Of a stretch of DNA of 64,000 bases, positions 1 to 64,000 are shown piece by piece. The notes below the pieces were generated by a model, which saw nothing but the letters and a program-made list of their open reading frames with translations, made no database searches and was not told where the DNA came from. Position 1 is the first letter of the stretch; each line of letters begins with the position of its first letter. The DNA is from Pseudolabrys sp. FHR47 (GTDB lineage Bacteria > Pseudomonadota > Alphaproteobacteria > Rhizobiales > Xanthobacteraceae), in contig NZ_CP039740.1 in the NCBI RefSeq assembly GCF_005153485.1, positions 868,001-932,000 of the forward strand. The letters run 5' to 3'. Made by a program: the position numbers and the translations under genes.

Positions 1-915
<915 letters not shown>

Positions 916-916
916 C

Positions 917-1408
917 ATGACCGACAAGAAGAAGCCCGTGATGAAGCAGCGCCTGGTCGGCGTCACTTTGGATGAGGCTTCGATTGGCCGCTCCAATCCG
1001 GACGTCGAGCATGAGCGGGCGGTCGCCATCTACGATCTGCTTGAGCTCAACCAGTTCGCGCCGGTCGGCCATGACGGCGGGCCCTATACGTTGCACCTGA
1101 GCATCAACGATAACCGCCTGGTCTTCGACATTCGCAGCGAGGACGGCACGCCGGTGGTCGCGCATCTGTTCTCGCTATCGCCTTTGCGCCGGATCGTGAA
1201 GGACTACTACATGATCTGCGACAGCTATTATCAGGCCATCCGCACCGCGACGCCGGACAAGATCGAGGCCATCGATATGGGCCGGCGCGGCATTCACAAC
1301 GAGGGTTCGCGTATCCTGATCGAGCGGCTCAAGGACAAGGTGACGGTGGACATGGACACCGCGCGCCGCCTGTTCACGCTGATCTGCGTCTTGCACTGGA
1401 AGGGGTGA
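917..1408 (+). CDS. UPF0262 family protein
   Basis: A 163-residue cytoplasmic protein of the UPF0262 family, conserved almost only in alphaproteobacteria and still without an assigned biochemical function. It starts one base after the hisD stop, so it is probably translated from the same mRNA. Charged, no signal peptide or membrane segment. Typical family stretches are [26 protein letters not shown] and [11 protein letters not shown], with a C-terminal segment ending LICVLHWKG. Length is normal for the family. The function is unknown; the constant neighbourhood with hisD and a phosphatase is the only hint. Confidence 0.93.
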
Positions 1409-1448
1409 CGCTGATGCGTTGCGCCTCCGTTCGCCGGAATGACGACTG

Positions 1449-1904
1449 ATGGCGTCCTCGCGGCCGCAGGCCGTGCTGTTCTCGTGCGGCTATAACGCCG
1501 TGCGCTCGCCGATGGCCGAGGGTCTGTTCAAGCAGCTTTACGGCAAGACGGTCTATGTGCAGTCGGCCGGCGTGCAGAAGGGCGAACTCGATCCGTTCGC
1601 CGTCGCGGTGATGGACGAAATCGGCATCGACATTTCGCGGCACAAGCCCATCGACTTCGAGGAGCTGGAAGACCTCGAAGGGCTGAACTTCGATCTCATC
1701 GTCACGCTGTCGCCGCCGGCGCACCACAAGGCGCTCGACCTCACGCGCACCGCGGCCGTCAATGTCGAATACTGGCCGACGGTCGATCCGACCGGCATTG
1801 AAGGCTCGCGCGAGCAGAAGCTCGACGCCTATCGCGCGGTGCGCGACCAGTTGATGGCGCAGATCAGGAAGCGCTTCGGCGCGGCGGGGCAGGGGAATGA
1901 GTGA
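1449..1904 (+). CDS. Low-molecular-weight protein tyrosine phosphatase family protein
   Basis: 151-residue protein of the LMW-PTP/ArsC-like fold. The phosphate-binding loop CX5R is intact: Cys13-Gly-Tyr-Asn-Ala-Val-Arg19 followed by Ser20. A late VDPTG segment carries the aspartate expected to act as general acid. It could dephosphorylate phosphotyrosine, or belong to the arsenate-reductase-like branch; the sequence alone does not decide. It follows UPF0262 by 40 bases, as in many Rhizobiales, where it is part of the hisD neighbourhood. Confidence 0.88.
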   Translation: MASSRPQAVLFSCGYNAVRSPMAEGLFKQLYGKTVYVQSAGVQKGELDPFAVAVMDEIGIDISRHKPIDFEELEDLEGLNFDLIVTLSPPAHHKALDLTRTAAVNVEYWPTVDPTGIEGSREQKLDAYRAVRDQLMAQIRKRFGAAGQGNE

Positions 1905-1925
1905 GGCACTGCGGTAGTCGCGCTT

Positions 1926-2061
1926 TCCCCTCTCCCCTTGGGGGAGAGGGTGGCGAAGCCCGAAGGGCTGAGCCGGGAGAGGGGTAACTTACGACAAACG
2001 AAGCATACCCCTCTCCCGCCCTCGCTTCGCTCGGGCACCCTCTCCCCCAAGGGGAGAGGGG
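1926..2061. repeat. Palindromic intergenic repeat, CTCTCCCC(N)GGGGAGAG family, copy 1
   Basis: Two G/C-rich palindromic arms face each other. The left arm reads CCCCTCTCCCC-TT-GGGGGAGAGGG, the right arm CCCTCTCCCCC-AA-GGGGAGAGGGG, and the ends are reverse complements of each other, so the whole element can form a long cruciform. The inner part (CGAAGGGC, CCCTCGCTTCG) is also partly self-complementary. Related elements lie at 2839-2933 and 62441-62560. No convincing gene occupies 1905-2177. Confidence 0.85.
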
Positions 2062-2177
2062 AAGATAAGAGGGAAGGCCGCGCTCTCGTAGCCTCGTTTG
2101 CACTCCCACCCTCCATCCGCTAGTTTCCGCGGCCATTCGAACGCTTTGTTCATTCCCCAGACGGTATCTCTAACCTC

Positions 2178-2807
2178 ATGATCGGCCGTCCGAAATTCGT
2201 TCTCGCCTCCGGCTCGCCGCGCCGCCTGGCGCTCATCAACCAGGCCGGCATCGAGCCCGATGCGCTCAAGCCCTCCGACGTCGATGAGACGCCGAAGCGC
2301 GGCGAAATTCCGCGCGCCTATGCCAACCGGCTGGCCAAGGAGAAGGCGCAGGTCGCGCTCGACAACGTGCGCCTCGACGACGAACTGCGCGGCGCCTACA
2401 TCCTCGCCGCCGACACCGTTGTCGCCGTCGGCCGCCGTATTCTGCCCAAGGCGGAGTTGCTCGACGAGGCGCAGCAGTGCTTGCGTCTGCTCTCGGGCCG
2501 CAACCACCGCGTCTATACCTCGATCTGTCTGGTGACGCCGAAAGAGTCGTTCCGTCAGCGTCTGGTCGAGACGCGTGTGCGCTTCAAGCGCCTGACTTCG
2601 GAAGACATTGAATCGTATCTCGCCTGCGGCGAATGGCGCGGCAAGGCCGGCGGCTACGCGGCGCAAGGCATTGCCGGCACGTTCATCGTCAAGCTGGTCG
2701 GTTCCTATTCCAACGTTGTCGGCCTGCCGCTCTACGAGACGATGAATTTGCTCGGCGGCGAAGGCTATCCGATCCGCTTCGGCTGGCTGAACACGGTGGT
2801 GGCGTAG
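2178..2807 (+). CDS. maf: Maf-family nucleoside triphosphate pyrophosphatase
   Basis: 209 residues. Maf proteins hydrolyse non-canonical or modified nucleoside triphosphates to monophosphates plus pyrophosphate (house-cleaning of dNTP/NTP pools) and have been linked to septum control. Diagnostic motifs are [10 protein letters not shown] at the N-terminus, AADTVV with its catalytic aspartate near residue 77, [10 protein letters not shown], and [12 protein letters not shown] near the C-terminus. Cytoplasmic. The ATG at 2178 is the first one before the ASGSPRR motif. It lies in the conserved Rhizobiales neighbourhood between the LMW phosphatase and yacG, but an acyl-CoA-ligase-like gene separates it from yacG here. 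Confidence 0.95.
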
Positions 2808-2838
2808 AGCGCAGGAGCGAACGACATTCTCTCTTGTT

Positions 2839-2933
2839 CCCTCCCCCCTTGTGGGGGAGGGTTAGGGAGGGGGGTGATTGCGAGCGTGCACTGAATCACG
2901 GACCCCCACCCCCTCCCCACAAGGGGGAGGGGA
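2839..2933. repeat. Palindromic intergenic repeat, copy 2
   Basis: Left arm CCCTCCCCCCTTGTGGGGGAGGG and right arm ACCCCCTCCCCACAAGGGGGAGGGG are mutually complementary around the stretch 2875-2905. It belongs to the same general class as the element at 1926-2061 but with a CTTGTG/CACAAG core. It fills the gap between maf and the AMP-binding gene and may act as a transcription barrier or mRNA 3' stabiliser. No T-run follows, so it is not a classical terminator. Confidence 0.8.
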
Positions 2934-2960
2934 GCAGGTTGCCGCAGCCACTGATATCTC

Positions 2961-4469
2961 ATGAACCTCGCACACTGGCTCTCCCGCTCTGGTCTGTCGC
3001 ATCCTCATATGCCCGCGGCGGCACTTGGGCCCCGCGTGGTGATGACCCATGGCGATCTTGCCTTGCGCGCCGCGAAGCTGGCCGGCGCGTTGCGCAACAA
3101 GCTCAAGCTTGAGCCCGGCGACCGCGTCGCCATCGCGGCGAAGAATTCGTCCGATTATCTGGCGCTGCTATACGGCATCTGGCACGCCGGCCTCGCCGCG
3201 GTGCCGGCCAATGCCAAGCTGCATGGCGCCGAACTCGGTTACATCCTCGACCATTCCGGCGCGCGCGTCTGCATCGCCTCGCAAGGCATCGACGCGGAAA
3301 TCGCGCCGCATGCGCCGAAGACGCTGGAACGTCTCATCACCATCGGCAGCGCTGAGTACAACGCGCTGTTCGACGCCGACGCCATCGCTGTCGCGCCTTG
3401 CGCGGGCGACGATCTCGCCTGGCTGTTCTACACCTCGGGCACGACCGGCAAGCCGAAGGGCGCGATGCTGACCCATCGCAACATCGCCTGGGCGAGCCAT
3501 GCCTATGGCGCTGAGGTCGATCCGGTCACGCCCGGCGACGCCATCCTGCACGCCGCGCCGATGAGCCATGGCTCCGGCCTCTACATCATGCAGCACGTCG
3601 CGCGGCTCGGCGTTCAGGTCGTGCCGGAGTCGGGCGCCTTCGAGCCGGACGAGATTTTCAAACTGTTCGAGCGTTGGCCGAATGTGTCGATGTTCGCCGC
3701 GCCGACCATGATCAAGCGTCTTGTCGACAGCGCCGCCGACTGCAACCCCAACAACATCCGCACTTTGATCTGGGGCGGGGCGCCGATGTATGTCGAGGAT
3801 TGTCTCAAGGCGCTCGACCGCTTCGGGCCAAAGCTGGCGCAGATCTACGGGCAGGGCGAGTCGCCCATGACCATCACCACGTTGTCGAAGCAGGATATCG
3901 CGAACCGCGACCATCCGCGCTGGCGCGAGCGGCTTGCCTCGGCCGGCAAGCCCTATGCCTGTGTCGATGTGATTGTCGCGGACGACAACGGCAATCCATT
4001 GCCGCCGGGCGAAACCGGCGAGATTCTGGTCGGGGGCGATGTCGTCATGGCTGGCTATTGGCGCAACGCGGAAGCCACCGCGGCCTCGCTGCGCGGCGGT
4101 TTTCTGCATACCGGCGATGTCGGCGCCTTCGATGCCGAGGGCTACCTGACACTGAAGGACCGCTCCAAGGACCTCATCATCTCCGGCGGCTCCAACATCT
4201 ATCCACGCGAGGTCGAGGAGGTGCTGCTCACGCACCCGGCCGTGCGCGAGGTCTCGGTGATCGGCCGCCCCGACGCCGATTGGGGCGAGGCGGTGGTGGC
4301 CTATGTGGTCGGCGATGCCCCAAAGGGCGAACTCGACGCCCTGTGCCTCGCGCATATCGCCCGCTTCAAGCGGCCGAAGGATTATGTTTTCGTCGACGCC
4401 CTGCCGAAGAACAATTATGGCAAGATCCTGAAAACCGAATTGCGCGCGCGCGACGCGCGGCGGCAGTGA
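2961..4469 (+). CDS. AMP-binding acyl-CoA ligase family protein
   Basis: 502-residue class I adenylate-forming enzyme that would activate a carboxylic acid with ATP and load it on CoA. The ATP-binding signature LFYTSGTTGKPKG is at about residues 155-167; the hinge region LKDRSKDLIISGGSNIYP is at about 397-415; the catalytic lysine lies in PKNNYGKILK near residue 490. The length fits medium/long-chain or aryl acyl-CoA ligases. Substrate cannot be read from sequence. It sits alone between maf and yacG, flanked upstream by a palindromic repeat, which suggests insertion into an otherwise conserved block. Confidence 0.88.
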   Translation: MNLAHWLSRSGLSHPHMPAAALGPRVVMTHGDLALRAAKLAGALRNKLKLEPGDRVAIAAKNSSDYLALLYGIWHAGLAAVPANAKLHGAELGYILDHSGARVCIASQGIDAEIAPHAPKTLERLITIGSAEYNALFDADAIAVAPCAGDDLAWLFYTSGTTGKPKGAMLTHRNIAWASHAYGAEVDPVTPGDAILHAAPMSHGSGLYIMQHVARLGVQVVPESGAFEPDEIFKLFERWPNVSMFAAPTMIKRLVDSAADCNPNNIRTLIWGGAPMYVEDCLKALDRFGPKLAQIYGQGESPMTITTLSKQDIANRDHPRWRERLASAGKPYACVDVIVADDNGNPLPPGETGEILVGGDVVMAGYWRNAEATAASLRGGFLHTGDVGAFDAEGYLTLKDRSKDLIISGGSNIYPREVEEVLLTHPAVREVSVIGRPDADWGEAVVAYVVGDAPKGELDALCLAHIARFKRPKDYVFVDALPKNNYGKILKTELRARDARRQ

Positions 4470-4482
4470 CTATATTGGGCTC

Positions 4483-4692
4483 ATGAACAAACCGATCCGA
4501 AAGACCGCCATCATGCGCTGCCCGATCTGTGGCGAGGCGACCGATGTCGCCTTCAAGCCGTTCTGCTCCAAGCGCTGCGCCGATATCGACCTGAACCGCT
4601 GGCTCACCGGGGTCTACGCCGTTCCGGTGAAGGAAGAGGAAGACGAGGACGGCATGCGGCCGGCCGACGGCATTGAAGAGCAGAAGGACTGA
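4483..4692 (+). CDS. yacG: DNA gyrase inhibitor YacG
   Basis: Small (69 aa) zinc protein. YacG binds GyrB and inhibits gyrase. The zinc ligands are plain: MRCPIC (Cys-X2-Cys) then FCSKRC (Cys-X3-Cys), followed by the family's DLNRWLTGVYAVP segment and an acidic C-terminal tail rich in Glu and Asp. The gene starts 13 bases after the acyl-CoA-ligase-like gene and is followed after 12 bases by the ThDP enzyme subunit, so the three may be cotranscribed. Length is normal. Confidence 0.95.
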   Translation: MNKPIRKTAIMRCPICGEATDVAFKPFCSKRCADIDLNRWLTGVYAVPVKEEEDEDGMRPADGIEEQKD

Positions 4693-4704
4693 GGAACGAA
4701 AAGA

Positions 4705-5235
4705 ATGAATGCACCCGTCCTCTCCGTCGACTGGCCGGATCAGCTTTACGCCACCCTCAAGCGCGCCGATATCCGCCAGGTCGGCTACGTGCCGGACGCC
4801 GGGCATGCGCGGCTGATCGACCGCGTCCGCGCCGATCCCGATATTCACGACGTCGTGCTGTCGACCGAGGAGGAGGGCATCGCGCTCGCCGCCGGCGCCT
4901 GGCTCGGCGGCCAGCGCGCCGTGCTGCTGATGCAGTCGAGCGGCGTCGGCAATTGCGTCAACATGCTGTCGCTGGCGCGCACCTGCCGCTTTCCGCTGCT
5001 GATGATGATCACCATGCGCGGCGAGTGGGAAGAGTTCAATCCATGGCAGCAGCCGATGGGCTCCATCGTCGAGCCGGTGATGAAGCTCAACGAGGCCGAG
5101 ATTTATCGCGCATTGAGGCCGGAAGAGGTCGAGGGCCTCGCCGAGCGCGCCGTGCAGCATGTGTTCGGCGACGAGCGCATCGCGGCGCTGATCCTGTCGC
5201 AGCAACTGATCGGCAAGAAGGTCTGGACCAAGTGA
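4705..5235 (+). CDS. ThDP-dependent decarboxylase, alpha (PYR-domain) subunit, sulfopyruvate/phosphonopyruvate decarboxylase type
   Basis: 176 residues corresponding to the PYR half of ThDP enzymes, as in the split sulfopyruvate decarboxylase ComD. STEEEGIALAAGAWLGG contains the glutamate that activates the cofactor, and the QSSGVGNCVNMLSLA segment is typical of this family. The partner PP-domain subunit overlaps by four bases (GTGA), so the two are translationally coupled. The physiological 2-oxo acid is not known; 3-sulfopyruvate, phosphonopyruvate or another 3-substituted pyruvate are candidates. Confidence 0.85.
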   Translation: MNAPVLSVDWPDQLYATLKRADIRQVGYVPDAGHARLIDRVRADPDIHDVVLSTEEEGIALAAGAWLGGQRAVLLMQSSGVGNCVNMLSLARTCRFPLLMMITMRGEWEEFNPWQQPMGSIVEPVMKLNEAEIYRALRPEEVEGLAERAVQHVFGDERIAALILSQQLIGKKVWTK

Positions 5236-5846
5236 CGGCGCAATTGACAGTCGGCCAGGACGGCAAGCTCGACCGCCGCGCCGCCATGAAGGCCTTGCTC
5301 GCCGATCGCGGCGAGGATCTCGTCGCCATTCCCGGCCTCGGCTCGACCTGCTGGGATCTCGCCGCGGCCGGCGACAACGATCGCAACTTCTATCTCTGGG
5401 GCGCCATGGGCGGCGCAGCGATGGTGGGCCTCGGCCTCGCGCTGGCGCAGCCGGAGCGGCGCGTGCTGGTCGTCACCGGCGACGGCGAAATGCTGATGGG
5501 CATGGGTTCGCTCGCCACCATCGGCATCAAGAAGCCGGCCAATCTCGCCGTTGTGGTGTTCGACAACGGGCACTACGGCGAGACGGGGATGCAGCCAAGC
5601 CACACCCATGGCGGCGGCGTCGATCTGGTGGCGGTGGCAAAAGGCTGTGGCATCGAGACGGCCATGGATGTGCGCGACAAGGCCGGGCTGGCGGCGCTGG
5701 CCGGACGGATCAAGACGCTGCGCGGCGAGGGGCCGCTGTTCGCCCGACTGGCGATTTCCGCGGCCGAGGCGCCCCGGGTGCTGCCCGAGCGCGACGGCGT
5801 CATCCTCAAGAACCGTTTCCGGGCGGCTATCGGCCTGAAAGCGTAG
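5232..5846 (+). CDS. ThDP-dependent decarboxylase, beta (PP-domain) subunit
   Basis: 204 residues forming the pyrophosphate-binding half that completes the upstream alpha subunit. The ThDP motif is seen as VTGDGEMLMGMGSLATIG, starting with GDGE and reaching the downstream asparagine-containing FDNGHYGETG. Start chosen at GTG 5232, which overlaps the alpha stop (GTGA) and gives translational coupling; a short lead then reaches RRAAMKALLADRGEDLVA. Family resemblance is to sulfopyruvate decarboxylase ComE and phosphonopyruvate decarboxylase. It ends about 100 bases before tRNA-Phe. Confidence 0.85.
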   Translation: MTAQLTVGQDGKLDRRAAMKALLADRGEDLVAIPGLGSTCWDLAAAGDNDRNFYLWGAMGGAAMVGLGLALAQPERRVLVVTGDGEMLMGMGSLATIGIKKPANLAVVVFDNGHYGETGMQPSHTHGGGVDLVAVAKGCGIETAMDVRDKAGLAALAGRIKTLRGEGPLFARLAISAAEAPRVLPERDGVILKNRFRAAIGLKA

Positions 5847-5952
5847 GGGAATTTTCGCACCCGCGGTTCTGGACAGGGGCTGGCAGTCCCTCTATAACGC
5901 GGCGCTCGACAGGGTTCGGCGGCCAACGGCCGGACATTCCTTCTGTCCTTGG

Positions 5953-6028
5953 GCCCAGGTAGCTCAGTTGGTAGAGCATGCGATTGAAAATCGCAGTGTC
6001 GGTGGTTCGATCCCGCCCCTGGGCACCA
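5953..6028 (+). tRNA. tRNA-Phe (GAA)
   Basis: A 76-base cloverleaf can be folded by eye. The acceptor stem GCCCAGG pairs with CCTGGGC, the discriminator is A and the terminal CCA is encoded. D arm GCTC AGTTGGTA GAGC; anticodon arm TGCGA-TTGAAAA-TCGCA with anticodon GAA; variable region GTGTC; T arm GGTGG-TTCGATC-CCGCC. All stems pair fully, with one G·U in the T stem. Confidence 0.97.
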
Positions 6029-6174
6029 TTTGTCCCTGTTTAAGCGCGCCAGTCGTGCCGGGCCCCTGCCGTCATTTATGACTTCTTGATGTGCGGCAAT
6101 CGCAATCCGCATCGTTTCCTTATTCCCGCCGGCGTATCTGCAGTCTCGCTCCACAGCAATTGGAGGGAGCCATC

Positions 6175-6258
6175 ATGCTCGATCTGCTTCTGCTCGCTTC
6201 GGCGGCCGGCCTTTTTGCTTTGACGCTCGGTTACGCCTTCGCCTGCGATCGACTCTGA
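6175..6258 (+). CDS. 27-residue hydrophobic peptide preceding kdpF
   Basis: Too short for usual gene callers but well supported: a strong ribosome-binding site (GGAGGGAG) lies six bases before ATG, and the product is one membrane helix of Leu, Ala, Gly and Phe ending in the polar tail YAFACDRL. kdpF starts nine bases after its stop. Short peptides of this form are often found ahead of kdpF in alphaproteobacteria. Inference: a membrane accessory peptide of the Kdp complex, or a translated leader coupling translation into kdpF. Confidence 0.7.
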   Translation: MLDLLLLASAAGLFALTLGYAFACDRL

Positions 6259-6267
6259 AGGTGCGTC

Positions 6268-6357
6268 ATGTCCATCGACTATAGCCTCGCCGCCCTCGTG
6301 ACCGTGGGCGTGCTCATCTATCTCACCTACGCGCTCATACGCCCCGAACGGTTCTGA
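6268..6357 (+). CDS. kdpF: Potassium-transporting ATPase subunit KdpF
   Basis: 29-residue single-span membrane peptide. KdpF stabilises the KdpFABC complex in the inner membrane. The sequence begins MSIDYSLAALVT and ends with the characteristic RPERF. The length is exactly that expected. It lies between the 27-residue peptide and kdpA, which starts nine bases later. Confidence 0.92.
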   Translation: MSIDYSLAALVTVGVLIYLTYALIRPERF

Positions 6358-6366
6358 GGCCGTGTC

Positions 6367-8070
6367 ATGACACTTATCGGCTGGATTCAGATCGCGCTGT
6401 ATTGCGCCATCATCGTCGCTCTCACGCCCATAGTCGGCGGTTATATGACTCGAGTCTTCGCCGGCGAGCGCACTTTCCTGTCGCCGCTGCTGCGGCCTGT
6501 TGAAGGGCTGATCTACCGCCTCGGCGGCGTCGACGAGACCCGCGAGCAGCACTGGCTGACCTACACGGTCGCCATGCTGCTGTTCCATGTCGGTGGCTTC
6601 GCCATACTCTACGCGATCCTGCGCCTGCAGGACGTGCTCCCGTTCAATCCGGCCGGGCAGGGCGCGGTGCCGCCCGACCTCGCCCTCAACACGGCGACTT
6701 CGTTCATCACCAACACCAACTGGCAGAACTACGGCGGCGAAAGCACGCTGTCCTATCTGACGCAGATGCTGGGCCTCACGCCGCAGAATTTCCTGTCGGC
6801 GGCGACCGGCATCGTTCTCGCGGTGGCGTTGATCCGCGGCTTTGCCCGGGCCTCGGCGAAAACGGTCGGTAATTTCTGGGCTGACATCACCCGCTGCACG
6901 CTCTACATCCTGATGCCGGCCTGCATTGTCTTCACTTTGTTCCTGGTCTGGCAGGGCATGCCGCAGACGCTTGGCCCCTATATCGAAGCCACAACGCTCG
7001 AAGGCGCCAAGCAGACCATCGCCGTCGGCCCGGTCGCCTCGCAGGTCGCCATCAAGATGCTGGGCACCAATGGCGGCGGCTTCTTCAACGCCAATGCTTC
7101 GCATCCCTTCGAGAACCCGACGGCGCTGTCGAACTTCGTGCAGATGCTGTCGATCTTCGTCCTCGGCGCGGCGCTCACTAATGTGTTCGGCCGCATGGTC
7201 GGCAACCAGAAGCAGGGCTGGGCGATCCTCGCCGCGATGGGCGTTCTGTTCATCGCCGGTGTCGCGTTCTGCTACTGGGCCGAAGCCTATGGCACGCACA
7301 CGTTGAACGCGCTCGGCATCACGGGCGGCAATATGGAAGGTAAGGAAGTCCGCTTCGGCATCGTCGGCTCCGCCTTGTTCGCCGTCATCACCACCGCGGC
7401 CTCGTGCGGCGCGGTCAACGCCATGCACGATAGCTTCACCGCGCTCGGCGGCATGATCCCGCTGATCAATATCCAGCTCGGCGAGATCGTCATCGGCGGC
7501 GTCGGCGCCGGTCTCTACGGCATGCTGCTGTTCGTCATCCTCACGGTGTTCGTCGCCGGATTGATGGTGGGTCGCACGCCCGAATATGTCGGCAAGAAGA
7601 TCGAGGCGCGCGAAGTGAAGATGGCGATGCTCGCCATCCTGATCCTGCCGCTGATGATCCTCGGCTGGACCGCGATTGCCGTGGTCTATCCGCTGGCGGT
7701 CGCGTCGATGGCCAATGCGGGGCCGCACGGCTTCACCGAGGTGCTGTACGCCTATTCGTCGCAGACCGGCAATAACGGCTCGGCCTTCGCGGGGCTCACC
7801 GGCAACACCTTCTTCTACAATCTGTCGGGCGCGGTTGCGATGTTCATCGGCCGTTTCTGGATGATCGTGCCGGCCATGGCGATTGCCGGTTCGCTCGCGC
7901 AGAAGAAGATGGTCGCGGCGTCCGCCGGCACCTTCCCGACCACCGGCGGCCTGTTCGTCGGCCTGCTGGTCGGCGTCATCCTCATTGTCGGCGGTCTCAC
8001 ATTCTTCCCGGCGCTCGCGCTTGGCCCCATCGTCGAGCATCTCGCGATGCAGGCCGGCCAGCTCTTCTAA
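6367..8070 (+). CDS. kdpA: Potassium-transporting ATPase potassium-binding subunit KdpA
   Basis: 567-residue polytopic inner-membrane protein that forms the K+-selective channel part of KdpFABC, a member of the SKT superfamily with four selectivity-filter loops. Visible filter-like segments include [51 protein letters not shown] and [14 protein letters not shown]. Length matches the family. It is the second gene of the kdpFABC operon and is followed by kdpB after 17 bases. Confidence 0.98.
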
Positions 8071-8087
8071 TTCCGGAGTTCACGATC

Positions 8088-10160
<2,073 letters not shown>

Positions 10161-10172
10161 GGAAGCACAATC

Positions 10173-10775
10173 ATGCTCAAGGAAATTCGCCCGGCTATCG
10201 TGCTTGTGGTCTCCCTGACGATCATCACGGGCCTCATTTATCCGCTGGTTATGACTGGCATTGCCGGCGCCATTTTCCCGACCCAGGCGCATGGGAGTCT
10301 GATCGAGAAAGACGGTAAGGTCATTGGCTCGACGCTGATCGGCCAATCGTTCACCTCGGACAAGTATTTCCACGGTCGTCCTTCGGCGACGAGCGGACCC
10401 GACCCTAAGGATGCGACGAAGAGCGTGTCGGTGCCTTACAATGCGGCCAATTCCGGCGGCTCCAATCTGGGTCCGACCAGCAAGGCGCTTGCCGAGCGAA
10501 TCGGCGCCGATGTCGAGACGCTGAAGAAGGAAAACCCCGGCGCGGCCGTGCCGGTCGATCTGGTGACCACGTCGCCCAGCGGGCTGGATCCGGATATTTC
10601 GCCCGAGGCTGCGCTGTTCCAGGTGCCCCGCGTGGCGAAAGCGCGGGGGGTGCCGGAAGCCAGCGTGCGGGGCGTCGTCGAATCCTATATCGAGGGACGA
10701 ACACTGGGTGTGCTGGGCGAACCGCGTGTGAATGTGCTCAGGCTCAATCTCGCACTGGATGCCATGAAGTCCTAA
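10173..10775 (+). CDS. kdpC: Potassium-transporting ATPase subunit KdpC
   Basis: 200 residues with one N-terminal membrane helix ([19 protein letters not shown]) and a periplasmic domain. KdpC is thought to raise the affinity of KdpB for ATP and stabilise the complex. Family blocks include [46 protein letters not shown] and the end block [12 protein letters not shown]. It is followed 19 bases later by kdpD. Confidence 0.97.
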
Positions 10776-10794
10776 GATCGGCTCAGAGGAACTG

Positions 10795-13469
10795 ATGTCG
10801 AGCGACGAGACACAACGAGCTTCACCCGATGCGTTGCTGGCCCTCGCCCAGAAAGAGGGCCGGGGCCGGCTGAAGATATTTCTGGGCGCTGCTCCCGGGG
10901 TCGGCAAGACTTTCGCCATGCTCACCGCCGCGCACAGCGAGCGGGCGGGGGGCGCGACGTCGTCGCCGGTCTGGTCGAGACGCACGGGCGGCGCGAGACC
11001 GAGCAACTGGTCACAGGCCTCGACGTGCTGCCGCGCAAATCCATCGTCTACCGCAATCAGATGATGCGCGAGTTCGACCTCGATGCGGCGCTGGCACGAC
11101 GGCCGGGTTTGCTGCTGGTCGACGAATATGCCCATACCAATGTGCCGGGCAGCCGCCACCCCAAACGCTGGCAGGATATCGATGAGCTGTTGAATGCCGG
11201 CATCGATGTCTGGACGACGCTGAACATTCAGCATCTCGAAAGCCTCAACGACGTCGTTCAGAAGATCAGCAAGGTCCGTGTGCGCGAGACGGTGCCGGAT
11301 ACCGTGTTCGACAAGGCCGACGAAGTCGTGCTGGTCGATTTTCCGCCGGACGAACTGCTCAAGCGCCTCGCCGAAGGCAAGGTCTATGTGCAGGAGACCG
11401 CTGCGCGTGCAGTCGAGAACTTCTTCAAGCCGCAAAACCTGACGGCACTACGCGAACTGGCGCTGCGGCGCGCCGCCGAGCGCGTCGATGCGGCACTCGT
11501 CGAGCGCATGCAAGCCCAGGCGATCGAGGGGCCTTGGGCGGCGGGCGAGCGCATTCTGGTCTGCATCGGACCAGACCCCAATTCGCCGACTGTGGTGCGT
11601 GCGGCCAAGCGCCTCGCCGACCTCATGGATGCGCCGTGGATCGCGGTGACCGTGGAACGGCCGGGATCGGTGCTCGACAATGCGGCGCGGGCGCGCCTTG
11701 ATGAGGCGATGACGCTGGCGCAGAGCCTGGGCGCTGAGACGCAGACGCTGACCGGCGCCGATCTGCCGGCCGAGTTGTTGCGCTTCGCCAAGTTCGAGAA
11801 CGTCACGCAGATCGTCGTCGGCCGTTCTCATGGCGGTTTTCTCGGAGAGTTGCTGCGTCGGTCGCTGCCGCACGAGCTGCTGCGCCGGGCGCAGGATATA
11901 GCCATCCATCTTGTGACGCGAGAGGGTGAGGCGCCGGTAAGGGCGAAGCGTGTCTGGCGCTGGCTGCCACCTCGTCCTCTGCATTTCGTATATGCCGCGC
12001 TGGCCGTCATGGTGGCGCTCGGTGCGGGCAAGATCATCACGCAAATCACGCCACTGCCCAACCTGTCGATGATCTTCATGCTGGCGGTTCTGTTTTCTGC
12101 CATCAATTTCGGCATACTGCCGGCCATCTTCGCGTCGCTGCTGTCTTTCGGCTTTTACAATTTCTTCTTCATCGAGCCGCGCTACACTTTCACCATCGCC
12201 GAGCCTTACGAGCTTCTGGCGCTGGTCATCTTCCTGGTCGTTGCCGTGGTGTCCTCCGCCATGGCCGGGCGATTGCGCGAGCAGGCGCGCATTGCCGCCA
12301 CGCGCATGCGGGCCATGCGCCGGCTCTATGAGTTCACCCGGCGGATGTCGGGTCTGGCGACGCAGGATGCGCTCGCTGAGGGTGCTGCGAGCGAAATCCA
12401 CGCCGGGCTCGGGCGGGCGGTGGTGGTGTTGTTCGCACAAGATGATGATCTAGTGCTGACCGCGGCGTGGCCGCCGGAGGACGAACTCGATGCGGCGGCG
12501 ATGACGGCGGCGCGCTGGGCGTTCAACCATGTCGAGCCGGCTGGCGCCGACACCGGGACGCTGCCGACCGTGCCGTGGTACTTCGTGCCGCTGCACATCG
12601 GCGAGCGGAAGTTGGGCGTCATTGGCGTGGCGCGGGAGACGGGCGCGGCGGCTTTGGACTCCGAGGCGAAAGCATTGCTCAATACATTGTCGGAGCAAAC
12701 GGCGGCGGCGCTCGATCGTGCCGCGCTGGCACGCGAGATGGTGAGTGCGAAGACGGCGACCGAAACCGAACGGGTGCGCAACACGCTGCTGGCATCGATC
12801 TCGCACGATTTCCGTACGCCGTTGTCGTCGATACTCGGTTCGGCCACCAGTCTCATTGACTATGGCGACAGGCTCGATGACGCGGCGAAGAAGGATTTGC
12901 TTGGGGGCATCAGGCAGGAGGCCGAGGGACTCGACGAAATGGTGCGCAACCTGCTCGCTATTACGCGGATCGATGCGGGCGCGCTGGAATTGCGGCGTGA
13001 CTGGATCGACCTGCGCGAGATCGTCGAACGCGTCGTCGGGGCTGCGCGCCGGCGCGGTGCCGCGCAAGCCATAGCTGCCGACCTCCCGGCTGACCTGCCG
13101 CTGGTGCGCGCCGACGCCACCCTGGTGGAGCAGGCGATCGGCAATGTCATTGCCAATGCCACTGTGCATACGCCTGTCGGTACGCACGTCGCGATCGACG
13201 GCGCCGGCACCGGCGATGCGGTGACGTTGCGTGTCACCGACAACGGTCCGGGAATCGCGCCTGAAGCGCTCGTGCACATCTTCGACAAATTCGTGATTGG
13301 CGATGAGCACGGCATGGCGCATGGTGACGGCCGGCAGAGCACCGGCCTCGGCCTCGCTATTGCCAAAGGCATCATGGAGGCGCATGGCGGTTCGATCGCG
13401 GCCGAGAATTCGCCAGGCGGCGGCGCGCGTTTCACTTTGACATTTCCGCGCGAGAGCGAGGCGGCATGA
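10795..13469 (+). pseudogene. kdpD: Osmosensitive K+ channel sensor kinase KdpD, interrupted by a one-base frameshift
   Basis: KdpD senses low potassium or turgor and phosphorylates KdpE. Read across a shift at the six-G run 10947-10952, the product has the KdpD N-domain (Walker A GAAPGVGKT, then VETHGR and SRHPKRWQD), a Usp-like domain (ILVCIGPDPNSP), a four-helix DUF4118 membrane region, a GAF-like part, the H-box SISHDFRTP and an ATPase domain ending near GGGARFTLTFP. Adding one G restores GRDVVAGLVETHGR and aligns without a gap to E. coli KdpD. As written, the first frame stops at 11062-11064 after 89 residues; the rest is open from about 11025. It may be a true mutation, a sequencing error, or slippage at the G run. 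kdpE overlaps the stop (ATGA). Confidence 0.9.
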
Positions 13470-14155
13470 GCGCCAAAACGTCGGTACTGGTGGTCGATGA
13501 CGAGGCGGCGATCCTGCGTTTCCTCAAGCCGGCGCTCGAGGCCAACGACTACGACATGGACAGCGCCGGGACGGTCGCCGAGGCGGTCAAGCGCATCGCC
13601 GGGCGGCCGCCGGACATCGTGTTGCTCGATCTCGGCCTGCCGGACGGCGACGGCAAGGACGTGATCCGCCGGGTCCGCGAATGGTCGGACGTGCCGATCA
13701 TCGTTTTGTCGGCGCGCGAGCGTGAGGCGGAGAAGATCGATTCGCTCGATCTCGGCGCCGACGATTACGTCAACAAGCCGTTCACCGTCGGCGAGTTGAT
13801 GGCGCGCATGCGCGCGGCGCTGCGCCATCGCATGCAGCGCCAGGCGGAAGTGCCGGTGTTGCGCGTCGGCGATCTGGAGGTCGATGCCGTGCGCCATCGT
13901 GTGACGCGCGCCGGCGCGGAACTCAAGCTGACGCCGAAGGAGTTCGAGCTCCTGTCATTCCTGGCGCGGCACGCCGGGCGGGTGCTCACGCACAAACAGA
14001 TTTTATCGGCGGTATGGGGTCCGGCGCATACGGAAGATACGCAGTACCTGCGTGTCTATGTCGGCCAGTTGCGGCAGAAGGTCGAGGCGCAACCCAACGA
14101 TCCGCGCATTATACTTACGGAGCCAGGGATTGGGTATCGTGTGGCGGAAGGGTGA
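13466..14155 (+). CDS. kdpE: Response regulator KdpE
   Basis: 229-residue OmpR/PhoB-type regulator that activates kdpFABC when phosphorylated by KdpD. The receiver domain has the acidic pair in VVDDE, the phospho-acceptor Asp in LLDLGLPDGDG (about residue 54), and the Lys in VNKPF. The C-terminal winged helix shows LTPKEFELLSFLARHAGRVLTH. It starts inside the kdpD stop codon (ATGA). Because kdpD is frameshifted, signalling from the cognate kinase may be lost while KdpE remains intact. Confidence 0.96.
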   Translation: MSAKTSVLVVDDEAAILRFLKPALEANDYDMDSAGTVAEAVKRIAGRPPDIVLLDLGLPDGDGKDVIRRVREWSDVPIIVLSAREREAEKIDSLDLGADDYVNKPFTVGELMARMRAALRHRMQRQAEVPVLRVGDLEVDAVRHRVTRAGAELKLTPKEFELLSFLARHAGRVLTHKQILSAVWGPAHTEDTQYLRVYVGQLRQKVEAQPNDPRIILTEPGIGYRVAEG

Positions 14156-14297
14156 TCCCCAGCGCCGCCGCCAAGGCTGTTTCGCGCATCGAAAAAGAAC
14201 ATGAAACGTCACGGCCGATGGCGCCGCTTTGCTACCAAGGCAGGTAAGCCCAAAGCCGCGTGCAAAGCAGCGTGCAAGACAGCGTGAAGGACCGACG

Positions 14298-14753
14298 ATG
14301 CATTTCGACGAAGAACGGCTGAAGCTCACCCATCTGCTTCACGCGCTGCTGATCGACTACTGGCATGACGTCGATACCAACTGGGGCCGCAACGCGCCGG
14401 ACTACTATACGGAAGACGCCAGATTCGTCGGCTCTCTCACCAGCTATGAGGGCCGCGAAAAGATCCGCGCCTTCTACAAGTGGCGCGAGGATCGCGGCGA
14501 CCGCACGGTCGTGCACTCCGTGATCAATTTTCAGGCGTTCTTCGACGGCGGTCCTGACAAGGCAACCTGCCACTGGTTCATGATGCTCTACGCGGCCGAC
14601 GGCAAGCCGGTGCTGCCGACGCATCCGCCGATCCAGATCGCCTACATGACCGACCACCTGATCAAGACGGCGGACGGCTGGAAGGTGACCTACCGCAAGT
14701 TCGATCCGCTGTTCGAAGGCGGCACGCCGCCGACCAATCCGGTGCTCAAGTAA
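14298..14753 (+). CDS. NTF2-like (SnoaL-type) nuclear-transport-factor fold protein
   Basis: 151-residue protein resembling the SnoaL/NTF2 family, a cone-shaped fold used by small isomerases, hydratases and ring-hydroxylating dioxygenase beta subunits. Visible parts are YYTEDARFVG, YEGREKIRAFYKWR and a C-terminal DHLIKTADGWKVTYRKFDPLF. The ATG at 14298 is preferred over upstream in-frame starts because the Arg/Lys-rich lead (14229-14297) looks untranslated and GAAGGACC precedes the ATG. Function unknown. It ends just before a palindromic repeat and converges with the IclR regulator. Confidence 0.7.
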   Translation: MHFDEERLKLTHLLHALLIDYWHDVDTNWGRNAPDYYTEDARFVGSLTSYEGREKIRAFYKWREDRGDRTVVHSVINFQAFFDGGPDKATCHWFMMLYAADGKPVLPTHPPIQIAYMTDHLIKTADGWKVTYRKFDPLFEGGTPPTNPVLK

Positions 14754-14760
14754 TCCGGCA

Positions 14761-14826
14761 GCATGATCCCGAAAAAGCCTGCTCCCCAACCTGATGGGGG
14801 CAGCAGGTTTTCGGAAAAGATCATGC
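14761..14826. repeat. Long palindromic repeat between convergent genes
   Basis: Nested complementary arms: GCATGATC with GATCATGC, CCGAAAA with TTTTCGG, and CCTGCT with AGCAGG around a GGGG-rich loop. Motifs of this GATCATGC/TTTTCGG type recur widely in Bradyrhizobium-like genomes. Placed between two gene ends, it can also serve as a bidirectional hairpin. Confidence 0.85.
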
Positions 14827-14841
14827 TCAAACAAAAATCGC

Positions 14842-15783
14842 TCAAATATTGACGTCGTATTCCCGGCGCGCGGTGGCGTCGAGATGCGGGCGGTCGCTGA
14901 TGAAGGCGAGCGCGTGCTCGATATTGAGTCGCGTCTCGATCAGCGGCTTCAGGATCGTCTTTTTGACGTCCTTCTGCGGCACCGATGAGGTGAAGAAGCT
15001 CACCGACATCACGGCGGCGACCTTGTCCTTCTCCATCAGCGGCACGGCGAAGGTCGTCATGCGCGCTGGCTCGGTGCGTGGATCGCGCATGGCATAACCG
15101 GCACTGCGCGCGCGCTTGAGGTGCTGGCGGAACGCGGCTTCTTCCTTGGCGCCGAATTCGCACGGAATTTGCTTGCGCAGGCGTGCGATGTGGCGCTCGC
15201 GCTCGTCGTCGCCGCAGAACGCCATATAGGCGCGGCCCATCGCGAAGCGGAACAGGTCGGGTCGCTTGCCGAGCACCGTGTTGGTGTGAACGACCGGGCT
15301 GATGGTGCCGGTCCAGTACACGATCTCGATGGCGTCGCCGTCGATGACGCCGAGGCCGATCGGCCATTTGATCTGCCGCGTCAGGCCGATCGACAGTGGC
15401 CGCGCGATTTCGATGACGCGCGGAACGCCGCCATAGCCGGCCGACAGTTCGAGCACCTTCTGGGTGACGCGATAGCCGCCGCACATGTTGTCGCGGACGA
15501 CGTAGCCTTCGTGCATCAAGGTCTCGAGAATGCGCACGATGGTAGGACGCGGGATTTTGGTCGCGGCATAAATCGAATTGACCGTGACGATCGACTTCTC
15601 GTTCGCCACCTTCAGCACATTGAGGGCGCGGCACACGGCGTTGACCGGCGGATAGGAGCGGTCGAGCGGATTGGTGTGGCCGCGGCGCGAATTGGTGCGG
15701 CAGTGGATGGTGGACGGCACCAGGGCGGGCATGGCCTTGCCGACCGGCTCGACCTCCGTGAGGCTGCGAACGATCTTATTCAC
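14842..15783 (-). CDS. IclR family transcriptional regulator
   Basis: 313 residues, GTG start. The N-terminal winged helix-turn-helix is in VNAVCRALNVLKVANE through IPRPTIVRILETLMHEGY, and the C-terminal effector-binding domain carries MGRAYMAF and AVPLMEKDKVAAVMSVSFF. An unusual 45-residue lead precedes the DNA-binding domain, so a later start is possible. IclR proteins commonly control aromatic or organic-acid catabolism. The gene diverges from the cupin–SDR–TctCBA–ADH cluster, whose expression it probably controls in response to the imported acid. Confidence 0.9.
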   Translation of the reverse strand: MNKIVRSLTEVEPVGKAMPALVPSTIHCRTNSRRGHTNPLDRSYPPVNAVCRALNVLKVANEKSIVTVNSIYAATKIPRPTIVRILETLMHEGYVVRDNMCGGYRVTQKVLELSAGYGGVPRVIEIARPLSIGLTRQIKWPIGLGVIDGDAIEIVYWTGTISPVVHTNTVLGKRPDLFRFAMGRAYMAFCGDDERERHIARLRKQIPCEFGAKEEAAFRQHLKRARSAGYAMRDPRTEPARMTTFAVPLMEKDKVAAVMSVSFFTSSVPQKDVKKTILKPLIETRLNIEHALAFISDRPHLDATARREYDVNI

Positions 15784-16068
15784 CTTGGGCTCCCTCGATC
15801 GGCGGTGTCGCGACTGTTCCGACAGGCGGAATTGCGGCGGATTTTGACGAATTATACCTGGACCATCCGTGCAACATAGGCCTGCCCGCCGGCAGATCGG
15901 TCCGAGGCGGACCCCATTTCATTACCCGAAATTCGACGGGATTGCGCTGCCGGATCGGGGGCCGCTGCCGCATAGTCAGGCACACGCGCGGCGCAGCCAT
16001 GCGCGCCGGGCCGTCTATGGCCGCGCCCTCCGTCGGCGCTCATTCATGCGCATCAAAGGACAAGGACG
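15784..16068. promoter_or_regulatory. Divergent control region between the IclR gene and the cupin operon
   Basis: 285 bases with no convincing gene. It must hold promoters in both directions. AT-rich stretches occur around TTTTGACGAATTATACC (about 15841-15857), where a -10-like TTATAC is visible. An IclR operator is expected here, but I cannot point to one palindrome with confidence. Confidence 0.4.
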
Positions 16069-16998
16069 ATGAGCGGATTGTCGAGGCGATTGGCCTCCAA
16101 GTCGGTGTTCTCCGAGCAGGAACCGCAGGAAACCGGCAAGGATGGCCTTGCCAGAACCTGGATCACCCGTGGCGGCAACTTCGCCGTCTGCGTCTCGGAG
16201 GTGAAGCCGGGCGCGGTGCTGGCGCGGGACGACAATCCGGAAGAGTACATGGTCATCCTGCCGCCGGGCGGCGCGTCGATCACCATCGACGCGGGCGGTG
16301 AGAAGGTGGAGGCGGAACCGGAGTCCCTGACCATTGTTCCGCCCGGCGCGAGCCGGGTGGTGGCGCGCAGCGCCGGCAAGGTGGCGCGGATTTTCTCGAA
16401 GGCTTCGGCCGACATCATGGCGCTCGCCGTCAACAAGGACACCTATGCCGACGGCGCGCCGGAACTGGCAAAGCCCGACCTGTGGCCGGCGCCGGTCGGC
16501 GGCTTCAAGCTGCGCCATTATCCGCTGGCGCAATATCTCGACCCGAAAGGCGACCGTATCCAGCCGCGCTGTTTCCGCTCGACCAATATGATGGTCAATT
16601 TGTTCGGCCAGTTCTTCACGCGCCGGCCGACCAATTCGCTCAGCCCGCACTGGCACGACGACTTCGAGCAGGGCTCGCTCTGCTTTGAGGGCACCTGGGT
16701 GCACCACCTGCGTTACAACTGGGGTGCGGATATGAGCACCTGGGTGCCGGATGATCATGCGGAGATGGCAACGCCTTCGCTGGTGGTCATTCCGGCCTTC
16801 GCCATCCACACCAGCCGCTGCATCGGCAAGGACGGTCCTTCGAGTTCGCTCTATGACATCTTCTGCCCGCCGCGCATGGACTTCGCGTCGAAGAAAGGCT
16901 TCGTGATCAACGAAGACGAATACCCGCTGCCCGTCGTCGAGGGCGAGCAGAAGGTCAAGACCGGCGGCACACTGCTGAGCTGGCAGAAGCCGGGCTGA
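16069..16998 (+). CDS. Bicupin domain protein of unknown function
   Basis: 309 residues with two cupin-like beta-barrel halves. The first (about 35-125) lacks obvious metal ligands. The second has a HWHDDFEQG segment near residue 195, matching the HxH...E metal motif, and a later histidine in AFAIHTSR. Metal-dependent isomerases, lyases and dioxygenases share this fold. It is the first gene of a probable operon with an SDR and a tripartite tricarboxylate transporter, so a role in converting the imported acid is likely. The exact reaction is not recognisable. Confidence 0.7.
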   Translation: MSGLSRRLASKSVFSEQEPQETGKDGLARTWITRGGNFAVCVSEVKPGAVLARDDNPEEYMVILPPGGASITIDAGGEKVEAEPESLTIVPPGASRVVARSAGKVARIFSKASADIMALAVNKDTYADGAPELAKPDLWPAPVGGFKLRHYPLAQYLDPKGDRIQPRCFRSTNMMVNLFGQFFTRRPTNSLSPHWHDDFEQGSLCFEGTWVHHLRYNWGADMSTWVPDDHAEMATPSLVVIPAFAIHTSRCIGKDGPSSSLYDIFCPPRMDFASKKGFVINEDEYPLPVVEGEQKVKTGGTLLSWQKPG

Positions 16999-17057
16999 TC
17001 CCGAAATCGGGCCCCACGGCCGCGCACCCATATTGGAATTCGAAAGACAGAGGTCTC

Positions 17058-17810
17058 ATGCAGCAGGTTGTCATCGTTACCGGCGCGAGCAGCGGCATTG
17101 GCGCCGCCACCGCGCGCATGCTGGGCGCCGCCGGCGCCCATGTCGTCGTCAATTACAACAGCTCGAAGGAACTGGCCGACGGCGTCGTCGGCGACATCGT
17201 CAAGGCCGGCGGCAAGGGTATCGCCGTCAAGGCCAATATGGGCGTTGAGGCCGATATCGTCCGGATGTTCGAGGAAACGGACAAGGCGTTCGGGCGGCTG
17301 ACCGGCCTCGTTAACAATGCCGGGGTCAACGGCCCGCAGCATCGCACTGCCGACACCTACGATTTCAAGGAGGCGATGGATATCTTCGCCGTCAACGCGG
17401 TCGGCGTGCTGATCTGCTGTCGCGAGGGCATCAAGCGCATGTCCACCAAATTCGGCGGCAAGGGCGGCGCGATCGTCAACATCTCCTCCATCGGCGCGCT
17501 CACCGGTTCGCCGGGACGCTTCACCCATTACGCCGGCTCCAAGGCCGCGGTCGACACCATGACCAAGGGTCTGGCTGTCGAGGTGGCGCGAGATGGCGTC
17601 CGCATTAATTCAATCCGTCCGGGCATGATTGACACGCCGATTCACGCCAAGGCCGGGCAGGCGGACCGGGTTGCGGAATTCGCCGCCAAGAACCCGCTCG
17701 GTCGCGCTGGCCGGCCGGAGGAAGTGGCCGAAGCCGTCATCTGGTTGCTGTCGGACAAGGCCTCGCTCGTGACGGGCGCCGTGCTCGATGTGATGGGTGC
17801 CCAGCGCTAA
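17058..17810 (+). CDS. SDR family NAD(P)-dependent oxidoreductase
   Basis: 250-residue classical short-chain dehydrogenase. The Rossmann motif TGASSGIG is at residues 8-15, NNAG follows in the middle, catalytic Ser is in NISSIGAL, and Tyr and Lys are in YAGSK near residue 156. The C-terminal RPGMIDTP is typical. It resembles 3-oxoacyl-ACP-reductase/glucose-dehydrogenase-like SDRs. It lies between the bicupin and TctC, so it probably oxidises or reduces a hydroxyl/keto group of the cluster's substrate; the substrate is unknown. Confidence 0.88.
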   Translation: MQQVVIVTGASSGIGAATARMLGAAGAHVVVNYNSSKELADGVVGDIVKAGGKGIAVKANMGVEADIVRMFEETDKAFGRLTGLVNNAGVNGPQHRTADTYDFKEAMDIFAVNAVGVLICCREGIKRMSTKFGGKGGAIVNISSIGALTGSPGRFTHYAGSKAAVDTMTKGLAVEVARDGVRINSIRPGMIDTPIHAKAGQADRVAEFAAKNPLGRAGRPEEVAEAVIWLLSDKASLVTGAVLDVMGAQR

Positions 17811-17976
17811 GGGGCGACGGGCGGGCTCTCCCGGCCCCCTGTTTCATTGTCCGAAACTGGGCGTCTGTCCGGTGGGCCGAGACCGAAATTTCTCTAGCAT
17901 CCCGGCATTCGGCAAGTCCCAACGCGGGCGACGACAAGTCCGCGATCGTGCGAAAGACCCAAAGGGAGAGACGACG

Positions 17977-18963
17977 ATGAATCGAACTTCGGAAACCCGT
18001 CCGCTGCGGAGCCTGGCCGTTGCCGCCGTAATCGCCGTTGCGACCGTTGCGGGTGGCACCGCCTCGGCCCAGCAATATCCCGCCAAGAACATCACCGCGA
18101 TCGTGCCGTTTGCTGCCGGTGGCGGCGCCGACACGCAAACGCGCATCTGGGGCGCGGCGATCGCGCCGATCATCGGCCACCGTATCATCGTCGAGAACAA
18201 TGGTGCCGCCGCCGGCATCCCCGGCACCAAGCAGGGCATCGCTGCCGAGCCGGACGGCTATACGGTGCTGATGGGCGTCGCCTCGACCATCGCCATCAAT
18301 CCCTTCAGCAACAAGGCGGCCGACTACAAGCCGCTCGAAGATCTTCAGGCCGTCGCCATGATCGGCTACACGCCCTACGTCCTCGTGGTGGCGAACAATC
18401 TCAACATCAAGTCCTTTCCGGAGCTGATGAAGTACGGCAAGGAAAACCCCGGCAAGCTGACTTATGCGAGCTGGACCAGTGTCGGCGATCTTGCGCGTCG
18501 CGGCCTCGAGCTGCGCTCGGGTCTCGCCATGACGCTCGTGCCGTACAAGGGTTCGGTGGACGCCATCAACGACGTCGTCGCGGGACGCGCTTCGGCCACC
18601 ATCGCCGACTCAGGGTCGATCATGCCGTTCATCAAGTCGGGTGCCGTGACGCCGATCGCGATCACCACGCCGCAAAAGTCGTCGTCGCTGCCGAACGTGC
18701 CGACAATCGACAAGCTCGGCGTCAACGACTACATCATCGATTCCTGGGTCGCGATGTTCGTGCCGAAGAAGACGCCGAAGGCCATCGTCGAGTATCTCAA
18801 CGCCAGATCGCGCGAGGCGCTCAAGACCAAGGCCGTGCAGGACCGCTACGCAGAAGTCGCGATCGAGTATCTCGACTACAGTGCCGACGAAACGCAGGCC
18901 TTCATGGAGCGCCAGACCAAGAGCTGGAAGACTCTCATCGAGCAGGTCAACGCCAAGAAGTAA
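17977..18963 (+). CDS. Tripartite tricarboxylate transporter substrate-binding protein (TctC/Bug family)
   Basis: 328-residue periplasmic solute receptor. The start at ATG 17977, after an AAGGGAGAG ribosome site, gives a clean Sec signal peptide ending near ASA-QQ at residue 31. Bug-family blocks are VPFAAGGGADTQTR, IVENNGAAAGIPGTKQG and VPYKGSVDAINDVVAGR. Such proteins bind carboxylic acids and deliver them to TctAB. It is followed by the two membrane subunits, making a complete TTT system. Ligand unknown. Confidence 0.92.
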   Translation: MNRTSETRPLRSLAVAAVIAVATVAGGTASAQQYPAKNITAIVPFAAGGGADTQTRIWGAAIAPIIGHRIIVENNGAAAGIPGTKQGIAAEPDGYTVLMGVASTIAINPFSNKAADYKPLEDLQAVAMIGYTPYVLVVANNLNIKSFPELMKYGKENPGKLTYASWTSVGDLARRGLELRSGLAMTLVPYKGSVDAINDVVAGRASATIADSGSIMPFIKSGAVTPIAITTPQKSSSLPNVPTIDKLGVNDYIIDSWVAMFVPKKTPKAIVEYLNARSREALKTKAVQDRYAEVAIEYLDYSADETQAFMERQTKSWKTLIEQVNAKK

Positions 18964-19002
18964 GCGGCGCGGCGGGGCGCCGTCCGCAATCGGGGTTTAA
19001 GC

Positions 19003-19647
19003 GTGACATCGCATCACACCAAGCCGCAGCAGACAGTCGTCCCGCGTTTTGAGCGGGTCGACGTGATCGGAGGCGCGCTGATGGTCTTCATCGCCGCCTT
19101 GATCTGGTTCGGCGCGAGCGCCCTCGACGGCGGCACGCTGGTCCGGATCGGTTCCGGCGCACTGCCGCGGGGCCTGGCCGTTCTTCTGTTCGTGGCCGGT
19201 GCCGCCGTTCTCGTTCAGGGCTTGCTGCAGGGCAACGACCGGGCCGAGCGCGTCTATCTGGCGGTTCGTCCGTCGGCGATCGTGCTCGCCGCCATCGTGC
19301 TGTTCGGCCTTTTCATTCGTGGCGGCAATTTCGGCCTGTTCTCGACGCCGCAGCTCGGTCTGATAATCGTCGGTCCGCTGACGGTGTTCATCGCCGGCAG
19401 TGCGACGCCGGAAATGGATTTGAAGAGCCTGATCGTGTTGTCCTTCGGCCTGACCGCCGCGATGCTGCTGATCTTCATGGACCTGCTCAGCGTCACCATC
19501 CCGGTGTTTCCGAAGTTCATCCAGGACCCGCTGACCTTCGCGATCGGTATCGACGCGCTGGTGCGGATTGCCTACGTCGCCTATGCGGCGATCGCGGCGG
19601 TGCTGTACGTCTTCTTCTTCGGTCTGCCGGAGATGCGGCGTGGCTGA
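19003..19647 (+). CDS. Tripartite tricarboxylate transporter small membrane subunit (TctB)
   Basis: 214 residues, GTG start, with about four membrane helices (for example VIGGALMVFIAALIWFGASA and LIVLSFGLTAAMLLIFMDLL). This size and the position between TctC and TctA identify the TctB subunit, which supports the large permease. The next gene overlaps it by eight bases. Confidence 0.85.
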   Translation: MTSHHTKPQQTVVPRFERVDVIGGALMVFIAALIWFGASALDGGTLVRIGSGALPRGLAVLLFVAGAAVLVQGLLQGNDRAERVYLAVRPSAIVLAAIVLFGLFIRGGNFGLFSTPQLGLIIVGPLTVFIAGSATPEMDLKSLIVLSFGLTAAMLLIFMDLLSVTIPVFPKFIQDPLTFAIGIDALVRIAYVAYAAIAAVLYVFFFGLPEMRRG

Positions 19648-21145
19648 TCTGTTCAACAATCTCTATGTCGGCTTCGCGGCCATCATGTCGGTGCAGAACG
19701 TCTTTCTGTGCTTCGTCGGCTGTCTACTCGGCACGCTGATCGGCGTTCTCCCCGGCATCGGCCCGCTGGCGACCATCGCCATCCTGATGCCACTGACCTA
19801 CAATGCCGAGCCGATCGGTTCGCTGATCATGCTCGCCGGCATCTATTACGGCTCGCAATATGGCGGCTCGACGACGGCGATCCTCGTCAACATGCCGGGC
19901 GAAACTTCGTCGCTGGTGACGACCTTCGACGGTCATGCCATGGCGAAGCAAGGCCGGGCCGGCAAGGCGCTGGGCATCGCCGCCATCGGCTCCTTCATCG
20001 CCGGCACCTTTGCCACCTTCGTCATTGCCGGCACCGCGATCCCGCTGTCGAAGCTGGCGCTGAGCTTCACGGCCGGCAACTATTTCGCGCTGATGGTGCT
20101 GGGCCTTGCCCTCGCCATCGTTCTGGCCGGCGGTTCGGTGGTCAAGGCTGTCTGTACGCTGATCATCGGCATCGTCATGGCGCTGATCGGTGCCGACCAG
20201 ATCACAGCGGAGCCGCGTCTCACCTTCGGCCTGCAGATCCTTTACGACGGCTTCGACATCGCCATCGTGTCGATGGGACTGTTCGGCATTGCCGAGATCC
20301 TGCGCAATCTCGAATTTCCGGAACAGAAGCCGTTCGTCGGCGCAGTGACCGGCGGCTTGCTGCCTGACCGTGAGGATATCAAGCAGTCCGCCGGCGCCAT
20401 CGCGCGCGGTTCGGTGCTCGGCTCCATCATCGGCATCATTCCCGGCAATGGCGCAACCTTGTCGTCTTTCGTGTCCTATGCGTTGGAGAAGGCGCTCTCC
20501 AAGCGGCCGGAACGCTTCGGCAAAGGCGCCATAGAGGGCGTCGCCGGGCCAGAGTCGGCCAACAACGCTGCCGCGCAGACAACGTTCATTCCGTTGCTGA
20601 CACTCGGCCTGCCGTCAACAGCGGTGATGGCGCTGGTCGGCGGCGCCATGACATTGCACGGCGTCGTGCCCGGCCCGCAGGTCATCACCAAGCATCCTGA
20701 CCTGTTCTGGGGCGTGGTGTCGTCGATGTGGGTTGGCAACCTGATGCTGGTCGTCATCAATCTGCCGCTGATCGGAATCTGGGTGAAATTCCTCAAGGTG
20801 CCGTATCACCTCTTGTTCCCGACCATCGTGCTATTCTGCTGCATCGGCATTTACTCGGTGAACTCGCGGCCGTCGGACGTGCTGGAGGTCGCTGCCTTCG
20901 GCGCGCTCGGTTATCTGTTCTACAAGCTCCGGTTCGAGCTGGCACCGCTTCTGCTTGGCCTCGTGCTTGGTTCAATGCTGGAAGACAACCTGCGGCGCGG
21001 CCTCATTCTCAGCAACGGCAATGTGTGGACCTTCCTGAGCGAGCCGCTGACGCTGGCGCTGCTCACCGCAGCGTTTCTCGCGCTGGGCTCGGCGCTGGTG
21101 CCGTCGTTCAGTAAGGGCCGCGAATTGCTGGTCGACGAAGATTAA
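19640..21145 (+). CDS. Tripartite tricarboxylate transporter permease (TctA)
   Basis: 501-residue polytopic permease. The GTG at 19640, overlapping the TctB stop by eight bases, gives the usual beginning VADLFNNLYVGF and the normal family length; upstream in-frame extension would be arginine/cysteine-rich shadow. TctA landmarks are GVLPGIGPLATIAILMPLT, YYGSQYGGSTTAILVNMPGE, GIIPGNGATLSSFVSYALE and TLGLPSTAVMALVGGAM. It works with TctB and TctC as a secondary (ion-coupled) carboxylate importer. Confidence 0.93.
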   Translation: MADLFNNLYVGFAAIMSVQNVFLCFVGCLLGTLIGVLPGIGPLATIAILMPLTYNAEPIGSLIMLAGIYYGSQYGGSTTAILVNMPGETSSLVTTFDGHAMAKQGRAGKALGIAAIGSFIAGTFATFVIAGTAIPLSKLALSFTAGNYFALMVLGLALAIVLAGGSVVKAVCTLIIGIVMALIGADQITAEPRLTFGLQILYDGFDIAIVSMGLFGIAEILRNLEFPEQKPFVGAVTGGLLPDREDIKQSAGAIARGSVLGSIIGIIPGNGATLSSFVSYALEKALSKRPERFGKGAIEGVAGPESANNAAAQTTFIPLLTLGLPSTAVMALVGGAMTLHGVVPGPQVITKHPDLFWGVVSSMWVGNLMLVVINLPLIGIWVKFLKVPYHLLFPTIVLFCCIGIYSVNSRPSDVLEVAAFGALGYLFYKLRFELAPLLLGLVLGSMLEDNLRRGLILSNGNVWTFLSEPLTLALLTAAFLALGSALVPSFSKGRELLVDED

Positions 21146-21164
21146 AGCGGTACAGGAGTTGGAA

Positions 21165-22397
21165 TTGTCATTGTTCGGAACACTGCGCACACCGCGCAAT
21201 CTCGTCTTCGGCGCCGGCCAGCGTCGGGCGCTCGCCGGCTATGGCAAGGCTCTGGGCAGCCGCGCGCTGGTCGTCACCGACCAGCGCCTGAGCGGCGACG
21301 CCGACTTTCTTCAGATGATCGGTTCGCTGAAACAGGCTGGCCTGCAGGTTCGCGTCTTCGACGGCACCATCGCTGAGCTGCCGGTCGAATGCATCGCGCG
21401 CGCCGTCGACGCCGGCAAGGCGCTTGGCGCCGATCTTGTTATCGGCATCGGCGGTGGCAGTTGCATCGACGCGGCGAAAGTCGCCGCAGTGCTGCTGGCG
21501 CATGGCGGCCGGATTTCCGACTACTACGGTGAGTTCAAGGTGCCGGGTCCGGTGCTGCCGCTCATCTCGCTGCCGACGACATCGGGCACCGGCTCGGAAG
21601 TGACTCCGGTCGCGGTCGTCACCGATCCCGATCGTGCGGTGAAGGTGGGGATCGCCTCGCCGCACATCATCAGCAATACCGCGATCTGCGATCCCGAATT
21701 CACATACTCCTGCCCACCGGGCCTCACTGCCGTGTCCGGCGCCGATGCGCTTACGCATGCCATCGAGGCCTTCACGACTATGCGCCGCGAGCCGACTGGC
21801 TCCATCGTTCACGAGCACGTCTTCCTCGGCAAGAACGTGCTCAGCGACAACTACGCGCTGACGGCGATCTCGTATATCGCGGGAAGTCTCAAGCGTGCGG
21901 TCGACAATGGCGCCGACAAGGAGGCACGCGAGCGCCTGATGCTCGGCGCGACCATGGCCGGGCTAGCCTTCGGCACCGCCGGTACCGCGGCGGCGCATGC
22001 CGTGCAGTATCCGGTCGGCGCCATGACGCACACGCCACATGGCTCCGGCGTCGCCGTGATGATGCCTTACGTGATGGAATTCAATCGCGGCCATTGCGAG
22101 CCGGAACTGGCCGAGATCGGCCGCGCGATGGGCCTCGATCTTGGCGCGCGCACGGTGGGGGAAGCGGCCGGCGCCACCATCGACGCGGTCGAAAGCCTGT
22201 TCGCTTCCATCGGCATTCCGAAGACCATCGCCGATCTCGGCTTGGTGAGGGCGCAACTGCCGACGGTCGCCGAACAGGCGATGGGCAGCGCGCGGCTCAT
22301 CAAGAACAATCCGCGTCCGATTGAACTCGCAACTATGGCCACTTTGGTGGAGGCAGCCTTCTCAGGCGATCGGGCGAGCCTTCGTTCGGGTGCCTAA
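21165..22397 (+). CDS. Iron-containing alcohol dehydrogenase family protein
   Basis: 410-residue group III alcohol dehydrogenase. The NAD-binding GIGGGSCIDAAK lies near residue 95; the metal ligands are in DALTHAIEAF (Asp, His), AHAVQYPVG (His) and THTPHG (His). Two TTG starts are possible: 21159 touches the AGGAG ribosome site, whereas 21165 has six bases of spacing and is preferred. Family members include maleylacetate reductases and hydroxyacid–oxoacid transhydrogenases. It closes the cupin–SDR–TctCBA cluster. Confidence 0.87.
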   Translation: MSLFGTLRTPRNLVFGAGQRRALAGYGKALGSRALVVTDQRLSGDADFLQMIGSLKQAGLQVRVFDGTIAELPVECIARAVDAGKALGADLVIGIGGGSCIDAAKVAAVLLAHGGRISDYYGEFKVPGPVLPLISLPTTSGTGSEVTPVAVVTDPDRAVKVGIASPHIISNTAICDPEFTYSCPPGLTAVSGADALTHAIEAFTTMRREPTGSIVHEHVFLGKNVLSDNYALTAISYIAGSLKRAVDNGADKEARERLMLGATMAGLAFGTAGTAAAHAVQYPVGAMTHTPHGSGVAVMMPYVMEFNRGHCEPELAEIGRAMGLDLGARTVGEAAGATIDAVESLFASIGIPKTIADLGLVRAQLPTVAEQAMGSARLIKNNPRPIELATMATLVEAAFSGDRASLRSGA

Positions 22398-22469
22398 GGG
22401 ATTAATCGGGTTGTAGCCCGCTTGGCCGTTTGTTGATGGCCTCGTAGGGAACGGATAGCATGGCTTTCC

Positions 22470-23411
22470 ATGCTTACGCTCCGGCAAATCGAAGTCATCC
22501 GCGCCATCATGGTGACCGGCAGCATCGCCGGTGCTGCGCGGCTGCTGAACGTGGCGGCGCCCGGCATCAGCCGTTTGATGAAGTACTCGGAGGACTCGCT
22601 CGGCGTCCGGCTGTTCGATCGCCGCGCCGGGCGATATGTGCCTACGGCGCAGGCGCGCAACATCTTCGATCTCTTGGACACCGTCCATCGAAAGCTGGAG
22701 GAGCTGCAACTGGCGGTCGACAATCTTGGTCGCGGCCGGTCGCAGGAGTTCTGCCTTGCTTCGGTTCCCAGCATTGCCAACGTGATGCTGCCGCGCGCCA
22801 TCGCGGGACTGAGACGACGCTTTCCGGATCTCGGGCTCGACGTCAATATCGTGAAAATCGAGGAGGCAATCGACTTTCTTCTGCTCGGCCGGGGCGAGGT
22901 GGTGGCGATCTCATCGCGCTTCGAGCATCCGCTGATCAAGTTCGAGCCGCTGGCAAGCGGTCGACTGCTGTGCATTGTGCCGGAGAACAGTTCGCTTGCC
23001 TCGCGCAGGAAAATCACGCCGGCTCAGATGTCGGAGCATCCTCTTATCGGTATCAATCCCAAAGATCCTTACGGCGCCATCATGGCGGCGATGTTCGTCG
23101 ATGCGGGGATCGATTACCGGATGAACGTGAAAGCGCGCTTCGGCACCACGGTGTGCAGTCTGGTGGCGGCGGGTCTCGGCATCGCCATCATTGATGAGTT
23201 TACGGTGGCGCATAACGCCGTGCCCGGACTCAAGGCGCTCGAAATCGACGCGCCCAGCGAATTCCACACTTATGCTGCCTACCGTAACGATCTGCCGCTG
23301 TCGGCATTCGCCGAAGAATTCATCGGCATCCTCCGGGCCGAGATGATGGCGGTCAGTTCGCTGCGCCAGAAATCGCGCCGACCCCGCAAGATCGTGCGCA
23401 GGCGGCGATAA
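22470..23411 (+). CDS. LysR family transcriptional regulator
   Basis: 313 residues. The N-terminal helix-turn-helix is in LRQIEVIRAIMVTGSIAGAA and LLNVAAPGISRLM, followed by a periplasmic-binding-protein-like effector domain and a basic tail (SRRPRKIVRRRR). It precedes the shikimate-dehydrogenase-like gene in the same direction with a 121-base gap holding the promoter, so it probably responds to the imported cyclohexane carboxylate. It could equally control the preceding dehydrogenase. Confidence 0.9.
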   Translation: MLTLRQIEVIRAIMVTGSIAGAARLLNVAAPGISRLMKYSEDSLGVRLFDRRAGRYVPTAQARNIFDLLDTVHRKLEELQLAVDNLGRGRSQEFCLASVPSIANVMLPRAIAGLRRRFPDLGLDVNIVKIEEAIDFLLLGRGEVVAISSRFEHPLIKFEPLASGRLLCIVPENSSLASRRKITPAQMSEHPLIGINPKDPYGAIMAAMFVDAGIDYRMNVKARFGTTVCSLVAAGLGIAIIDEFTVAHNAVPGLKALEIDAPSEFHTYAAYRNDLPLSAFAEEFIGILRAEMMAVSSLRQKSRRPRKIVRRRR

Positions 23412-23532
23412 CATGATGTTACGGAAGCGATAAAAAATAGTAATCGCGGTACGTAGGCCGATTTGGTACTTTCTGGCCCGAAAATCCAATCGGGAGTGGC
23501 CGAGGAATGGTTGTCTCGGCCGGAAACGCAGA

Positions 23533-24384
23533 ATGGACGCAGGCTTTCCGACAGGCGCGACCGCGATATTTCCGATTGTCGGCGATCCGGTCGAACAGGT
23601 GAAATCGCCGGCGGCCATCACCGCTATCTTTGCCGCGCGTGGTGAAAATGCCGTCTGCATTCCGATGCAGGTGTCGCCTGCTGATCTAGCTGGCCTGATG
23701 GCCTCACTCCATGCCGTGAAAAATGTCGGTGGCATATTGGTCACCGTGCCGCACAAGCGAGCGGCATTTCTATGCTGTGAGACGTGGACGGACCGTGCGC
23801 AGTTCGTCGGCGCCGTCAATGTCCTGCGGCGCAACGACAAAGGATGGACTGGGGATAATACCGACGGCGTTGGTTACCTGGATGGCATCGCCCGTCATGG
23901 TTTCGATGTCGCCGGCAAGCGTGCGCTGCTTGCCGGTTGCGGCGGCGCCGGCGCGGCCATCGCGCTGGAAATTCTCAACCGTGGCGCGGCCCATCTTGCC
24001 ATTCACGACCTCGACATTGCGCGGCGCGATGCCGTCGTCGGCAAGCTCGCACAACGTTTCTCCGGGCGGGTGACGGCGGGCGGGGCGGACCCCACCGGCT
24101 TCGATCTGGTTGCCAATGCCACGCCAATGGGTATGAAAGCGGGGGACCCGATGCCGATCGAGTCCTCGGCTCTGCGTCCGGAGCAATTCGTCGCCTGCGT
24201 CGTCACCAAACCGGAGATTCCACCTCTGATAGAGGTTGCGCGCCGGCTCGGCTGCCGGACGATGACTGGCTCCGAGATGTTCGATGCGCAGGCCGAAAAG
24301 CTTGCCGACTTCTTGCTGGCGGCCGCGCCGCCGATACGGCGTTCTGCCAACGAGGAAGGGTTGGCCGAAAACCTTGTCTCCTGA
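23533..24384 (+). CDS. Shikimate/quinate dehydrogenase family protein with altered substrate loop
   Basis: 283 residues. AroE-family enzymes interconvert 3-dehydroshikimate and shikimate (or dehydroquinate and quinate) with NAD(P). Seen: VTVPHK with catalytic Lys75, NVLRR (Asn96), DNTDG with Asp111, and a nucleotide fold beginning ALLAGCGGAGAA. The substrate loop reads GDPVEQVKSP rather than the usual NP-I-HSxSP: the first shikimate-binding serine is Val23 while Ser25 is kept. With an ABC importer and a dehydroshikimate dehydratase downstream, a catabolic role is more likely than aromatic amino-acid synthesis. Substrate remains uncertain. Confidence 0.85.
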   Translation: MDAGFPTGATAIFPIVGDPVEQVKSPAAITAIFAARGENAVCIPMQVSPADLAGLMASLHAVKNVGGILVTVPHKRAAFLCCETWTDRAQFVGAVNVLRRNDKGWTGDNTDGVGYLDGIARHGFDVAGKRALLAGCGGAGAAIALEILNRGAAHLAIHDLDIARRDAVVGKLAQRFSGRVTAGGADPTGFDLVANATPMGMKAGDPMPIESSALRPEQFVACVVTKPEIPPLIEVARRLGCRTMTGSEMFDAQAEKLADFLLAAAPPIRRSANEEGLAENLVS

Positions 24385-24456
24385 TACTTGCATGATCGGG
24401 TGGCACAGCGGAGACGGTGCCTTAAACGCCTGACAAAAAATCGAGGGAGGTTTCGA

Positions 24457-25587
24457 ATGAAGAAGAGTCTCATAGCGGTCACGGCCGCGCTGCTCGTGGC
24501 CAGCCCGGCCTATGCACAAGACACCGTCAAGATCGGCATGGTGGCCGAACTGTCGGGTGCCGGTGCGCCGGCCGGTACCAACTGGCGTGACGGCATCAAG
24601 ATTGCGGTTGAGGAAATCAACGCCGCCGGCGGCATTCTCAAGAAGAAGGTCGAAGTCACCGAGTACGACACGCAGACCGATCCGCAGGTCTCGCGTGCCA
24701 TGGTGCAGAAGGCGATTGACGCTGGCGCCTACGCGATCTGGGGTACGATCTATTCCGGCTCGACGATGGTGAACATGCTTGTCGCGCAGCAGAACAGCAC
24801 GCCGCAGTTCGTCGGCTCGGAAGCGCCGGCGATCGTGCAGAAGGGCAATCCGTTCGTGTACCGCACGTCGTCGGGTGCGCAGAAAGGTGTTCCGGCGCTG
24901 ACGCCGTATTTCAAGAACACGCTGAAGGCCAAGAAGGTTGGCGTCGCCTGGGTCAACAACGAGTTCGGCAAGGGCGGCCGGAATGTCTTTATCGACGAGA
25001 TGAAGAAGGCCGGCATCGAAGTCGTTGCCGACGTCGCATCCGAGCAGGCGCAGACCGACTACGCCTCCGACGTCGCGAAGCTGAAGCAGGCGAACCCGGA
25101 AGCGGTGTTCGTCTACATGAATCAGGAAGAGTCCGCGCGCTTCCTGATTGAGGCGAAGAAGCAGGCATTGTCGATGCCGCTGGTTGGCGAAGTGACGCTC
25201 ACCGAAGCCAAGGTCATCGAACTGGCCGGCGGCGCGGCGGAAGGCGCGATCGCTCATGTCGGCGTGACCGCCACCGCGACCGATGTGCCCGGCATCGGCG
25301 CATTTGCCAAGAAGTTCGAGGAGACCTTCAAGCGCAAGCCGACCCATGACGCCATCAAGGGTTATGTCGGCGCCTGGGCGACGAAGTACGTCACCGAGAT
25401 GGTCGGCAAATTCGATGGCGAGGCCTTCTCGAAGAAGATTCTTGGCCTCTGCCTGAAGGTCGCGGACCACCCGAAGATCCTGCTCGACACTTGCTGGGAC
25501 AAGACCGGCGAGATGTCGCGTCCGAGCTTCATGGTGCAAGTCAAGAACGGTTCGCCGGTCGTGATCGGCACCGTTCCCGCCAACTGA
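24457..25587 (+). CDS. ABC transporter substrate-binding protein, branched-chain amino acid (LivJ) type
   Basis: 376 residues. The ATG at 24457 after GGGAGG gives a signal peptide MKKSLIAVTAALLVASPAYA followed by QDTVKIGMVAELSG. Type-I periplasmic binding fold with WRDGIKIAVEEINAAGG and VGVAWVNNEFGKGG. In aromatic-degradation loci such receptors often bind aromatic or cyclohexane carboxylates rather than amino acids. It is the first gene of a five-gene importer operon placed between the AroE-like and QuiC-like enzymes. Confidence 0.9.
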   Translation: MKKSLIAVTAALLVASPAYAQDTVKIGMVAELSGAGAPAGTNWRDGIKIAVEEINAAGGILKKKVEVTEYDTQTDPQVSRAMVQKAIDAGAYAIWGTIYSGSTMVNMLVAQQNSTPQFVGSEAPAIVQKGNPFVYRTSSGAQKGVPALTPYFKNTLKAKKVGVAWVNNEFGKGGRNVFIDEMKKAGIEVVADVASEQAQTDYASDVAKLKQANPEAVFVYMNQEESARFLIEAKKQALSMPLVGEVTLTEAKVIELAGGAAEGAIAHVGVTATATDVPGIGAFAKKFEETFKRKPTHDAIKGYVGAWATKYVTEMVGKFDGEAFSKKILGLCLKVADHPKILLDTCWDKTGEMSRPSFMVQVKNGSPVVIGTVPAN

Positions 25588-25599
25588 ACCTGAACTGAT

Positions 25600-25628
25600 G
25601 CCCGCGGCGGTTACGAGCCGCTGCGGGC
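25600..25628 (+). other. Intercistronic hairpin after the solute-receptor gene
   Basis: Eleven-base-pair stem (GCCCGCGGCGG with CCGCTGCGGGC, one G·U) and a seven-base loop TTACGAG, directly after the receptor stop. There is no U-run, so it most likely protects the receptor mRNA 3' end or dampens read-through, giving more receptor than permease. Confidence 0.6.
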
Positions 25629-25647
25629 GTCAACTTCAAGAGCCGCC

Positions 25648-26526
25648 ATGTCCCAGTTTCTCCAGGTTCTTCTGTCCGGCCTAGCGACCGGTTCGATCTA
25701 CGCGCTGGCGGCGATCGGCTTTGCTTTGGTCTGGCAGGCCGCGCACACCGTGAACTTCGCCCAAGGCGAGTTCGTCATGGTGCCCGCCTTCTTCGTACTT
25801 ATCGGCATGGGTTTTTTCGGCATGCCGTTCTGGCTGGCCTTGGGCTTCGGGCTCGTCGTGTCGATGCTCGTTCTAGGCTACGCCTTCAAGAAAATGATTG
25901 TCGAGCCGATCCTGCCACATGGCGGTATCACGCTCATTATCGCGACCATGGCGCTGGCGATCCTGCTCAAAGAGACGGTCAAAGAATTCTACTCCGCCGA
26001 GGCGCAGCCGTTTCCGGCGCTGTTCTCCAATACGCCGATGAACTTCTTTGGCGCCGCGGTATCGATGCAGGATATTCTCAATCTCCTCGTGTCGCTGGGT
26101 GTTGTCGTCCTGCTGACGCTGTTCCTCAACCGCACGCGAACTGGCCGCTGCATGCAGGCGGCGGCGCAGAATCCCGCGGTCGCCGAGATTCTTGGCGTCG
26201 ATGTCAAGCGGATGGTGCTGTACACGTTCCTGATCAATGCGGCGCTGGCCGCGCTCGCTTCGTTCCTGATCACGCCGGTGTATCTCGCCAAGTTTTCGAA
26301 CGGCGAAACTATCGGCCTCATCGCGTTCATCGCGGCGATCGTCGGTGGCTTCAACCAGATTCGCGGCGCGCTCGTCGGCGGCCTGCTGGTGGGCGTTCTC
26401 GACAATCTGACGGCGACCTATGTCACGGCGCAGTATCGCGCCGCGCTGCCGCTTGTGCTGTTGATCGTCATCATCCTGGTTCGACCGCAGGGCATCATGG
26501 GAACCTCTGAAGGGAGGTCGGTGTGA
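25648..26526 (+). CDS. Branched-chain-type ABC transporter permease LivH
   Basis: 292-residue inner-membrane permease with about eight helices. It begins MSQFLQVLLSGLATGSIYAL and contains HTVNFAQGEFVMV and the cytoplasmic loop NPAVAEILGVDVKRM that contacts the ATPases. It pairs with the following LivM permease, whose start codon overlaps its stop. Confidence 0.93.
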   Translation: MSQFLQVLLSGLATGSIYALAAIGFALVWQAAHTVNFAQGEFVMVPAFFVLIGMGFFGMPFWLALGFGLVVSMLVLGYAFKKMIVEPILPHGGITLIIATMALAILLKETVKEFYSAEAQPFPALFSNTPMNFFGAAVSMQDILNLLVSLGVVVLLTLFLNRTRTGRCMQAAAQNPAVAEILGVDVKRMVLYTFLINAALAALASFLITPVYLAKFSNGETIGLIAFIAAIVGGFNQIRGALVGGLLVGVLDNLTATYVTAQYRAALPLVLLIVIILVRPQGIMGTSEGRSV

Positions 26527-27506
26527 TGACAGGCAAATGGCGCTTCCTGCTCATCGTTCTCCTGCTCGGCGTGGCGGTCGCTGCGCCGCTGGGGCAGAAG
26601 AATTATATCATCTATGTGCTGACCTCCTGGCTGGTATTTGCCATTGCCGCGATGGGTCTTAACCTGACGCTCGGCTATGCGGGCCAGATATCGCTGGCGC
26701 AGGCCTCTTTCATGGCGATCGGCGCCTATATCACGGCGCTCCTGACGCTGGCGGGCTGGCACTGGATGGTCGCCATGCCGCTCGCGCTGGTCGCTTGCTT
26801 CGTCATCGGCCTGTTGCTCGGCTATCCTGCGCTGCGCGTCAAAGGACATTTCCTTGCCTTCGTGACGCTCGCATTCAACACGCTGGTGTTTCTGGTGCTG
26901 CGCAACGAGGAATGGCTGACCGGCGGCAGCTACGGCCTTGCCGGCATGCCGCGGCCGGGCTTCGGCCTGTTCTCCACCATGAAGCAGTTGCCGTTCTACT
27001 ACTTCACGCTGGCCATCACCGTGATCGCGGCGCTGGCGATGTGGGGCATCGTGCGCTCGCCCTGGGGCCGCGCCTTCAAGGCGCTGCGCGAAAATCCAAT
27101 CCGCGCGGAAAGCCTTGGTGTCGATACGCGGCGCATCACGCTGCTCGCCTTCGCGATCGGCTCGGCCTATGGCGGGCTCGCGGGCGCCCTGGTCACATCC
27201 CTGGTGCAGTTCATCGAGCCGGCGTCATTTGGTGTCGGGCACTCGCTGCGTATCCTGCTCATGGTGGTGGTCGGCGGCGCGGGCTCCTTCTTCGGACCGT
27301 TCCTCGGTTCCGGTGTGGTGATCCTGTTGCCGGAAGTGCTCCGCTTTACTGAAGGGTACTATCTCATCATCTACTCCGTGCTGGTCATCGTCATGCTGGT
27401 CTACGCGCCGGAGGGTCTGGTCGGGATTGGCGCGCGGCTTCGGGCGAAAATCTGGTCGCGGCCGCAGGCTAGGGCCGATCTCAGCCAGGGAGCGGGCCTG
27501 AAATGA
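26526..27506 (+). CDS. Branched-chain-type ABC transporter permease LivM
   Basis: 326 residues, about eight to ten helices, with LNLTLGYAGQISLAQASFMA and the coupling loop ENPIRAESLGVDTRR. The ATG at 26526 shares one base with the LivH stop and lies eight bases after GGAGG; a GTG one codon earlier is possible. The stop overlaps LivG by four bases. Confidence 0.93.
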   Translation: MTGKWRFLLIVLLLGVAVAAPLGQKNYIIYVLTSWLVFAIAAMGLNLTLGYAGQISLAQASFMAIGAYITALLTLAGWHWMVAMPLALVACFVIGLLLGYPALRVKGHFLAFVTLAFNTLVFLVLRNEEWLTGGSYGLAGMPRPGFGLFSTMKQLPFYYFTLAITVIAALAMWGIVRSPWGRAFKALRENPIRAESLGVDTRRITLLAFAIGSAYGGLAGALVTSLVQFIEPASFGVGHSLRILLMVVVGGAGSFFGPFLGSGVVILLPEVLRFTEGYYLIIYSVLVIVMLVYAPEGLVGIGARLRAKIWSRPQARADLSQGAGLK

Positions 27507-28249
27507 CCGCGCCAGTCCTTTCCGTCCGCAACATCGAAAAACGCTTCGGCGGCATCCGCGCCGTGCGCGGCGTGACCTTTGACGTCCAGAAGGGCGAGAT
27601 CCTCGGCCTGATCGGCCCGAACGGCTCGGGCAAATCGACCTTGTTCAATTGTATCCTCGGCCAGCTTATTCCGAATGCCGGCGAGGTTGAGGTCAACGGG
27701 CGCGACGTCTCGGGCATGCGTCCGTCCGATCTCAGCAAGCTCGGTGTCGGGCGCACCTTTCAGCAGCTCTCGGTGTTTCCGCGCATGTCGGTGCTCGACA
27801 ACATCATCCTCGCGGGTCAGGAGCATTGCGGCACCATGGCCTCCCGTCTGTTCGGCGCGCCGGATGCCGGACTGACGCAAGAAGCCGAGCGGATGATTGC
27901 CTTCTTCAAACTGACGCATCTACGCGACGAGCTGGCCGGGTCGCTGTCCTACGGTCAGCAGAAACTGGTCGATGCTGCGATGGCCTTCATGGCGGGTCCG
28001 AGCATAGTCCTGCTCGACGAGCCGGCGGGCGGCGTCAATCTCACGATGCTGGCGCATCTCAAGGATCGTCTTGTCGCCTATAATGCCGAGCACGGCACGA
28101 CTTTCGTCGTGATCGAGCACAACATGGAATTCGTGATGAGCCTGTGTACGCGGATCATCGTGCTTGCGGAGGGCGCGGTGATTGCCGAGGGCACGCCCGA
28201 CGAGATCAGGTCGAATCAGACCGTCATCGACGCCTATCTTGGAGGCTGA
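27503..28249 (+). CDS. Branched-chain-type ABC transporter ATP-binding protein LivG
   Basis: 248-residue ATPase. Walker A GPNGSGKS, signature region LSYGQQKLVDAAMA (the LivG variant of LSGGQ), Walker B IVLLDEPAGGVN and switch His in VIEHNMEF. It powers the import system together with LivF. Start overlaps the LivM stop (ATGA). Confidence 0.95.
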   Translation: MTAPVLSVRNIEKRFGGIRAVRGVTFDVQKGEILGLIGPNGSGKSTLFNCILGQLIPNAGEVEVNGRDVSGMRPSDLSKLGVGRTFQQLSVFPRMSVLDNIILAGQEHCGTMASRLFGAPDAGLTQEAERMIAFFKLTHLRDELAGSLSYGQQKLVDAAMAFMAGPSIVLLDEPAGGVNLTMLAHLKDRLVAYNAEHGTTFVVIEHNMEFVMSLCTRIIVLAEGAVIAEGTPDEIRSNQTVIDAYLGG

Positions 28250-28252
28250 GCC

Positions 28253-28990
28253 GTGCTCGAACTCAAGGACATCGTCGGCGGCTACGGCAAGATCACGATC
28301 CTCAATGGCGTGTCGTTTGCGATTCCGAAGGCGACCATCACGACCGTGATCGGCCCGAATGGCGCCGGCAAATCGACGGTCTTCAAGGCCATTTTCGGCC
28401 TGCTCAAGATCGAATCCGGTCAGGTGCTCATCGACGGGCAGGATGTCACGCGGCGCAGTCCCCGGCAGATGATCGCCCAGGGCGTCACCTATGTGCCGCA
28501 AGGCCGCAACATCGTTCCGCAGTTATCCGTCTATCACAATCTTGAACTCGGCGGCGTCACCGCGCCGGACCAGGATAAGGTGAAGCAACGCATCGAGACC
28601 GTCATGGACCAGTTTCCGATGCTGCGCGAATTCCGCAACCGTAAGGCCGTGGAACTCTCCGGTGGCCAGCAGAAACAGCTTGAAGTGGCACGCGCCTTGC
28701 TGCTCGATCCCAAGCTCATCCTGATTGACGAGCCTTCGATCGGCCTCTCGCCTAATCTGGTGCAGGAAGTGTTCAGGACGCTGATCCGGCTGCGCGACCA
28801 GGGCGTGACGATCCTGATGGTCGAGCAGAACGCCAAGGCGGCGTTGGTCATGTCGGATTACGGTATCGTGCTCGAACTTGGCCAGACCCGGATGCACGAC
28901 AAGGCTTCCAGGTTGCTGGTCGATCCGCGGGTCGGACAACTGTTCCTCGGCGGGCATGTCGGGGAGACGTCTCCGGTCGGAGCGCATTGA
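28253..28990 (+). CDS. Branched-chain-type ABC transporter ATP-binding protein LivF
   Basis: 245 residues, GTG start after GGAGG. Walker A GPNGAGKS, signature LSGGQQKQLEVARALL, Walker B LILIDEPSIGLSPN. Completes the five-component importer. The QuiC-type enzyme follows 59 bases downstream in the same direction, so import and catabolism are probably transcribed together. Confidence 0.95.
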   Translation: MLELKDIVGGYGKITILNGVSFAIPKATITTVIGPNGAGKSTVFKAIFGLLKIESGQVLIDGQDVTRRSPRQMIAQGVTYVPQGRNIVPQLSVYHNLELGGVTAPDQDKVKQRIETVMDQFPMLREFRNRKAVELSGGQQKQLEVARALLLDPKLILIDEPSIGLSPNLVQEVFRTLIRLRDQGVTILMVEQNAKAALVMSDYGIVLELGQTRMHDKASRLLVDPRVGQLFLGGHVGETSPVGAH

Positions 28991-29049
28991 AGCGCTCGGC
29001 GTCGAGCCGGCAAGGCTTGGCGAATGGGCAAGTGTAAGGAAAGCGATCG

Positions 29050-30939
29050 ATGAAAACCTCAATCGCGACGGTGTGTCTGTCCGGCAATCTTGTGGAGAAG
29101 CTGGAAGCGATCGCGTCGGCGGGTTTCAAGGCGGTCGAGATTTTTGAAAACGATCTGATCGCCTATCCGGCTTCGCCGAAGGAGGTCCGCCGTATCTGCG
29201 ACGACCTCGGCCTGACGATCGTGACCTGCCAGCCGTTTCGCGATTTCGAGGGTTTGCCGCTCGACAGGCGCGACAAGGCGCTGGAGCGCGCCGAGCGCAA
29301 GTTCGATCTCCTGCAGGAACTCGGCTCCGACCTCCTGTTCGTATGCTCAAGCACGTCGAACGAAACCAGCGGCGGCATCGACCGGCTGGCCGAGGACTTC
29401 GCTCTGCTCGGCGAACGCGCGGCCAAACGCAAGATGCGTGTTGGTTATGAGGCGCTGGCCTGGGGGCGGCAGATCTTCGACTACCGTGACGCCTGGGAAG
29501 TGGTGCGCCGCTCGGGCCAGGACAGTGTCGGCATCGTGCTCGACTCGTTTCACATCCAGTCGCGCGGTATCGACCTGAAGCCGATCCGCACCATTCCAAA
29601 GGACCGCATCTTTCTGGTGCAGATCGCCGATGCGCCGAAGCTGGAGATGGATCATTTGTCCTGGAGCCGGCACTGGCGTTGCCTGCCGGGGCAAGGTGAT
29701 TTTGACCTCGCCGCCTTCATGGATGCGCTGGTCGCGACGGGATACGACGGCTACCTGTCGCTGGAAATCTTCAACGATCGCTTCCGCGCGGGCTCGGCCC
29801 GTTCGGTGGCGCTCGATGGTCACCGTTCGCTGATCTATTTGCTTGACGAGGCATCACGCCGGCATGGTTCTCCGGTCAACGGCGCCGTGCCGATGCCGCC
29901 GCCGGAGGCGGTCGAAGCGATCGAGTTCATCGAATTCGCGGTCCATGAGGGTGACCGGCCGCGATTTGAAGCCCTGCTCACGCAGCTCGGCTTCGCCATG
30001 ACCGGCCGCCACAAATCGAAAAACGTCAACTTATGGACACAAGGCGGCATCCGCATTGTGGTCAACAGCGATGATGAAGGCTTTGCCCACAGCTACCAGA
30101 TCACCCACGGCACTTCGGTCTGCGCCATGGCGCTTCGCGTTCCGGATGCCGGCGCTACCATCGCCCGCGCCAAGGCGCTGCTCGACGTGCCGCACGAAGG
30201 CGCAGTGGGGCGGGGCGAGCTCAATATTCCGGCGATCCGCGGAGTCGGCGGCAGCCTTTTGTATTTCGTCGATGATAAATCGGTGCTTGGCGGCTGGTCG
30301 ACCGTCGATTTCGAGCCGGTGACGAGCGGCACCGCGGACGCCGGACTCTTCGCGGTCGATCACGTCTCGCAGACCATGTTCTATGAGGAGATGCTGACCT
30401 GGCTCTTGTTCTATACGTCGCTGTTCGTCACCCGACGCACGCAAAGTCAGGCCGTCGTCGATCCGGGCGGTATCGTGCAGAGCCAGGTCATCGAAAGCGG
30501 CGCGCTCGATCGCCCCGGCCACGGCCTGCGCATGGTGCTCAACGGCTCGCAGAGCAACCAGACCTTGTCGTCGCGCTTCGTCTACGAGTTCTTCGGCTCG
30601 GGCGTGCAGCATATCGCGCTCGCGACCGGCGACATTCGCGCCACGGTGCAAAAGCTCGTTGCCAATGGCATCGAGATGCTGACGATGCCCGAGAACTATT
30701 ACGACGATCTGGCATCGCGCGGCGACCTGTCGGAAAAGGACATCGCGGCGCTGAAGGCGCTGAATATTCTCTATGATACGGACGCCAAAGGCGCGTATTT
30801 CCAGGCCTACACGGCCACAATGGAAGGCGGCTTCTTCTTCGAGATCGTGCAGCGCGACGGCTACGCAGGGTATGGCGCCCCGAACGCCGCAATCAGGCTG
30901 AATGCTCAGTCGATATCGAGGCCGAAACAGAGCGAGTAG
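29050..30939 (+). CDS. quiC: 3-dehydroshikimate dehydratase (QuiC type): sugar-isomerase-like TIM barrel fused to HPPD-like domain
   Basis: 629 residues. The N-terminal half (about 1-275) is an AP-endonuclease-2/xylose-isomerase-like TIM barrel, with GSDLLFVCSSTS, YEALAWGR, GIVLDSFH, QIADAPK and GYDGYLSLEIFNDRF giving metal ligands. The C-terminal half (about 290-615) is a 4-hydroxyphenylpyruvate-dioxygenase-like vicinal-oxygen-chelate pair (FIEFAV, HVSQTMFYEEML, GVQHIALATGDI, FFFEIVQRDGYAGYGAPN). This fused layout is that of Pseudomonas QuiC1, which converts 3-dehydroshikimate to protocatechuate. It supports a quinate/shikimate catabolic function for the locus. Confidence 0.87.
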   Translation: MKTSIATVCLSGNLVEKLEAIASAGFKAVEIFENDLIAYPASPKEVRRICDDLGLTIVTCQPFRDFEGLPLDRRDKALERAERKFDLLQELGSDLLFVCSSTSNETSGGIDRLAEDFALLGERAAKRKMRVGYEALAWGRQIFDYRDAWEVVRRSGQDSVGIVLDSFHIQSRGIDLKPIRTIPKDRIFLVQIADAPKLEMDHLSWSRHWRCLPGQGDFDLAAFMDALVATGYDGYLSLEIFNDRFRAGSARSVALDGHRSLIYLLDEASRRHGSPVNGAVPMPPPEAVEAIEFIEFAVHEGDRPRFEALLTQLGFAMTGRHKSKNVNLWTQGGIRIVVNSDDEGFAHSYQITHGTSVCAMALRVPDAGATIARAKALLDVPHEGAVGRGELNIPAIRGVGGSLLYFVDDKSVLGGWSTVDFEPVTSGTADAGLFAVDHVSQTMFYEEMLTWLLFYTSLFVTRRTQSQAVVDPGGIVQSQVIESGALDRPGHGLRMVLNGSQSNQTLSSRFVYEFFGSGVQHIALATGDIRATVQKLVANGIEMLTMPENYYDDLASRGDLSEKDIAALKALNILYDTDAKGAYFQAYTATMEGGFFFEIVQRDGYAGYGAPNAAIRLNAQSISRPKQSE

Positions 30940-31075
30940 TTCGGTGTCCGGGTCGCGCATTGGCAGGCGCGCCCGCCGTTACGTCGTCTTTGCGATTGAT
31001 CTCCCGAGACCCTGACCAGCACCCGCCATTAATCCGGCAGAAGGGAATGACCGCCATTGACTCCTGCCGCGTTCA

Positions 31076-31087
31076 ATTGTTAACAAT
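31076..31087. promoter_or_regulatory. Perfect palindrome, probable GntR operator
   Basis: ATTGTTAACAAT is a perfect 12-base palindrome 25 bases before the GntR start. Its core TTGTTAACAA fits the TNGT-N-ACNA half-site pattern known for FadR/VanR-type GntR regulators. It lies where it could repress the GntR–galB–ligK operon. Confidence 0.65.
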
Positions 31088-31111
31088 CATGTCAACCAGA
31101 TTGTACCTTCC

Positions 31112-31783
31112 ATGCCTGCCGCCCGCGCTGCCAAAGCCGCCGAGATCGACGTCACCGCGCGTTTGCGCGACGCGATCACGCGCGGCCGGTTGACCCCCAA
31201 CGAACGGCTCATCGAGGTCGAACTTGCCGAGCAGTTCGGGGTCAATCGCGCCAATATCCGCATGGCGCTGGCCATGCTCGATCAGGAAGGTCTCGTCGTT
31301 CGCGAGCCGAACCGCGGCGCCCGCGTGCGCGCCGTAACCGATGACGAAGCCATCGAGATCGCCGAGACGCGGCTCGCCATCGAGGTCATGGTAGCGCGGC
31401 AGGCCGCCTCACGCGGCGACGCGCAAGGCCGCGCGCGGCTGAAAGCCATCGAAAAGGACATGAAGCAGGCGATCGCCGATAGCGATACGATGCGTTACTC
31501 GCAATTCAACGCCGCACTGCATCGTCAGTTGCAGGCGATGGCCGGCAACACCACCGCCGACCGCATTCTCGATACGCTGAAATCGCACCTTGTCCGGCTG
31601 CAGTATCGCGTCATCCTGCTGCCCGGCCGGCCGCAGGCGTCGCTCGCGGAGCATCGCGCCATCGTCGCCGCCGTCTGTGCCGGCGACGCCGAGGCCGCCG
31701 AACGAGCGATGCGCCAGCATCTCACCAGCTTCATCGGCCTGCTCCGGCAGGCTATCGACGCCGCGAAGCACGGCGGGTTTTGA
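31112..31783 (+). CDS. GntR family transcriptional regulator (FCD domain)
   Basis: 223 residues. The winged helix-turn-helix spans about 15-75 (LIEVELAEQFGVNRANIRMAL, VREPNRGARVR), followed by an all-helical FCD effector domain with metal-site residues in RYSQFNAALHRQL and LAEHRAIVAAVCAGD. It is separated by 24 bases from the hydratase gene, probably in one operon. Expected role: repression of the lower meta-cleavage genes relieved by a pathway acid. Confidence 0.92.
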   Translation: MPAARAAKAAEIDVTARLRDAITRGRLTPNERLIEVELAEQFGVNRANIRMALAMLDQEGLVVREPNRGARVRAVTDDEAIEIAETRLAIEVMVARQAASRGDAQGRARLKAIEKDMKQAIADSDTMRYSQFNAALHRQLQAMAGNTTADRILDTLKSHLVRLQYRVILLPGRPQASLAEHRAIVAAVCAGDAEAAERAMRQHLTSFIGLLRQAIDAAKHGGF

Positions 31784-31807
31784 CACTCAGGAGAAGGTAC
31801 AGCGTCC

Positions 31808-32530
31808 ATGTCGGAGCAGAAGACAGGTCTCGTCGTCACCGCCCACCCGGGCGATTTCGTCTGGCGCGCCGGCGGCGCGATCGCACTGCACGCGAAGAAG
31901 GGCTACAAGGTCAAGATCGTTTGCCTGTCCTTCGGCGAACGCGGCGAAAGCCAGTTCGCCTGGAAGGAGAAGGGCGCCACGCTGGACAGCGTGAAAGCCG
32001 GCCGCAAGGACGAGGCGCAGCGCGCCGCCGATTTGCTCGGCGCCGAGATCGAGTTCTTCGACTGCGGCGACTATCCGCTCAAGCTCAATGAGGAACATTT
32101 CGACCGCATGGTTGATATCTACCGCGAACTCAACCCGAGCTTCGTGCTCAGCCACGCCCTCGAGGACCCCTACAACTTCGATCACCCGAACGCCTGCCAT
32201 TTCGCGCAGGAAACCCGCGTCGTGGCGCAGGCCATGGGGCACAAGCCGGGCGCGCAGTACAAGTATTCGGCGCCGCCGTTCTACATGTTCGAGCCGCACC
32301 AGCCCGAGCAGTGCAACTACAAGCCGGACGTGATCCTCAAGATCGACGATGTCTGGGAGCAGAAATACAAGGCGTTCCAGATCCTCGCGGCGCAAAAGCA
32401 CCTTTGGGGCTATTACGAGCGCGTCGCGCTGAACCGAGGCATCCAGGGCTCGCGCAACACCGGCATTCCGATGACTTACGGCGAGGCCTACCAGACCCTG
32501 TTCCCGCGGGTGACGTTCGAGCTGGGCTGA
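31808..32530 (+). CDS. galB: 4-oxalomesaconate hydratase, GalB type (PIG-L fold)
   Basis: 240 residues of the PIG-L/LmbE fold. Typical deacetylases carry AHPDD; here it is AHPGD: zinc ligands His13 and Asp16 are kept but the general-base Asp at 15 is Gly, as expected for the GalB hydratase branch rather than a deacetylase. Further blocks [32 protein letters not shown] and [16 protein letters not shown] segments fit GalB. It hydrates 4-oxalomesaconate to 4-carboxy-4-hydroxy-2-oxoadipate, substrate of the next gene product ten bases downstream. Confidence 0.85.
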
Positions 32531-32540
32531 GGACACACAA

Positions 32541-33233
32541 ATGAAAAACGTCGTTGTTCGCAACATCAAGCGTGCCGATCCGAAGGCCATCGAAACCTTC
32601 GAGAAGCTCGGCGCCACCACCGTACATGAGGCCTATGGCCGTTACGGCCTGATGAAGCCTTACATGCGCCCGATCTATCCCGGCGCCTGCATTGCCGGCC
32701 CTGCGGTGACCATCCTGGCGCAGCCCGGCGACAACTGGATGATCCATGTCGCGGTCGAGCAGTGCCGGCCCGGTGACATCGTCGTTCTCGCCGTTACTGC
32801 CGACAACACCGACGGTATGTTCGGCGATCTCTTGGCGACCTCGATGAAGGCGCGCGGCGTCAAGGGTCTGGTCATCGATGCCGGCTGCCGCGACGTGGCG
32901 ACGCTCAAGGAGATGGGTTTTCCGGTGTGGTCGCGCGCGATCTCGTCGAAGGGTACGGTCAAGGCGACGCTCGGTTCGGTCAACATCCCGGTGGTGTGCG
33001 CCGGTGTCAATGTCGAGCCTGGCGATGCGGTGGTCGCCGATGACGATGGCGTTGTCGTCATTCCGAAGAAATATTGCGCCGATGTCGCCGCCAAGGCGCA
33101 GAAACGCTTCGACGACGAGGACGCCAAGCGCCAGAAGCTGGCGTCGGGGGTGCTCGGCCTCGATATGTACAACATGCGCGAGCCGCTGGCGAAGGCTGGG
33201 CTCGTCTATGTCGATAATCCGGAAGACGTGTGA
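32541..33233 (+). CDS. ligK: 4-carboxy-4-hydroxy-2-oxoadipate aldolase / oxaloacetate decarboxylase
   Basis: 230-residue RraA-like class II aldolase (LigK/ProA/GalC family) that splits 4-carboxy-4-hydroxy-2-oxoadipate into pyruvate and oxaloacetate and can decarboxylate oxaloacetate. Landmarks are [33 protein letters not shown], and the active-site [20 protein letters not shown] with the conserved Arg-Asp. Together with GalB it forms the last two steps of protocatechuate or gallate 4,5-cleavage. It converges with the TRAP transporter genes three bases further on. Confidence 0.92.
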
Positions 33234-33236
33234 TGC

Positions 33237-34544
33237 CTAATTCATCTGCGCCGGCAGCCACAACACGATCTGCGGGAACATGATCATCAGCACGATGAGT
33301 AGCAGCGGTGCGATGAGGAACGGCGCTGAGCCTTTATAGATGTCGAAGATGTTGATTTCCTTGGTGACGGCGTTGATGGCGAACAGGTTCATGCCCATCG
33401 GCGGATGAATGAGCCCGAGCTCGATCAGGATCACCAGCAGCACGCCGAACCAGACCGGGTCGTAGCCGTAGGACAAGACTAGCGGCAGCGTGATCGGCAC
33501 CGTGATCAGTAGCATGCCGATGCCTTCGAGGAAGGCGCCCAGCACGATGTACAGAACGCACACCGCGACGATGACGCCGATGGCGTCGAGGCCGATGCCC
33601 TTGAGCGCGCCGATAAGCTGGTTCGATACCCCGGTCTGCACCACGAAATAGGAGAACACCGCCGAGGCGATGACGATGAACACCAGGCTCGACACCAGCC
33701 GGATGGTCTCGAAGAAGCACCCGAAGGTGTCGGAAAGCTTGTGGCGGCCGAGCATAAGGCCGAGCAGGATGGCGCCGAGCGCGCCGATGGCGGCGGCTTC
33801 GGTCGGCGTGAACCAGCCGGCATAGATGCCGCCGAGCGTCACGCCGAACAGCAGGATCACATGCCAGATGCGGGCGAAGGAACGCACCAGCGTGTCGTTC
33901 TGGCGCTGGGCATATTCGGGCTCCGGCGCGTTGCCGGTCAGCCAGCGGTAATAGATCAGCGCCGTGATGCTGTAGAGCGCGGTGAGGATGATGCCTGGGA
34001 TCAGCGCCGCCATGAACAGTTTGGCGACCGATTGCTGCGCGATGATGGCGTAAATCATCAGGATCAGCGAAGGCGGAATGAGAATGCCGAGCGTGCCGCC
34101 CGCGGCGACCGCGCCGGCCGCCAGCGTCGGCGGATATTTGGCGCGCAGCATTTCCGGGATCGATACCTTGCTCATGGTGAGCGCAGTCGCGACCGATGAG
34201 CCGCACACCGCGCCGAACATGGCTGAAGCGAAGATCGACGCGATCGCCAGCGAGCCGCGCGCGCCGCGGAACAGCACGCGGCCGGCCTGGAACAGGTCGG
34301 ACGATAAGCCGGCGCTCGCCGCCACCGCGCCCATCAGTGTGAAGAGCGGCACCACCGACAAGGTGTAGGTCGAGGCGAATTCGACCGGCACGCCGCTGAT
34401 CATCAGGTTGGCGCGGGCAAAGCCGTCGAGCGCGGCATAGCCGAAGAAACCGACAAGGCCGAGCGCCACCGCGACCGGAATGCGCAGCAGGATAAGGACG
34501 ACGAGGCTGGCGAGCCCGATGACGCCGATGGTCGTAGCCGTCAT
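33237..34544 (-). CDS. TRAP transporter large permease (DctM type)
   Basis: 435 residues with about twelve helices. Start taken at the ATG at 34544, which overlaps the DctQ stop by four bases and gives MTATTIGVIGLASLVVL; a longer reading adds a non-membrane 48-residue lead that duplicates DctQ coding sequence in another frame. Landmarks: SVVPLFTLMGAVAA, GAVCGSSVATALTMSKV, GTLGILIPPSLILMIYAI and LGLIHPPMGMNLFAIN. It carries the ion-coupled transport of an organic acid. Confidence 0.93.
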   Translation of the reverse strand: MTATTIGVIGLASLVVLILLRIPVAVALGLVGFFGYAALDGFARANLMISGVPVEFASTYTLSVVPLFTLMGAVAASAGLSSDLFQAGRVLFRGARGSLAIASIFASAMFGAVCGSSVATALTMSKVSIPEMLRAKYPPTLAAGAVAAGGTLGILIPPSLILMIYAIIAQQSVAKLFMAALIPGIILTALYSITALIYYRWLTGNAPEPEYAQRQNDTLVRSFARIWHVILLFGVTLGGIYAGWFTPTEAAAIGALGAILLGLMLGRHKLSDTFGCFFETIRLVSSLVFIVIASAVFSYFVVQTGVSNQLIGALKGIGLDAIGVIVAVCVLYIVLGAFLEGIGMLLITVPITLPLVLSYGYDPVWFGVLLVILIELGLIHPPMGMNLFAINAVTKEINIFDIYKGSAPFLIAPLLLIVLMIMFPQIVLWLPAQMN

Positions 34545-35032
34545 GATTGGGCCGCCGGCTTGCCGCGGAAGGCGCTGACCAGAACCGCCGCCGTCGCCGC
34601 GATCGAGGCGAGGAGGCAGAACAGAGTCAGGGCGTACAGTGGATAGGTCGGAAAGCCGGTATCCGGTTTGATGTCGCCGAACCGCCACGAGTCCACCATC
34701 GGGTGCGTGACGTTAACCGCGAGAATCGCCAGAAAGGCCATGCTGGCGAGCAGCGCCGCGACCTTCAGCGTGGCGGCGACCCAGTGAGGCACGAAGCTGT
34801 CGGCGATATCGACGCGGATCTGCTCGTCGCGCAGACAGATTTCCGGCAGGCCGAGAAAGGCGCTGCACAGCACCATCATCTCGACGATATCGACGGCGCC
34901 GTGCAATGGGGCGCGGAACAGCGCCCGCGCCACCACGTCATAGTTGGTCGAGAGCATCATCACCGCGAGCGCGACTGCGCCCAGCGCCGTGCATGCTCTC
35001 GCGATGTGCCCGAGCGCGCGCTCAAGTTTCAT
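34541..35032 (-). CDS. TRAP transporter small permease (DctQ type)
   Basis: 163 residues with four membrane helices and the DctQ-type block FLGLPEICLRDEQIRVD. It bridges the receptor and the large permease. Twelve bases separate it from the receptor gene and its stop overlaps the DctM start. Confidence 0.9.
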   Translation of the reverse strand: MKLERALGHIARACTALGAVALAVMMLSTNYDVVARALFRAPLHGAVDIVEMMVLCSAFLGLPEICLRDEQIRVDIADSFVPHWVAATLKVAALLASMAFLAILAVNVTHPMVDSWRFGDIKPDTGFPTYPLYALTLFCLLASIAATAAVLVSAFRGKPAAQS

Positions 35033-35044
35033 GAAGCGCCTGGT

Positions 35045-36088
35045 TCATGCCTGCGCGACCAGGCCGCGGACCTTGGACAGCAGCGCGCGCGCCTTCATGC
35101 CCTTGGCTTCGAGCGCGGTGATCTGTTCCTGCGTCGGCACGTCGGCGAGCTTCTTGAACGGTTCGATGGCCGCGCCGTCGATGTCGATCACTTCGACACC
35201 GGCCTCAACGAACACCTTACGGCCGGCGGCCTCGGCGTCGTCATAAAGCTTGCCGACGCGGCGGCCGCCTTCCGGCCCCGTGGTGTCGGTGATCAGCTTT
35301 TGCATGTCCTTGGGCAATCCCTTGAACGCGCCCGAGTTCATCACCAGCGCGAAGGGCGCGGCGGAGTCGCCGAACATCGACACTTTCTTGACGGAGTGAT
35401 GGAGCTGGAAGGCGGCGCCGCCTTCGCAGTTGAAGATCGCGCCATCGACCACACCCTTGGCTATAGCATCGGAGACCTCGGCCGGCGCGATCGTGGTCGG
35501 CACGGCGCCCCAGGATTTGAGGTGCGAGCCCATCGTGGTCGAGGTCGGGCGGATCTTGAGACCCTTTAGGTCGTCGGGCGTCTTGACCTGCTTGTCGCGC
35601 ATGAAAAAGCCGACCGTCGGCGACAGCACCGAGTAGAGCAGTTCAGTGCCCGCGAATTCGGCGGCGAGGTCTTCGCGCAGATTGGTGCCGATGAAGGACG
35701 CCTGAGCGGCGCTGAGCGGCTTGCCGGCGGCATTGGTGAACAGGAACGGCGCGCCGAGAACCTCGGATAGCGGGAAGCGGCCCGGCACCAGCGCGGTGAA
35801 GAAGAACGAGATGTCGGCGACACCGGTGCGCGCCAGATCGAACTGGCGCGGTGGCGGGCCCATCTGGCCGGCGGGGAAGACTTCGATGTCGAGCTCGCCA
35901 TTGCTCTTCTGTTTGAGTTCGCCTGCCCAGCGGTTGAGCTCGGTGTTGATCTGGTGCTTCGGCGGCAGATAGTGCGACAGCTTGAGCTTGACCGGCGCGG
36001 CGCGCAGAACGCCCGGCATAGCGATGACATTGGCGATGACGGTGGCGCCGGCCGCGGCCGTGCCCAGAAGTGTACGGCGTGAAATCAT
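35045..36088 (-). CDS. TRAP transporter solute-binding protein (DctP type)
   Basis: 347 residues. The leader MISRRTLLGTAAAGATV has an RR pair, so export may be Tat or Sec. DctP-family blocks: LSHYLPPKHQINTELNRWA, FPAGQMGPPPRQFDLARTG, and GLKIRPTSTTMGSHLKSWGA containing the arginine that binds the ligand carboxylate. It follows the monooxygenase by 12 bases in one operon, so the ligand is probably an aromatic acid used by that enzyme. Confidence 0.9.
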   Translation of the reverse strand: MISRRTLLGTAAAGATVIANVIAMPGVLRAAPVKLKLSHYLPPKHQINTELNRWAGELKQKSNGELDIEVFPAGQMGPPPRQFDLARTGVADISFFFTALVPGRFPLSEVLGAPFLFTNAAGKPLSAAQASFIGTNLREDLAAEFAGTELLYSVLSPTVGFFMRDKQVKTPDDLKGLKIRPTSTTMGSHLKSWGAVPTTIAPAEVSDAIAKGVVDGAIFNCEGGAAFQLHHSVKKVSMFGDSAAPFALVMNSGAFKGLPKDMQKLITDTTGPEGGRRVGKLYDDAEAAGRKVFVEAGVEVIDIDGAAIEPFKKLADVPTQEQITALEAKGMKARALLSKVRGLVAQA

Positions 36089-36100
36089 GGTGTCCTCCCC

Positions 36101-37765
36101 TTATGCGTTTTGCCGGCGTCCCGTCTGTGGAGACGCCTGTTCTTTGTCGTTCTTGGCGCCGCCGCGCGCCATGGTCAGCACGGCGGCAAAATCGTCGAGC
36201 GTATCGCCGCGCCAGGCAATGTGCTGGTCGGGGCGAATGAGCACATAGCGTGCACCATAGAGCGCGTTCAGGCGCGGCTCGTTCGGCGATGCTACAGCGA
36301 GCGGCACGGTCTGTCGCGCCGCTTCTGCCGTCGCCGCGGCGAGGTCCGCCGCCGGTGCTTCGCCTGTCACCAGCAGCGTAAAGCCGAGACCGAACATGTC
36401 ATAAATCGACCGGCCGTCGGCCAACCACGCATGCGGCGCTCGCTCGCCGGGATAGCCACTCGGCCGCAGTTCGACGACGTTGGGTTGCGGCGGCGCCTTG
36501 TCCTCGCGTGCGACGATCGGCGAACCGGCATAACTGTAGCCGAGCACGAGGCCGAGCGAGCGGAATTCCGGTGTCTTGGCCTTCTCCACCGCTTTGCCGA
36601 TCTCGCGCCGGGCGTCTTCGCCGCGCTCGGAGTCCTCGAGTAGTTCGGGCGCCGAGAAACTGCCGCTGAGCGTCGCCAGATTCTCTGTCGCGGAATCGAG
36701 CACGCGCTGATGCACCGGCCGGCGTTCCGTCTCGTAGGAATCGAGCAGGCTTGGTCCGCCCCAGCCTTGCAGCGTTGCGGCGAGTTTCCAGCCGAGATCG
36801 ACGCTGTCGCCAATGCCGCAATTCATGCCGTGGCCGCCGAAGGGCGAGTGCAGGTGGCAGGCATCGCCGGCAAGATAAACGCGGCCTTCGCCGTAGCGGT
36901 CGGCGAGCAGTTTGTGCGCGGTCCACAGGTCCTTGGCCAGCACGGTGTAGTCGTAGCGGTCCCCCAGCGCGTGGCGAATTTCATTGTGGATCTGTGCGTC
37001 GTCGCCCGATGCACTGGCCCTTGGGCTCGCATTGAAGAACCAGGTGTCGTCGCGATCCATCGGCCCCATGATGCAGGGCGCCGCCGGGTCGACCAGCCAG
37101 TGCATCAAGGCCGGTTGCAGCTTGGGATCGGCGGAAAGCCCGGGAATCTTCAGGATCAGCGTGACGAACGACACGATGCCGGACTGGCCCTGCATCGAGA
37201 AGCCAAGTTGCGTGCGCACCGGCGAGCGTCCGCCGTCGGCGCCGACGAGATAGCGGGCGCGGATCGTGCGCGTCTCGCCAGTAGCGAGGTCGGCAATGCG
37301 CGTGGTGACGCCGTCGTCGTCCTGTACGAAGTCGATAAACCGCTGTCTGAACTTCACCGTCGCCTTAGGCTGGCCGGTAAGATGATCGAGCAGCACTTTC
37401 TCGATGGTGTATTGCGGAATCCACTCGGCGTTTTCCGAGAAGCGGTCGTCGCGCTGCCGCGCCGCGCAAAACGAGTTCTCGAACAACCAGAGATCGCCGC
37501 CGAACAGAGAGGTGGCAAAGCGCACGCGGCGCGGCACTTCGGGCGGGATCGGTGACAGGCTGCGCACCTTGGCAGCCAGCCCCCAGCGCCGCATTTGCTC
37601 CATGGTGCGAACATTGGTGGTCTTGGCGCGCGGCTGTACGCCGACGCGCTCGTTCTGCTCGACCACGACGGCGGTGATGCCGCGCATGGTGAGTTCGGTG
37701 GCCAGCGACAGGCCCGCCGGCCCGGCACCGACGATCAGCACCTCGGTATCGTATGAGCCGCTCAT
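36101..37765 (-). CDS. FAD-dependent aromatic monooxygenase (PheA/TfdB, MhpA-like)
   Basis: 554 residues, group A flavoprotein hydroxylase. FAD dinucleotide motif GAGPAGLSLATEL at about 13-25, the middle motif LVGADGGRSPVR, and the GD motif VYLAGDACHLHSPFGGHGMN near residue 300; a C-terminal thioredoxin-like part follows. Such enzymes add a hydroxyl group to phenols or hydroxybenzoates using NAD(P)H and O2. First gene of the monooxygenase–TRAP operon and divergent from a LysR regulator. Substrate unknown. Confidence 0.9.
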   Translation of the reverse strand: MSGSYDTEVLIVGAGPAGLSLATELTMRGITAVVVEQNERVGVQPRAKTTNVRTMEQMRRWGLAAKVRSLSPIPPEVPRRVRFATSLFGGDLWLFENSFCAARQRDDRFSENAEWIPQYTIEKVLLDHLTGQPKATVKFRQRFIDFVQDDDGVTTRIADLATGETRTIRARYLVGADGGRSPVRTQLGFSMQGQSGIVSFVTLILKIPGLSADPKLQPALMHWLVDPAAPCIMGPMDRDDTWFFNASPRASASGDDAQIHNEIRHALGDRYDYTVLAKDLWTAHKLLADRYGEGRVYLAGDACHLHSPFGGHGMNCGIGDSVDLGWKLAATLQGWGGPSLLDSYETERRPVHQRVLDSATENLATLSGSFSAPELLEDSERGEDARREIGKAVEKAKTPEFRSLGLVLGYSYAGSPIVAREDKAPPQPNVVELRPSGYPGERAPHAWLADGRSIYDMFGLGFTLLVTGEAPAADLAAATAEAARQTVPLAVASPNEPRLNALYGARYVLIRPDQHIAWRGDTLDDFAAVLTMARGGAKNDKEQASPQTGRRQNA

Positions 37766-37886
37766 GGCGTCCCGGTTTCCTCGCCTGTGGCGGGAATGGC
37801 TGAGGCGATCCGGCTAACGCGCGGCAAACAGGCCGCTTTTCCGTGCCCTCAGGTTCCGTCCCGCTGTTTTCGTTGTTCTGTTGCTT

Positions 37887-37944
37887 CAAGCGATACCGCT
37901 GGACAGGGATCACGGATAGATGTGAGATGCGTCCAAGCGATACC
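37887..37944. promoter_or_regulatory. Two direct repeats in the monooxygenase/LysR divergent region
   Basis: CAAGCGATACC occurs exactly at 37887-37897 and again at 37934-37944, 47 bases apart (about four and a half helix turns). The pair sits between the divergent starts at 37765 and 37964, where a LysR-type regulator would bind. Confidence 0.5.
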
Positions 37945-37963
37945 TATTCATTATCGGTGGACT

Positions 37964-38896
37964 GTGAAGCTCAGTCAACTCCGAGACATCGTGGCCGTGG
38001 CCGAACGCGGCAGTTTGCGCGCTGCCGCCCGCCATCTTGACCTCGCCCAGCCGGCGCTGACCCGCAGTGTGCGCGATCTCGAGCGCGAGCTCGGCGTGCC
38101 TTTGTTCGAGCGCCGCGCCCGCGGCATGATTCTGACGCCGATGGGTGCAGCTTTCGTACGCCGCGCCAATGCGGTGCTGAGCGAAGTGCGCCGGGCGCGC
38201 GATGAGGTCGAGCAGCTTCATGGCGGCACACGTGGCGAAGTCGTCGCCGGTCTGTCGATGGTGGCGTTGACGGCGTTGCTGCCGAAGGCGCTGCCGCTGT
38301 TTCGCGCCCGCTATCCCAACGTTCAGCTTCATCTCATCGAGGGCTGGTATACGACCCTCGAGAATGCGCTGCGTGATGGCAGCATGGATTTCTACGTCGG
38401 TCCGGAACCCGTGCAGGCGCCACCGGGCGACCTCGTGCAGGAATTGCTGTTCGAGAATGTCCGTATCGTCCTGGGCCGTAAAGGTCATCCGCTCGGTGAT
38501 GCGCATTCGCTGTCGCAACTTATCGACGCCGAATGGGCGACCACATCGGTTACCTTAAAGGCCGAGGAAGAGCTCAGCGAGTTGTTCAGCCGCTTCAATC
38601 TTCCGGCGCCGAAGCTGGCGCTGCGCAGCCAGTCGACCTTGACCTTGATGTCGTCACTGGCTGCGACGGATCTGCTGGCGATGGTGCCGGTCCAGTGGAT
38701 TCAATCGCCCTGGATCGGCGATCAGCTTGCGCGCATTCCGGTCCGCGAAAGCTTGCGCGCGCCGTCGATCGTCACCGTCCGCCGCGCCGGTCTGCCGCTG
38801 ACGCCGGCCGCCGAATATCTGCTCGATCTGATGCGGCGCAATGTGCCCGGCGCGGCGAAGCAGGCCAAGAAGGAGCGTAGCGGCAAGGCGCGCTGA
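37964..38896 (+). CDS. LysR family transcriptional regulator
   Basis: 310 residues. GTG 37964 is chosen because the protein then begins MKLSQLRDIVAVAERGSLRAAARHL-like helix-turn-helix sequence at once (kept here only in part), whereas the upstream extension overlaps the regulatory repeats. LAQPALTRSVRDLERELG is the recognition helix region. Likely activator of the divergent monooxygenase–TRAP operon. Ends four bases before the convergent hmuV stop. Confidence 0.88.
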   Translation: MKLSQLRDIVAVAERGSLRAAARHLDLAQPALTRSVRDLERELGVPLFERRARGMILTPMGAAFVRRANAVLSEVRRARDEVEQLHGGTRGEVVAGLSMVALTALLPKALPLFRARYPNVQLHLIEGWYTTLENALRDGSMDFYVGPEPVQAPPGDLVQELLFENVRIVLGRKGHPLGDAHSLSQLIDAEWATTSVTLKAEEELSELFSRFNLPAPKLALRSQSTLTLMSSLAATDLLAMVPVQWIQSPWIGDQLARIPVRESLRAPSIVTVRRAGLPLTPAAEYLLDLMRRNVPGAAKQAKKERSGKAR

Positions 38897-38899
38897 TGT

Positions 38900-39697
38900 T
38901 CAGGCGCGCAGCCGTTCGGCGCGATGTGGCAGCACGAAAGGCGCGCCGGCTTGCGGCATCAGCCCGACGGCCGATGACACGCCGAAGACTCGGCTCACTG
39001 TGCCGTCGTTGATCGTGTCGGCCGGTGCGCCGTCCGCGGCGAGGCGGCCATTCCCGAGCACGATGATCCGATCGGCCACCAGCGCGGCGAGATTGAGATC
39101 GTGAACGATGGCGATCACCGTGGTGCCGCGCGCGCTGCATTGCTTCGCGACCGATACCAGATCGAGCTGGTGCCGCAGGTCGAGGCTGGCCGTCGGTTCG
39201 TCAAGCATGAGAATGCCGGGGCCGTGCGCTTCCTCGCCGCAGGCGAGCTGCACCATGACGCGGGCGAAGTGCACGCGCTGCTGCTCGCCGCCCGACAAGG
39301 TGCCGATGATGCGATCTTGAAAGCCGGTGAGGTCCACGGCGGCGAGCGCCGCTTCCGCCATGGCGTCGATGGCTTTGCCGCGGCGGTCGCCGGCGCCCAT
39401 GCGCACGATTTCGAGCACGGTGAAGGGAAATGTCACGGTGACGTGCTGCGACAGCACGGCGCGGCGCAAAGCCAGTTCGCGCGGCTGCCAGGCCTGCGGT
39501 GCGCGGCCTTTGAGCAGAATGGCGCCGTCGGTCGGTGCGATCTCGCCGGACATTGCGCGCAGCAGCGTCGATTTGCCGGCGCCATTCGGGCCGATCACGG
39601 CGACGGTTTCGCCTTGCGTGACCTTGAAGGACACGCCGTCGAGCAGGCGCTTGGCGCCGACCTTCACCGATAATGCGTTGACGTCGATCGCGTTCAT
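38900..39697 (-). CDS. hmuV: Heme ABC transporter ATP-binding protein HmuV
   Basis: 265-residue cytoplasmic ATPase: Walker A GPNGAGKST, signature LSGGEQQRV, Walker B ILMLDEPTASLD, switch histidine in IVHDLN. The ATG at 39697 overlaps the HmuU stop by four bases and gives MNAIDVNALSVKVGAKRLL. It powers import of heme across the inner membrane with HmuU and HmuT. Last gene of the hemP-hmuTUV operon. Confidence 0.95.
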   Translation of the reverse strand: MNAIDVNALSVKVGAKRLLDGVSFKVTQGETVAVIGPNGAGKSTLLRAMSGEIAPTDGAILLKGRAPQAWQPRELALRRAVLSQHVTVTFPFTVLEIVRMGAGDRRGKAIDAMAEAALAAVDLTGFQDRIIGTLSGGEQQRVHFARVMVQLACGEEAHGPGILMLDEPTASLDLRHQLDLVSVAKQCSARGTTVIAIVHDLNLAALVADRIIVLGNGRLAADGAPADTINDGTVSRVFGVSSAVGLMPQAGAPFVLPHRAERLRA

Positions 39698-40782
39698 AGC
39701 CCGGCCAATCCGCGCTGGCGCAGCAGCAGGACGAGGAAGAAGGGCGCGCCGACCAGCGCCGTCAGCACGCCGATCGGCACCTCGGCCGGGGCGGCGATGG
39801 TGCGTGCGGCCGTGTCGGCCGCGAGCAGCAGGATCGCGCCCAGGATAGCCGAGGCCGGCAGCAGCCTCCGATGTCCAGGTCCAATGACGAGGCGCAGGAG
39901 ATGCGGGACGACGATGCCGACGAAGCCGACGACACCGGCGAAAGCCACGGCGGCGCCCGTCATCGCTGCGATCAGCACGATAGCGACGCGCTTCAAACGT
40001 TCGACGGCGATGCCCATGTGAAAGGCCTCGGACTCGCCGAGCACGAGAAGGTCGAGACCGCGGCCGATGAAGGGCACGGCGGCCAGCATGGCGAGCAGGA
40101 ACGGCGCGATCAGCGATACTTTCTCCCAAGTCGCGCCGCCGAGCGAGCCGAGCATCCAGAAGGTGATGTCGCGCAAGGCGCGGTCGTCGGCGATGAACAC
40201 CAGAAGTCCGATGCCGGCATTGGCCAGCGCGGCAATGGCGAGGCCCGCCAGCAGGAAGATGGCGATTGAGGTGATGCGGCCGCGACTCGCCAGCCTTTGC
40301 AGGATCGCGGTCGTGACGAGTGAGCCGCCGAACGCGGCGAGAGGCAGAATGGCAAAAGATACGGGCATCGACTTCTGCGCCATGCGGTCGCCGATGACGA
40401 TCGAGGTGGCGGCCGCGAGCGCGCCGCCGCTGGACACGCCAACCAACGCCGGATCGGCCAACGGATTGCGGAACAGGCCCTGCATGATGGCGCCGCTCGC
40501 GGCCAGCATGGCGCCGATGACGATCGCAATGGCGATGCGTGGCAGACGCACTGACAATAGAACCAGCCGGTCGCGCTCGGTCATGGCCACCGGGTCGGCG
40601 AAGCCCAGCGCCGCCGGAATGCGCTCGAGCGGAATGCCGGCGCCGCCGATCGCCGTTGCTGCGACGACGACGATCAACAGGATCGACAGAAGAATCGGAA
40701 ACAGCAGCGGGCCGGCCAGCAGCGCGCGCAGCCGCGATCCGGCCGGCCGTGCGATCAGTCCGCTGACGACAGCGTCGCTCAT
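39694..40782 (-). CDS. hmuU: Heme ABC transporter permease HmuU
   Basis: 362-residue FecCD-type permease with about ten helices; family blocks VRLPRIAIAIVIGAMLAASG, FRNPLADPALVGVSSGGALA, and GFVGIVVPHLLRLVIGPGHR. The ATG at 40782 overlaps the HmuT stop (ATGA) and is preferred over a GTG three codons upstream. Confidence 0.95.
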   Translation of the reverse strand: MSDAVVSGLIARPAGSRLRALLAGPLLFPILLSILLIVVVAATAIGGAGIPLERIPAALGFADPVAMTERDRLVLLSVRLPRIAIAIVIGAMLAASGAIMQGLFRNPLADPALVGVSSGGALAAATSIVIGDRMAQKSMPVSFAILPLAAFGGSLVTTAILQRLASRGRITSIAIFLLAGLAIAALANAGIGLLVFIADDRALRDITFWMLGSLGGATWEKVSLIAPFLLAMLAAVPFIGRGLDLLVLGESEAFHMGIAVERLKRVAIVLIAAMTGAAVAFAGVVGFVGIVVPHLLRLVIGPGHRRLLPASAILGAILLLAADTAARTIAAPAEVPIGVLTALVGAPFFLVLLLRQRGLAGL

Positions 40783-41756
40783 TCGACGCACGCGCCTTTG
40801 CCGCCCGCCTGCTCGGAGGGCAGGGGCGCAGCGCTCTTGAGTTCGGGATAAAGCGTCAGCGCCAGGTCGCGCGCGGCGCGCGCGGTGCGCGGTCCGAAGC
40901 CGAGCAGATAAAGACCGTCCATCGAAACGAAGGCTTTCGTGGCGGCAGCGGGGGTCGCCGCGAGCGCCGGTTGCGCGAACACGGTGTCGGCGCTGAGTTC
41001 GCCGGGGCCGCCGCGGCTGATGGTGACGATCACATCGGGACGGGCGGCGATCACCGTTTCGTCGGTGATCTGCTTGTAGGATTCATGACCGTGGAACACG
41101 TTTACGGCGCCGGCCATCGTGATGATGCCATCAGCCGCGGTACCGCGCCCCGCCGCCATGACGCGGCCGTTGATAAAGGACAGCATGAACAGCACGCGCT
41201 TGGGGGTCTTGATGCCGGCACGAATCTTCTCTAGCGCGGCGACGTCGTTGTGGACCTGGGTGGCGAGGCAGGCCGCACGTTCGGTTGCACCGACTACTTT
41301 GCCGATCAGCTTGATCTTCTCGACGATGCCGGCTTCCGTATAGGTGTCCGGAATGACCACGAGCGGCACTTTGGCCGCTTCCAGGACATTGATCGTTTCC
41401 TTCGGACCCGAGCCGGCAATGGCGATCATCACGCTCGGATTGAGGCCGAGCACGCCTTCCGCCGACAATTGGCGCATGTAGCCGACATTAGGCTTCTCTT
41501 TCATCGCCTGCGGCGGGTAGAGGCTGGTCGTATCGACGCCGACGATGTCCTTGCCGTGACCGAGAGCGTAAAGAATCTCTGTCACCGCGCCGCCGATCGA
41601 AACGATGCGGCTTGTGTCGCGGATCGTGATGCTGCGTCCGGTTGCGTCGGTCGCTGTCGTTTGCGCTAGAGCCGGCGCGGCGAGCGTCATCGCGACGGCA
41701 AATACAAGGACCCGCGCGAGTGCACCGCGAAGTGTTGTCTGGAAGCTACAGTGCAT
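40779..41756 (-). CDS. hmuT: Periplasmic heme-binding protein HmuT
   Basis: 325 residues, Sec signal peptide ending near APALA-QT at residue 31. Class III binding-protein fold (TroA/BtuF-like): RIVSIGGAVTEILYALG, VGVDTTSLYPPQA, RPDVIVTISRGG. It hands heme from the outer-membrane receptor to HmuUV. The C-terminus ends GGKGACVE. hemP lies 16 bases upstream. Confidence 0.93.
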   Translation of the reverse strand: MHCSFQTTLRGALARVLVFAVAMTLAAPALAQTTATDATGRSITIRDTSRIVSIGGAVTEILYALGHGKDIVGVDTTSLYPPQAMKEKPNVGYMRQLSAEGVLGLNPSVMIAIAGSGPKETINVLEAAKVPLVVIPDTYTEAGIVEKIKLIGKVVGATERAACLATQVHNDVAALEKIRAGIKTPKRVLFMLSFINGRVMAAGRGTAADGIITMAGAVNVFHGHESYKQITDETVIAARPDVIVTISRGGPGELSADTVFAQPALAATPAAATKAFVSMDGLYLLGFGPRTARAARDLALTLYPELKSAAPLPSEQAGGKGACVE

Positions 41757-41772
41757 CGGATTTCTCGCGCCG

Positions 41773-41979
41773 TTACTTGGTGAGGATCAGTTTGTTCTGC
41801 GCCGTGAGGCGCAGCCGGTAAGTCTCGTCGCCATGCGCAATGGTGATTTCGCGAGTGCCGGCAAACAGCGCGCGGCTATCAATGCGGTTTTCGCTAAGTG
41901 AAACACTGCGCGCGGTATCGGTATGACTTGCACTCAGTGTCACATTGCTTCGGCCATCGGCGGCCTTTTCATCGCTCAT
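41773..41979 (-). CDS. hemP: Hemin uptake protein HemP
   Basis: 68-residue small basic protein with the HemP signature near the C-terminus: IDSRALFAG, then ETYRLRLTAQNKLILTK. HemP proteins accompany heme-uptake operons and act in their expression or uptake; in Burkholderia and Bradyrhizobium relatives they take part in activating the hmuR gene. First gene of the leftward heme operon, facing hmuR across an AT-rich control region. Confidence 0.93.
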   Translation of the reverse strand: MSDEKAADGRSNVTLSASHTDTARSVSLSENRIDSRALFAGTREITIAHGDETYRLRLTAQNKLILTK

Positions 41980-42031
41980 CGCCGTCGCTCTCGTAGTATT
42001 CGTAATGTTATGCCATGTTGTTGCTTATAAT

Positions 42032-42046
42032 TTTGAGCCATTTTAA
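42032..42046. promoter_or_regulatory. ICE/Irr-box-like motif, weaker copy
   Basis: TTTGAGCCATTTTAA compared with the iron-control-element pattern TTAGAA-N3-TTCTAA keeps nine of twelve fixed positions. It lies 42 bases from the second box in the hemP/hmuR divergent region. Confidence 0.5.
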
Positions 42047-42073
42047 ACTACGAATACATGGCGATCCGCTAGT

Positions 42074-42088
42074 TTAGAGCATTTATAA
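42074..42088. promoter_or_regulatory. ICE/Irr-box-like motif
   Basis: TTAGAGCATTTATAA keeps ten of twelve fixed positions of TTAGAA-N3-TTCTAA, the iron control element first described between hmuR and hmuT of Bradyrhizobium japonicum and bound by Irr. Placement between the two divergent heme transcripts and the AT-rich context support a real site. Confidence 0.65.
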
Positions 42089-42253
42089 CTTGTTTATTCA
42101 TGCCTTGACCTCAGTAATACACGGTCGTTACAAAGGCAAACATTTGCTGCGGTAAGCAGTTCAAAAAGCCAGCCAGCCCGGTGGTCCCGAATGAGGTCCG
42201 CCTGCCAGCCCGCCGAAAAATCCAAAAACACCGGCTACGGGTTGGGGGTCGAC

Positions 42254-44464
42254 ATGACTGTGCTTCGCGGGAGCGCCATTGCGCTTCTGGTTTCGGTTTC
42301 ATCAATGGCGTTGACGTTGGGCGAGCGGTCAGCGTCCGCTCAGGAAGCTCTGGTGCTCGATCCGATCACCGTTCTGGCGACCAAGACGCCGGAGAAGGCG
42401 ACCGACTCGCTGGCTCCGGTCAGTGTCATTGGCCAGGACAAAATCCAGACAACCCAGCCCAAGCGAGTGTCCGATCTCTTCTATTATGTGCCCGGCCTGT
42501 GGACCCAGGATCGCGGCGACGATCCGGCCACCACCATCAACATCCGCGGCCTGCAGGACTTCGGTCGCGTCGCCACCATTGTCGACGGTGCGCGGCAGAA
42601 CTATCAGCGCTCCGGTCACGGTGCGCAGGGCTCGTTTTTTCTCGATCCTGAACTGATCGGCAGCGTCGACGTTGTGCGCGGCCCGACCGCGAACATCTAC
42701 GGCTCAGGCGCCATTGGCGGCGTGGTGTCATTCCAGACGAAGGACATCAACGACGTTCTGCGCCCCGGCGAAAAGTGGGGCTTCGATGTCGGTGTGGCCG
42801 GCGGGACCAATCAGCAGCAAGGCCGGATATCGACGTTTGGCGGCGTGCGGGTCAATCCGAAACTCGATCTTTTCACGGGCGCCATCTATCGCTCCCAGCA
42901 GAACTACAAGGACGGCGCCGGCACCGAGGTCGGCAATACCGGACTGAACGCGTCGAGCGGTCTGCTCAAGGTGACGGTGCGTCCGGCGGATGGCCACGAG
43001 GTCAAGTTCGGTGGCCTGTTCCAGGAGGATCTTTACTCGACTGGCCAGATCAACCGCGGTCCGACCACGACGGCGGCCCAGCGCGCGCTCTATCAGGGCT
43101 CGTCGGTGTACGATTCCGTCACCAAGAACTACCAGGGCACTTTGCGCTGGAAGTACAGCAGGCCGGAGGATCGGCTGTTCGACTTTGATCTCGGTCTTTA
43201 CGCCACGCGCACGGCGACCGACCAGTGGAAATCCTATCACTACAGCACGTCTGGCGCCGCCTATTGCGGCGGCGGCACTGGCAACAACATCTCAGGCTGC
43301 GTCGGTGATCCGCGCAGCTATCAGATCGACACCGTTGGATTCGATTTCAGCAATACGTCTCGCGTCGCGATTGCGGGCTGGGAGAACGCCTTCACCTACG
43401 GCATCGACGGGTTCCAGGATGACGTCGCGACGGCGGACTCGCGCGGCAATTCCAACGTCACCACGCCCGGCGGCAAGCGCACCGTGTCCGGCGGCTTCCT
43501 GCAGTGGAAAGCCAACTATTCGAGCTGGCTGGAGATCATTAGCGCGGCGCGTTATGATCATTATCGACTGGAGTCGGCCAGCACGACCACCGATGGCAGC
43601 CGCGTGTCGCCGAAGATCACCGTGGGTATCACGCCGGTCCCCGGTATCACGCCTTACGTCAGCTATGCCGAAGGCTATCGCGCACCGTCGATCACGGAAA
43701 CCCTGATCGCCGGCGCCCACGCCACCGGTGGCGGTCCGACCTTCTTCAACTGTCCGGATGGCTCGTCGGGCCTGTTCTGTTTCCTGCCGAATCCGAATCT
43801 TCGTCCCGAGGTCGGCAAGAACAAGGAAGTCGGCATCAACTTCAAGTTCGATAGCATCGCCACCAAGGGCGACACGTTCCGCGCCAAGGTCAACGTCTTC
43901 CAGAACGATGTCGAAGATTACATCGATCTGGTCGCATCGGCGCCGACGCCAGTGCCGCCGTTCGGTTCCTATTCGCAATACTACCAGTACCAGAACATTC
44001 CGAGCGCCCGCATCCGTGGCCTTGAAGCCGAGGTCAATTACGATGCCGGTCTCTGGTTCATCGGTGTGAACGGCACGCTGCAGAAGGGCGAGAACACCCA
44101 GACTGGGGTCGGCCTCGCCACGATCCAGCCGGCGCGGGTGACCACCACCGGCGGCGTGCGCCTGCTCGACCGCAAGCTGACTTTGTCGGCGCAGTGGTCG
44201 TCGGTCGCGGCCAACACGGACATCCCGGCAGGTTACGTTCCGTCGACGTCGTACAATCTGGTCAATCTCTACGCGACCTATCAGGCGACCAAGGATGTAC
44301 TGATCAATCTCGGCATCGACAATGTCTTCAACGAATACTACCGGCCTTACGCCATCCCGGGTTCCTCGACCGACGGCACGACCCAGAACGACATTCTGTG
44401 GACCGCGCCGGGACCCGGCATCACCTACAAGGCCGCTGTGAAAGTTCACTTCGGTGGAGTGTGA
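42254..44464 (+). CDS. hmuR: TonB-dependent heme receptor HmuR
   Basis: 736 residues as chosen. ATG 42254 follows GGGTTGGGGG and gives a signal peptide MTVLRGSAIALLVSVSS ending near SASA-QEA; an ATG at 42191 would add 21 polar residues. A TonB-box-like LDPITVLATK follows, then the plug domain and a 22-strand barrel. The heme-receptor motifs YRAP (about residue 476) and NPNL (about 513) are both present; these flank the heme-binding histidine region in HmuR/HemR receptors. It carries heme through the outer membrane. Confidence 0.95.
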   Translation: MTVLRGSAIALLVSVSSMALTLGERSASAQEALVLDPITVLATKTPEKATDSLAPVSVIGQDKIQTTQPKRVSDLFYYVPGLWTQDRGDDPATTINIRGLQDFGRVATIVDGARQNYQRSGHGAQGSFFLDPELIGSVDVVRGPTANIYGSGAIGGVVSFQTKDINDVLRPGEKWGFDVGVAGGTNQQQGRISTFGGVRVNPKLDLFTGAIYRSQQNYKDGAGTEVGNTGLNASSGLLKVTVRPADGHEVKFGGLFQEDLYSTGQINRGPTTTAAQRALYQGSSVYDSVTKNYQGTLRWKYSRPEDRLFDFDLGLYATRTATDQWKSYHYSTSGAAYCGGGTGNNISGCVGDPRSYQIDTVGFDFSNTSRVAIAGWENAFTYGIDGFQDDVATADSRGNSNVTTPGGKRTVSGGFLQWKANYSSWLEIISAARYDHYRLESASTTTDGSRVSPKITVGITPVPGITPYVSYAEGYRAPSITETLIAGAHATGGGPTFFNCPDGSSGLFCFLPNPNLRPEVGKNKEVGINFKFDSIATKGDTFRAKVNVFQNDVEDYIDLVASAPTPVPPFGSYSQYYQYQNIPSARIRGLEAEVNYDAGLWFIGVNGTLQKGENTQTGVGLATIQPARVTTTGGVRLLDRKLTLSAQWSSVAANTDIPAGYVPSTSYNLVNLYATYQATKDVLINLGIDNVFNEYYRPYAIPGSSTDGTTQNDILWTAPGPGITYKAAVKVHFGGV

Positions 44465-44538
44465 GTTGATGAACCGCCGGATTGAAGGCTTTGCTACACT
44501 AACCCGCGCCAGCAAGCGCCAGCCAAAAGGGTAACGTC

Positions 44539-44883
44539 ATGTCCCAGTTTATCGCGATGAACCGTTTCAAGGTGAAGAAGGGTTCCGAGGAGGCTTTCGA
44601 GAAAGTGTGGTCGAGCCGCGAGTCCTATCTCGACCGCATGCCGGGCTTCGTGGAATTCCACCTGCTCAAGGGCCCGGAAGCGGAAGATCACACGCTCTAT
44701 TCGTCGCACACCGTGTGGCAGAGCAAGGCCAATTTCGAGGCCTGGACCAAATCGGAAGAATTCCGTGCGGCGCATGCCCGCGCCGGTAACGACTCGAGCA
44801 GCGCGCCGCTCTATATCGGCCACCCGCAGTTCGAGGGCTTCGAGGTCAAGCTCACGCAGACCAACAAGGCCGCCGTCGCCTGA
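44539..44883 (+). CDS. Heme-degrading monooxygenase, IsdG/HmuQ-like (ABM fold)
   Basis: 114-residue ferredoxin-like ABM domain. MSQFIAMNRFKVKKGSEEAFE, GFVEFHLLKG and DHTLYSSHTVWQ match the IsdG/HmuQ/HmuD group that opens the heme ring to release iron. Conserved Asn, Trp and His of the family appear in MNRF, HTVW and the histidine-containing later helix. Directly after hmuR and before a HutX-like carrier, so it would process imported heme in the cytoplasm. Confidence 0.85.
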   Translation: MSQFIAMNRFKVKKGSEEAFEKVWSSRESYLDRMPGFVEFHLLKGPEAEDHTLYSSHTVWQSKANFEAWTKSEEFRAAHARAGNDSSSAPLYIGHPQFEGFEVKLTQTNKAAVA

Positions 44884-44914
44884 CGGCGGCGCCTTCTTTG
44901 CGCGAGTAGCAACA

Positions 44915-45436
44915 ATGTCCGACACATTGACGGCGGCGCCCGATCTGCGAGCGAAGCTCGCGGCCGAGCCGGGCGTCGTCATTGAAACCTTCGCCGAGGA
45001 AAATGGCGTCACCTGCCGCGAGGTCGTCGAGGCAATGCCGCCTTCGATGATCCGCTTCGCCAAAGGGGATTTTTCCACCACCGCGGCCTTCGTCGAGGTG
45101 ATGGGCGAGGTCGCCGCCTGGGGCGACGTCACCTTCATCGTTCACACCGACGATGGCATCTTCGAATTCGGCGGGCCGATCCCGCCGGGCTCGGAGGCGC
45201 GCAATTTCTATAACCTCTCCGGCGCCAAGGGTCTGCACGGTCATCTGCGCGCCGAACGCTGCGCCGGCATCTGCTTCATGGAGAGGCCGTTCTTCGGGCG
45301 GCTGTCGGCGTCGATCCTGCTGTTCAATCGCGACGGCGGCATCATGTTCAAGATTTTCGTCGGCCGCGACGACAAGCGCGAATTGCTGCCGGATCAGCTC
45401 GCCGCGTTCCGCAAGCTCGCCGACAAAATGTGCTGA
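44915..45436 (+). CDS. HutX/HugX-family heme utilisation cytosolic carrier protein
   Basis: 173 residues. The ATG at 44915 is the first start in frame after the preceding gene. Blocks CREVVEAMPPSMI, GDVTFIVHTDDGIFEFGG, NLSGAKGLHGHLRAERCAGICFMERPFFGR and MFKIFVGRDDKRELL-type segments identify the HutX/ChuX fold, which binds heme in the cytoplasm and passes it to degrading enzymes. It ends the heme locus. Confidence 0.88.
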   Translation: MSDTLTAAPDLRAKLAAEPGVVIETFAEENGVTCREVVEAMPPSMIRFAKGDFSTTAAFVEVMGEVAAWGDVTFIVHTDDGIFEFGGPIPPGSEARNFYNLSGAKGLHGHLRAERCAGICFMERPFFGRLSASILLFNRDGGIMFKIFVGRDDKRELLPDQLAAFRKLADKMC

Positions 45437-45442
45437 AACGTA

Positions 45443-45486
45443 GCGTTTTCAAGCGAAGTGGATACCGGTTCGCGTTAAGAAAACGC
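45443..45486. repeat. Palindromic intergenic repeat of Bradyrhizobium type
   Basis: Nested arms GCGTTTTC with GAAAACGC and GCGAA with TTCGC around GTGGATACCGG. The GAAGTGGATACCGGTTCGCG core is a form often seen between genes in Bradyrhizobium-like chromosomes. It directly follows the HutX-like stop. Confidence 0.8.
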
Positions 45487-45561
45487 GTCTGAAAAACGCC
45501 ACGCCGCCGCCTGACAAAGGTCAAGGCGGCGGCCCGGCTTTCTGCTAAACGTGTCGTCGCC

Positions 45562-45891
45562 ATGAGTCGGGAACGACACATTCTCGCCGCCTTTGCCGCC
45601 GCCGCGCTTCTTGCGGGGATGGTAGAAGCCCGCGCCCAGGAGCCGGCCGCCCGCGGCCGCGCCTTGCTCAAGGAATACTGCGCGCGCTGTCACGCCATCG
45701 ATCGGCTCGATACGAGCCCCCATCGGGCGGCGCCGCCGTTCCGTGTTATCGGCGAGAGCTTCGATCTCGATCGGTTCGCGCGGCAACTGCGCCGGGGGCT
45801 GGCGTCGTCGCATCCCGACATGCCGGAATTCCACTTCAATGCCGACGACGCCGATGCCGTCGTCGCCTATCTGCGAACGATCCAGCAGTAG
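45562..45891 (+). CDS. Small c-type cytochrome
   Basis: 109 residues: Sec signal peptide (ILAAFAAAALLAGMVEARA), then one heme-attachment site CARCH near residue 40, a Pro-rich middle (SPHRAAPPF) and a C-terminal methionine in SHPDMPEF that could be the sixth iron ligand. Soluble periplasmic class I cytochrome c. Electron partner unknown. Confidence 0.9.
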   Translation: MSRERHILAAFAAAALLAGMVEARAQEPAARGRALLKEYCARCHAIDRLDTSPHRAAPPFRVIGESFDLDRFARQLRRGLASSHPDMPEFHFNADDADAVVAYLRTIQQ

Positions 45892-45896
45892 CCCGA

Positions 45897-46868
45897 TCAC
45901 CGATCGAGCGTGATCTCGTCGTCCTTGGCGCGCGACACGCAGATCATCATCGTGTCGGCTTTTTCGGCATGCGACAGCACCAGATCGCGATGATCGACCT
46001 CGCCGGCGAGCACCTTGACACGGCAGGTGCCGCAGGTACCGGTCTCGCACGAACTCGGTACCTCGAAGCCCGCGCCGCGCAGCACATCGAGGATGGATTT
46101 GTCGGCCGGCACGTCGAGCGTCTTGCCGGACTTCGCCAGCTTGACGCGGAAGGCATGATCGCCGCCGGGCGGTTTGGCCGCTGGCGCGAAGGCTTCGAAG
46201 TGTAGGGCCGTCGGCGACCAGTGATCGGTCAACTCGCGAACGGTCTCCATGAGCGGACGCGGACCGCAGCAGTAGAGATGCTCGCGGTTCTGCCGTTCTT
46301 TCAGATATGAGCTGAAGTCGAAGGCGCGGGCGGGATCGCCATGGTCGTAATGAATGGTGACGAAGTCCTTGAACTCCGGCGCCGATAAGTCCTCACGGAA
46401 CGGCGCCATCTCCGGCGAATGCGCGATGTAGATCAGGCGGAAACGCTTACCGGCGCGGTGCACGTGCCGGATCATCGACATGATCGGAGTAATGCCGATA
46501 CCGCCGGCGATGAACAGGAAGTCCTGGGCGCGCGGCGGCAGCCCGAAGACGTTGACCGGCTCGCCGACCATGACGATATCGCCGGCTTTGGTCCGGTCGA
46601 TCAACTCGCCGGAGGCGCCGCTGCCGCTGCTCTCGCGCTTGACCGCAACCTGGTAGCGGTCGCGCTCGGCCGGATCGTTGCACAGCGAATATTTGCGGAT
46701 TGCGCCGTTCGGCACGCGGACTGGAATATAGGCGCCCGCGGAAAATTCCGGCAGGGCCTGCCCGCCGTTCCCCTGAAACTCGAACAAATGAACACCGTCG
46801 GCGATCGGGTCATTGCGGGTGACGCGCAGCGGCATCATCCGCGGGTCGAGGCTGGCGTCGTGGCTCAC
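45897..46868 (-). CDS. PDR/VanB family ferredoxin-type oxidoreductase
   Basis: 323 residues in the phthalate-dioxygenase-reductase order: FMN/FNR-like domain (RKYSLCND), NAD-binding domain (IAGGIGITPIMSMI), then a C-terminal 2Fe-2S ferredoxin with cluster cysteines in CETGTCGTC and a late cysteine in MICVSR. It feeds electrons to ring-hydroxylating or demethylating oxygenases. GTG 46868 is chosen, five bases after GGAG, over an earlier GTG two codons upstream. No oxygenase partner is adjacent. Confidence 0.9.
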   Translation of the reverse strand: MSHDASLDPRMMPLRVTRNDPIADGVHLFEFQGNGGQALPEFSAGAYIPVRVPNGAIRKYSLCNDPAERDRYQVAVKRESSGSGASGELIDRTKAGDIVMVGEPVNVFGLPPRAQDFLFIAGGIGITPIMSMIRHVHRAGKRFRLIYIAHSPEMAPFREDLSAPEFKDFVTIHYDHGDPARAFDFSSYLKERQNREHLYCCGPRPLMETVRELTDHWSPTALHFEAFAPAAKPPGGDHAFRVKLAKSGKTLDVPADKSILDVLRGAGFEVPSSCETGTCGTCRVKVLAGEVDHRDLVLSHAEKADTMMICVSRAKDDEITLDR

Positions 46869-46952
46869 AGGCACTCCGGTAGGATCTCTTGACTAGCCTC
46901 ACAGGTGGCCGTTTTTGGCGGCCACTGCAAGCTCCGGAGTTTCACTTAGGTC

Positions 46953-48419
46953 TCAGCGAGCGCCCGTGCTGACGCGCTCGACAGGCTGCTTGCTGCTTGA
47001 GGCGGCGGAGACCGGTACGGTATTGGCGCTCAATGCTTCCATCGCATCGACAAGGCCGGCGCCGAAATCCGGGTCGCGTCCTTTCGGCCCGAGATCGCGC
47101 GCGGTCGATTGCAGAATGGCGCTCACTTTGGCCGGCGTCAGACGGCCATCGCGCTCGAGCATCAGGGCCACGATCCCGCTGATACCGGCCGCGGAGTAAG
47201 AAGTACCGGACGACACTTCATATCCGTCCGGTATGGCCACCAGAAGTTGGTCGCCCGGCGAAGCCACCGCAATGTGCCGCCCGCGGCTGGACTGCGCGAA
47301 CAATTTATCTTCGGCGTCGGTCGCCGTCACCGCGATCACATTGGGGTAGGCGGCCGGATAAAGCGGTGCCGATGTCGGCCCTTCATTGCCGGCGGCGGCG
47401 ACCAGCACGATGCCTTTCTTGTATGCCGCGTCGAGATTGCGGCGAATGGCCGGGTCGTTCGGTCCGGCAAAACTCATATTGATGACCCGGGCGTTCTTGG
47501 CGGCGGCCCATTCGATCCCTTTCAGGATGCCAAATGTGGTGCCTTCGGCGCTGCCGCCTTTCGGGTCGAAGGCGCGGATGGCGAGAATCTTCGCTTTCGG
47601 CGCTGCGCCCAGCAATTTGCCGTGCCCGGCGATCAGCGCGGCAATGGCGGTGCCGTGACTATGCGCGGCCATCGGCGTTGACAGTGCGTTGTAATAATCG
47701 GTGACGCTGCCCTTGAGTTCGTCATGTTCGGTGTCGATGCCGGAATCGATGACTGCGACAGGCACGCCTTCGCCCTGCGCGATTTCATGTGCTTGCGGCA
47801 AGCGCAGCTTGGCAAGTTCGTATTGCGCGGGGTCGCCGGTTGGCTTCTGCTCTGTCTGTTGCAACGTATAAAGATAATTCGGCTGCGCCGAGACGACGAG
47901 ATTGTTGGCTTCGAGCTCACGCACGACTTGCGCGACGGATCGGCGATCCGGAATACGCCAGCGATAGAGCGTGGTGCCGGACAATTGGCTGACCTGAGAC
48001 TCGATCCGCGACAGCCGATGCCGTCGTTGCAGTGCGTCGATCTGCTGCGGCCGAACGGTATTGCGCAGTTCGATCACGACTTCGTCCGGCACAAGCCGAC
48101 TCTCGTTAGCCGGCGGGGCGCCGCTCGGGCCGCGTCGTGCCGCGTTCTGTGGCGGAGGACGTCGCGGCTGGCGCGGCTGATCGTCGACGATCTCCCGGTC
48201 CTGCGGTGGCGGCACCAGATGCGGTATCGCCATGATGATGCCGGGCACGACCACGCCCCAACCCGGTCCACCGCCGCTGCCACCACCACCGGGGCTTCCG
48301 GTCGATGGTTTGCCGCCGCGATATTGCTGCGCGTGAGCGGCGCCGTCGATCGACAGAGGAGCGGCTATCAACATTGTCGCCGCGGCGAGACACAATATGG
48401 CATTGCGCTTGATAGGCAT
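46953..48419 (-). CDS. S8 family serine peptidase (subtilase) with propeptide
   Basis: 488 residues: signal peptide, a Gly/Pro-rich linker (about 33-108), an I9-like propeptide (about 113-186), then the subtilase domain with catalytic Asp225 (VIDSGID), His255 (HSHGTA), oxyanion Asn345 (AAGNEGP) and Ser407 (GTSYSAA). Exported to the periplasm or outside. It is the third gene of an ECF sigma/anti-sigma operon, so it is probably either made on the sigma factor's command or acts in the signal path itself. Confidence 0.92.
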   Translation of the reverse strand: MPIKRNAILCLAAATMLIAAPLSIDGAAHAQQYRGGKPSTGSPGGGGSGGGPGWGVVVPGIIMAIPHLVPPPQDREIVDDQPRQPRRPPPQNAARRGPSGAPPANESRLVPDEVVIELRNTVRPQQIDALQRRHRLSRIESQVSQLSGTTLYRWRIPDRRSVAQVVRELEANNLVVSAQPNYLYTLQQTEQKPTGDPAQYELAKLRLPQAHEIAQGEGVPVAVIDSGIDTEHDELKGSVTDYYNALSTPMAAHSHGTAIAALIAGHGKLLGAAPKAKILAIRAFDPKGGSAEGTTFGILKGIEWAAAKNARVINMSFAGPNDPAIRRNLDAAYKKGIVLVAAAGNEGPTSAPLYPAAYPNVIAVTATDAEDKLFAQSSRGRHIAVASPGDQLLVAIPDGYEVSSGTSYSAAGISGIVALMLERDGRLTPAKVSAILQSTARDLGPKGRDPDFGAGLVDAMEALSANTVPVSAASSSKQPVERVSTGAR

Positions 48420-48440
48420 GGCTTGTCCTCCGTGGCGGAG

Positions 48441-49112
48441 TTACTGGGTGCTCGCGATAAAGCCGACCACCTTGTTGTCCTGGAGCTTCTTCACGATGGC
48501 GGTGAGTTCCGTTTGCGGCAGCAGCGCCGGCGAGACCTTCACTTTATACAGCCCGCCGCTCGTCGGTCCGGCGACGATCGCCAGCTTGTTGGCCTCGAGA
48601 AATTTGGTGACCTCGTCCTGCGTCGCCTGCGGCGCGAAGCGGATGAGCACAAACGCGCCGGCATTCGCGTCCGCTGTGGTCGACGATGCGGTCACATAGC
48701 CATCTGCGGGCCGTTCCTTGAGCATGACCCCCGCGATGATCCCGGCCTGCAGAAGGATAGCGAGCGCGGCGGCGCCGCCGGCAAAGGCGAGCGTGCGCGG
48801 CGACAGGCTGGCGAAAAATTCGTTGAGCCGAGCGCTGAAGCCGAGTGAACGGATGGTGGTGCGCGCCGGCTCGGCGTCGATTTTTGCGAACAGATTTTCC
48901 ATCGCGCGCGAGGAGGGCGCGCCCAAAGTTTCGTTGAGAACAATGGTCTCGCCGAGCTCATCGCGCACCAGCGCGTAGCGGCGGGCGAGTTCGGGATCGC
49001 GCTCAAGTGCGTCCTCGACACGTTGGGCGTCACGGCGGCTGAGCGTGCCCGCGGCATGCCACGGCAGAAGCTCTTCGATATCGCCGTGCGCTTCTTTATC
49101 TGTCGTGCTCAT
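48441..49112 (-). CDS. Anti-sigma factor with one membrane span
   Basis: 223 residues. The cytoplasmic N-terminus (IEELLPWHAAGTLSRRDA) is an anti-sigma domain; one membrane helix lies at about 107-131 (TLAFAGGAAALAILLQAGII); the periplasmic C-terminus (about 153-221) resembles an I9 protease-propeptide fold. It holds the neighbouring ECF factor inactive. Start overlaps the sigma stop by four bases (ATGA), ensuring coupled synthesis. Confidence 0.88.
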   Translation of the reverse strand: MSTTDKEAHGDIEELLPWHAAGTLSRRDAQRVEDALERDPELARRYALVRDELGETIVLNETLGAPSSRAMENLFAKIDAEPARTTIRSLGFSARLNEFFASLSPRTLAFAGGAAALAILLQAGIIAGVMLKERPADGYVTASSTTADANAGAFVLIRFAPQATQDEVTKFLEANKLAIVAGPTSGGLYKVKVSPALLPQTELTAIVKKLQDNKVVGFIASTQ

Positions 49113-49669
49113 GGCCAGCCTCTATCGATGCCTTGCTCTTTGAGAAGTTCCGATAACTTCTTTCGCGCATAGAACATGCGCGTCTTCACGGTCGCTTCCG
49201 GGATGCCGACGATCGCGGCCACTTCTTCCACCGATTTCTCGTGATAGTAGACAAGGTCGATGATCTCGCGATGTTCGTTCGACAGCCGCGTCAACGCCTG
49301 CCGCAGTTGCGCGCCTTTGTCCTTCTTTGCCAACTCCGTTTCCGGATTGTCGGCATGGTCTTCGATTCGTTCCGCCGTCTCGTCGTCCAGTTCCTGCTCG
49401 GGCTTGCGCCGCATGGAAGACAGCGCCTTGAAGCGCGCGATGCCCAGTATCCAGGTCGACACCGCCGCGCGGCCTTCGAATTTGCCAGCCTGACGCCAGA
49501 CGTCGAGAAACACTTCGCTGATCAGATCTTCGGCCGTCGCCTCGTTGCGCACCAGCCGCAGCACGAACCGGTACACCCGCACATGATGCCGCGCGAACAG
49601 GACCTGCATGGCAACGCGGTCGCCGTTGGCGATCCGGCTGATCAGGACGTCGTCGTTCGTCGTTTGCAT
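49109..49669 (-). CDS. ECF RNA polymerase sigma factor
   Basis: 186 residues with region 2 (FVLRLVRNEATAEDLISEVF, WILGIARFKALSSMRR) and region 4 (RLSNEHREIIDLVYYHEKS, VAAIVGIPEATVKTRMFYAR). Extracytoplasmic-function type, directing polymerase to stress or envelope genes. First gene of the sigma–anti-sigma–subtilase operon, likely autoregulated, though no promoter is identified with confidence. Confidence 0.95.
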   Translation of the reverse strand: MQTTNDDVLISRIANGDRVAMQVLFARHHVRVYRFVLRLVRNEATAEDLISEVFLDVWRQAGKFEGRAAVSTWILGIARFKALSSMRRKPEQELDDETAERIEDHADNPETELAKKDKGAQLRQALTRLSNEHREIIDLVYYHEKSVEEVAAIVGIPEATVKTRMFYARKKLSELLKEQGIDRGWP

Positions 49670-49945
49670 CGCGGCCTTTGCTCATAGACCTGTGTCGCGG
49701 CAACCGCCGGTTCGGTTCAAATGTATCGCACGGGCCGGCCGTAAAATGTGATGGTCGGCACTTCAGGGTGCCCGCTTGCCAGAGTTCCGCAACTCGGCGT
49801 TCCGTAAAAAATCGTTTCAAACCATGGTGTTACCGGTGGCCCGCCGGTCTCCAAAAAAACTTTGAACCTTTCCCGGTCGTCCCGCGACCCATGGTCAGGA
49901 TGTGAGAGGCACATTCCTGAATTCGAACCCCGAGGAGAGACTTCC

Positions 49946-50215
49946 ATGACCATGATCCGCAAGCTCACCATCACCCTTGGCGCCGTCGCTGTTGTCGCCG
50001 CCGCCGCTCTCGCTCCGACCACGGCGTCCGCCGGTGGCGGCGGTTGGAAGCACAAGCACTGGCACGGCAGCCACGGCTGGCACGGCGGTTACGGCGGCTT
50101 CGGCGTCGGCTTCTACGGCCCCGCCTACTACGCCGGTTCCGACTGCTACGTCGTCCGCCGGGTCGTCCACACCCCCTACGGCAAGCGCCTGCGTCGCGTC
50201 ACGGTCTGCGACTGA
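49946..50215 (+). CDS. Small Gly/His-rich secreted protein
   Basis: 89 residues. The ATG at 49946 follows GGAGAG and gives a signal peptide ending near TASA-GG. The mature part is rich in Gly, His, Trp and Tyr (KHKHWHGSHGWHGG and similar) with two cysteines in the C-terminal half (SDCYVV and RVTVCD). Such proteins are common in Rhizobiales and have no known function; metal or surface binding is possible. Diverges from the ECF operon and ends before a strong terminator. Confidence 0.75.
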   Translation: MTMIRKLTITLGAVAVVAAAALAPTTASAGGGGWKHKHWHGSHGWHGGYGGFGVGFYGPAYYAGSDCYVVRRVVHTPYGKRLRRVTVCD

Positions 50216-50236
50216 CACGCAATGACCGGCAAAATA

Positions 50237-50270
50237 CCCCGGCTTCGCCAAGGCGACGCCGGGGTTTTTT
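50237..50270 (+). terminator. Rho-independent terminator
   Basis: CCCCGGC with GCCGGGG around a 14-base loop, followed by six T. It ends transcription of the Gly/His-rich gene 22 bases after its stop. Confidence 0.88.
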
Positions 50271-50529
50271 GCGTCGGTATTGGTGGACGGCCGGTCTGTA
50301 TGCTGGCCGGAACCGACGTGTCCGGCCGGATTCTGTCGCGGTCGGCGCGGCAATTCGCAGGGCCATCTAACCCTCGCTTGCCCCGCCCAGTTCTGCTACG
50401 GGGGAACTCGCGCAGGCGATGCGTACATGGCGACATTGAGGCGGTCCGTCCGGGCCGCCTCATTTGAGACTCTGGGGATCTCGAATAAGCACGCCATGTA
50501 CCGCTAGGGGACTACGCCGCGGAGGAACG
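50271..50529. other. Intergenic region before the LPG-synthase-like gene
   Basis: No gene is supported here. A perfect seven-base-pair hairpin GAGGCGG/CCGCCTC lies at 50438-50461. A good ribosome site GGAGGA at 50521-50526 serves the following gene. No clear sigma-70 promoter is seen. Confidence 0.5.
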
Positions 50530-51585
50530 ATGCTGGATGTCTTGCGCGCGGTGGCGCGTTTCTTCAATCGCTACATTGGCTGGCAGCGCGTCGGCTTTGT
50601 ATTGAGCCTGGTCATTATCGGTACGGCCCTGACCGTCCTGTACCGGATGCTGCACAAGATCGACGTCAACGACGTGTGGGCGGCGGTGCACGCAATCAGC
50701 ATGACGGACGTGGCGATTGCCGCCCTGTTCGTCGCCGGCGGCTATTTCACCCTGACCTTCTACGACCTGTTCGCACTGCGCACCATCGGCAAGACGCACA
50801 TTCCCTATCGCATCGCCGCGCTCGCGGGCTTCACCAGCTACTCGATCGGCCACAATATCGGCGCCACGGTGTTCACCGGCGGCGCGGTGCGTTACCGCAT
50901 CTACTCGATGTACGGCCTCAACGCCGTCGATGTCGCCAAAATCTGTTTCGTCGCGGGACTCACCTTCTGGCTGGGCAACGTCACCGTGCTCGGCATCGGC
51001 ATCACCATTCATCCCGAAGCCGCCGGCGCCATCGACCAGCTCGGGCCGGGCGTCAATCGCGCCATCGGTATCGGCCTGCTCGTTGTCCTGACCGGCTATC
51101 TCGCCTGGGTGTTCACGGCGCCGCGCGAGATCGGCCGCGGCGGCTGGACAGTCAACCTGCCGAACGGGCCGACGACACTCTTGCAGATTGTCATCGGCAT
51201 CTTCGACCTGATGTTCTGCGCGCTGGCGATGTACATGCTGGTGCCGGCGGAGCCGCATATCGACTTCATCACGCTGGCGGTCATCTTCGTCACCGCGACA
51301 CTGCTCGGCTTCGCCAGCCACGCCCCGGGCGGCCTCGGCGTATTCGACGCCGCCATGCTGGTGGCGCTATGGCAGTACGACAAGGAACAGCTGCTCGCGG
51401 GGCTGCTGCTGTTCCGTCTGCTTTATTATCTCGTGCCGTTCGCGCTCGCCGTCACCATTATCGGCATCCGTGAGATATGGCTGAGCCTCAAGGGCACGCG
51501 GCCGAAGATCGAGCTGCATCCGGTGGCTACCGTGACCAAGCCGATCAGCACCGAGCTCGAAGGCAACGGGTCAAACGCCAAGTGA
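50530..51585 (+). CDS. Lysylphosphatidylglycerol synthase transmembrane-region family (UPF0104) protein
   Basis: 351 residues with about eight membrane helices, family blocks GFTSYSIGHNIGATVFTGGA, VRYRIYSMYGL and SHAPGGLGVFDAAMLVAL. It is the membrane (flippase-like) part of the MprF family without the aminoacyl-transfer domain, so it may move a lipid or other hydrophobic molecule rather than lysylate one. The ATG at 50530 follows GGAGGA. Its stop codon is embedded in the first unit of a 12-base tandem repeat. Confidence 0.82.
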   Translation: MLDVLRAVARFFNRYIGWQRVGFVLSLVIIGTALTVLYRMLHKIDVNDVWAAVHAISMTDVAIAALFVAGGYFTLTFYDLFALRTIGKTHIPYRIAALAGFTSYSIGHNIGATVFTGGAVRYRIYSMYGLNAVDVAKICFVAGLTFWLGNVTVLGIGITIHPEAAGAIDQLGPGVNRAIGIGLLVVLTGYLAWVFTAPREIGRGGWTVNLPNGPTTLLQIVIGIFDLMFCALAMYMLVPAEPHIDFITLAVIFVTATLLGFASHAPGGLGVFDAAMLVALWQYDKEQLLAGLLLFRLLYYLVPFALAVTIIGIREIWLSLKGTRPKIELHPVATVTKPISTELEGNGSNAK

Positions 51586-51627
51586 CGTACCAAGTGACGT
51601 GCCAAGTGACATGTTAAGTGACATGCT
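51580..51627. repeat. Four tandem copies of a 12-base unit AAGTGACRTRYY
   Basis: AAGTGACGTACC, AAGTGACGTGCC, AAGTGACATGTT and AAGTGACATGCT are head to tail without gap. The first unit contains the stop codon of the preceding gene; the last ends 31 bases before the phoR start. On the other strand each unit reads ...YGTCACTT, close to the TGTCA heptamer of Pho boxes, but the period is 12 rather than 11. Confidence 0.85.
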
Positions 51628-51658
51628 AAAATGCGCGCGTTGATCACGGCATGGCCCC

Positions 51659-52870
51659 ATGACGAGCGATAACGGTTCTGGCGATTCAGGCGATAACGCG
51701 CGGCCGGGACGTTTGCGCGGCGCCTGGCGTGCGCTGACCGGCCGCGGCACCGAGACTACGCTCGCGCGTCCATCGCCGCGACGCGGCGGTGGGCTGGCCC
51801 GGCGTGTGAGCCTGATCGATGCCTTGATCCGCGGCCTGCCGGCGCCGGCCATCGTGCTCGATCGCGACGGCCGCGTTGTCGCCTTCAACCAGGCGGCGCG
51901 AGGCATCGCGCCCGCGCTGCGCGCCGGCGAGTTGGCGCTGATCGCGCTGCGCATGCCGGAACTGGTGGATGCGGTGCGCCGCGCCACCAAGAAGCGGGAG
52001 CCGCAGCGCGTCGAGTTCATCGAGCGCGTGCCGCACGATCGCTGGTTCGAGGCCTTCGTCGCGCCGGTGTCGTTGCCGGAGGCCGACGGCGCGCATATCG
52101 ACCTGCTGCTCATGACCTTCAACGACCTGACGCCGCTGCGCCGCGTCGAGGAAATGCGCGCGGACTTCATCGCCAATGCCAGCCACGAACTGCGCACGCC
52201 GCTGGCCGCGCTTCTCGGCTTCATCGAGACGCTGCAGGGGCCTGCCAGGAACGATACCGCGGCACGCGAGAAGTTCCTCGCCATCATGCAGCAGCAGGCC
52301 GCGCGCATGGCGCGGCTGATCGACGACCTGTTGTCGCTGTCCCGCATCGAACTCAACGCCCATATGGCGCCGAGTACACCGGTTGAATTGGCGTCGCTGG
52401 TTCGGCAGGTCGCCGACGGCCTGCAGACTTTGGCGCGCGATCGGCAGGTCGAAATCCGCCTGGTGTTGCCGCCCGAGCCGCTGACCGTGCTCGGCGACCG
52501 CGATGAGCTTATTCGCGCCCTGGAAAACCTGGTCGAGAACGCGCTCAAATATGGCGCCGCTGGCAAACGCGTCGACATCACGCTGTCGCGGGCGCAGACC
52601 CGCGCCGGTGCGCCGGAAGCGCGGATCGCCGTGCGTGACTTCGGCCCCGGTATCGCACCCGAACACCTGCCGCGGCTGACCGAGCGCTTCTACCGGGTGG
52701 ACGTTGCCGACAGCCGTTCGCAGGGCGGCACGGGTCTCGGCCTCGCGCTGGTCAAGCACATCCTCAACCGGCATGGCGGACGGGTGGCGGTAGAGAGCAC
52801 TTTGGGGCAGGGCGCGACCTTCACAATGCACCTGCCGTTACGCACAGCCGAAACCCCCTCCGGCGTATAA
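51659..52870 (+). CDS. phoR: Phosphate regulon sensor histidine kinase PhoR
   Basis: 403 residues: PAS-like region (LPAPAIVLDRDGRVVAFN), H-box FIANASHELRTPL with phospho-His, then the ATPase domain (ENLVENALKYGA, RDFGPGIAPEHLPRLTERF, GGTGLGLALVKHIL). No hydrophobic membrane segment is visible, unlike many PhoR proteins, and an in-frame TGA at 51641-51643 rules out a longer start. It phosphorylates PhoB under phosphate limitation. Lies directly upstream of the pst operon. Confidence 0.92.
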   Translation: MTSDNGSGDSGDNARPGRLRGAWRALTGRGTETTLARPSPRRGGGLARRVSLIDALIRGLPAPAIVLDRDGRVVAFNQAARGIAPALRAGELALIALRMPELVDAVRRATKKREPQRVEFIERVPHDRWFEAFVAPVSLPEADGAHIDLLLMTFNDLTPLRRVEEMRADFIANASHELRTPLAALLGFIETLQGPARNDTAAREKFLAIMQQQAARMARLIDDLLSLSRIELNAHMAPSTPVELASLVRQVADGLQTLARDRQVEIRLVLPPEPLTVLGDRDELIRALENLVENALKYGAAGKRVDITLSRAQTRAGAPEARIAVRDFGPGIAPEHLPRLTERFYRVDVADSRSQGGTGLGLALVKHILNRHGGRVAVESTLGQGATFTMHLPLRTAETPSGV

Positions 52871-52895
52871 TATCGATACATTTCAATGTCTTGCA

Positions 52896-52917
52896 CTGTC
52901 ATGTGATTGTCATGGAA
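52896..52917 (+). promoter_or_regulatory. Pho box upstream of pstS
   Basis: Two 11-base direct repeats, CTGTCATGTGA and TTGTCATGGAA, match the PhoB-binding pattern CTGTCAT plus four bases. A TTTATAAA-type -10 region follows at about 52920-52927. A weaker TGTCT lies just upstream. This explains PhoB control of pstSCAB-phoU-phoB. Confidence 0.88.
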
Positions 52918-53109
52918 GCTTTATAAAACCATGACAGGCCAACTCTATGGCTGACCGTGGGCTTCGGAAACGAACTGTGCCAACGCCCAGAAAACTCCCG
53001 AACCGAAGCCTTTTCGGGGTGCGTTTAACAACAGCGGCCGCCCGTTCGGGCCTCGGAATCGAGGGGCCTGCGGGTTCTTTCGATTTGGCCGCAAACATGG
53101 AGAGATCCC

Positions 53110-54178
53110 TTGAAACACTGGACCGTACTGGCAGCCGCCGGCCTCGTCGCCGCCGCGATGTCTCTTCCGGCCAATGCCGCCGACATCTCGGGTGCCGGCG
53201 CGACTTTCCCCTATCCGATCTACGCCAAGTGGGCGGACTCCTATAAGAAAGAGACCGGTGTCGGCCTGAACTATCAGTCGATCGGCTCGGGTGGCGGCAT
53301 CAAGCAGATCAAGGCCAAGACCGTGACCTTCGGCGCGTCCGACGCCCCGCTCAGCGGTAAGGACCTCGACGAAACCGGTCTCGTGCAGTTCCCGATGGTC
53401 ATGGGCGGCATCGTGCCGGTCGTGAACCTCGACGGCATCAAGCCGGGCGAAATCGTTCTCGACGGCCCGACGCTCGCCAAGATCTTCCTCGGCGAGATCA
53501 AGAAGTGGAACGAGCCGGCCATCGCCAAGCTCAACGCGCAGGTTAAGGCTCAACGCGCAGGTTAAGTTGCCCGACCAGGCCATCGCCGTCGTGCACCGCT
53601 CGGACGGTTCGGGCACCACCTTCAACTTCGCCTATTACCTCGCTGAAGTCAGCGCGGACTGGAAGTCGAAGGTCGGCGTGAACACCGCGCTGCAGTGGCC
53701 GGTCGGCATCGGCGCCAAGGGTAACGAAGGCGTCGCCAACAACGTCGGCAACACCAAGGGCTCGATCGGCTACGTCGAGTATGCCTATGCGCTGCAGAAC
53801 AAGCTGACCCACACCAACATGGTCAATGCCGCCGGCAAGAATGTCGCCCCGACGTCGGAAGCCTTCCAGGCCGCCGCCGCCAACGCCGACTGGAAGTCGA
53901 AGCCCGGCTACGGCGTGATCCTCGCCAACCAGCCCGGTGACAAGTCGTGGCCGATGACTGCCGCGACCTGGATCCTCATGTACAAGAAGCCGGCTGATGC
54001 CGCCGTCACGGCCGATGCCCTCAAGTTCTTCGACTGGGCCTATCGCAAGGGCGACAAGCTGGCGGAAGAACTGCACTACGTTCCCATGCCGACGAACGTC
54101 GTGAAGGACATCGAAGGTTACTGGGCGAAGGAAGTGACCGACGCCAACGGCAAGCCGATCTACGCCGTTACCAACTAA
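53110..54178 (+). pseudogene. pstS: Phosphate-binding protein PstS, frame broken by a 19-bp tandem duplication
   Basis: Periplasmic phosphate receptor of the PstSCAB importer. Begins at TTG 53110 after GGAGAG with a signal peptide ending ANA-AD, then [25 protein letters not shown] and FGASDAPL. At 53529-53547 and 53548-53566 the same 19 bases GCTCAACGCGCAGGTTAAG occur twice; the extra copy shifts the frame and a TAA stop follows at 53563-53565. Removing one copy joins LNAQVK directly to LPDQAIAVVHRSDGSGTTF, and the rest is intact to AVTN. It is either a real, potentially reversible mutation or an assembly error. Confidence 0.93.
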
Positions 54179-54371
54179 ATCCACATCGCTTCGGAAGGGG
54201 CGCCGTTCTGGTGCCCCTTCCTTCTTCACGTTATCATCCGGCCATCATCGCAGGTGGCGGCCGGTGTCGGCCTGACGGCTAGCGTATGGCCGGATGGCGT
54301 ATCGAACTGCCGACCGCCCGCAGGAACACCAGCTACGGGAGCGTCGGATGGAAAGCCGGGGGAGGCAACCT

Positions 54372-55367
54372 GTGGCGGATGTTGCGTTGCAAAGCGGGAA
54401 TGTCTCGATCGCGGAGACGTCCGACCGCAGCAAGGTTCTGCAAAAGCTGCGATTGACCGATATCGGCTTCCGCCTGCTCACACGCGGCGCGGCGATTGTG
54501 GTCCTTCTGATCCTCGGTGGCATCATTGTCTCGCTGGTCTGGGGTTCCTGGGAGGCCATGAGCAAGTTCGGCTTCGCCTTCCTCGTCACCGAAAGCTGGA
54601 ATCCTGTCACCGAACAGTTCGGTGCCATCTCGCCGATCTACGGCACCATCGTTACGTCGATCATCGCGATGGTGATCGCGGTTCCGATCGGCCTCTTCAT
54701 TGCTCTGTTCCTGACCGAGCTGTGCCCGATGTTCCTGCGCCGCCCGATCGGCATCGCCATCGAGCTGCTCGCCGGCATTCCGTCGATCATCTACGGCATC
54801 TGGGGCTTGTTCGTCTTCGCGCCGTTCCTGCAGCAATACGTCCAGCCTTTCCTGATCAACACCCTCGGCAACGTGCCCGGCATCGGCAACCTGTTCGCCG
54901 GCCCGCCTTATGGCATCGGCATTCTCACCGCCGGCCTGATCCTGGCGATCATGGTGCTGCCCTTCATCACCTCGATTTCGCGTGACGTGTTCGCGGCCGT
55001 GCCGCCGGTGCTGAAGGAGGCCGCCTACGGTCTGGGCTGCACCACTTGGGAAGTGTCGCGTTACGTCGTGCTGCCGTTCACCCGCGTCGGCGTCATCGGC
55101 GGCGTCATGCTTGGCCTCGGCCGCGCGCTCGGCGAGACGATGGCGGTGACTTTCGTGATCGGCAACGCGCACCGCATATCGGCTTCGATCCTCGCGCCCG
55201 GCACCACCATCTCGGCGACCATCGCCAACGAGTTCACCGAAGCGGTCGAGCCGATCTACACGTCCTCGCTCATCCTGCTCGGCCTCATCCTCTTCGTCAT
55301 TACCTTCATCGTTCTGGCCTTCGCTCGCATCATGCTGATGCGCCTCAACGCCCGCGTGGGAGCCTGA
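54372..55367 (+). CDS. pstC: Phosphate ABC transporter permease PstC
   Basis: 331 residues with six helices. GTG 54372 is chosen: it follows GGAGG by six bases and begins MADVALQSG when read as Met; the upstream extension is arginine-rich and unsupported. PstC landmarks [46 protein letters not shown] and [18 protein letters not shown]. Forms the membrane channel with PstA. Its transcript continues from pstS. Confidence 0.93.
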
Positions 55368-55369
55368 TC

Positions 55370-56233
55370 ATGGCACTTGTTTCAGGTGCAAACAGTCCGC
55401 TCTACGCCCAGCGGCGGCGCAAGAACGGCATCACCATGGGGCTGGCCTATGCCGCTACGGGCTTCGGCCTGACCTGGCTGGTGCTCATCCTCGCGGTGCT
55501 GTTGTGGGAAGGCTTCAGCGGTCTGTCGCTGCGGGTGTTCACCGAGATGACGCCGCCGCCCGGATCGGCCGGCGGTCTGCTCAACCCGATCCTCGGCAGT
55601 TTAGCGATGACCATACTCGCCGTCATCATCGGCACGCCGCTCGGCATCCTGGCCGGTACCTACATGGCGGAGTACGGCCGCTACGACAAACTCTCGTCGG
55701 TCGTCCGATTCATCAACGACATCCTCCTGTCGGCGCCGTCGATCGTGATCGGCCTGTTCGTCTACGAGATCATGGTCGCGCAGATGGGCCACTTCTCCGC
55801 CTGGGCCGGCGCCATCGCGCTTGCCGTGATCGTTGTGCCGGTGGTGGTGCGCACCACCGAGGACATGCTCACTTTGGTGCCGGACACGCTTCGCGAGGCG
55901 GCGGCCTCGATCGGCCTGCCGCGTGCGCTGATGATCCAGAAGGTTGCTTACCGCGCCGCCCGCGCCGGCATGATCACCGGCGTGCTGCTCGCGGTGGCGC
56001 GCATCTCCGGCGAGACCGCGCCGCTGTTGTTCACCGCGCTGAACAACCAGTTCTGGAGCACCAATATGAATGCTCCGATGGCCAGCCTGCCGGTCGTCAT
56101 CTTCCAGTTCGCCTTGAGCCCCTACAAGGACTGGCAGGAGCTCGCCTGGACCGGCGCGCTCATCATCACCCTGTCGGTTCTGACCCTGAGCATCGTCGCC
56201 CGCGCCCTCGCTTCGCAGAGTAAATCACAATGA
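55370..56233 (+). CDS. pstA: Phosphate ABC transporter permease PstA
   Basis: 287 residues, six helices: [61 protein letters not shown] and [15 protein letters not shown]. The ATG at 55370 lies three bases after the pstC stop. The stop overlaps pstB by four bases (ATGA). Partner of PstC. Confidence 0.95.
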
Positions 56234-57045
56234 CCATGGCCACATTCACTGTCCCGACCGTCACCAGCACCGTGACCTCGGCCGACGGCCTGACCGAAAA
56301 GGTCAGCGTGCGGAATCTCGATTTCTTCTACGGCGATCACCGCGCCCTCAAGACCATCAACGTGTCGCTCTATCACGGCAAGGTCACGGCCTTCATCGGC
56401 CCGTCGGGCTGCGGCAAGTCGACCCTGCTTCGCATCCTCAACCGGATGTACGATCTCTACCCGAACCAGCGCGCCACCGGCACGGTTCAGCTCGACAACG
56501 AGAACATCCTGTCGCCGTCGCAGGACCTGAACATGCTGCGCGCCAAGGTCGGCATGGTGTTCCAGAAGCCGACGCCGTTCCCAATGACGATCTACGAGAA
56601 CATCGCCTTCGGCATCCGTCTTTACGAGAAGCTGCCGAAGTCGGAACTCGACGGCCGCGTGCAGCACGCGCTGGAGCGCGCCGCGCTGTGGGGCGAGGTC
56701 AAGGACAAGCTCGGCGCCAACGGCCAGTCGCTCTCGGGCGGCCAGCAGCAGCGCCTGTGCATCGCTCGCACCGTGGCGGTGCGGCCGGAAGTCATCCTGT
56801 TCGACGAGCCGTGCTCGGCGCTCGATCCGATCTCGACCGCCAAGATCGAAGAGCTGATCGACGAACTCAAGGAAGACTACACCATCGCCATCGTCACCCA
56901 TAACATGCAGCAGGCGGCGCGCGTCTCCGACTTCACCGCCTTCATGTATCTCGGCGAGCTCGTGGAATACGGTGAGACCACCAAGATCTTTACCGCGCCG
57001 AACGACCGCCGCACCCAGGACTACATCACCGGCCGCTTCGGCTAG
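56230..57045 (+). CDS. pstB: Phosphate ABC transporter ATP-binding protein PstB
   Basis: 271-residue ATPase: Walker [11 protein letters not shown]-loop [17 protein letters not shown], signature [13 protein letters not shown], Walker [14 protein letters not shown], switch His in VTHNMQQA. Energises phosphate import and takes part in phosphate signalling to PhoR. N-terminal 25 residues are Thr/Val-rich and precede the folded domain. Followed by phoU after 34 bases. Confidence 0.97.
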
Positions 57046-57079
57046 GCCGGCGCCCGGAAGGGAATGAAGGATCAGGATC

Positions 57080-57796
57080 ATGAACGAGCAGCACACCGCC
57101 AAGGCCTTCGACATCGACCTCCAGGAGTTGTCCCGGATGGTCGCCGAGATGGGCGGCCTGGCCGAGAAGCAGGTCGCCGACGCGGTCGATGCGCTGGCCA
57201 AGCGCGATACCAACATGGCGCAGCGCGTGACCGCGTCCGATAACGCCATCGACGTCCTGCAGCGTGAGATCGAGGAAAAGTCGGTGCTCACCATCGCGCG
57301 CCGCCAGCCGATGGCTGTGGACCTGCGCGAAATCGTCGGCGCGCTGCGGCTCGCCAACGATCTCGAGCGCGTCGGCGATCTCGCCAAGAACATCGCCAAG
57401 CGCGTTATCGCCCTCAACGCCGAATTCCCGCCGCCGAAGCTGATCCGCGGCGTCGAGCACATGACCGACCTCGTGCTTGAGCAGCTCAAGGCGGTGCTCG
57501 ATGCTTACGCTCGCCGCGACGATAGCAAGGCGATGGCGGTGTGGCGCGGCGACGAGGAAATCGACGCGGTCTGCACTTCGGTGTTCCGCGAACTGCTGAC
57601 CTACATGATGGAAGACCCGCGCAACATCACCTTCTGCATCCATCTGATGTTCTGTGCCAAGAACATCGAGCGCATGGGCGACCACGCCACCAATATCGCC
57701 GAAACCGTGCACTTCATCATCGAAGGCACCCCGATCACCGAGCGCCGGCCCAAAGGCGACACCGAGATTTCGGCCCTGGCCGGCACTCCCGCTTGA
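57080..57796 (+). CDS. phoU: Phosphate signalling regulator PhoU
   Basis: 238 residues, two repeats of a three-helix bundle with metal-cluster residues in each (for example DLERVGDLAKNIAKR and KNIERMGDHATNIAE). PhoU links the Pst transporter to PhoR and represses the Pho response when phosphate is plentiful. Length normal. Confidence 0.96.
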   Translation: MNEQHTAKAFDIDLQELSRMVAEMGGLAEKQVADAVDALAKRDTNMAQRVTASDNAIDVLQREIEEKSVLTIARRQPMAVDLREIVGALRLANDLERVGDLAKNIAKRVIALNAEFPPPKLIRGVEHMTDLVLEQLKAVLDAYARRDDSKAMAVWRGDEEIDAVCTSVFRELLTYMMEDPRNITFCIHLMFCAKNIERMGDHATNIAETVHFIIEGTPITERRPKGDTEISALAGTPA

Positions 57797-57810
57797 CGAG
57801 CTACTGACTT

Positions 57811-58515
57811 ATGAGCGCGCGAATCCTGATCGTCGAAGATGAAGAGCCTCTCACGATGCTCCTCGTCTACAATCTCGAGAAGGAAGGCTACGAGGTCGAG
57901 ACCGCGGCCCGCGGCGACGACGCCGACACCAAGCTGAAAGAGCGCGTGCCGGACCTCGTGGTGCTGGACTGGATGCTGCCCGGCCTGTCCGGCATCGAAC
58001 TATGCCGCCGGCTGCGGGCGCGGCCGGAGACGCAGAACCTGCCGATCATCATGCTGACCGCGCGCGGCGAGGAGAGCGAGAAAATCCGCGGCCTCGCCAC
58101 CGGCGCCGACGATTACATCGTCAAGCCGTTCTCGGTGCCGGAATTGCTCGCCCGCGTGCGCGCGCTGCTCCGCCGCGCTCATCCCGACCGCGTCGCCACC
58201 GTGCTTAATATCGGCGATATCGAACTCGACCGCGAGAAGAAGCGGGTATCGCGCAGCGGCAAGCCGATCGATCTCGGCCCCACCGAATACCGCCTGCTGG
58301 AGTTCCTGATGGAGCGTCCCGGCCGCGTGTTCTCGCGCGAGCAGTTGCTCGATGGCGTCTGGGGTTCGGACATCTATATCGACGAGCGCACCGTCGACGT
58401 TCATGTCGGCCGCTTGCGCAAGGCTATCAACCGCGGCCAGCAGGCCGACCCGATCCGTACCGTGCGCGGCGCCGGCTACGCGCTCGACGATCGGTTCGGA
58501 CGAGTGGCGAGTTAG
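57811..58515 (+). CDS. phoB: Phosphate regulon response regulator PhoB
   Basis: 234 residues, OmpR-type. Receiver: acidic pair in VEDEEP, phospho-acceptor Asp53 in VVLDWMLPG, Lys in VKPFS. C-terminal winged helix: LGPTEYRLLEFLMERPGRVFS and ERTVDVHVGRLRKA. It binds Pho boxes such as the one before pstS. Last gene of the operon, 15 bases after phoU. Confidence 0.97.
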   Translation: MSARILIVEDEEPLTMLLVYNLEKEGYEVETAARGDDADTKLKERVPDLVVLDWMLPGLSGIELCRRLRARPETQNLPIIMLTARGEESEKIRGLATGADDYIVKPFSVPELLARVRALLRRAHPDRVATVLNIGDIELDREKKRVSRSGKPIDLGPTEYRLLEFLMERPGRVFSREQLLDGVWGSDIYIDERTVDVHVGRLRKAINRGQQADPIRTVRGAGYALDDRFGRVAS

Positions 58516-58585
58516 TCGCTCCAATAGTCCAGGGCGCTTCCCGCTCGGTCATTCCGGGGCTCGGCGAAACGGCTTCCTCGGCGTC

Positions 58586-58660
58586 ATCGCCCGCGCAGGC
58601 GGGCGATCTAGCTCTTGGTCAGCCTTGAAAAGCGCTGGGTCCTCCGCTTGCGCGGAGGAC
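58586..58660. repeat. Pair of perfect palindromes after phoB
   Basis: ATCGCCCGC-GCAG-GCGGGCGAT at 58586-58607 and GTCCTCCGC-TTGC-GCGGAGGAC at 58639-58660, each with a nine-base-pair perfect stem and four-base loop. They look like mobile palindromic intergenic elements and could end phoB transcription. Confidence 0.75.
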
Positions 58661-58706
58661 GACGGGATTTGTCGTTCCGGGCTCCGGGCTTGCTAGAAAA
58701 TAGTCC

Positions 58707-58735
58707 TTGACTATTATTCCTAGAAGGACTATAAG
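58707..58735 (+). promoter_or_regulatory. Near-consensus sigma-70 promoter overlapped by a palindrome
   Basis: TTGACT (58707-58712), a 17-base spacer and TATAAG (58730-58735). A perfect inverted repeat ATAGTCCTT...AAGGACTAT (58700-58708 and 58724-58732, 15-base loop) overlays it as a possible operator. No coding gene follows on the same strand; a structured segment does. Confidence 0.75.
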
Positions 58736-58741
58736 CACTCC

Positions 58742-59110
58742 TGTCCTGTTCCGGCCGGGGGCGCTGTCATGAGGCGTCGTTTCAGTGGGAGCAGGGCGCG
58801 GTGCCCGCGGGTCTGGCGAAACGCACGCCAGGCGCTCGGGCGGCGACGGGGCTCCGCCCGCCGGCAATAAGACCGGCCGCAAGGAGCTTGCTGATGGTGA
58901 GCGCTACCTGCTGAAAGGCAGATCAGCCGCCAGAAGCGCGGCCCGTGTGCCGTAAGACACCGCGATGGAGCGCCGCGGGGCGCAGGTTCTCCGCGTTATG
59001 GAGAACCGCGCACCGCAAGGTGCGAAATCAAAGAGCGTCTCGCGGCGCTCCATCCCTCCGGCTTGGCCGGAGGGCCGAAGGGGAAGGCAGGCCGCCCCGG
59101 GCCTTCAAAG
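58742..59110 (+). ncRNA. Putative structured non-coding RNA (start near 58742, 3' end uncertain)
   Basis: Region of 754 bases between phoB and gcrA without a convincing gene. Downstream of the promoter at 58707-58735 a three-way junction folds by eye: closing stem 58964-58983 with 59035-59054 (14 Watson–Crick pairs plus six more with three G·U), hairpin 58985-58992 with 59000-59007 (loop GCGTTAT), and hairpin CGCACC-GCAA-GGTGCG 59009-59024 with a GNRA loop. A nine-pair hairpin CCCTCCGGC/GCCGGAGGG follows at 59054-59074, and a 5' hairpin GCTGAT/ATCAGC lies at 58890-58927. No match to RNase P, tmRNA, 6S or SRP RNA motifs is seen. No U-run end is found, so the 3' end is a guess. Confidence 0.55.
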
Positions 59111-59215
59111 AACAGGGGCGATCAGGCACGTCTGCTGTTTGAAAATTGAATCGGAAAGGCGCGGCACGTCACACGCGCTTTCTGATCCCTCCCCGAAGGC
59201 GGGGAAGGGATAAGC

Positions 59216-59243
59216 AAAAAAAGCCGGAGCGTCGCTCCGGCTT
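59216..59243 (-). terminator. Rho-independent terminator of gcrA
   Basis: On the minus strand a ten-base-pair stem AAGCCGGAGC/GCTCCGGCTT with a three-base loop is followed by a U-run (A-run 59216-59220 on the plus strand). It lies 27 bases after the gcrA stop. It may also block the rightward transcript weakly. Confidence 0.85.
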
Positions 59244-59269
59244 TCATCAATCCAGTATCGTCTTTGCAG

Positions 59270-59758
59270 TCAGCCTCTGAATGCCGGCTTGTGGCGGCGG
59301 CGATCATTGGCCGGCTGGAAGGCGACGCGGCAGTGGAAGCTGCAATAAGGCTGGTCTTCGGCGGCTTCACCGCCGCAGAAGAAGAAATCCGGACCTGACG
59401 GATCGCCCACGGGCCAGCGGCAGGTCTTCTCGTTGAGCTGCAGCAGGGTCTTGCGCTGCTCGAGCGGGATTTCCAGAAGCTCGGGCTCGGGCTCGACCTC
59501 GTAGTCGTAGGCCAGCGCGGTATTGCCGCGCACCTGCGGCCGTTGCACCCGGATCATGTGGCCGGACGAGCGAGCCTTGCGCGGGCGCGGCGTGCTCGAG
59601 GACGGGCTCTTGGCCCGCCCGGACAGGCCGAGGCGGTGAACCTTGCCGATCACGGCGTTTCTTGTGATGCCGCCAAGCTCGGCGGCAATCTGGCTGGCCG
59701 ACAGACCGTCGGACCAGAGCTTTTTCAGGAGTTCGACCCGCTCATCGGTCCAGCTCAT
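59270..59758 (-). CDS. gcrA: Cell cycle regulator GcrA
   Basis: 162 residues. N-terminal helix-turn-helix TDERVELLKKLWSDGLS and ITRNAVIGKVHRLGLSGR; C-terminal sigma-70-binding part with TCRWPVGDP and zinc-like cysteines in FFFCGG and PYCSFHCRVAF. GcrA is an alphaproteobacterial factor that binds RNA polymerase and methylated GANTC sites to drive S-phase genes. Ends at a strong terminator. Confidence 0.95.
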   Translation of the reverse strand: MSWTDERVELLKKLWSDGLSASQIAAELGGITRNAVIGKVHRLGLSGRAKSPSSSTPRPRKARSSGHMIRVQRPQVRGNTALAYDYEVEPEPELLEIPLEQRKTLLQLNEKTCRWPVGDPSGPDFFFCGGEAAEDQPYCSFHCRVAFQPANDRRRHKPAFRG

Positions 59759-60276
59759 GGGGCATTTCCCTCGGCGATCCAGGCCCTTGGACAGAATCCA
59801 CCCCCATCGTCCGGCACGGCTTTTCCGCGCCTGAACGTGTACGCTTCAGGGATGAACCAGATTTCGGCGGCGATACGCACGATATGTCGTATCGCTTGAT
59901 TGAAAAGCTACACTATGGGTTGACTCGGCCGCAAGCATTTGCCTCCCGACAAAGCCCGCCTCCCACAGGTTTTCCTTTAGAATCCGCAACTGCGGTGATT
60001 TTGAGTCGCGAATCGGGGCCGGCCGTTTCGTTTGACTTGGAGCCGGGGCGGCCTAAAATATTGAAAGTGCCGCCCGGCGAGGCGGCACATTTCGTTTCGG
60101 GCGCCGCCTGCCGGTAAAGCGCTCAGTCCAGGGGCCGGGTTCTCTCGCACCCGGAGGCCGGGATTAGTCATCGGCGATAAACATCGAACGTCCTCGGTTT
60201 TGTCGCCGGGGCGTGTTGCTGTTTCTGTATTGCGCCCGAAAGGCGTTGGATTTCGAACTTTGGAAAGAGACTGGCC
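59759..60276. other. Long divergent intergenic region between gcrA and argD
   Basis: 518 bases without a convincing gene; a 77-codon reading frame at 59884-60117 lacks support. It holds five GANTC sites (59794, 59922, 59980, 60003, 60010), a perfect eight-base inverted repeat GCGATACG/CGTATCGC at 59870-59895, and an eight-base hairpin GTGCCGCC/GGCGGCAC at 60067-60088. Promoters of gcrA and argD must be here, the latter with ribosome site GGAAAG. Confidence 0.6.
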
Positions 60277-61488
60277 GTGAGCTCGCATCTGTTGCCGACC
60301 TATGCCCGTGTCGACCTCGCTTTCGAGCGGGGCGATGGTGTCTGGCTGACGGCGACCGACGGCCGCCGCTATCTGGACTTCACCTCCGGCGTCGCCGTCA
60401 ACGCGCTCGGCCATGCGCACCCGCATATGGTCGCCAAGCTGACCGAGCAGGCCACCAAGCTGTGGCATACCTCGAACCTCTACCGCATTCCGGAGGGCGA
60501 AAAGCTCGCCGAGCGGCTGTGCGACAACAGCTTCGCCGATTTCGTGTTCTTCCAGAACTCCGGCACCGAGGCGATGGAATGCTGCATCAAGATGGCGCGG
60601 AAATATCAGTACGCGTCCGGCAAGCCGGAACGTAACCGCATCATCACCTTCGAGGGCGCCTTCCACGGCCGCACGCTCGCCGCGCTCGCCGCCACGGGCA
60701 ACAAGAAATACCTCGAAGGTTTCGGCCCCAACATGCCGGGCTTCGACCAGCTTCCGTTCGGCGACATCGAGGTCGTCAAGAAGGCGATCACCCCGGAAAC
60801 CGCGGCCATCATTACCGAGCCGGTGATGGGCGAGGGCGGCGTGCGCGTCGTTCCCCATGAGTTTTTGCGCGCGCTTCGCAAATTGTGCGACGACAATGGC
60901 CTGCTGCTGATCTTCGACGAGGTACAGACTGGCATCGGCCGCACCGGCGACCTGTTCGCCTATCAGCACACCGGCGTCACCCCCGACATCATGGGTCTGG
61001 CCAAGGCGCTCGGCGGCGGCTTCCCGATCGGCGCCTGCCTTGCAACCGCGGAAGCGGCTAAGGGCATGACCGCCGGCTCGCACGGTTCGACTTTCGGCGG
61101 CAATCAGCTCGCCATGGCGGCCGGCAATGCCGTGCTCGACATCGTCGCCGACAAGGCGTTTCTCGACGAGGTCAAACGCAAGGGCCTGCTGCTGAAACAG
61201 CGCCTCGCCGAGATCAAGGACCGATATTCCTCCGTCGTCGCCGAAGTGCGTGGCGAAGGCCTGCTCGTCGGCCTGCGCATGGTGCCGCCGGTCGGCGAAA
61301 TGGTCGACGAATTGCGCAATGAACAGATGATCACGGTCGCGGCCGGCGACAATGTTGTGCGCCTTCTCCCGCCGCTCATCATCAGCGACGACGAGATTGG
61401 CGAAGCGGTGAACCGTATCGAGCGTGCCTGCGCGAAGCTGGCGCAAGCGCATCCGCGGCAGGCCGGAAAGCCGGGAGCGGCGGCATGA
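60277..61488 (+). CDS. argD: Acetylornithine aminotransferase
   Basis: 403-residue PLP enzyme of arginine biosynthesis (N-acetylglutamate semialdehyde to N-acetylornithine), possibly also acting in lysine synthesis. GTG start after GGAAAG. Landmarks: [46 protein letters not shown] and the PLP lysine in [14 protein letters not shown] (about residue 241). The stop overlaps argF by four bases (ATGA). Confidence 0.95.
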
Positions 61489-62420
61489 GCAAGACTAACA
61501 ATCAGGTGAGGCACTTCCTCGATCTCACCGACATCCCGAAGCCGACGCTGAAGGAGATGATCACGCATAGCCGCGCGATGAAGGCCGCGCAGAAGCGTGG
61601 GCAGGGGCCAAAGCCGCTCGAAGGCAAGACTCTGGCGATGATCTTCGACAAGCCGTCGACGCGCACGCGCGTGTCGTTCGATGTCGGCATGCGCCAGCTT
61701 GGCGGCGAGGCGATCATGCTCACCGCGCAGGAAATGCAGCTCGGTCGCGGCGAGACTTTGGCCGACACCGCGCGCGTCCTGTCGCGCTTCGTCGATGCCA
61801 TCATGATCCGCACGCTGAGCCATGACGAAGTCGCCGAAATCGCGGCCAACGCCACCGTGCCAGTGATCAACGGCCTGACGCGCCGTTCGCATCCCTGTCA
61901 GGTGCTGGCGGACGTCATGACCTTCGAGGAGCATCGCGGGCCGATCACGGGCCGCACCATTGCCTGGACCGGCGATGCCAACAATGTCTGCGCTTCGCTG
62001 ATGCACGCCGCCGAGCGCTTCGATTTCGAACTGCGCGTGGCCTGCCCGCCGGAACTCAAGCCGAAGAAATGGCTGGTCGACTGGGTGAAGGCCTCGGGTG
62101 CCAACATTACGATCGGCGACGATCCGGAAGTGGCGGTCAAGGATGCCGACGCCGTCTTCACCGACACCTGGGTGTCGATGGGCGATCGCGAAGCCACGCA
62201 CCGTCACAACATTCTCAAGCGTTACCAGGTCAACGCCGCGCTGATGGCCAAGGCCAAGCCCGACGCGCTGTTCATGCACTGCCTGCCGGCACATCGCGGC
62301 GAGGAAGTCACCGACGAGGTGATGGACGGGCCGCAGTCGGTGGTCTTCGACGAAGCGGAGAACCGTCTGCATGCGCAGAAGGGTCTGCTCGCCTGGTGCC
62401 TGCACGCCGAGAACGCGTAG
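61485..62420 (+). CDS. argF: Ornithine carbamoyltransferase
   Basis: 311 residues. Carbamoyl-phosphate motif [11 protein letters not shown] at about 56-66, [14 protein letters not shown], and ornithine/catalytic block [17 protein letters not shown]. Converts ornithine and carbamoyl phosphate to citrulline in arginine synthesis. Coupled to argD by overlap. Confidence 0.97.
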
Positions 62421-62440
62421 AGGGCGCGGCATTCACAAGC

Positions 62441-62560
62441 CTGCTCCCTCTCCCCTTGGGGGAGAGGGTTGGGGTGAGGGGGCAAGTGACTATCGTCAGG
62501 CCGTAACCCCTCACCCGACGCGCTTCGCGCGTCGACCTCTCCCAATGGGAGAGGTGAAGG
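62441..62560. repeat. Palindromic intergenic repeat, copy 3
   Basis: CTCCCTCTCCCCTTGGGGGAGAGGG then a spacer and ACCTCTCCCAATGGGAGAGGTG, with an inner CGACGCGC/GCGCGTCG palindrome. Close to the copy at 1926-2061. It separates argF and hslO. Confidence 0.85.
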
Positions 62561-62605
62561 AACCGCGGCCTCGCATTTTCGCATTCGCTCGCTACATAAC
62601 CCCGC

Positions 62606-63637
62606 ATGACCGAAACCAATTTGGATTCCATGGCGAATTCCCCCGACATCTCCCTTCCCGAACGTGCCCCGTCCGCCGTCTCGATCGACGACGCGGTGAC
62701 GCCGTTCGAGGTGGCGAGCCTCGACCTGCGCGGCCGGCTGGTCCGGCTCGGGCCGATGGTCGACGAAATCCTGTCCAAGCACGCTTATCCGCTGCCGGTT
62801 GCCAAGCTCCTGGGCGAGGCCATCGTGCTGACGGTGATGCTCGGTTCCTCGCTGAAGATGAAGGGCCGGTTCATCCTGCAAACCCAGACCGACGGTCCGG
62901 TCGGCCTGCTGGTCGTCGATTACACCACCCCCGGCCACGTCCGCGCCTGCGCCCGCTACGGCGCGCCGGGCGTTGAGGCGCTGGTCGCGGCGGGCGAAGC
63001 CACGTCCGGCAATCTGCTCGGCAAGGGCCATCTCGCCATGACGATCGATCAGGGCGAGAATACCCAGCGCTATCAGGGTCTCGTCGCACTCGACGGCGTT
63101 TCGCTCGAAGACGCCGCGCATGAATACTTCCTGCGCTCGGAGCAAATCCCGACGCGGGTGCGTCTCGCGGTGGCGGAAGAGATCATGCCCGGCACCGGCG
63201 TCGGCAGCCATCGCTGGCGTGCCGGCGGCGTGATGTTGCAGTTTCTGCCGAAATCTCAGGAGCGGGCCCAGACTGATCTGCATCCGGGCGATGCGCCGGA
63301 TGGGCTTGAGGTTGCGCCGGTGATCGAAGATGACGCCTGGGTGCAAGGCCGGGCCCTGCTCGAGACCGTCGAGGATATCGAACTGATCGATCCGGAGCTG
63401 TCGAGTGAGCGTCTGGCCTACCGGCTGTTTCATGAGCCAGGCGTGCGCGTGTTCAACGCGCAGGAGGTCAAGGCGCAATGCTCGTGCTCGCGCGACGCCG
63501 TGGAGGCCATGCTCAAGAGCTTCTCGCAGGACGACCGCGATCACATGGTCGAGGACGGCCGGATTTCCGTGACCTGCGAATTCTGCTCATCGACATACGT
63601 GTTCCAGCCGGAAGACGTCGGCGCGAAGTCAAATTAA
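62606..63637 (+). CDS. hslO: Redox-regulated chaperone Hsp33
   Basis: 343 residues. Hsp33 is a holdase switched on by oxidation. The C-terminal zinc switch is visible as KAQCSCSRDA (CxC) and TCEFCSSTY (CxxC); the N-terminal chaperone domain shows GEAIVLTVMLGSSLKMKG and GNLLGKGHLAMTIDQG. The N-terminal 25 residues are polar and not conserved-looking; a start at the internal Met9 is also possible. Confidence 0.95.
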   Translation: MTETNLDSMANSPDISLPERAPSAVSIDDAVTPFEVASLDLRGRLVRLGPMVDEILSKHAYPLPVAKLLGEAIVLTVMLGSSLKMKGRFILQTQTDGPVGLLVVDYTTPGHVRACARYGAPGVEALVAAGEATSGNLLGKGHLAMTIDQGENTQRYQGLVALDGVSLEDAAHEYFLRSEQIPTRVRLAVAEEIMPGTGVGSHRWRAGGVMLQFLPKSQERAQTDLHPGDAPDGLEVAPVIEDDAWVQGRALLETVEDIELIDPELSSERLAYRLFHEPGVRVFNAQEVKAQCSCSRDAVEAMLKSFSQDDRDHMVEDGRISVTCEFCSSTYVFQPEDVGAKSN

Positions 63638-63712
63638 CTCTGCGTCCGCATTAACCTTGCGCCTGAGACGATAACGCGGCCCGACTCCTTTCAAACAAGG
63701 AGCCGGGTCGCG

Positions 63713-64000
63713 ATGCGGTCCATCTTGCCAATAGTGACATTGCTGCTCGTGGCATCGCCGGCGCTGGGACAAAGTTGCCCGGCGCCTTTGGCCAGTGCGC
63801 GCAAACTGGTGCTGGTCACCCCCGACACGATGACAAGCACGATGGCGACGATGCAGCGGTATACGCGCAGTGCGATGAACGCGCCTTGGCGCGTCGACGG
63901 CGGGCCGATTACGGCAACGATTGGCCGCGGCGGCACCGCGTGGTCCCATGCTTTCCGGTCTTATGCGGTGCCTGGCGAGCCGGTGAAAGTCGATGGCGAC
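63713..64000 (+). CDS. Secreted protein, probable L,D-transpeptidase family (3' end outside window)
   Basis: Frame open to the end of the window. ATG 63713 begins a signal peptide MRSILPIVTLLLVASPALG followed by QSCPAPLASARKLVLVTPDTM and ending in GEPVKVDGD. This N-terminal pattern resembles the leader region of Rhizobiales L,D-transpeptidase-like (YkuD) proteins, but the catalytic cysteine is not yet reached. A hairpin CCGACTCCTT/AAGGAGCCGG lies just upstream at 63681-63706. Confidence 0.5.
   Translation, partial: MRSILPIVTLLLVASPALGQSCPAPLASARKLVLVTPDTMTSTMATMQRYTRSAMNAPWRVDGGPITATIGRGGTAWSHAFRSYAVPGEPVKVDGD

Follow-up and report, generated by a model that had tools for sequence, protein, structure and literature searches.

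The window analysed here, a stretch of 64,000 nucleotides from Pseudolabrys sp. FHR47 (contig NZ_CP039740.1, positions 868,001 to 932,000), contains a unit made of a promoter and a predicted structured RNA. The unit lies between a phoB-like response regulator gene, which ends at 58515, and gcrA (59270-59758), which is on the minus strand and converges on it. The first-pass annotation of this DNA had described a near-ideal sigma-70 promoter with no gene after it, overlaid by a perfect 9-bp palindrome, and all three observations were confirmed. The features of the unit, in window coordinates, are the following:

58695..59152, plus strand: whole unit, promoter and structured RNA (edges from the alignment of 13 copies and the 3' motif)
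58700..58732, no strand assigned: perfect 9-bp palindrome over the promoter, arms ATAGTCCTT (58700-58708) and AAGGACTAT (58724-58732), read from the sequence
58707..58735, plus strand: sigma-70-like promoter, TTGACT (58707-58712), 17 bases, TATAAG (58730-58735), from the sequence and family scoring
58744..58797, plus strand: 5' domain, with P1 (58744-58752 and 58788-58797) as its closing helix, from pairing over 90 sequences
58762..58787, plus strand: helix P2 (58762-58766 with 58783-58787) and its loop, from covariation
58767..58772, plus strand: loop hexamer UCAUGA, self-complementary and the putative site of kissing, from the palindrome over the units
58773..58778, plus strand: near-invariant GGCGUC beside the palindrome, which could form an alternative helix with 58760-58765
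58798..58963, plus strand: multibranched middle domain, closing helix GCGGTG/CACCGC (58798-58803 paired to 58958-58963), from covariation
58860..58877, plus strand: hairpin GCCGGC-AAUAA-GACCGGC, from covariation
58964..59054, plus strand: three-way junction, from folding and closing-helix covariation
59055..59073, plus strand: hairpin after the junction, weak (73% paired against 69% in shuffles)
59110..59119, plus strand: conserved 3' sequence GAACAGGGGC, kept in the copies
59135..59150, plus strand: 3'-terminal motif CTGTTTGAAAATTGAA, from 8 genome occurrences

The promoter was compared over 107 related units, none of them from the pattern scan described below (106 of the genus plus L051, the G050 unit that appears as L311 in the distant set). 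A score of at least 8 of 12 was obtained upstream in 92 of these units, against 19.9% of shuffles, and in 84 of the 92 the -10 element ends 6-12 bases before the P1 region, with promoter sequences that differ from unit to unit. A simple promoter scanner that accepts only T as the final base of the -10 element missed the TTGACT/TATAAG pair and reported an overlapping site. The arms of the promoter palindrome co-vary in several copies of the own genome (AGTCC/GGAC and AATCC/GGAT, for example). Inverted arms of at least 6 bases with spacers of up to 8 were counted in 19 of the 107 units (7% of shuffles); since this setting is blind to palindromes spaced as in the window copy, the count was repeated with spacers of up to 20, giving 26 units for arms of at least 6 bases (13.3% of shuffles), 14 for at least 7 (2.9%) and 8 for at least 8 (0.7%). 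The palindrome is strong in the window copy and, across the family, a real but minority feature. The distant units L314, L315, L317, L319, L322, L327, L328 and L336 have in common a different sequence upstream, of the (C/T)TTATCCCC type and in some of them followed by TTACAATG, which is perhaps another promoter class. The segment 58540-58690, between phoB and the unit, contains REP-like hairpins, among them TCATTCCGGGGC, similar to the published Br-REP2 consensus (PMC5082802).

The suggestion that the RNA belongs to a multicopy class was borne out. Thirteen near-full copies of the promoter-plus-RNA unit, the window copy and 12 others, were found together with some fragments in the 4.5-Mb genome of the strain, the sister copies being 74-89% identical, and further copies occur across the genus. 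In the alignment of the 13 copies a sharp 5' start at (C/T)AGAAAATA (58695) was observed in 12, and the 3' end was located near GCGCGTC, followed in several copies by CTGTTTGANAATTGAA. The 3'-terminal motif, allowing up to one mismatch, occurs 8 times genome-wide, and all 8 occurrences are at the 3' ends of such units. The idea that CTGTTTGANAATTGAA is an rRNA leader boxA was considered and dropped, all 8 genome occurrences lying at unit ends; a 16S search of the own genome found no 16S, and the rRNA operon was thus not seen. One locus (L020:4666-4744) is a truncated unit, consisting only of the promoter and the first half of the 5' hairpin. The own copies L012, L019 and L020 have in common a replacement of about 45 bases in one hairpin (CACGCGCAAACAAG...CTGCTATG), which appears to be a sign of module exchange.

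The annotation as a structured RNA that is non-coding and has a promoter of its own was supported by stem covariation, by the conserved placement of the promoter and by the lack of a coding signal. Indels among the own copies were not a multiple of three in 446 of 500 comparisons, and differences in 26 close pairs were distributed 490:451:453 by position, with no three-base rhythm. A gene for a small protein was rejected as a candidate, given that neither a conserved frame nor codon-biased substitutions were found. Folding of 58742-59134 gave a z of -5.96, none of 100 shuffles being as stable. In the proposed fold, a 5' hairpin domain is followed by a multibranched middle domain and then by a long helix that bears a three-way junction, and the RNA ends in a conserved 3' tail. 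The three-way junction recognized by eye in the first-pass annotation was found, with its A-rich strand, and so was its 6-pair hairpin with a GCAA tetraloop. The closing stem does have 20 pairs, but two G-U pairs were counted instead of three; the other hairpin has 9 pairs and not 8; and of the 370 bases from which the junction had been drawn it takes up no more than some 90, the rest folding too.

Homologues were aligned and their stems covary, the check that had been proposed for this fold. Alignment A2 comprised 90 of 106 non-redundant 5' domains; L048, L108, L199, L200, L216, L221 (second place), L231, L246, L263, L274, L276, L281, L283, L286, L292 and L301 were left out, mostly for a differing sequence after P1, a reason that does not apply to L292. 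A pattern scan that fixed UCAUGA and part of P2 supplied 31 of the 90 rows and 16 of the 78 full units, and since such rows are preselected for UCAUGA/P2 the counts were repeated on the remaining 59 rows and 62 full units. In A2, P1 and P2 together were paired in 91.4% of cells (78.5% in shuffles), with both-side changes in 220 cells, a number that 0 of 500 shuffles reached (60.9 +- 9.5); on the 59 rows the figures were 90.3% against 79.3%, with 134 both-side changes against a mean of 41.2 and a maximum of 62. When the two structures were slid along the alignment, pairing was 57% or less. P1 alone was 91.9% paired over the 90 sequences (89.6% in the 59 rows), with both-side changes in 7 of 8 pairs; where a row has one base more, as that of the window copy does, A2 shifts P1 by a column, so P1 is not favoured. 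P2 was paired in 90.5% of cells over the 90 rows and in 91.3% over the 59, where 45 both-side changes compare with a shuffled mean of 8.3 and a maximum of 25, its exchanges including CGCT/AGTG, CGTC/GACG, CGCC/GGCG and CGCG/CGCG.

Over the 78 full units, 11 of 13 consensus helices exceeded all 100 shuffles in both-side changes, and the same 11 did so when only the 62 units from outside the pattern scan were counted, in shuffles that ignore sequence relatedness and with a consensus fold derived from the same alignment as was tested. Both-side changes in helices 59116-59133 and 58760-58778 were within the shuffle range in both sets, and helices 59055-59073 and 59089-59103 were weakly supported over the 78. 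The helix closing the middle domain was 97% paired, with 34 both-side changes (shuffled mean 13, maximum 24). Hairpin 58860-58877 was also 97% paired, against 75% in shuffles, with 88 both-side changes against a mean of 22, and is exchanged wholesale for GGAGG/CCTCC in sister copies. The closing helix of the junction was 96% paired (89% in shuffles), with 99 both-side changes against a mean of 37; the two inner junction hairpins are absent from the family consensus fold.

No catalogued family was matched. Rfam 15 at gathering score, applied to the window and 8 own loci, returned only a tRNA elsewhere in the window, and at E values of up to 5 nothing credible was obtained over 58600-59250; Rfam contains the ROOL, GOLLD and OLE families. 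ARAGORN on the window and 6 own loci gave only tRNA-Phe at 5953-6028 and no tmRNA, so the earlier statement that the RNA does not resemble RNase P, tmRNA, 6S or SRP RNA agrees with both searches, and a relation to these or any other Rfam family was rejected. The kinship that had been suggested with the sRNAs of the Bradyrhizobium/Rhodopseudomonas lineage, reportedly the subject of a 2012 paper, was not supported: Rfam, which holds BjrC68, gave no credible match, and R1, a covariance model of the 5' domain, had no match in any of 14 listed large genomes of the Bradyrhizobium-sized genus g26, of the same family. A literature search for Pseudolabrys with sRNA or non-coding RNA found nothing, and no prior description was found among the matches listed, including the available parts of PMC8632094 and PMC2864571. 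No Rfam number is given for the Rhizobiales-1 motif, described in 2010; identity of the window RNA with it seems unlikely. The RNA family is apparently uncatalogued.

A DNA similarity search matched 28 of 35 other genomes of the genus and 1 of 24 from other families. R1 matched 38 of 43 Pseudolabrys genomes, with at least 10 matches per genome in 15 of the 43 (16 in the own genome, 23 at the highest). Across the order, matches were found in 17 of 397 sampled genomes including the own one, in 11 of 142 genera; the 16 outside the genus belong to 10 other genera, and 10 of them had more than one match, per-genome counts here being lower bounds since at most 11 candidates per genome were scored. 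No R1 match was found in 288 other genomes sampled over the class, the large searches having been run with strict filters at which weak matches may be lost. The UCAUGA pattern scan of genome contigs detected at least 120 stretches, and among the matches listed were Pseudolabrys, Pseudorhodoplanes, Bauldia litoralis, Microvirga solisilvae, Enterovirga rhinocerotis and many MAGs; the cultured strain Pseudolabrys sp. Root1462 is one of the carriers. Several draft contigs (L142, L145, L147, L150, L151 and L154) end inside or just after a unit, and draft-genome copy numbers are therefore probably underestimates. The family may be described as large (about 400-550 nt) structured non-coding RNAs of Hyphomicrobiales, of which the window unit would be one gene.

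The apical loop of the 5' domain carries the most informative sequence pattern. The loop hexamer is UCAUGA in 77 of the 107 units, UCUAGA in 16, UCGCGA in 10, UCCGGA in 1 and another sequence in 3, so that an in-register six-base palindrome is present in 104. In L106 it is CUGCAG, one base out of register, and the two true exceptions, L136 and L178, have a non-palindromic hexamer; these two are natural test cases, possibly decayed copies. These palindrome counts are not independent events, because copies share ancestry and recombine, and both the BLAST query and R1 are rich in UCAUGA. In the 62 full units that were not preselected, the central bases 58769-58770 were mutually complementary without exception (AU 45, UA 10, GC 6, CG 1), and at least 14 palindrome changes were counted on a tree of these units built without the 5' domain (16 on all 78), an approximate count because copies recombine. 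Outside the genus, 28 of the 75 R1 matches were read, representing 15 genomes and ten genera (L338 was left out, being the same place as L319); the palindrome was in register in 23 and within two bases in 27, and L336 has the four-base core only. Different palindromes occur in different copies of one genome in G050, G278, G182, G255 and G381.

Since adjacent bases are unable to pair within one chain, the complementary centre of the hexamer points to pairing between molecules, and its natural reading from the sequences would be loop-loop pairing of two identical RNA molecules. The geometry of the loop argues somewhat against it. The strand that precedes the palindrome can enter either P2 (CGCTG/CAGTG) or the alternative helix GGCGCT/GGCGTC; P2 is strongly covarying, and the alternative helix is 96.7% paired and hardly covaries. 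Under P2 the hexamer would lie in a loop of 15-16 bases, further from a classic kissing loop than the 7 bases predicted under the alternative helix. The latter could be a second conformer, with a possible switch between the two.

Palindromes in both promoter and loop, and the dispersed positions of the units, outside genes in the copies viewed, would also be expected of an element acting as DNA, with palindromes and hairpins serving as protein-binding or chromosome-organising sites and the RNA irrelevant. Self-complementarity is the sole constant of the loop site, and therefore no single DNA-binding protein explains the hexamer, which has no fixed sequence for such a protein to bind; the stems keep G-U pairs, disfavoured for DNA hairpins (the second P2 pair is G-U in 53 of 90 rows), and the spacing from promoter to P1 is kept. 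This explanation is consequently considered highly improbable. A somewhat better case, still an improbable one, can be made for trans-acting regulatory sRNAs in which the exposed UCAUGA-GGCGUC loop would be an mRNA-pairing seed with targets that differ by copy. The near-invariant loop, the own promoters and the many paralogues are like those of multicopy sRNA families. A target seed, however, needs no self-complementarity, yet this loop changes almost only among palindromes, and usual sRNAs are smaller and less structured than the body of the window RNA.

The dispersal of the units is real. The 10 neighbouring ORFs of 7 copies were unrelated genes, e.g., rpsB, H+-pyrophosphatase, glyS and transporters, and the phoB-gcrA gap is empty in G033 (about 100 bases); in G009 it is occupied by a full unit, in G026 and G032 by units that are diverged or partly sequenced, and in G028 a remnant can be made out by eye. 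Hairpins and promoters are exchanged between the own copies in the alignment of 13, and two paralogues of the own genome resemble the window copy more (87-89% identical) than the syntenic unit of G009 does (81%), which suggests gene conversion between copies. Scattering beside unrelated genes, a gap that is filled in some genomes and empty in another, and homogenised copies all speak for a selfish or passively spread repeat, multiplied by transposition or recombination, whose folded RNA aids the spread or merely results from it; moreover, motifs that occur in many copies with inconsistent orientation are by published practice marked as mobile or repeat candidates (PMC11109978). Against this, no terminal inverted or direct repeats of at least 10 bases were found in 58640-59220 of the window copy, flank words common to both sides reached at most 4-6 bases, with no clear target duplication (12 testable copies, edges uncertain), and none of the 10 neighbouring ORFs tested was a transposase. 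The window RNA had no match in phage and plasmid records at the sensitivity used, nor did the UCAUGA pattern in viral contigs, and covariation over many genera together with the kept promoter placement exceeds what a dead repeat would keep. As a full explanation it is unlikely, although the spread of the units may have a selfish component.

Additionally, searches with outlying fragments detected two more distant kinds of unit in the own genome: type B, with seven long copies and partial ones, and type C, at four places. By eye, both have promoter style and 3' end in common with the window family and differ in their middles. The long family B units are located as follows:

Family B units L085-L091, on C1: 4469999-4470699, 4250444-4250995, 1822118-1822661, 3802107-3802664, 2106304-2106828, 2893489-2894031 and 1209093-1209642

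These units are about 550 nt long and 86-91% identical, with a body unlike that of the window family. Four loops were read: L086 has GCTAGC, L085 and L091 have CTAG only, and L088 has none. The lack of a strict loop palindrome in family B, as read in these four, counts against the self-pairing reading. The units L332-L334 of other genera resemble the 3' half of family B by eye, yet carry palindromes.

On balance, we consider it fairly probable that the window RNA represents a new class of RNA, large, structured and encoded in many copies, whose molecules self-pair, are expressed from their own promoters and form a homodimer or a larger assembly. Each copy would be transcribed from its own sigma-70-like promoter, starting a few bases before P1; identical hexamers of two RNA molecules would then pair loop to loop, and whatever cellular role the RNA may have would, we infer, be exerted as a homodimer or larger self-assembly supplied by the many gene copies. 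More tentatively, and rather doubtfully, genomes of this group would each hold at least ten genes of self-assembling RNAs, and the palindrome could be an identity tag by which copies with UCAUGA, UCUAGA, UCGCGA and UCCGGA form separate self-recognising assemblies in the same cell, held apart by base-pairing and reshuffled by gene conversion between loci.

Among known systems, MITE/REP-type repeats are likewise dispersed, short and without a gene; they differ from the window unit, in which no terminal repeats were found and which has its own promoter and a large covarying fold. The BjrC/BjsR sRNAs and Br-REP elements of Bradyrhizobium are found in bacteria that belong to the same order as the window strain. 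Imperfect copies, 2-4 in number, are described for some BjsR RNAs, and the Br-REPs, unlike the window unit, are short palindromes (PMC5082802 and PMC4842269); the window unit has no above-chance Rfam match and R1 had no match in the 14 listed g26 genomes. In the sources as available, the retroviral dimer initiation site also has a palindrome in an apical loop, where it starts homodimerisation, with unrelated sequence and biology, whereas the palindrome of the window family takes at least five forms. Like OLE, GOLLD and ROOL, the window RNA is large, highly structured and non-coding, with putative oligomers, and as in OLE and GOLLD its symmetric loop switches between palindromes. Such palindrome covariation in OLE and GOLLD loops is the printed argument for homo-oligomeric kissing, together with cryo-EM structures (PMC12286853, section 8). 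The window family differs from all three in being unmatched in Rfam and in having many dispersed copies per genome, and from ROOL, described as encoded in prophages and phages, in that phage, plasmid and viral collections gave no match to it at the sensitivity used. A family of large structured RNAs present at least 10 times per genome in 15 of 43 genomes of its genus is thus unmatched in Rfam 15, and as a chromosomal multicopy system of non-pathogenic bacteria, with several natural loop alleles and two natural non-palindromic copies, it would make RNA self-recognition testable by simple mixing and by genetics. A member of no family tested, it would find its closest kind in the ornate homo-oligomeric RNAs, with which it has in common a large covarying structure and a symmetric loop that covaries as a palindrome.
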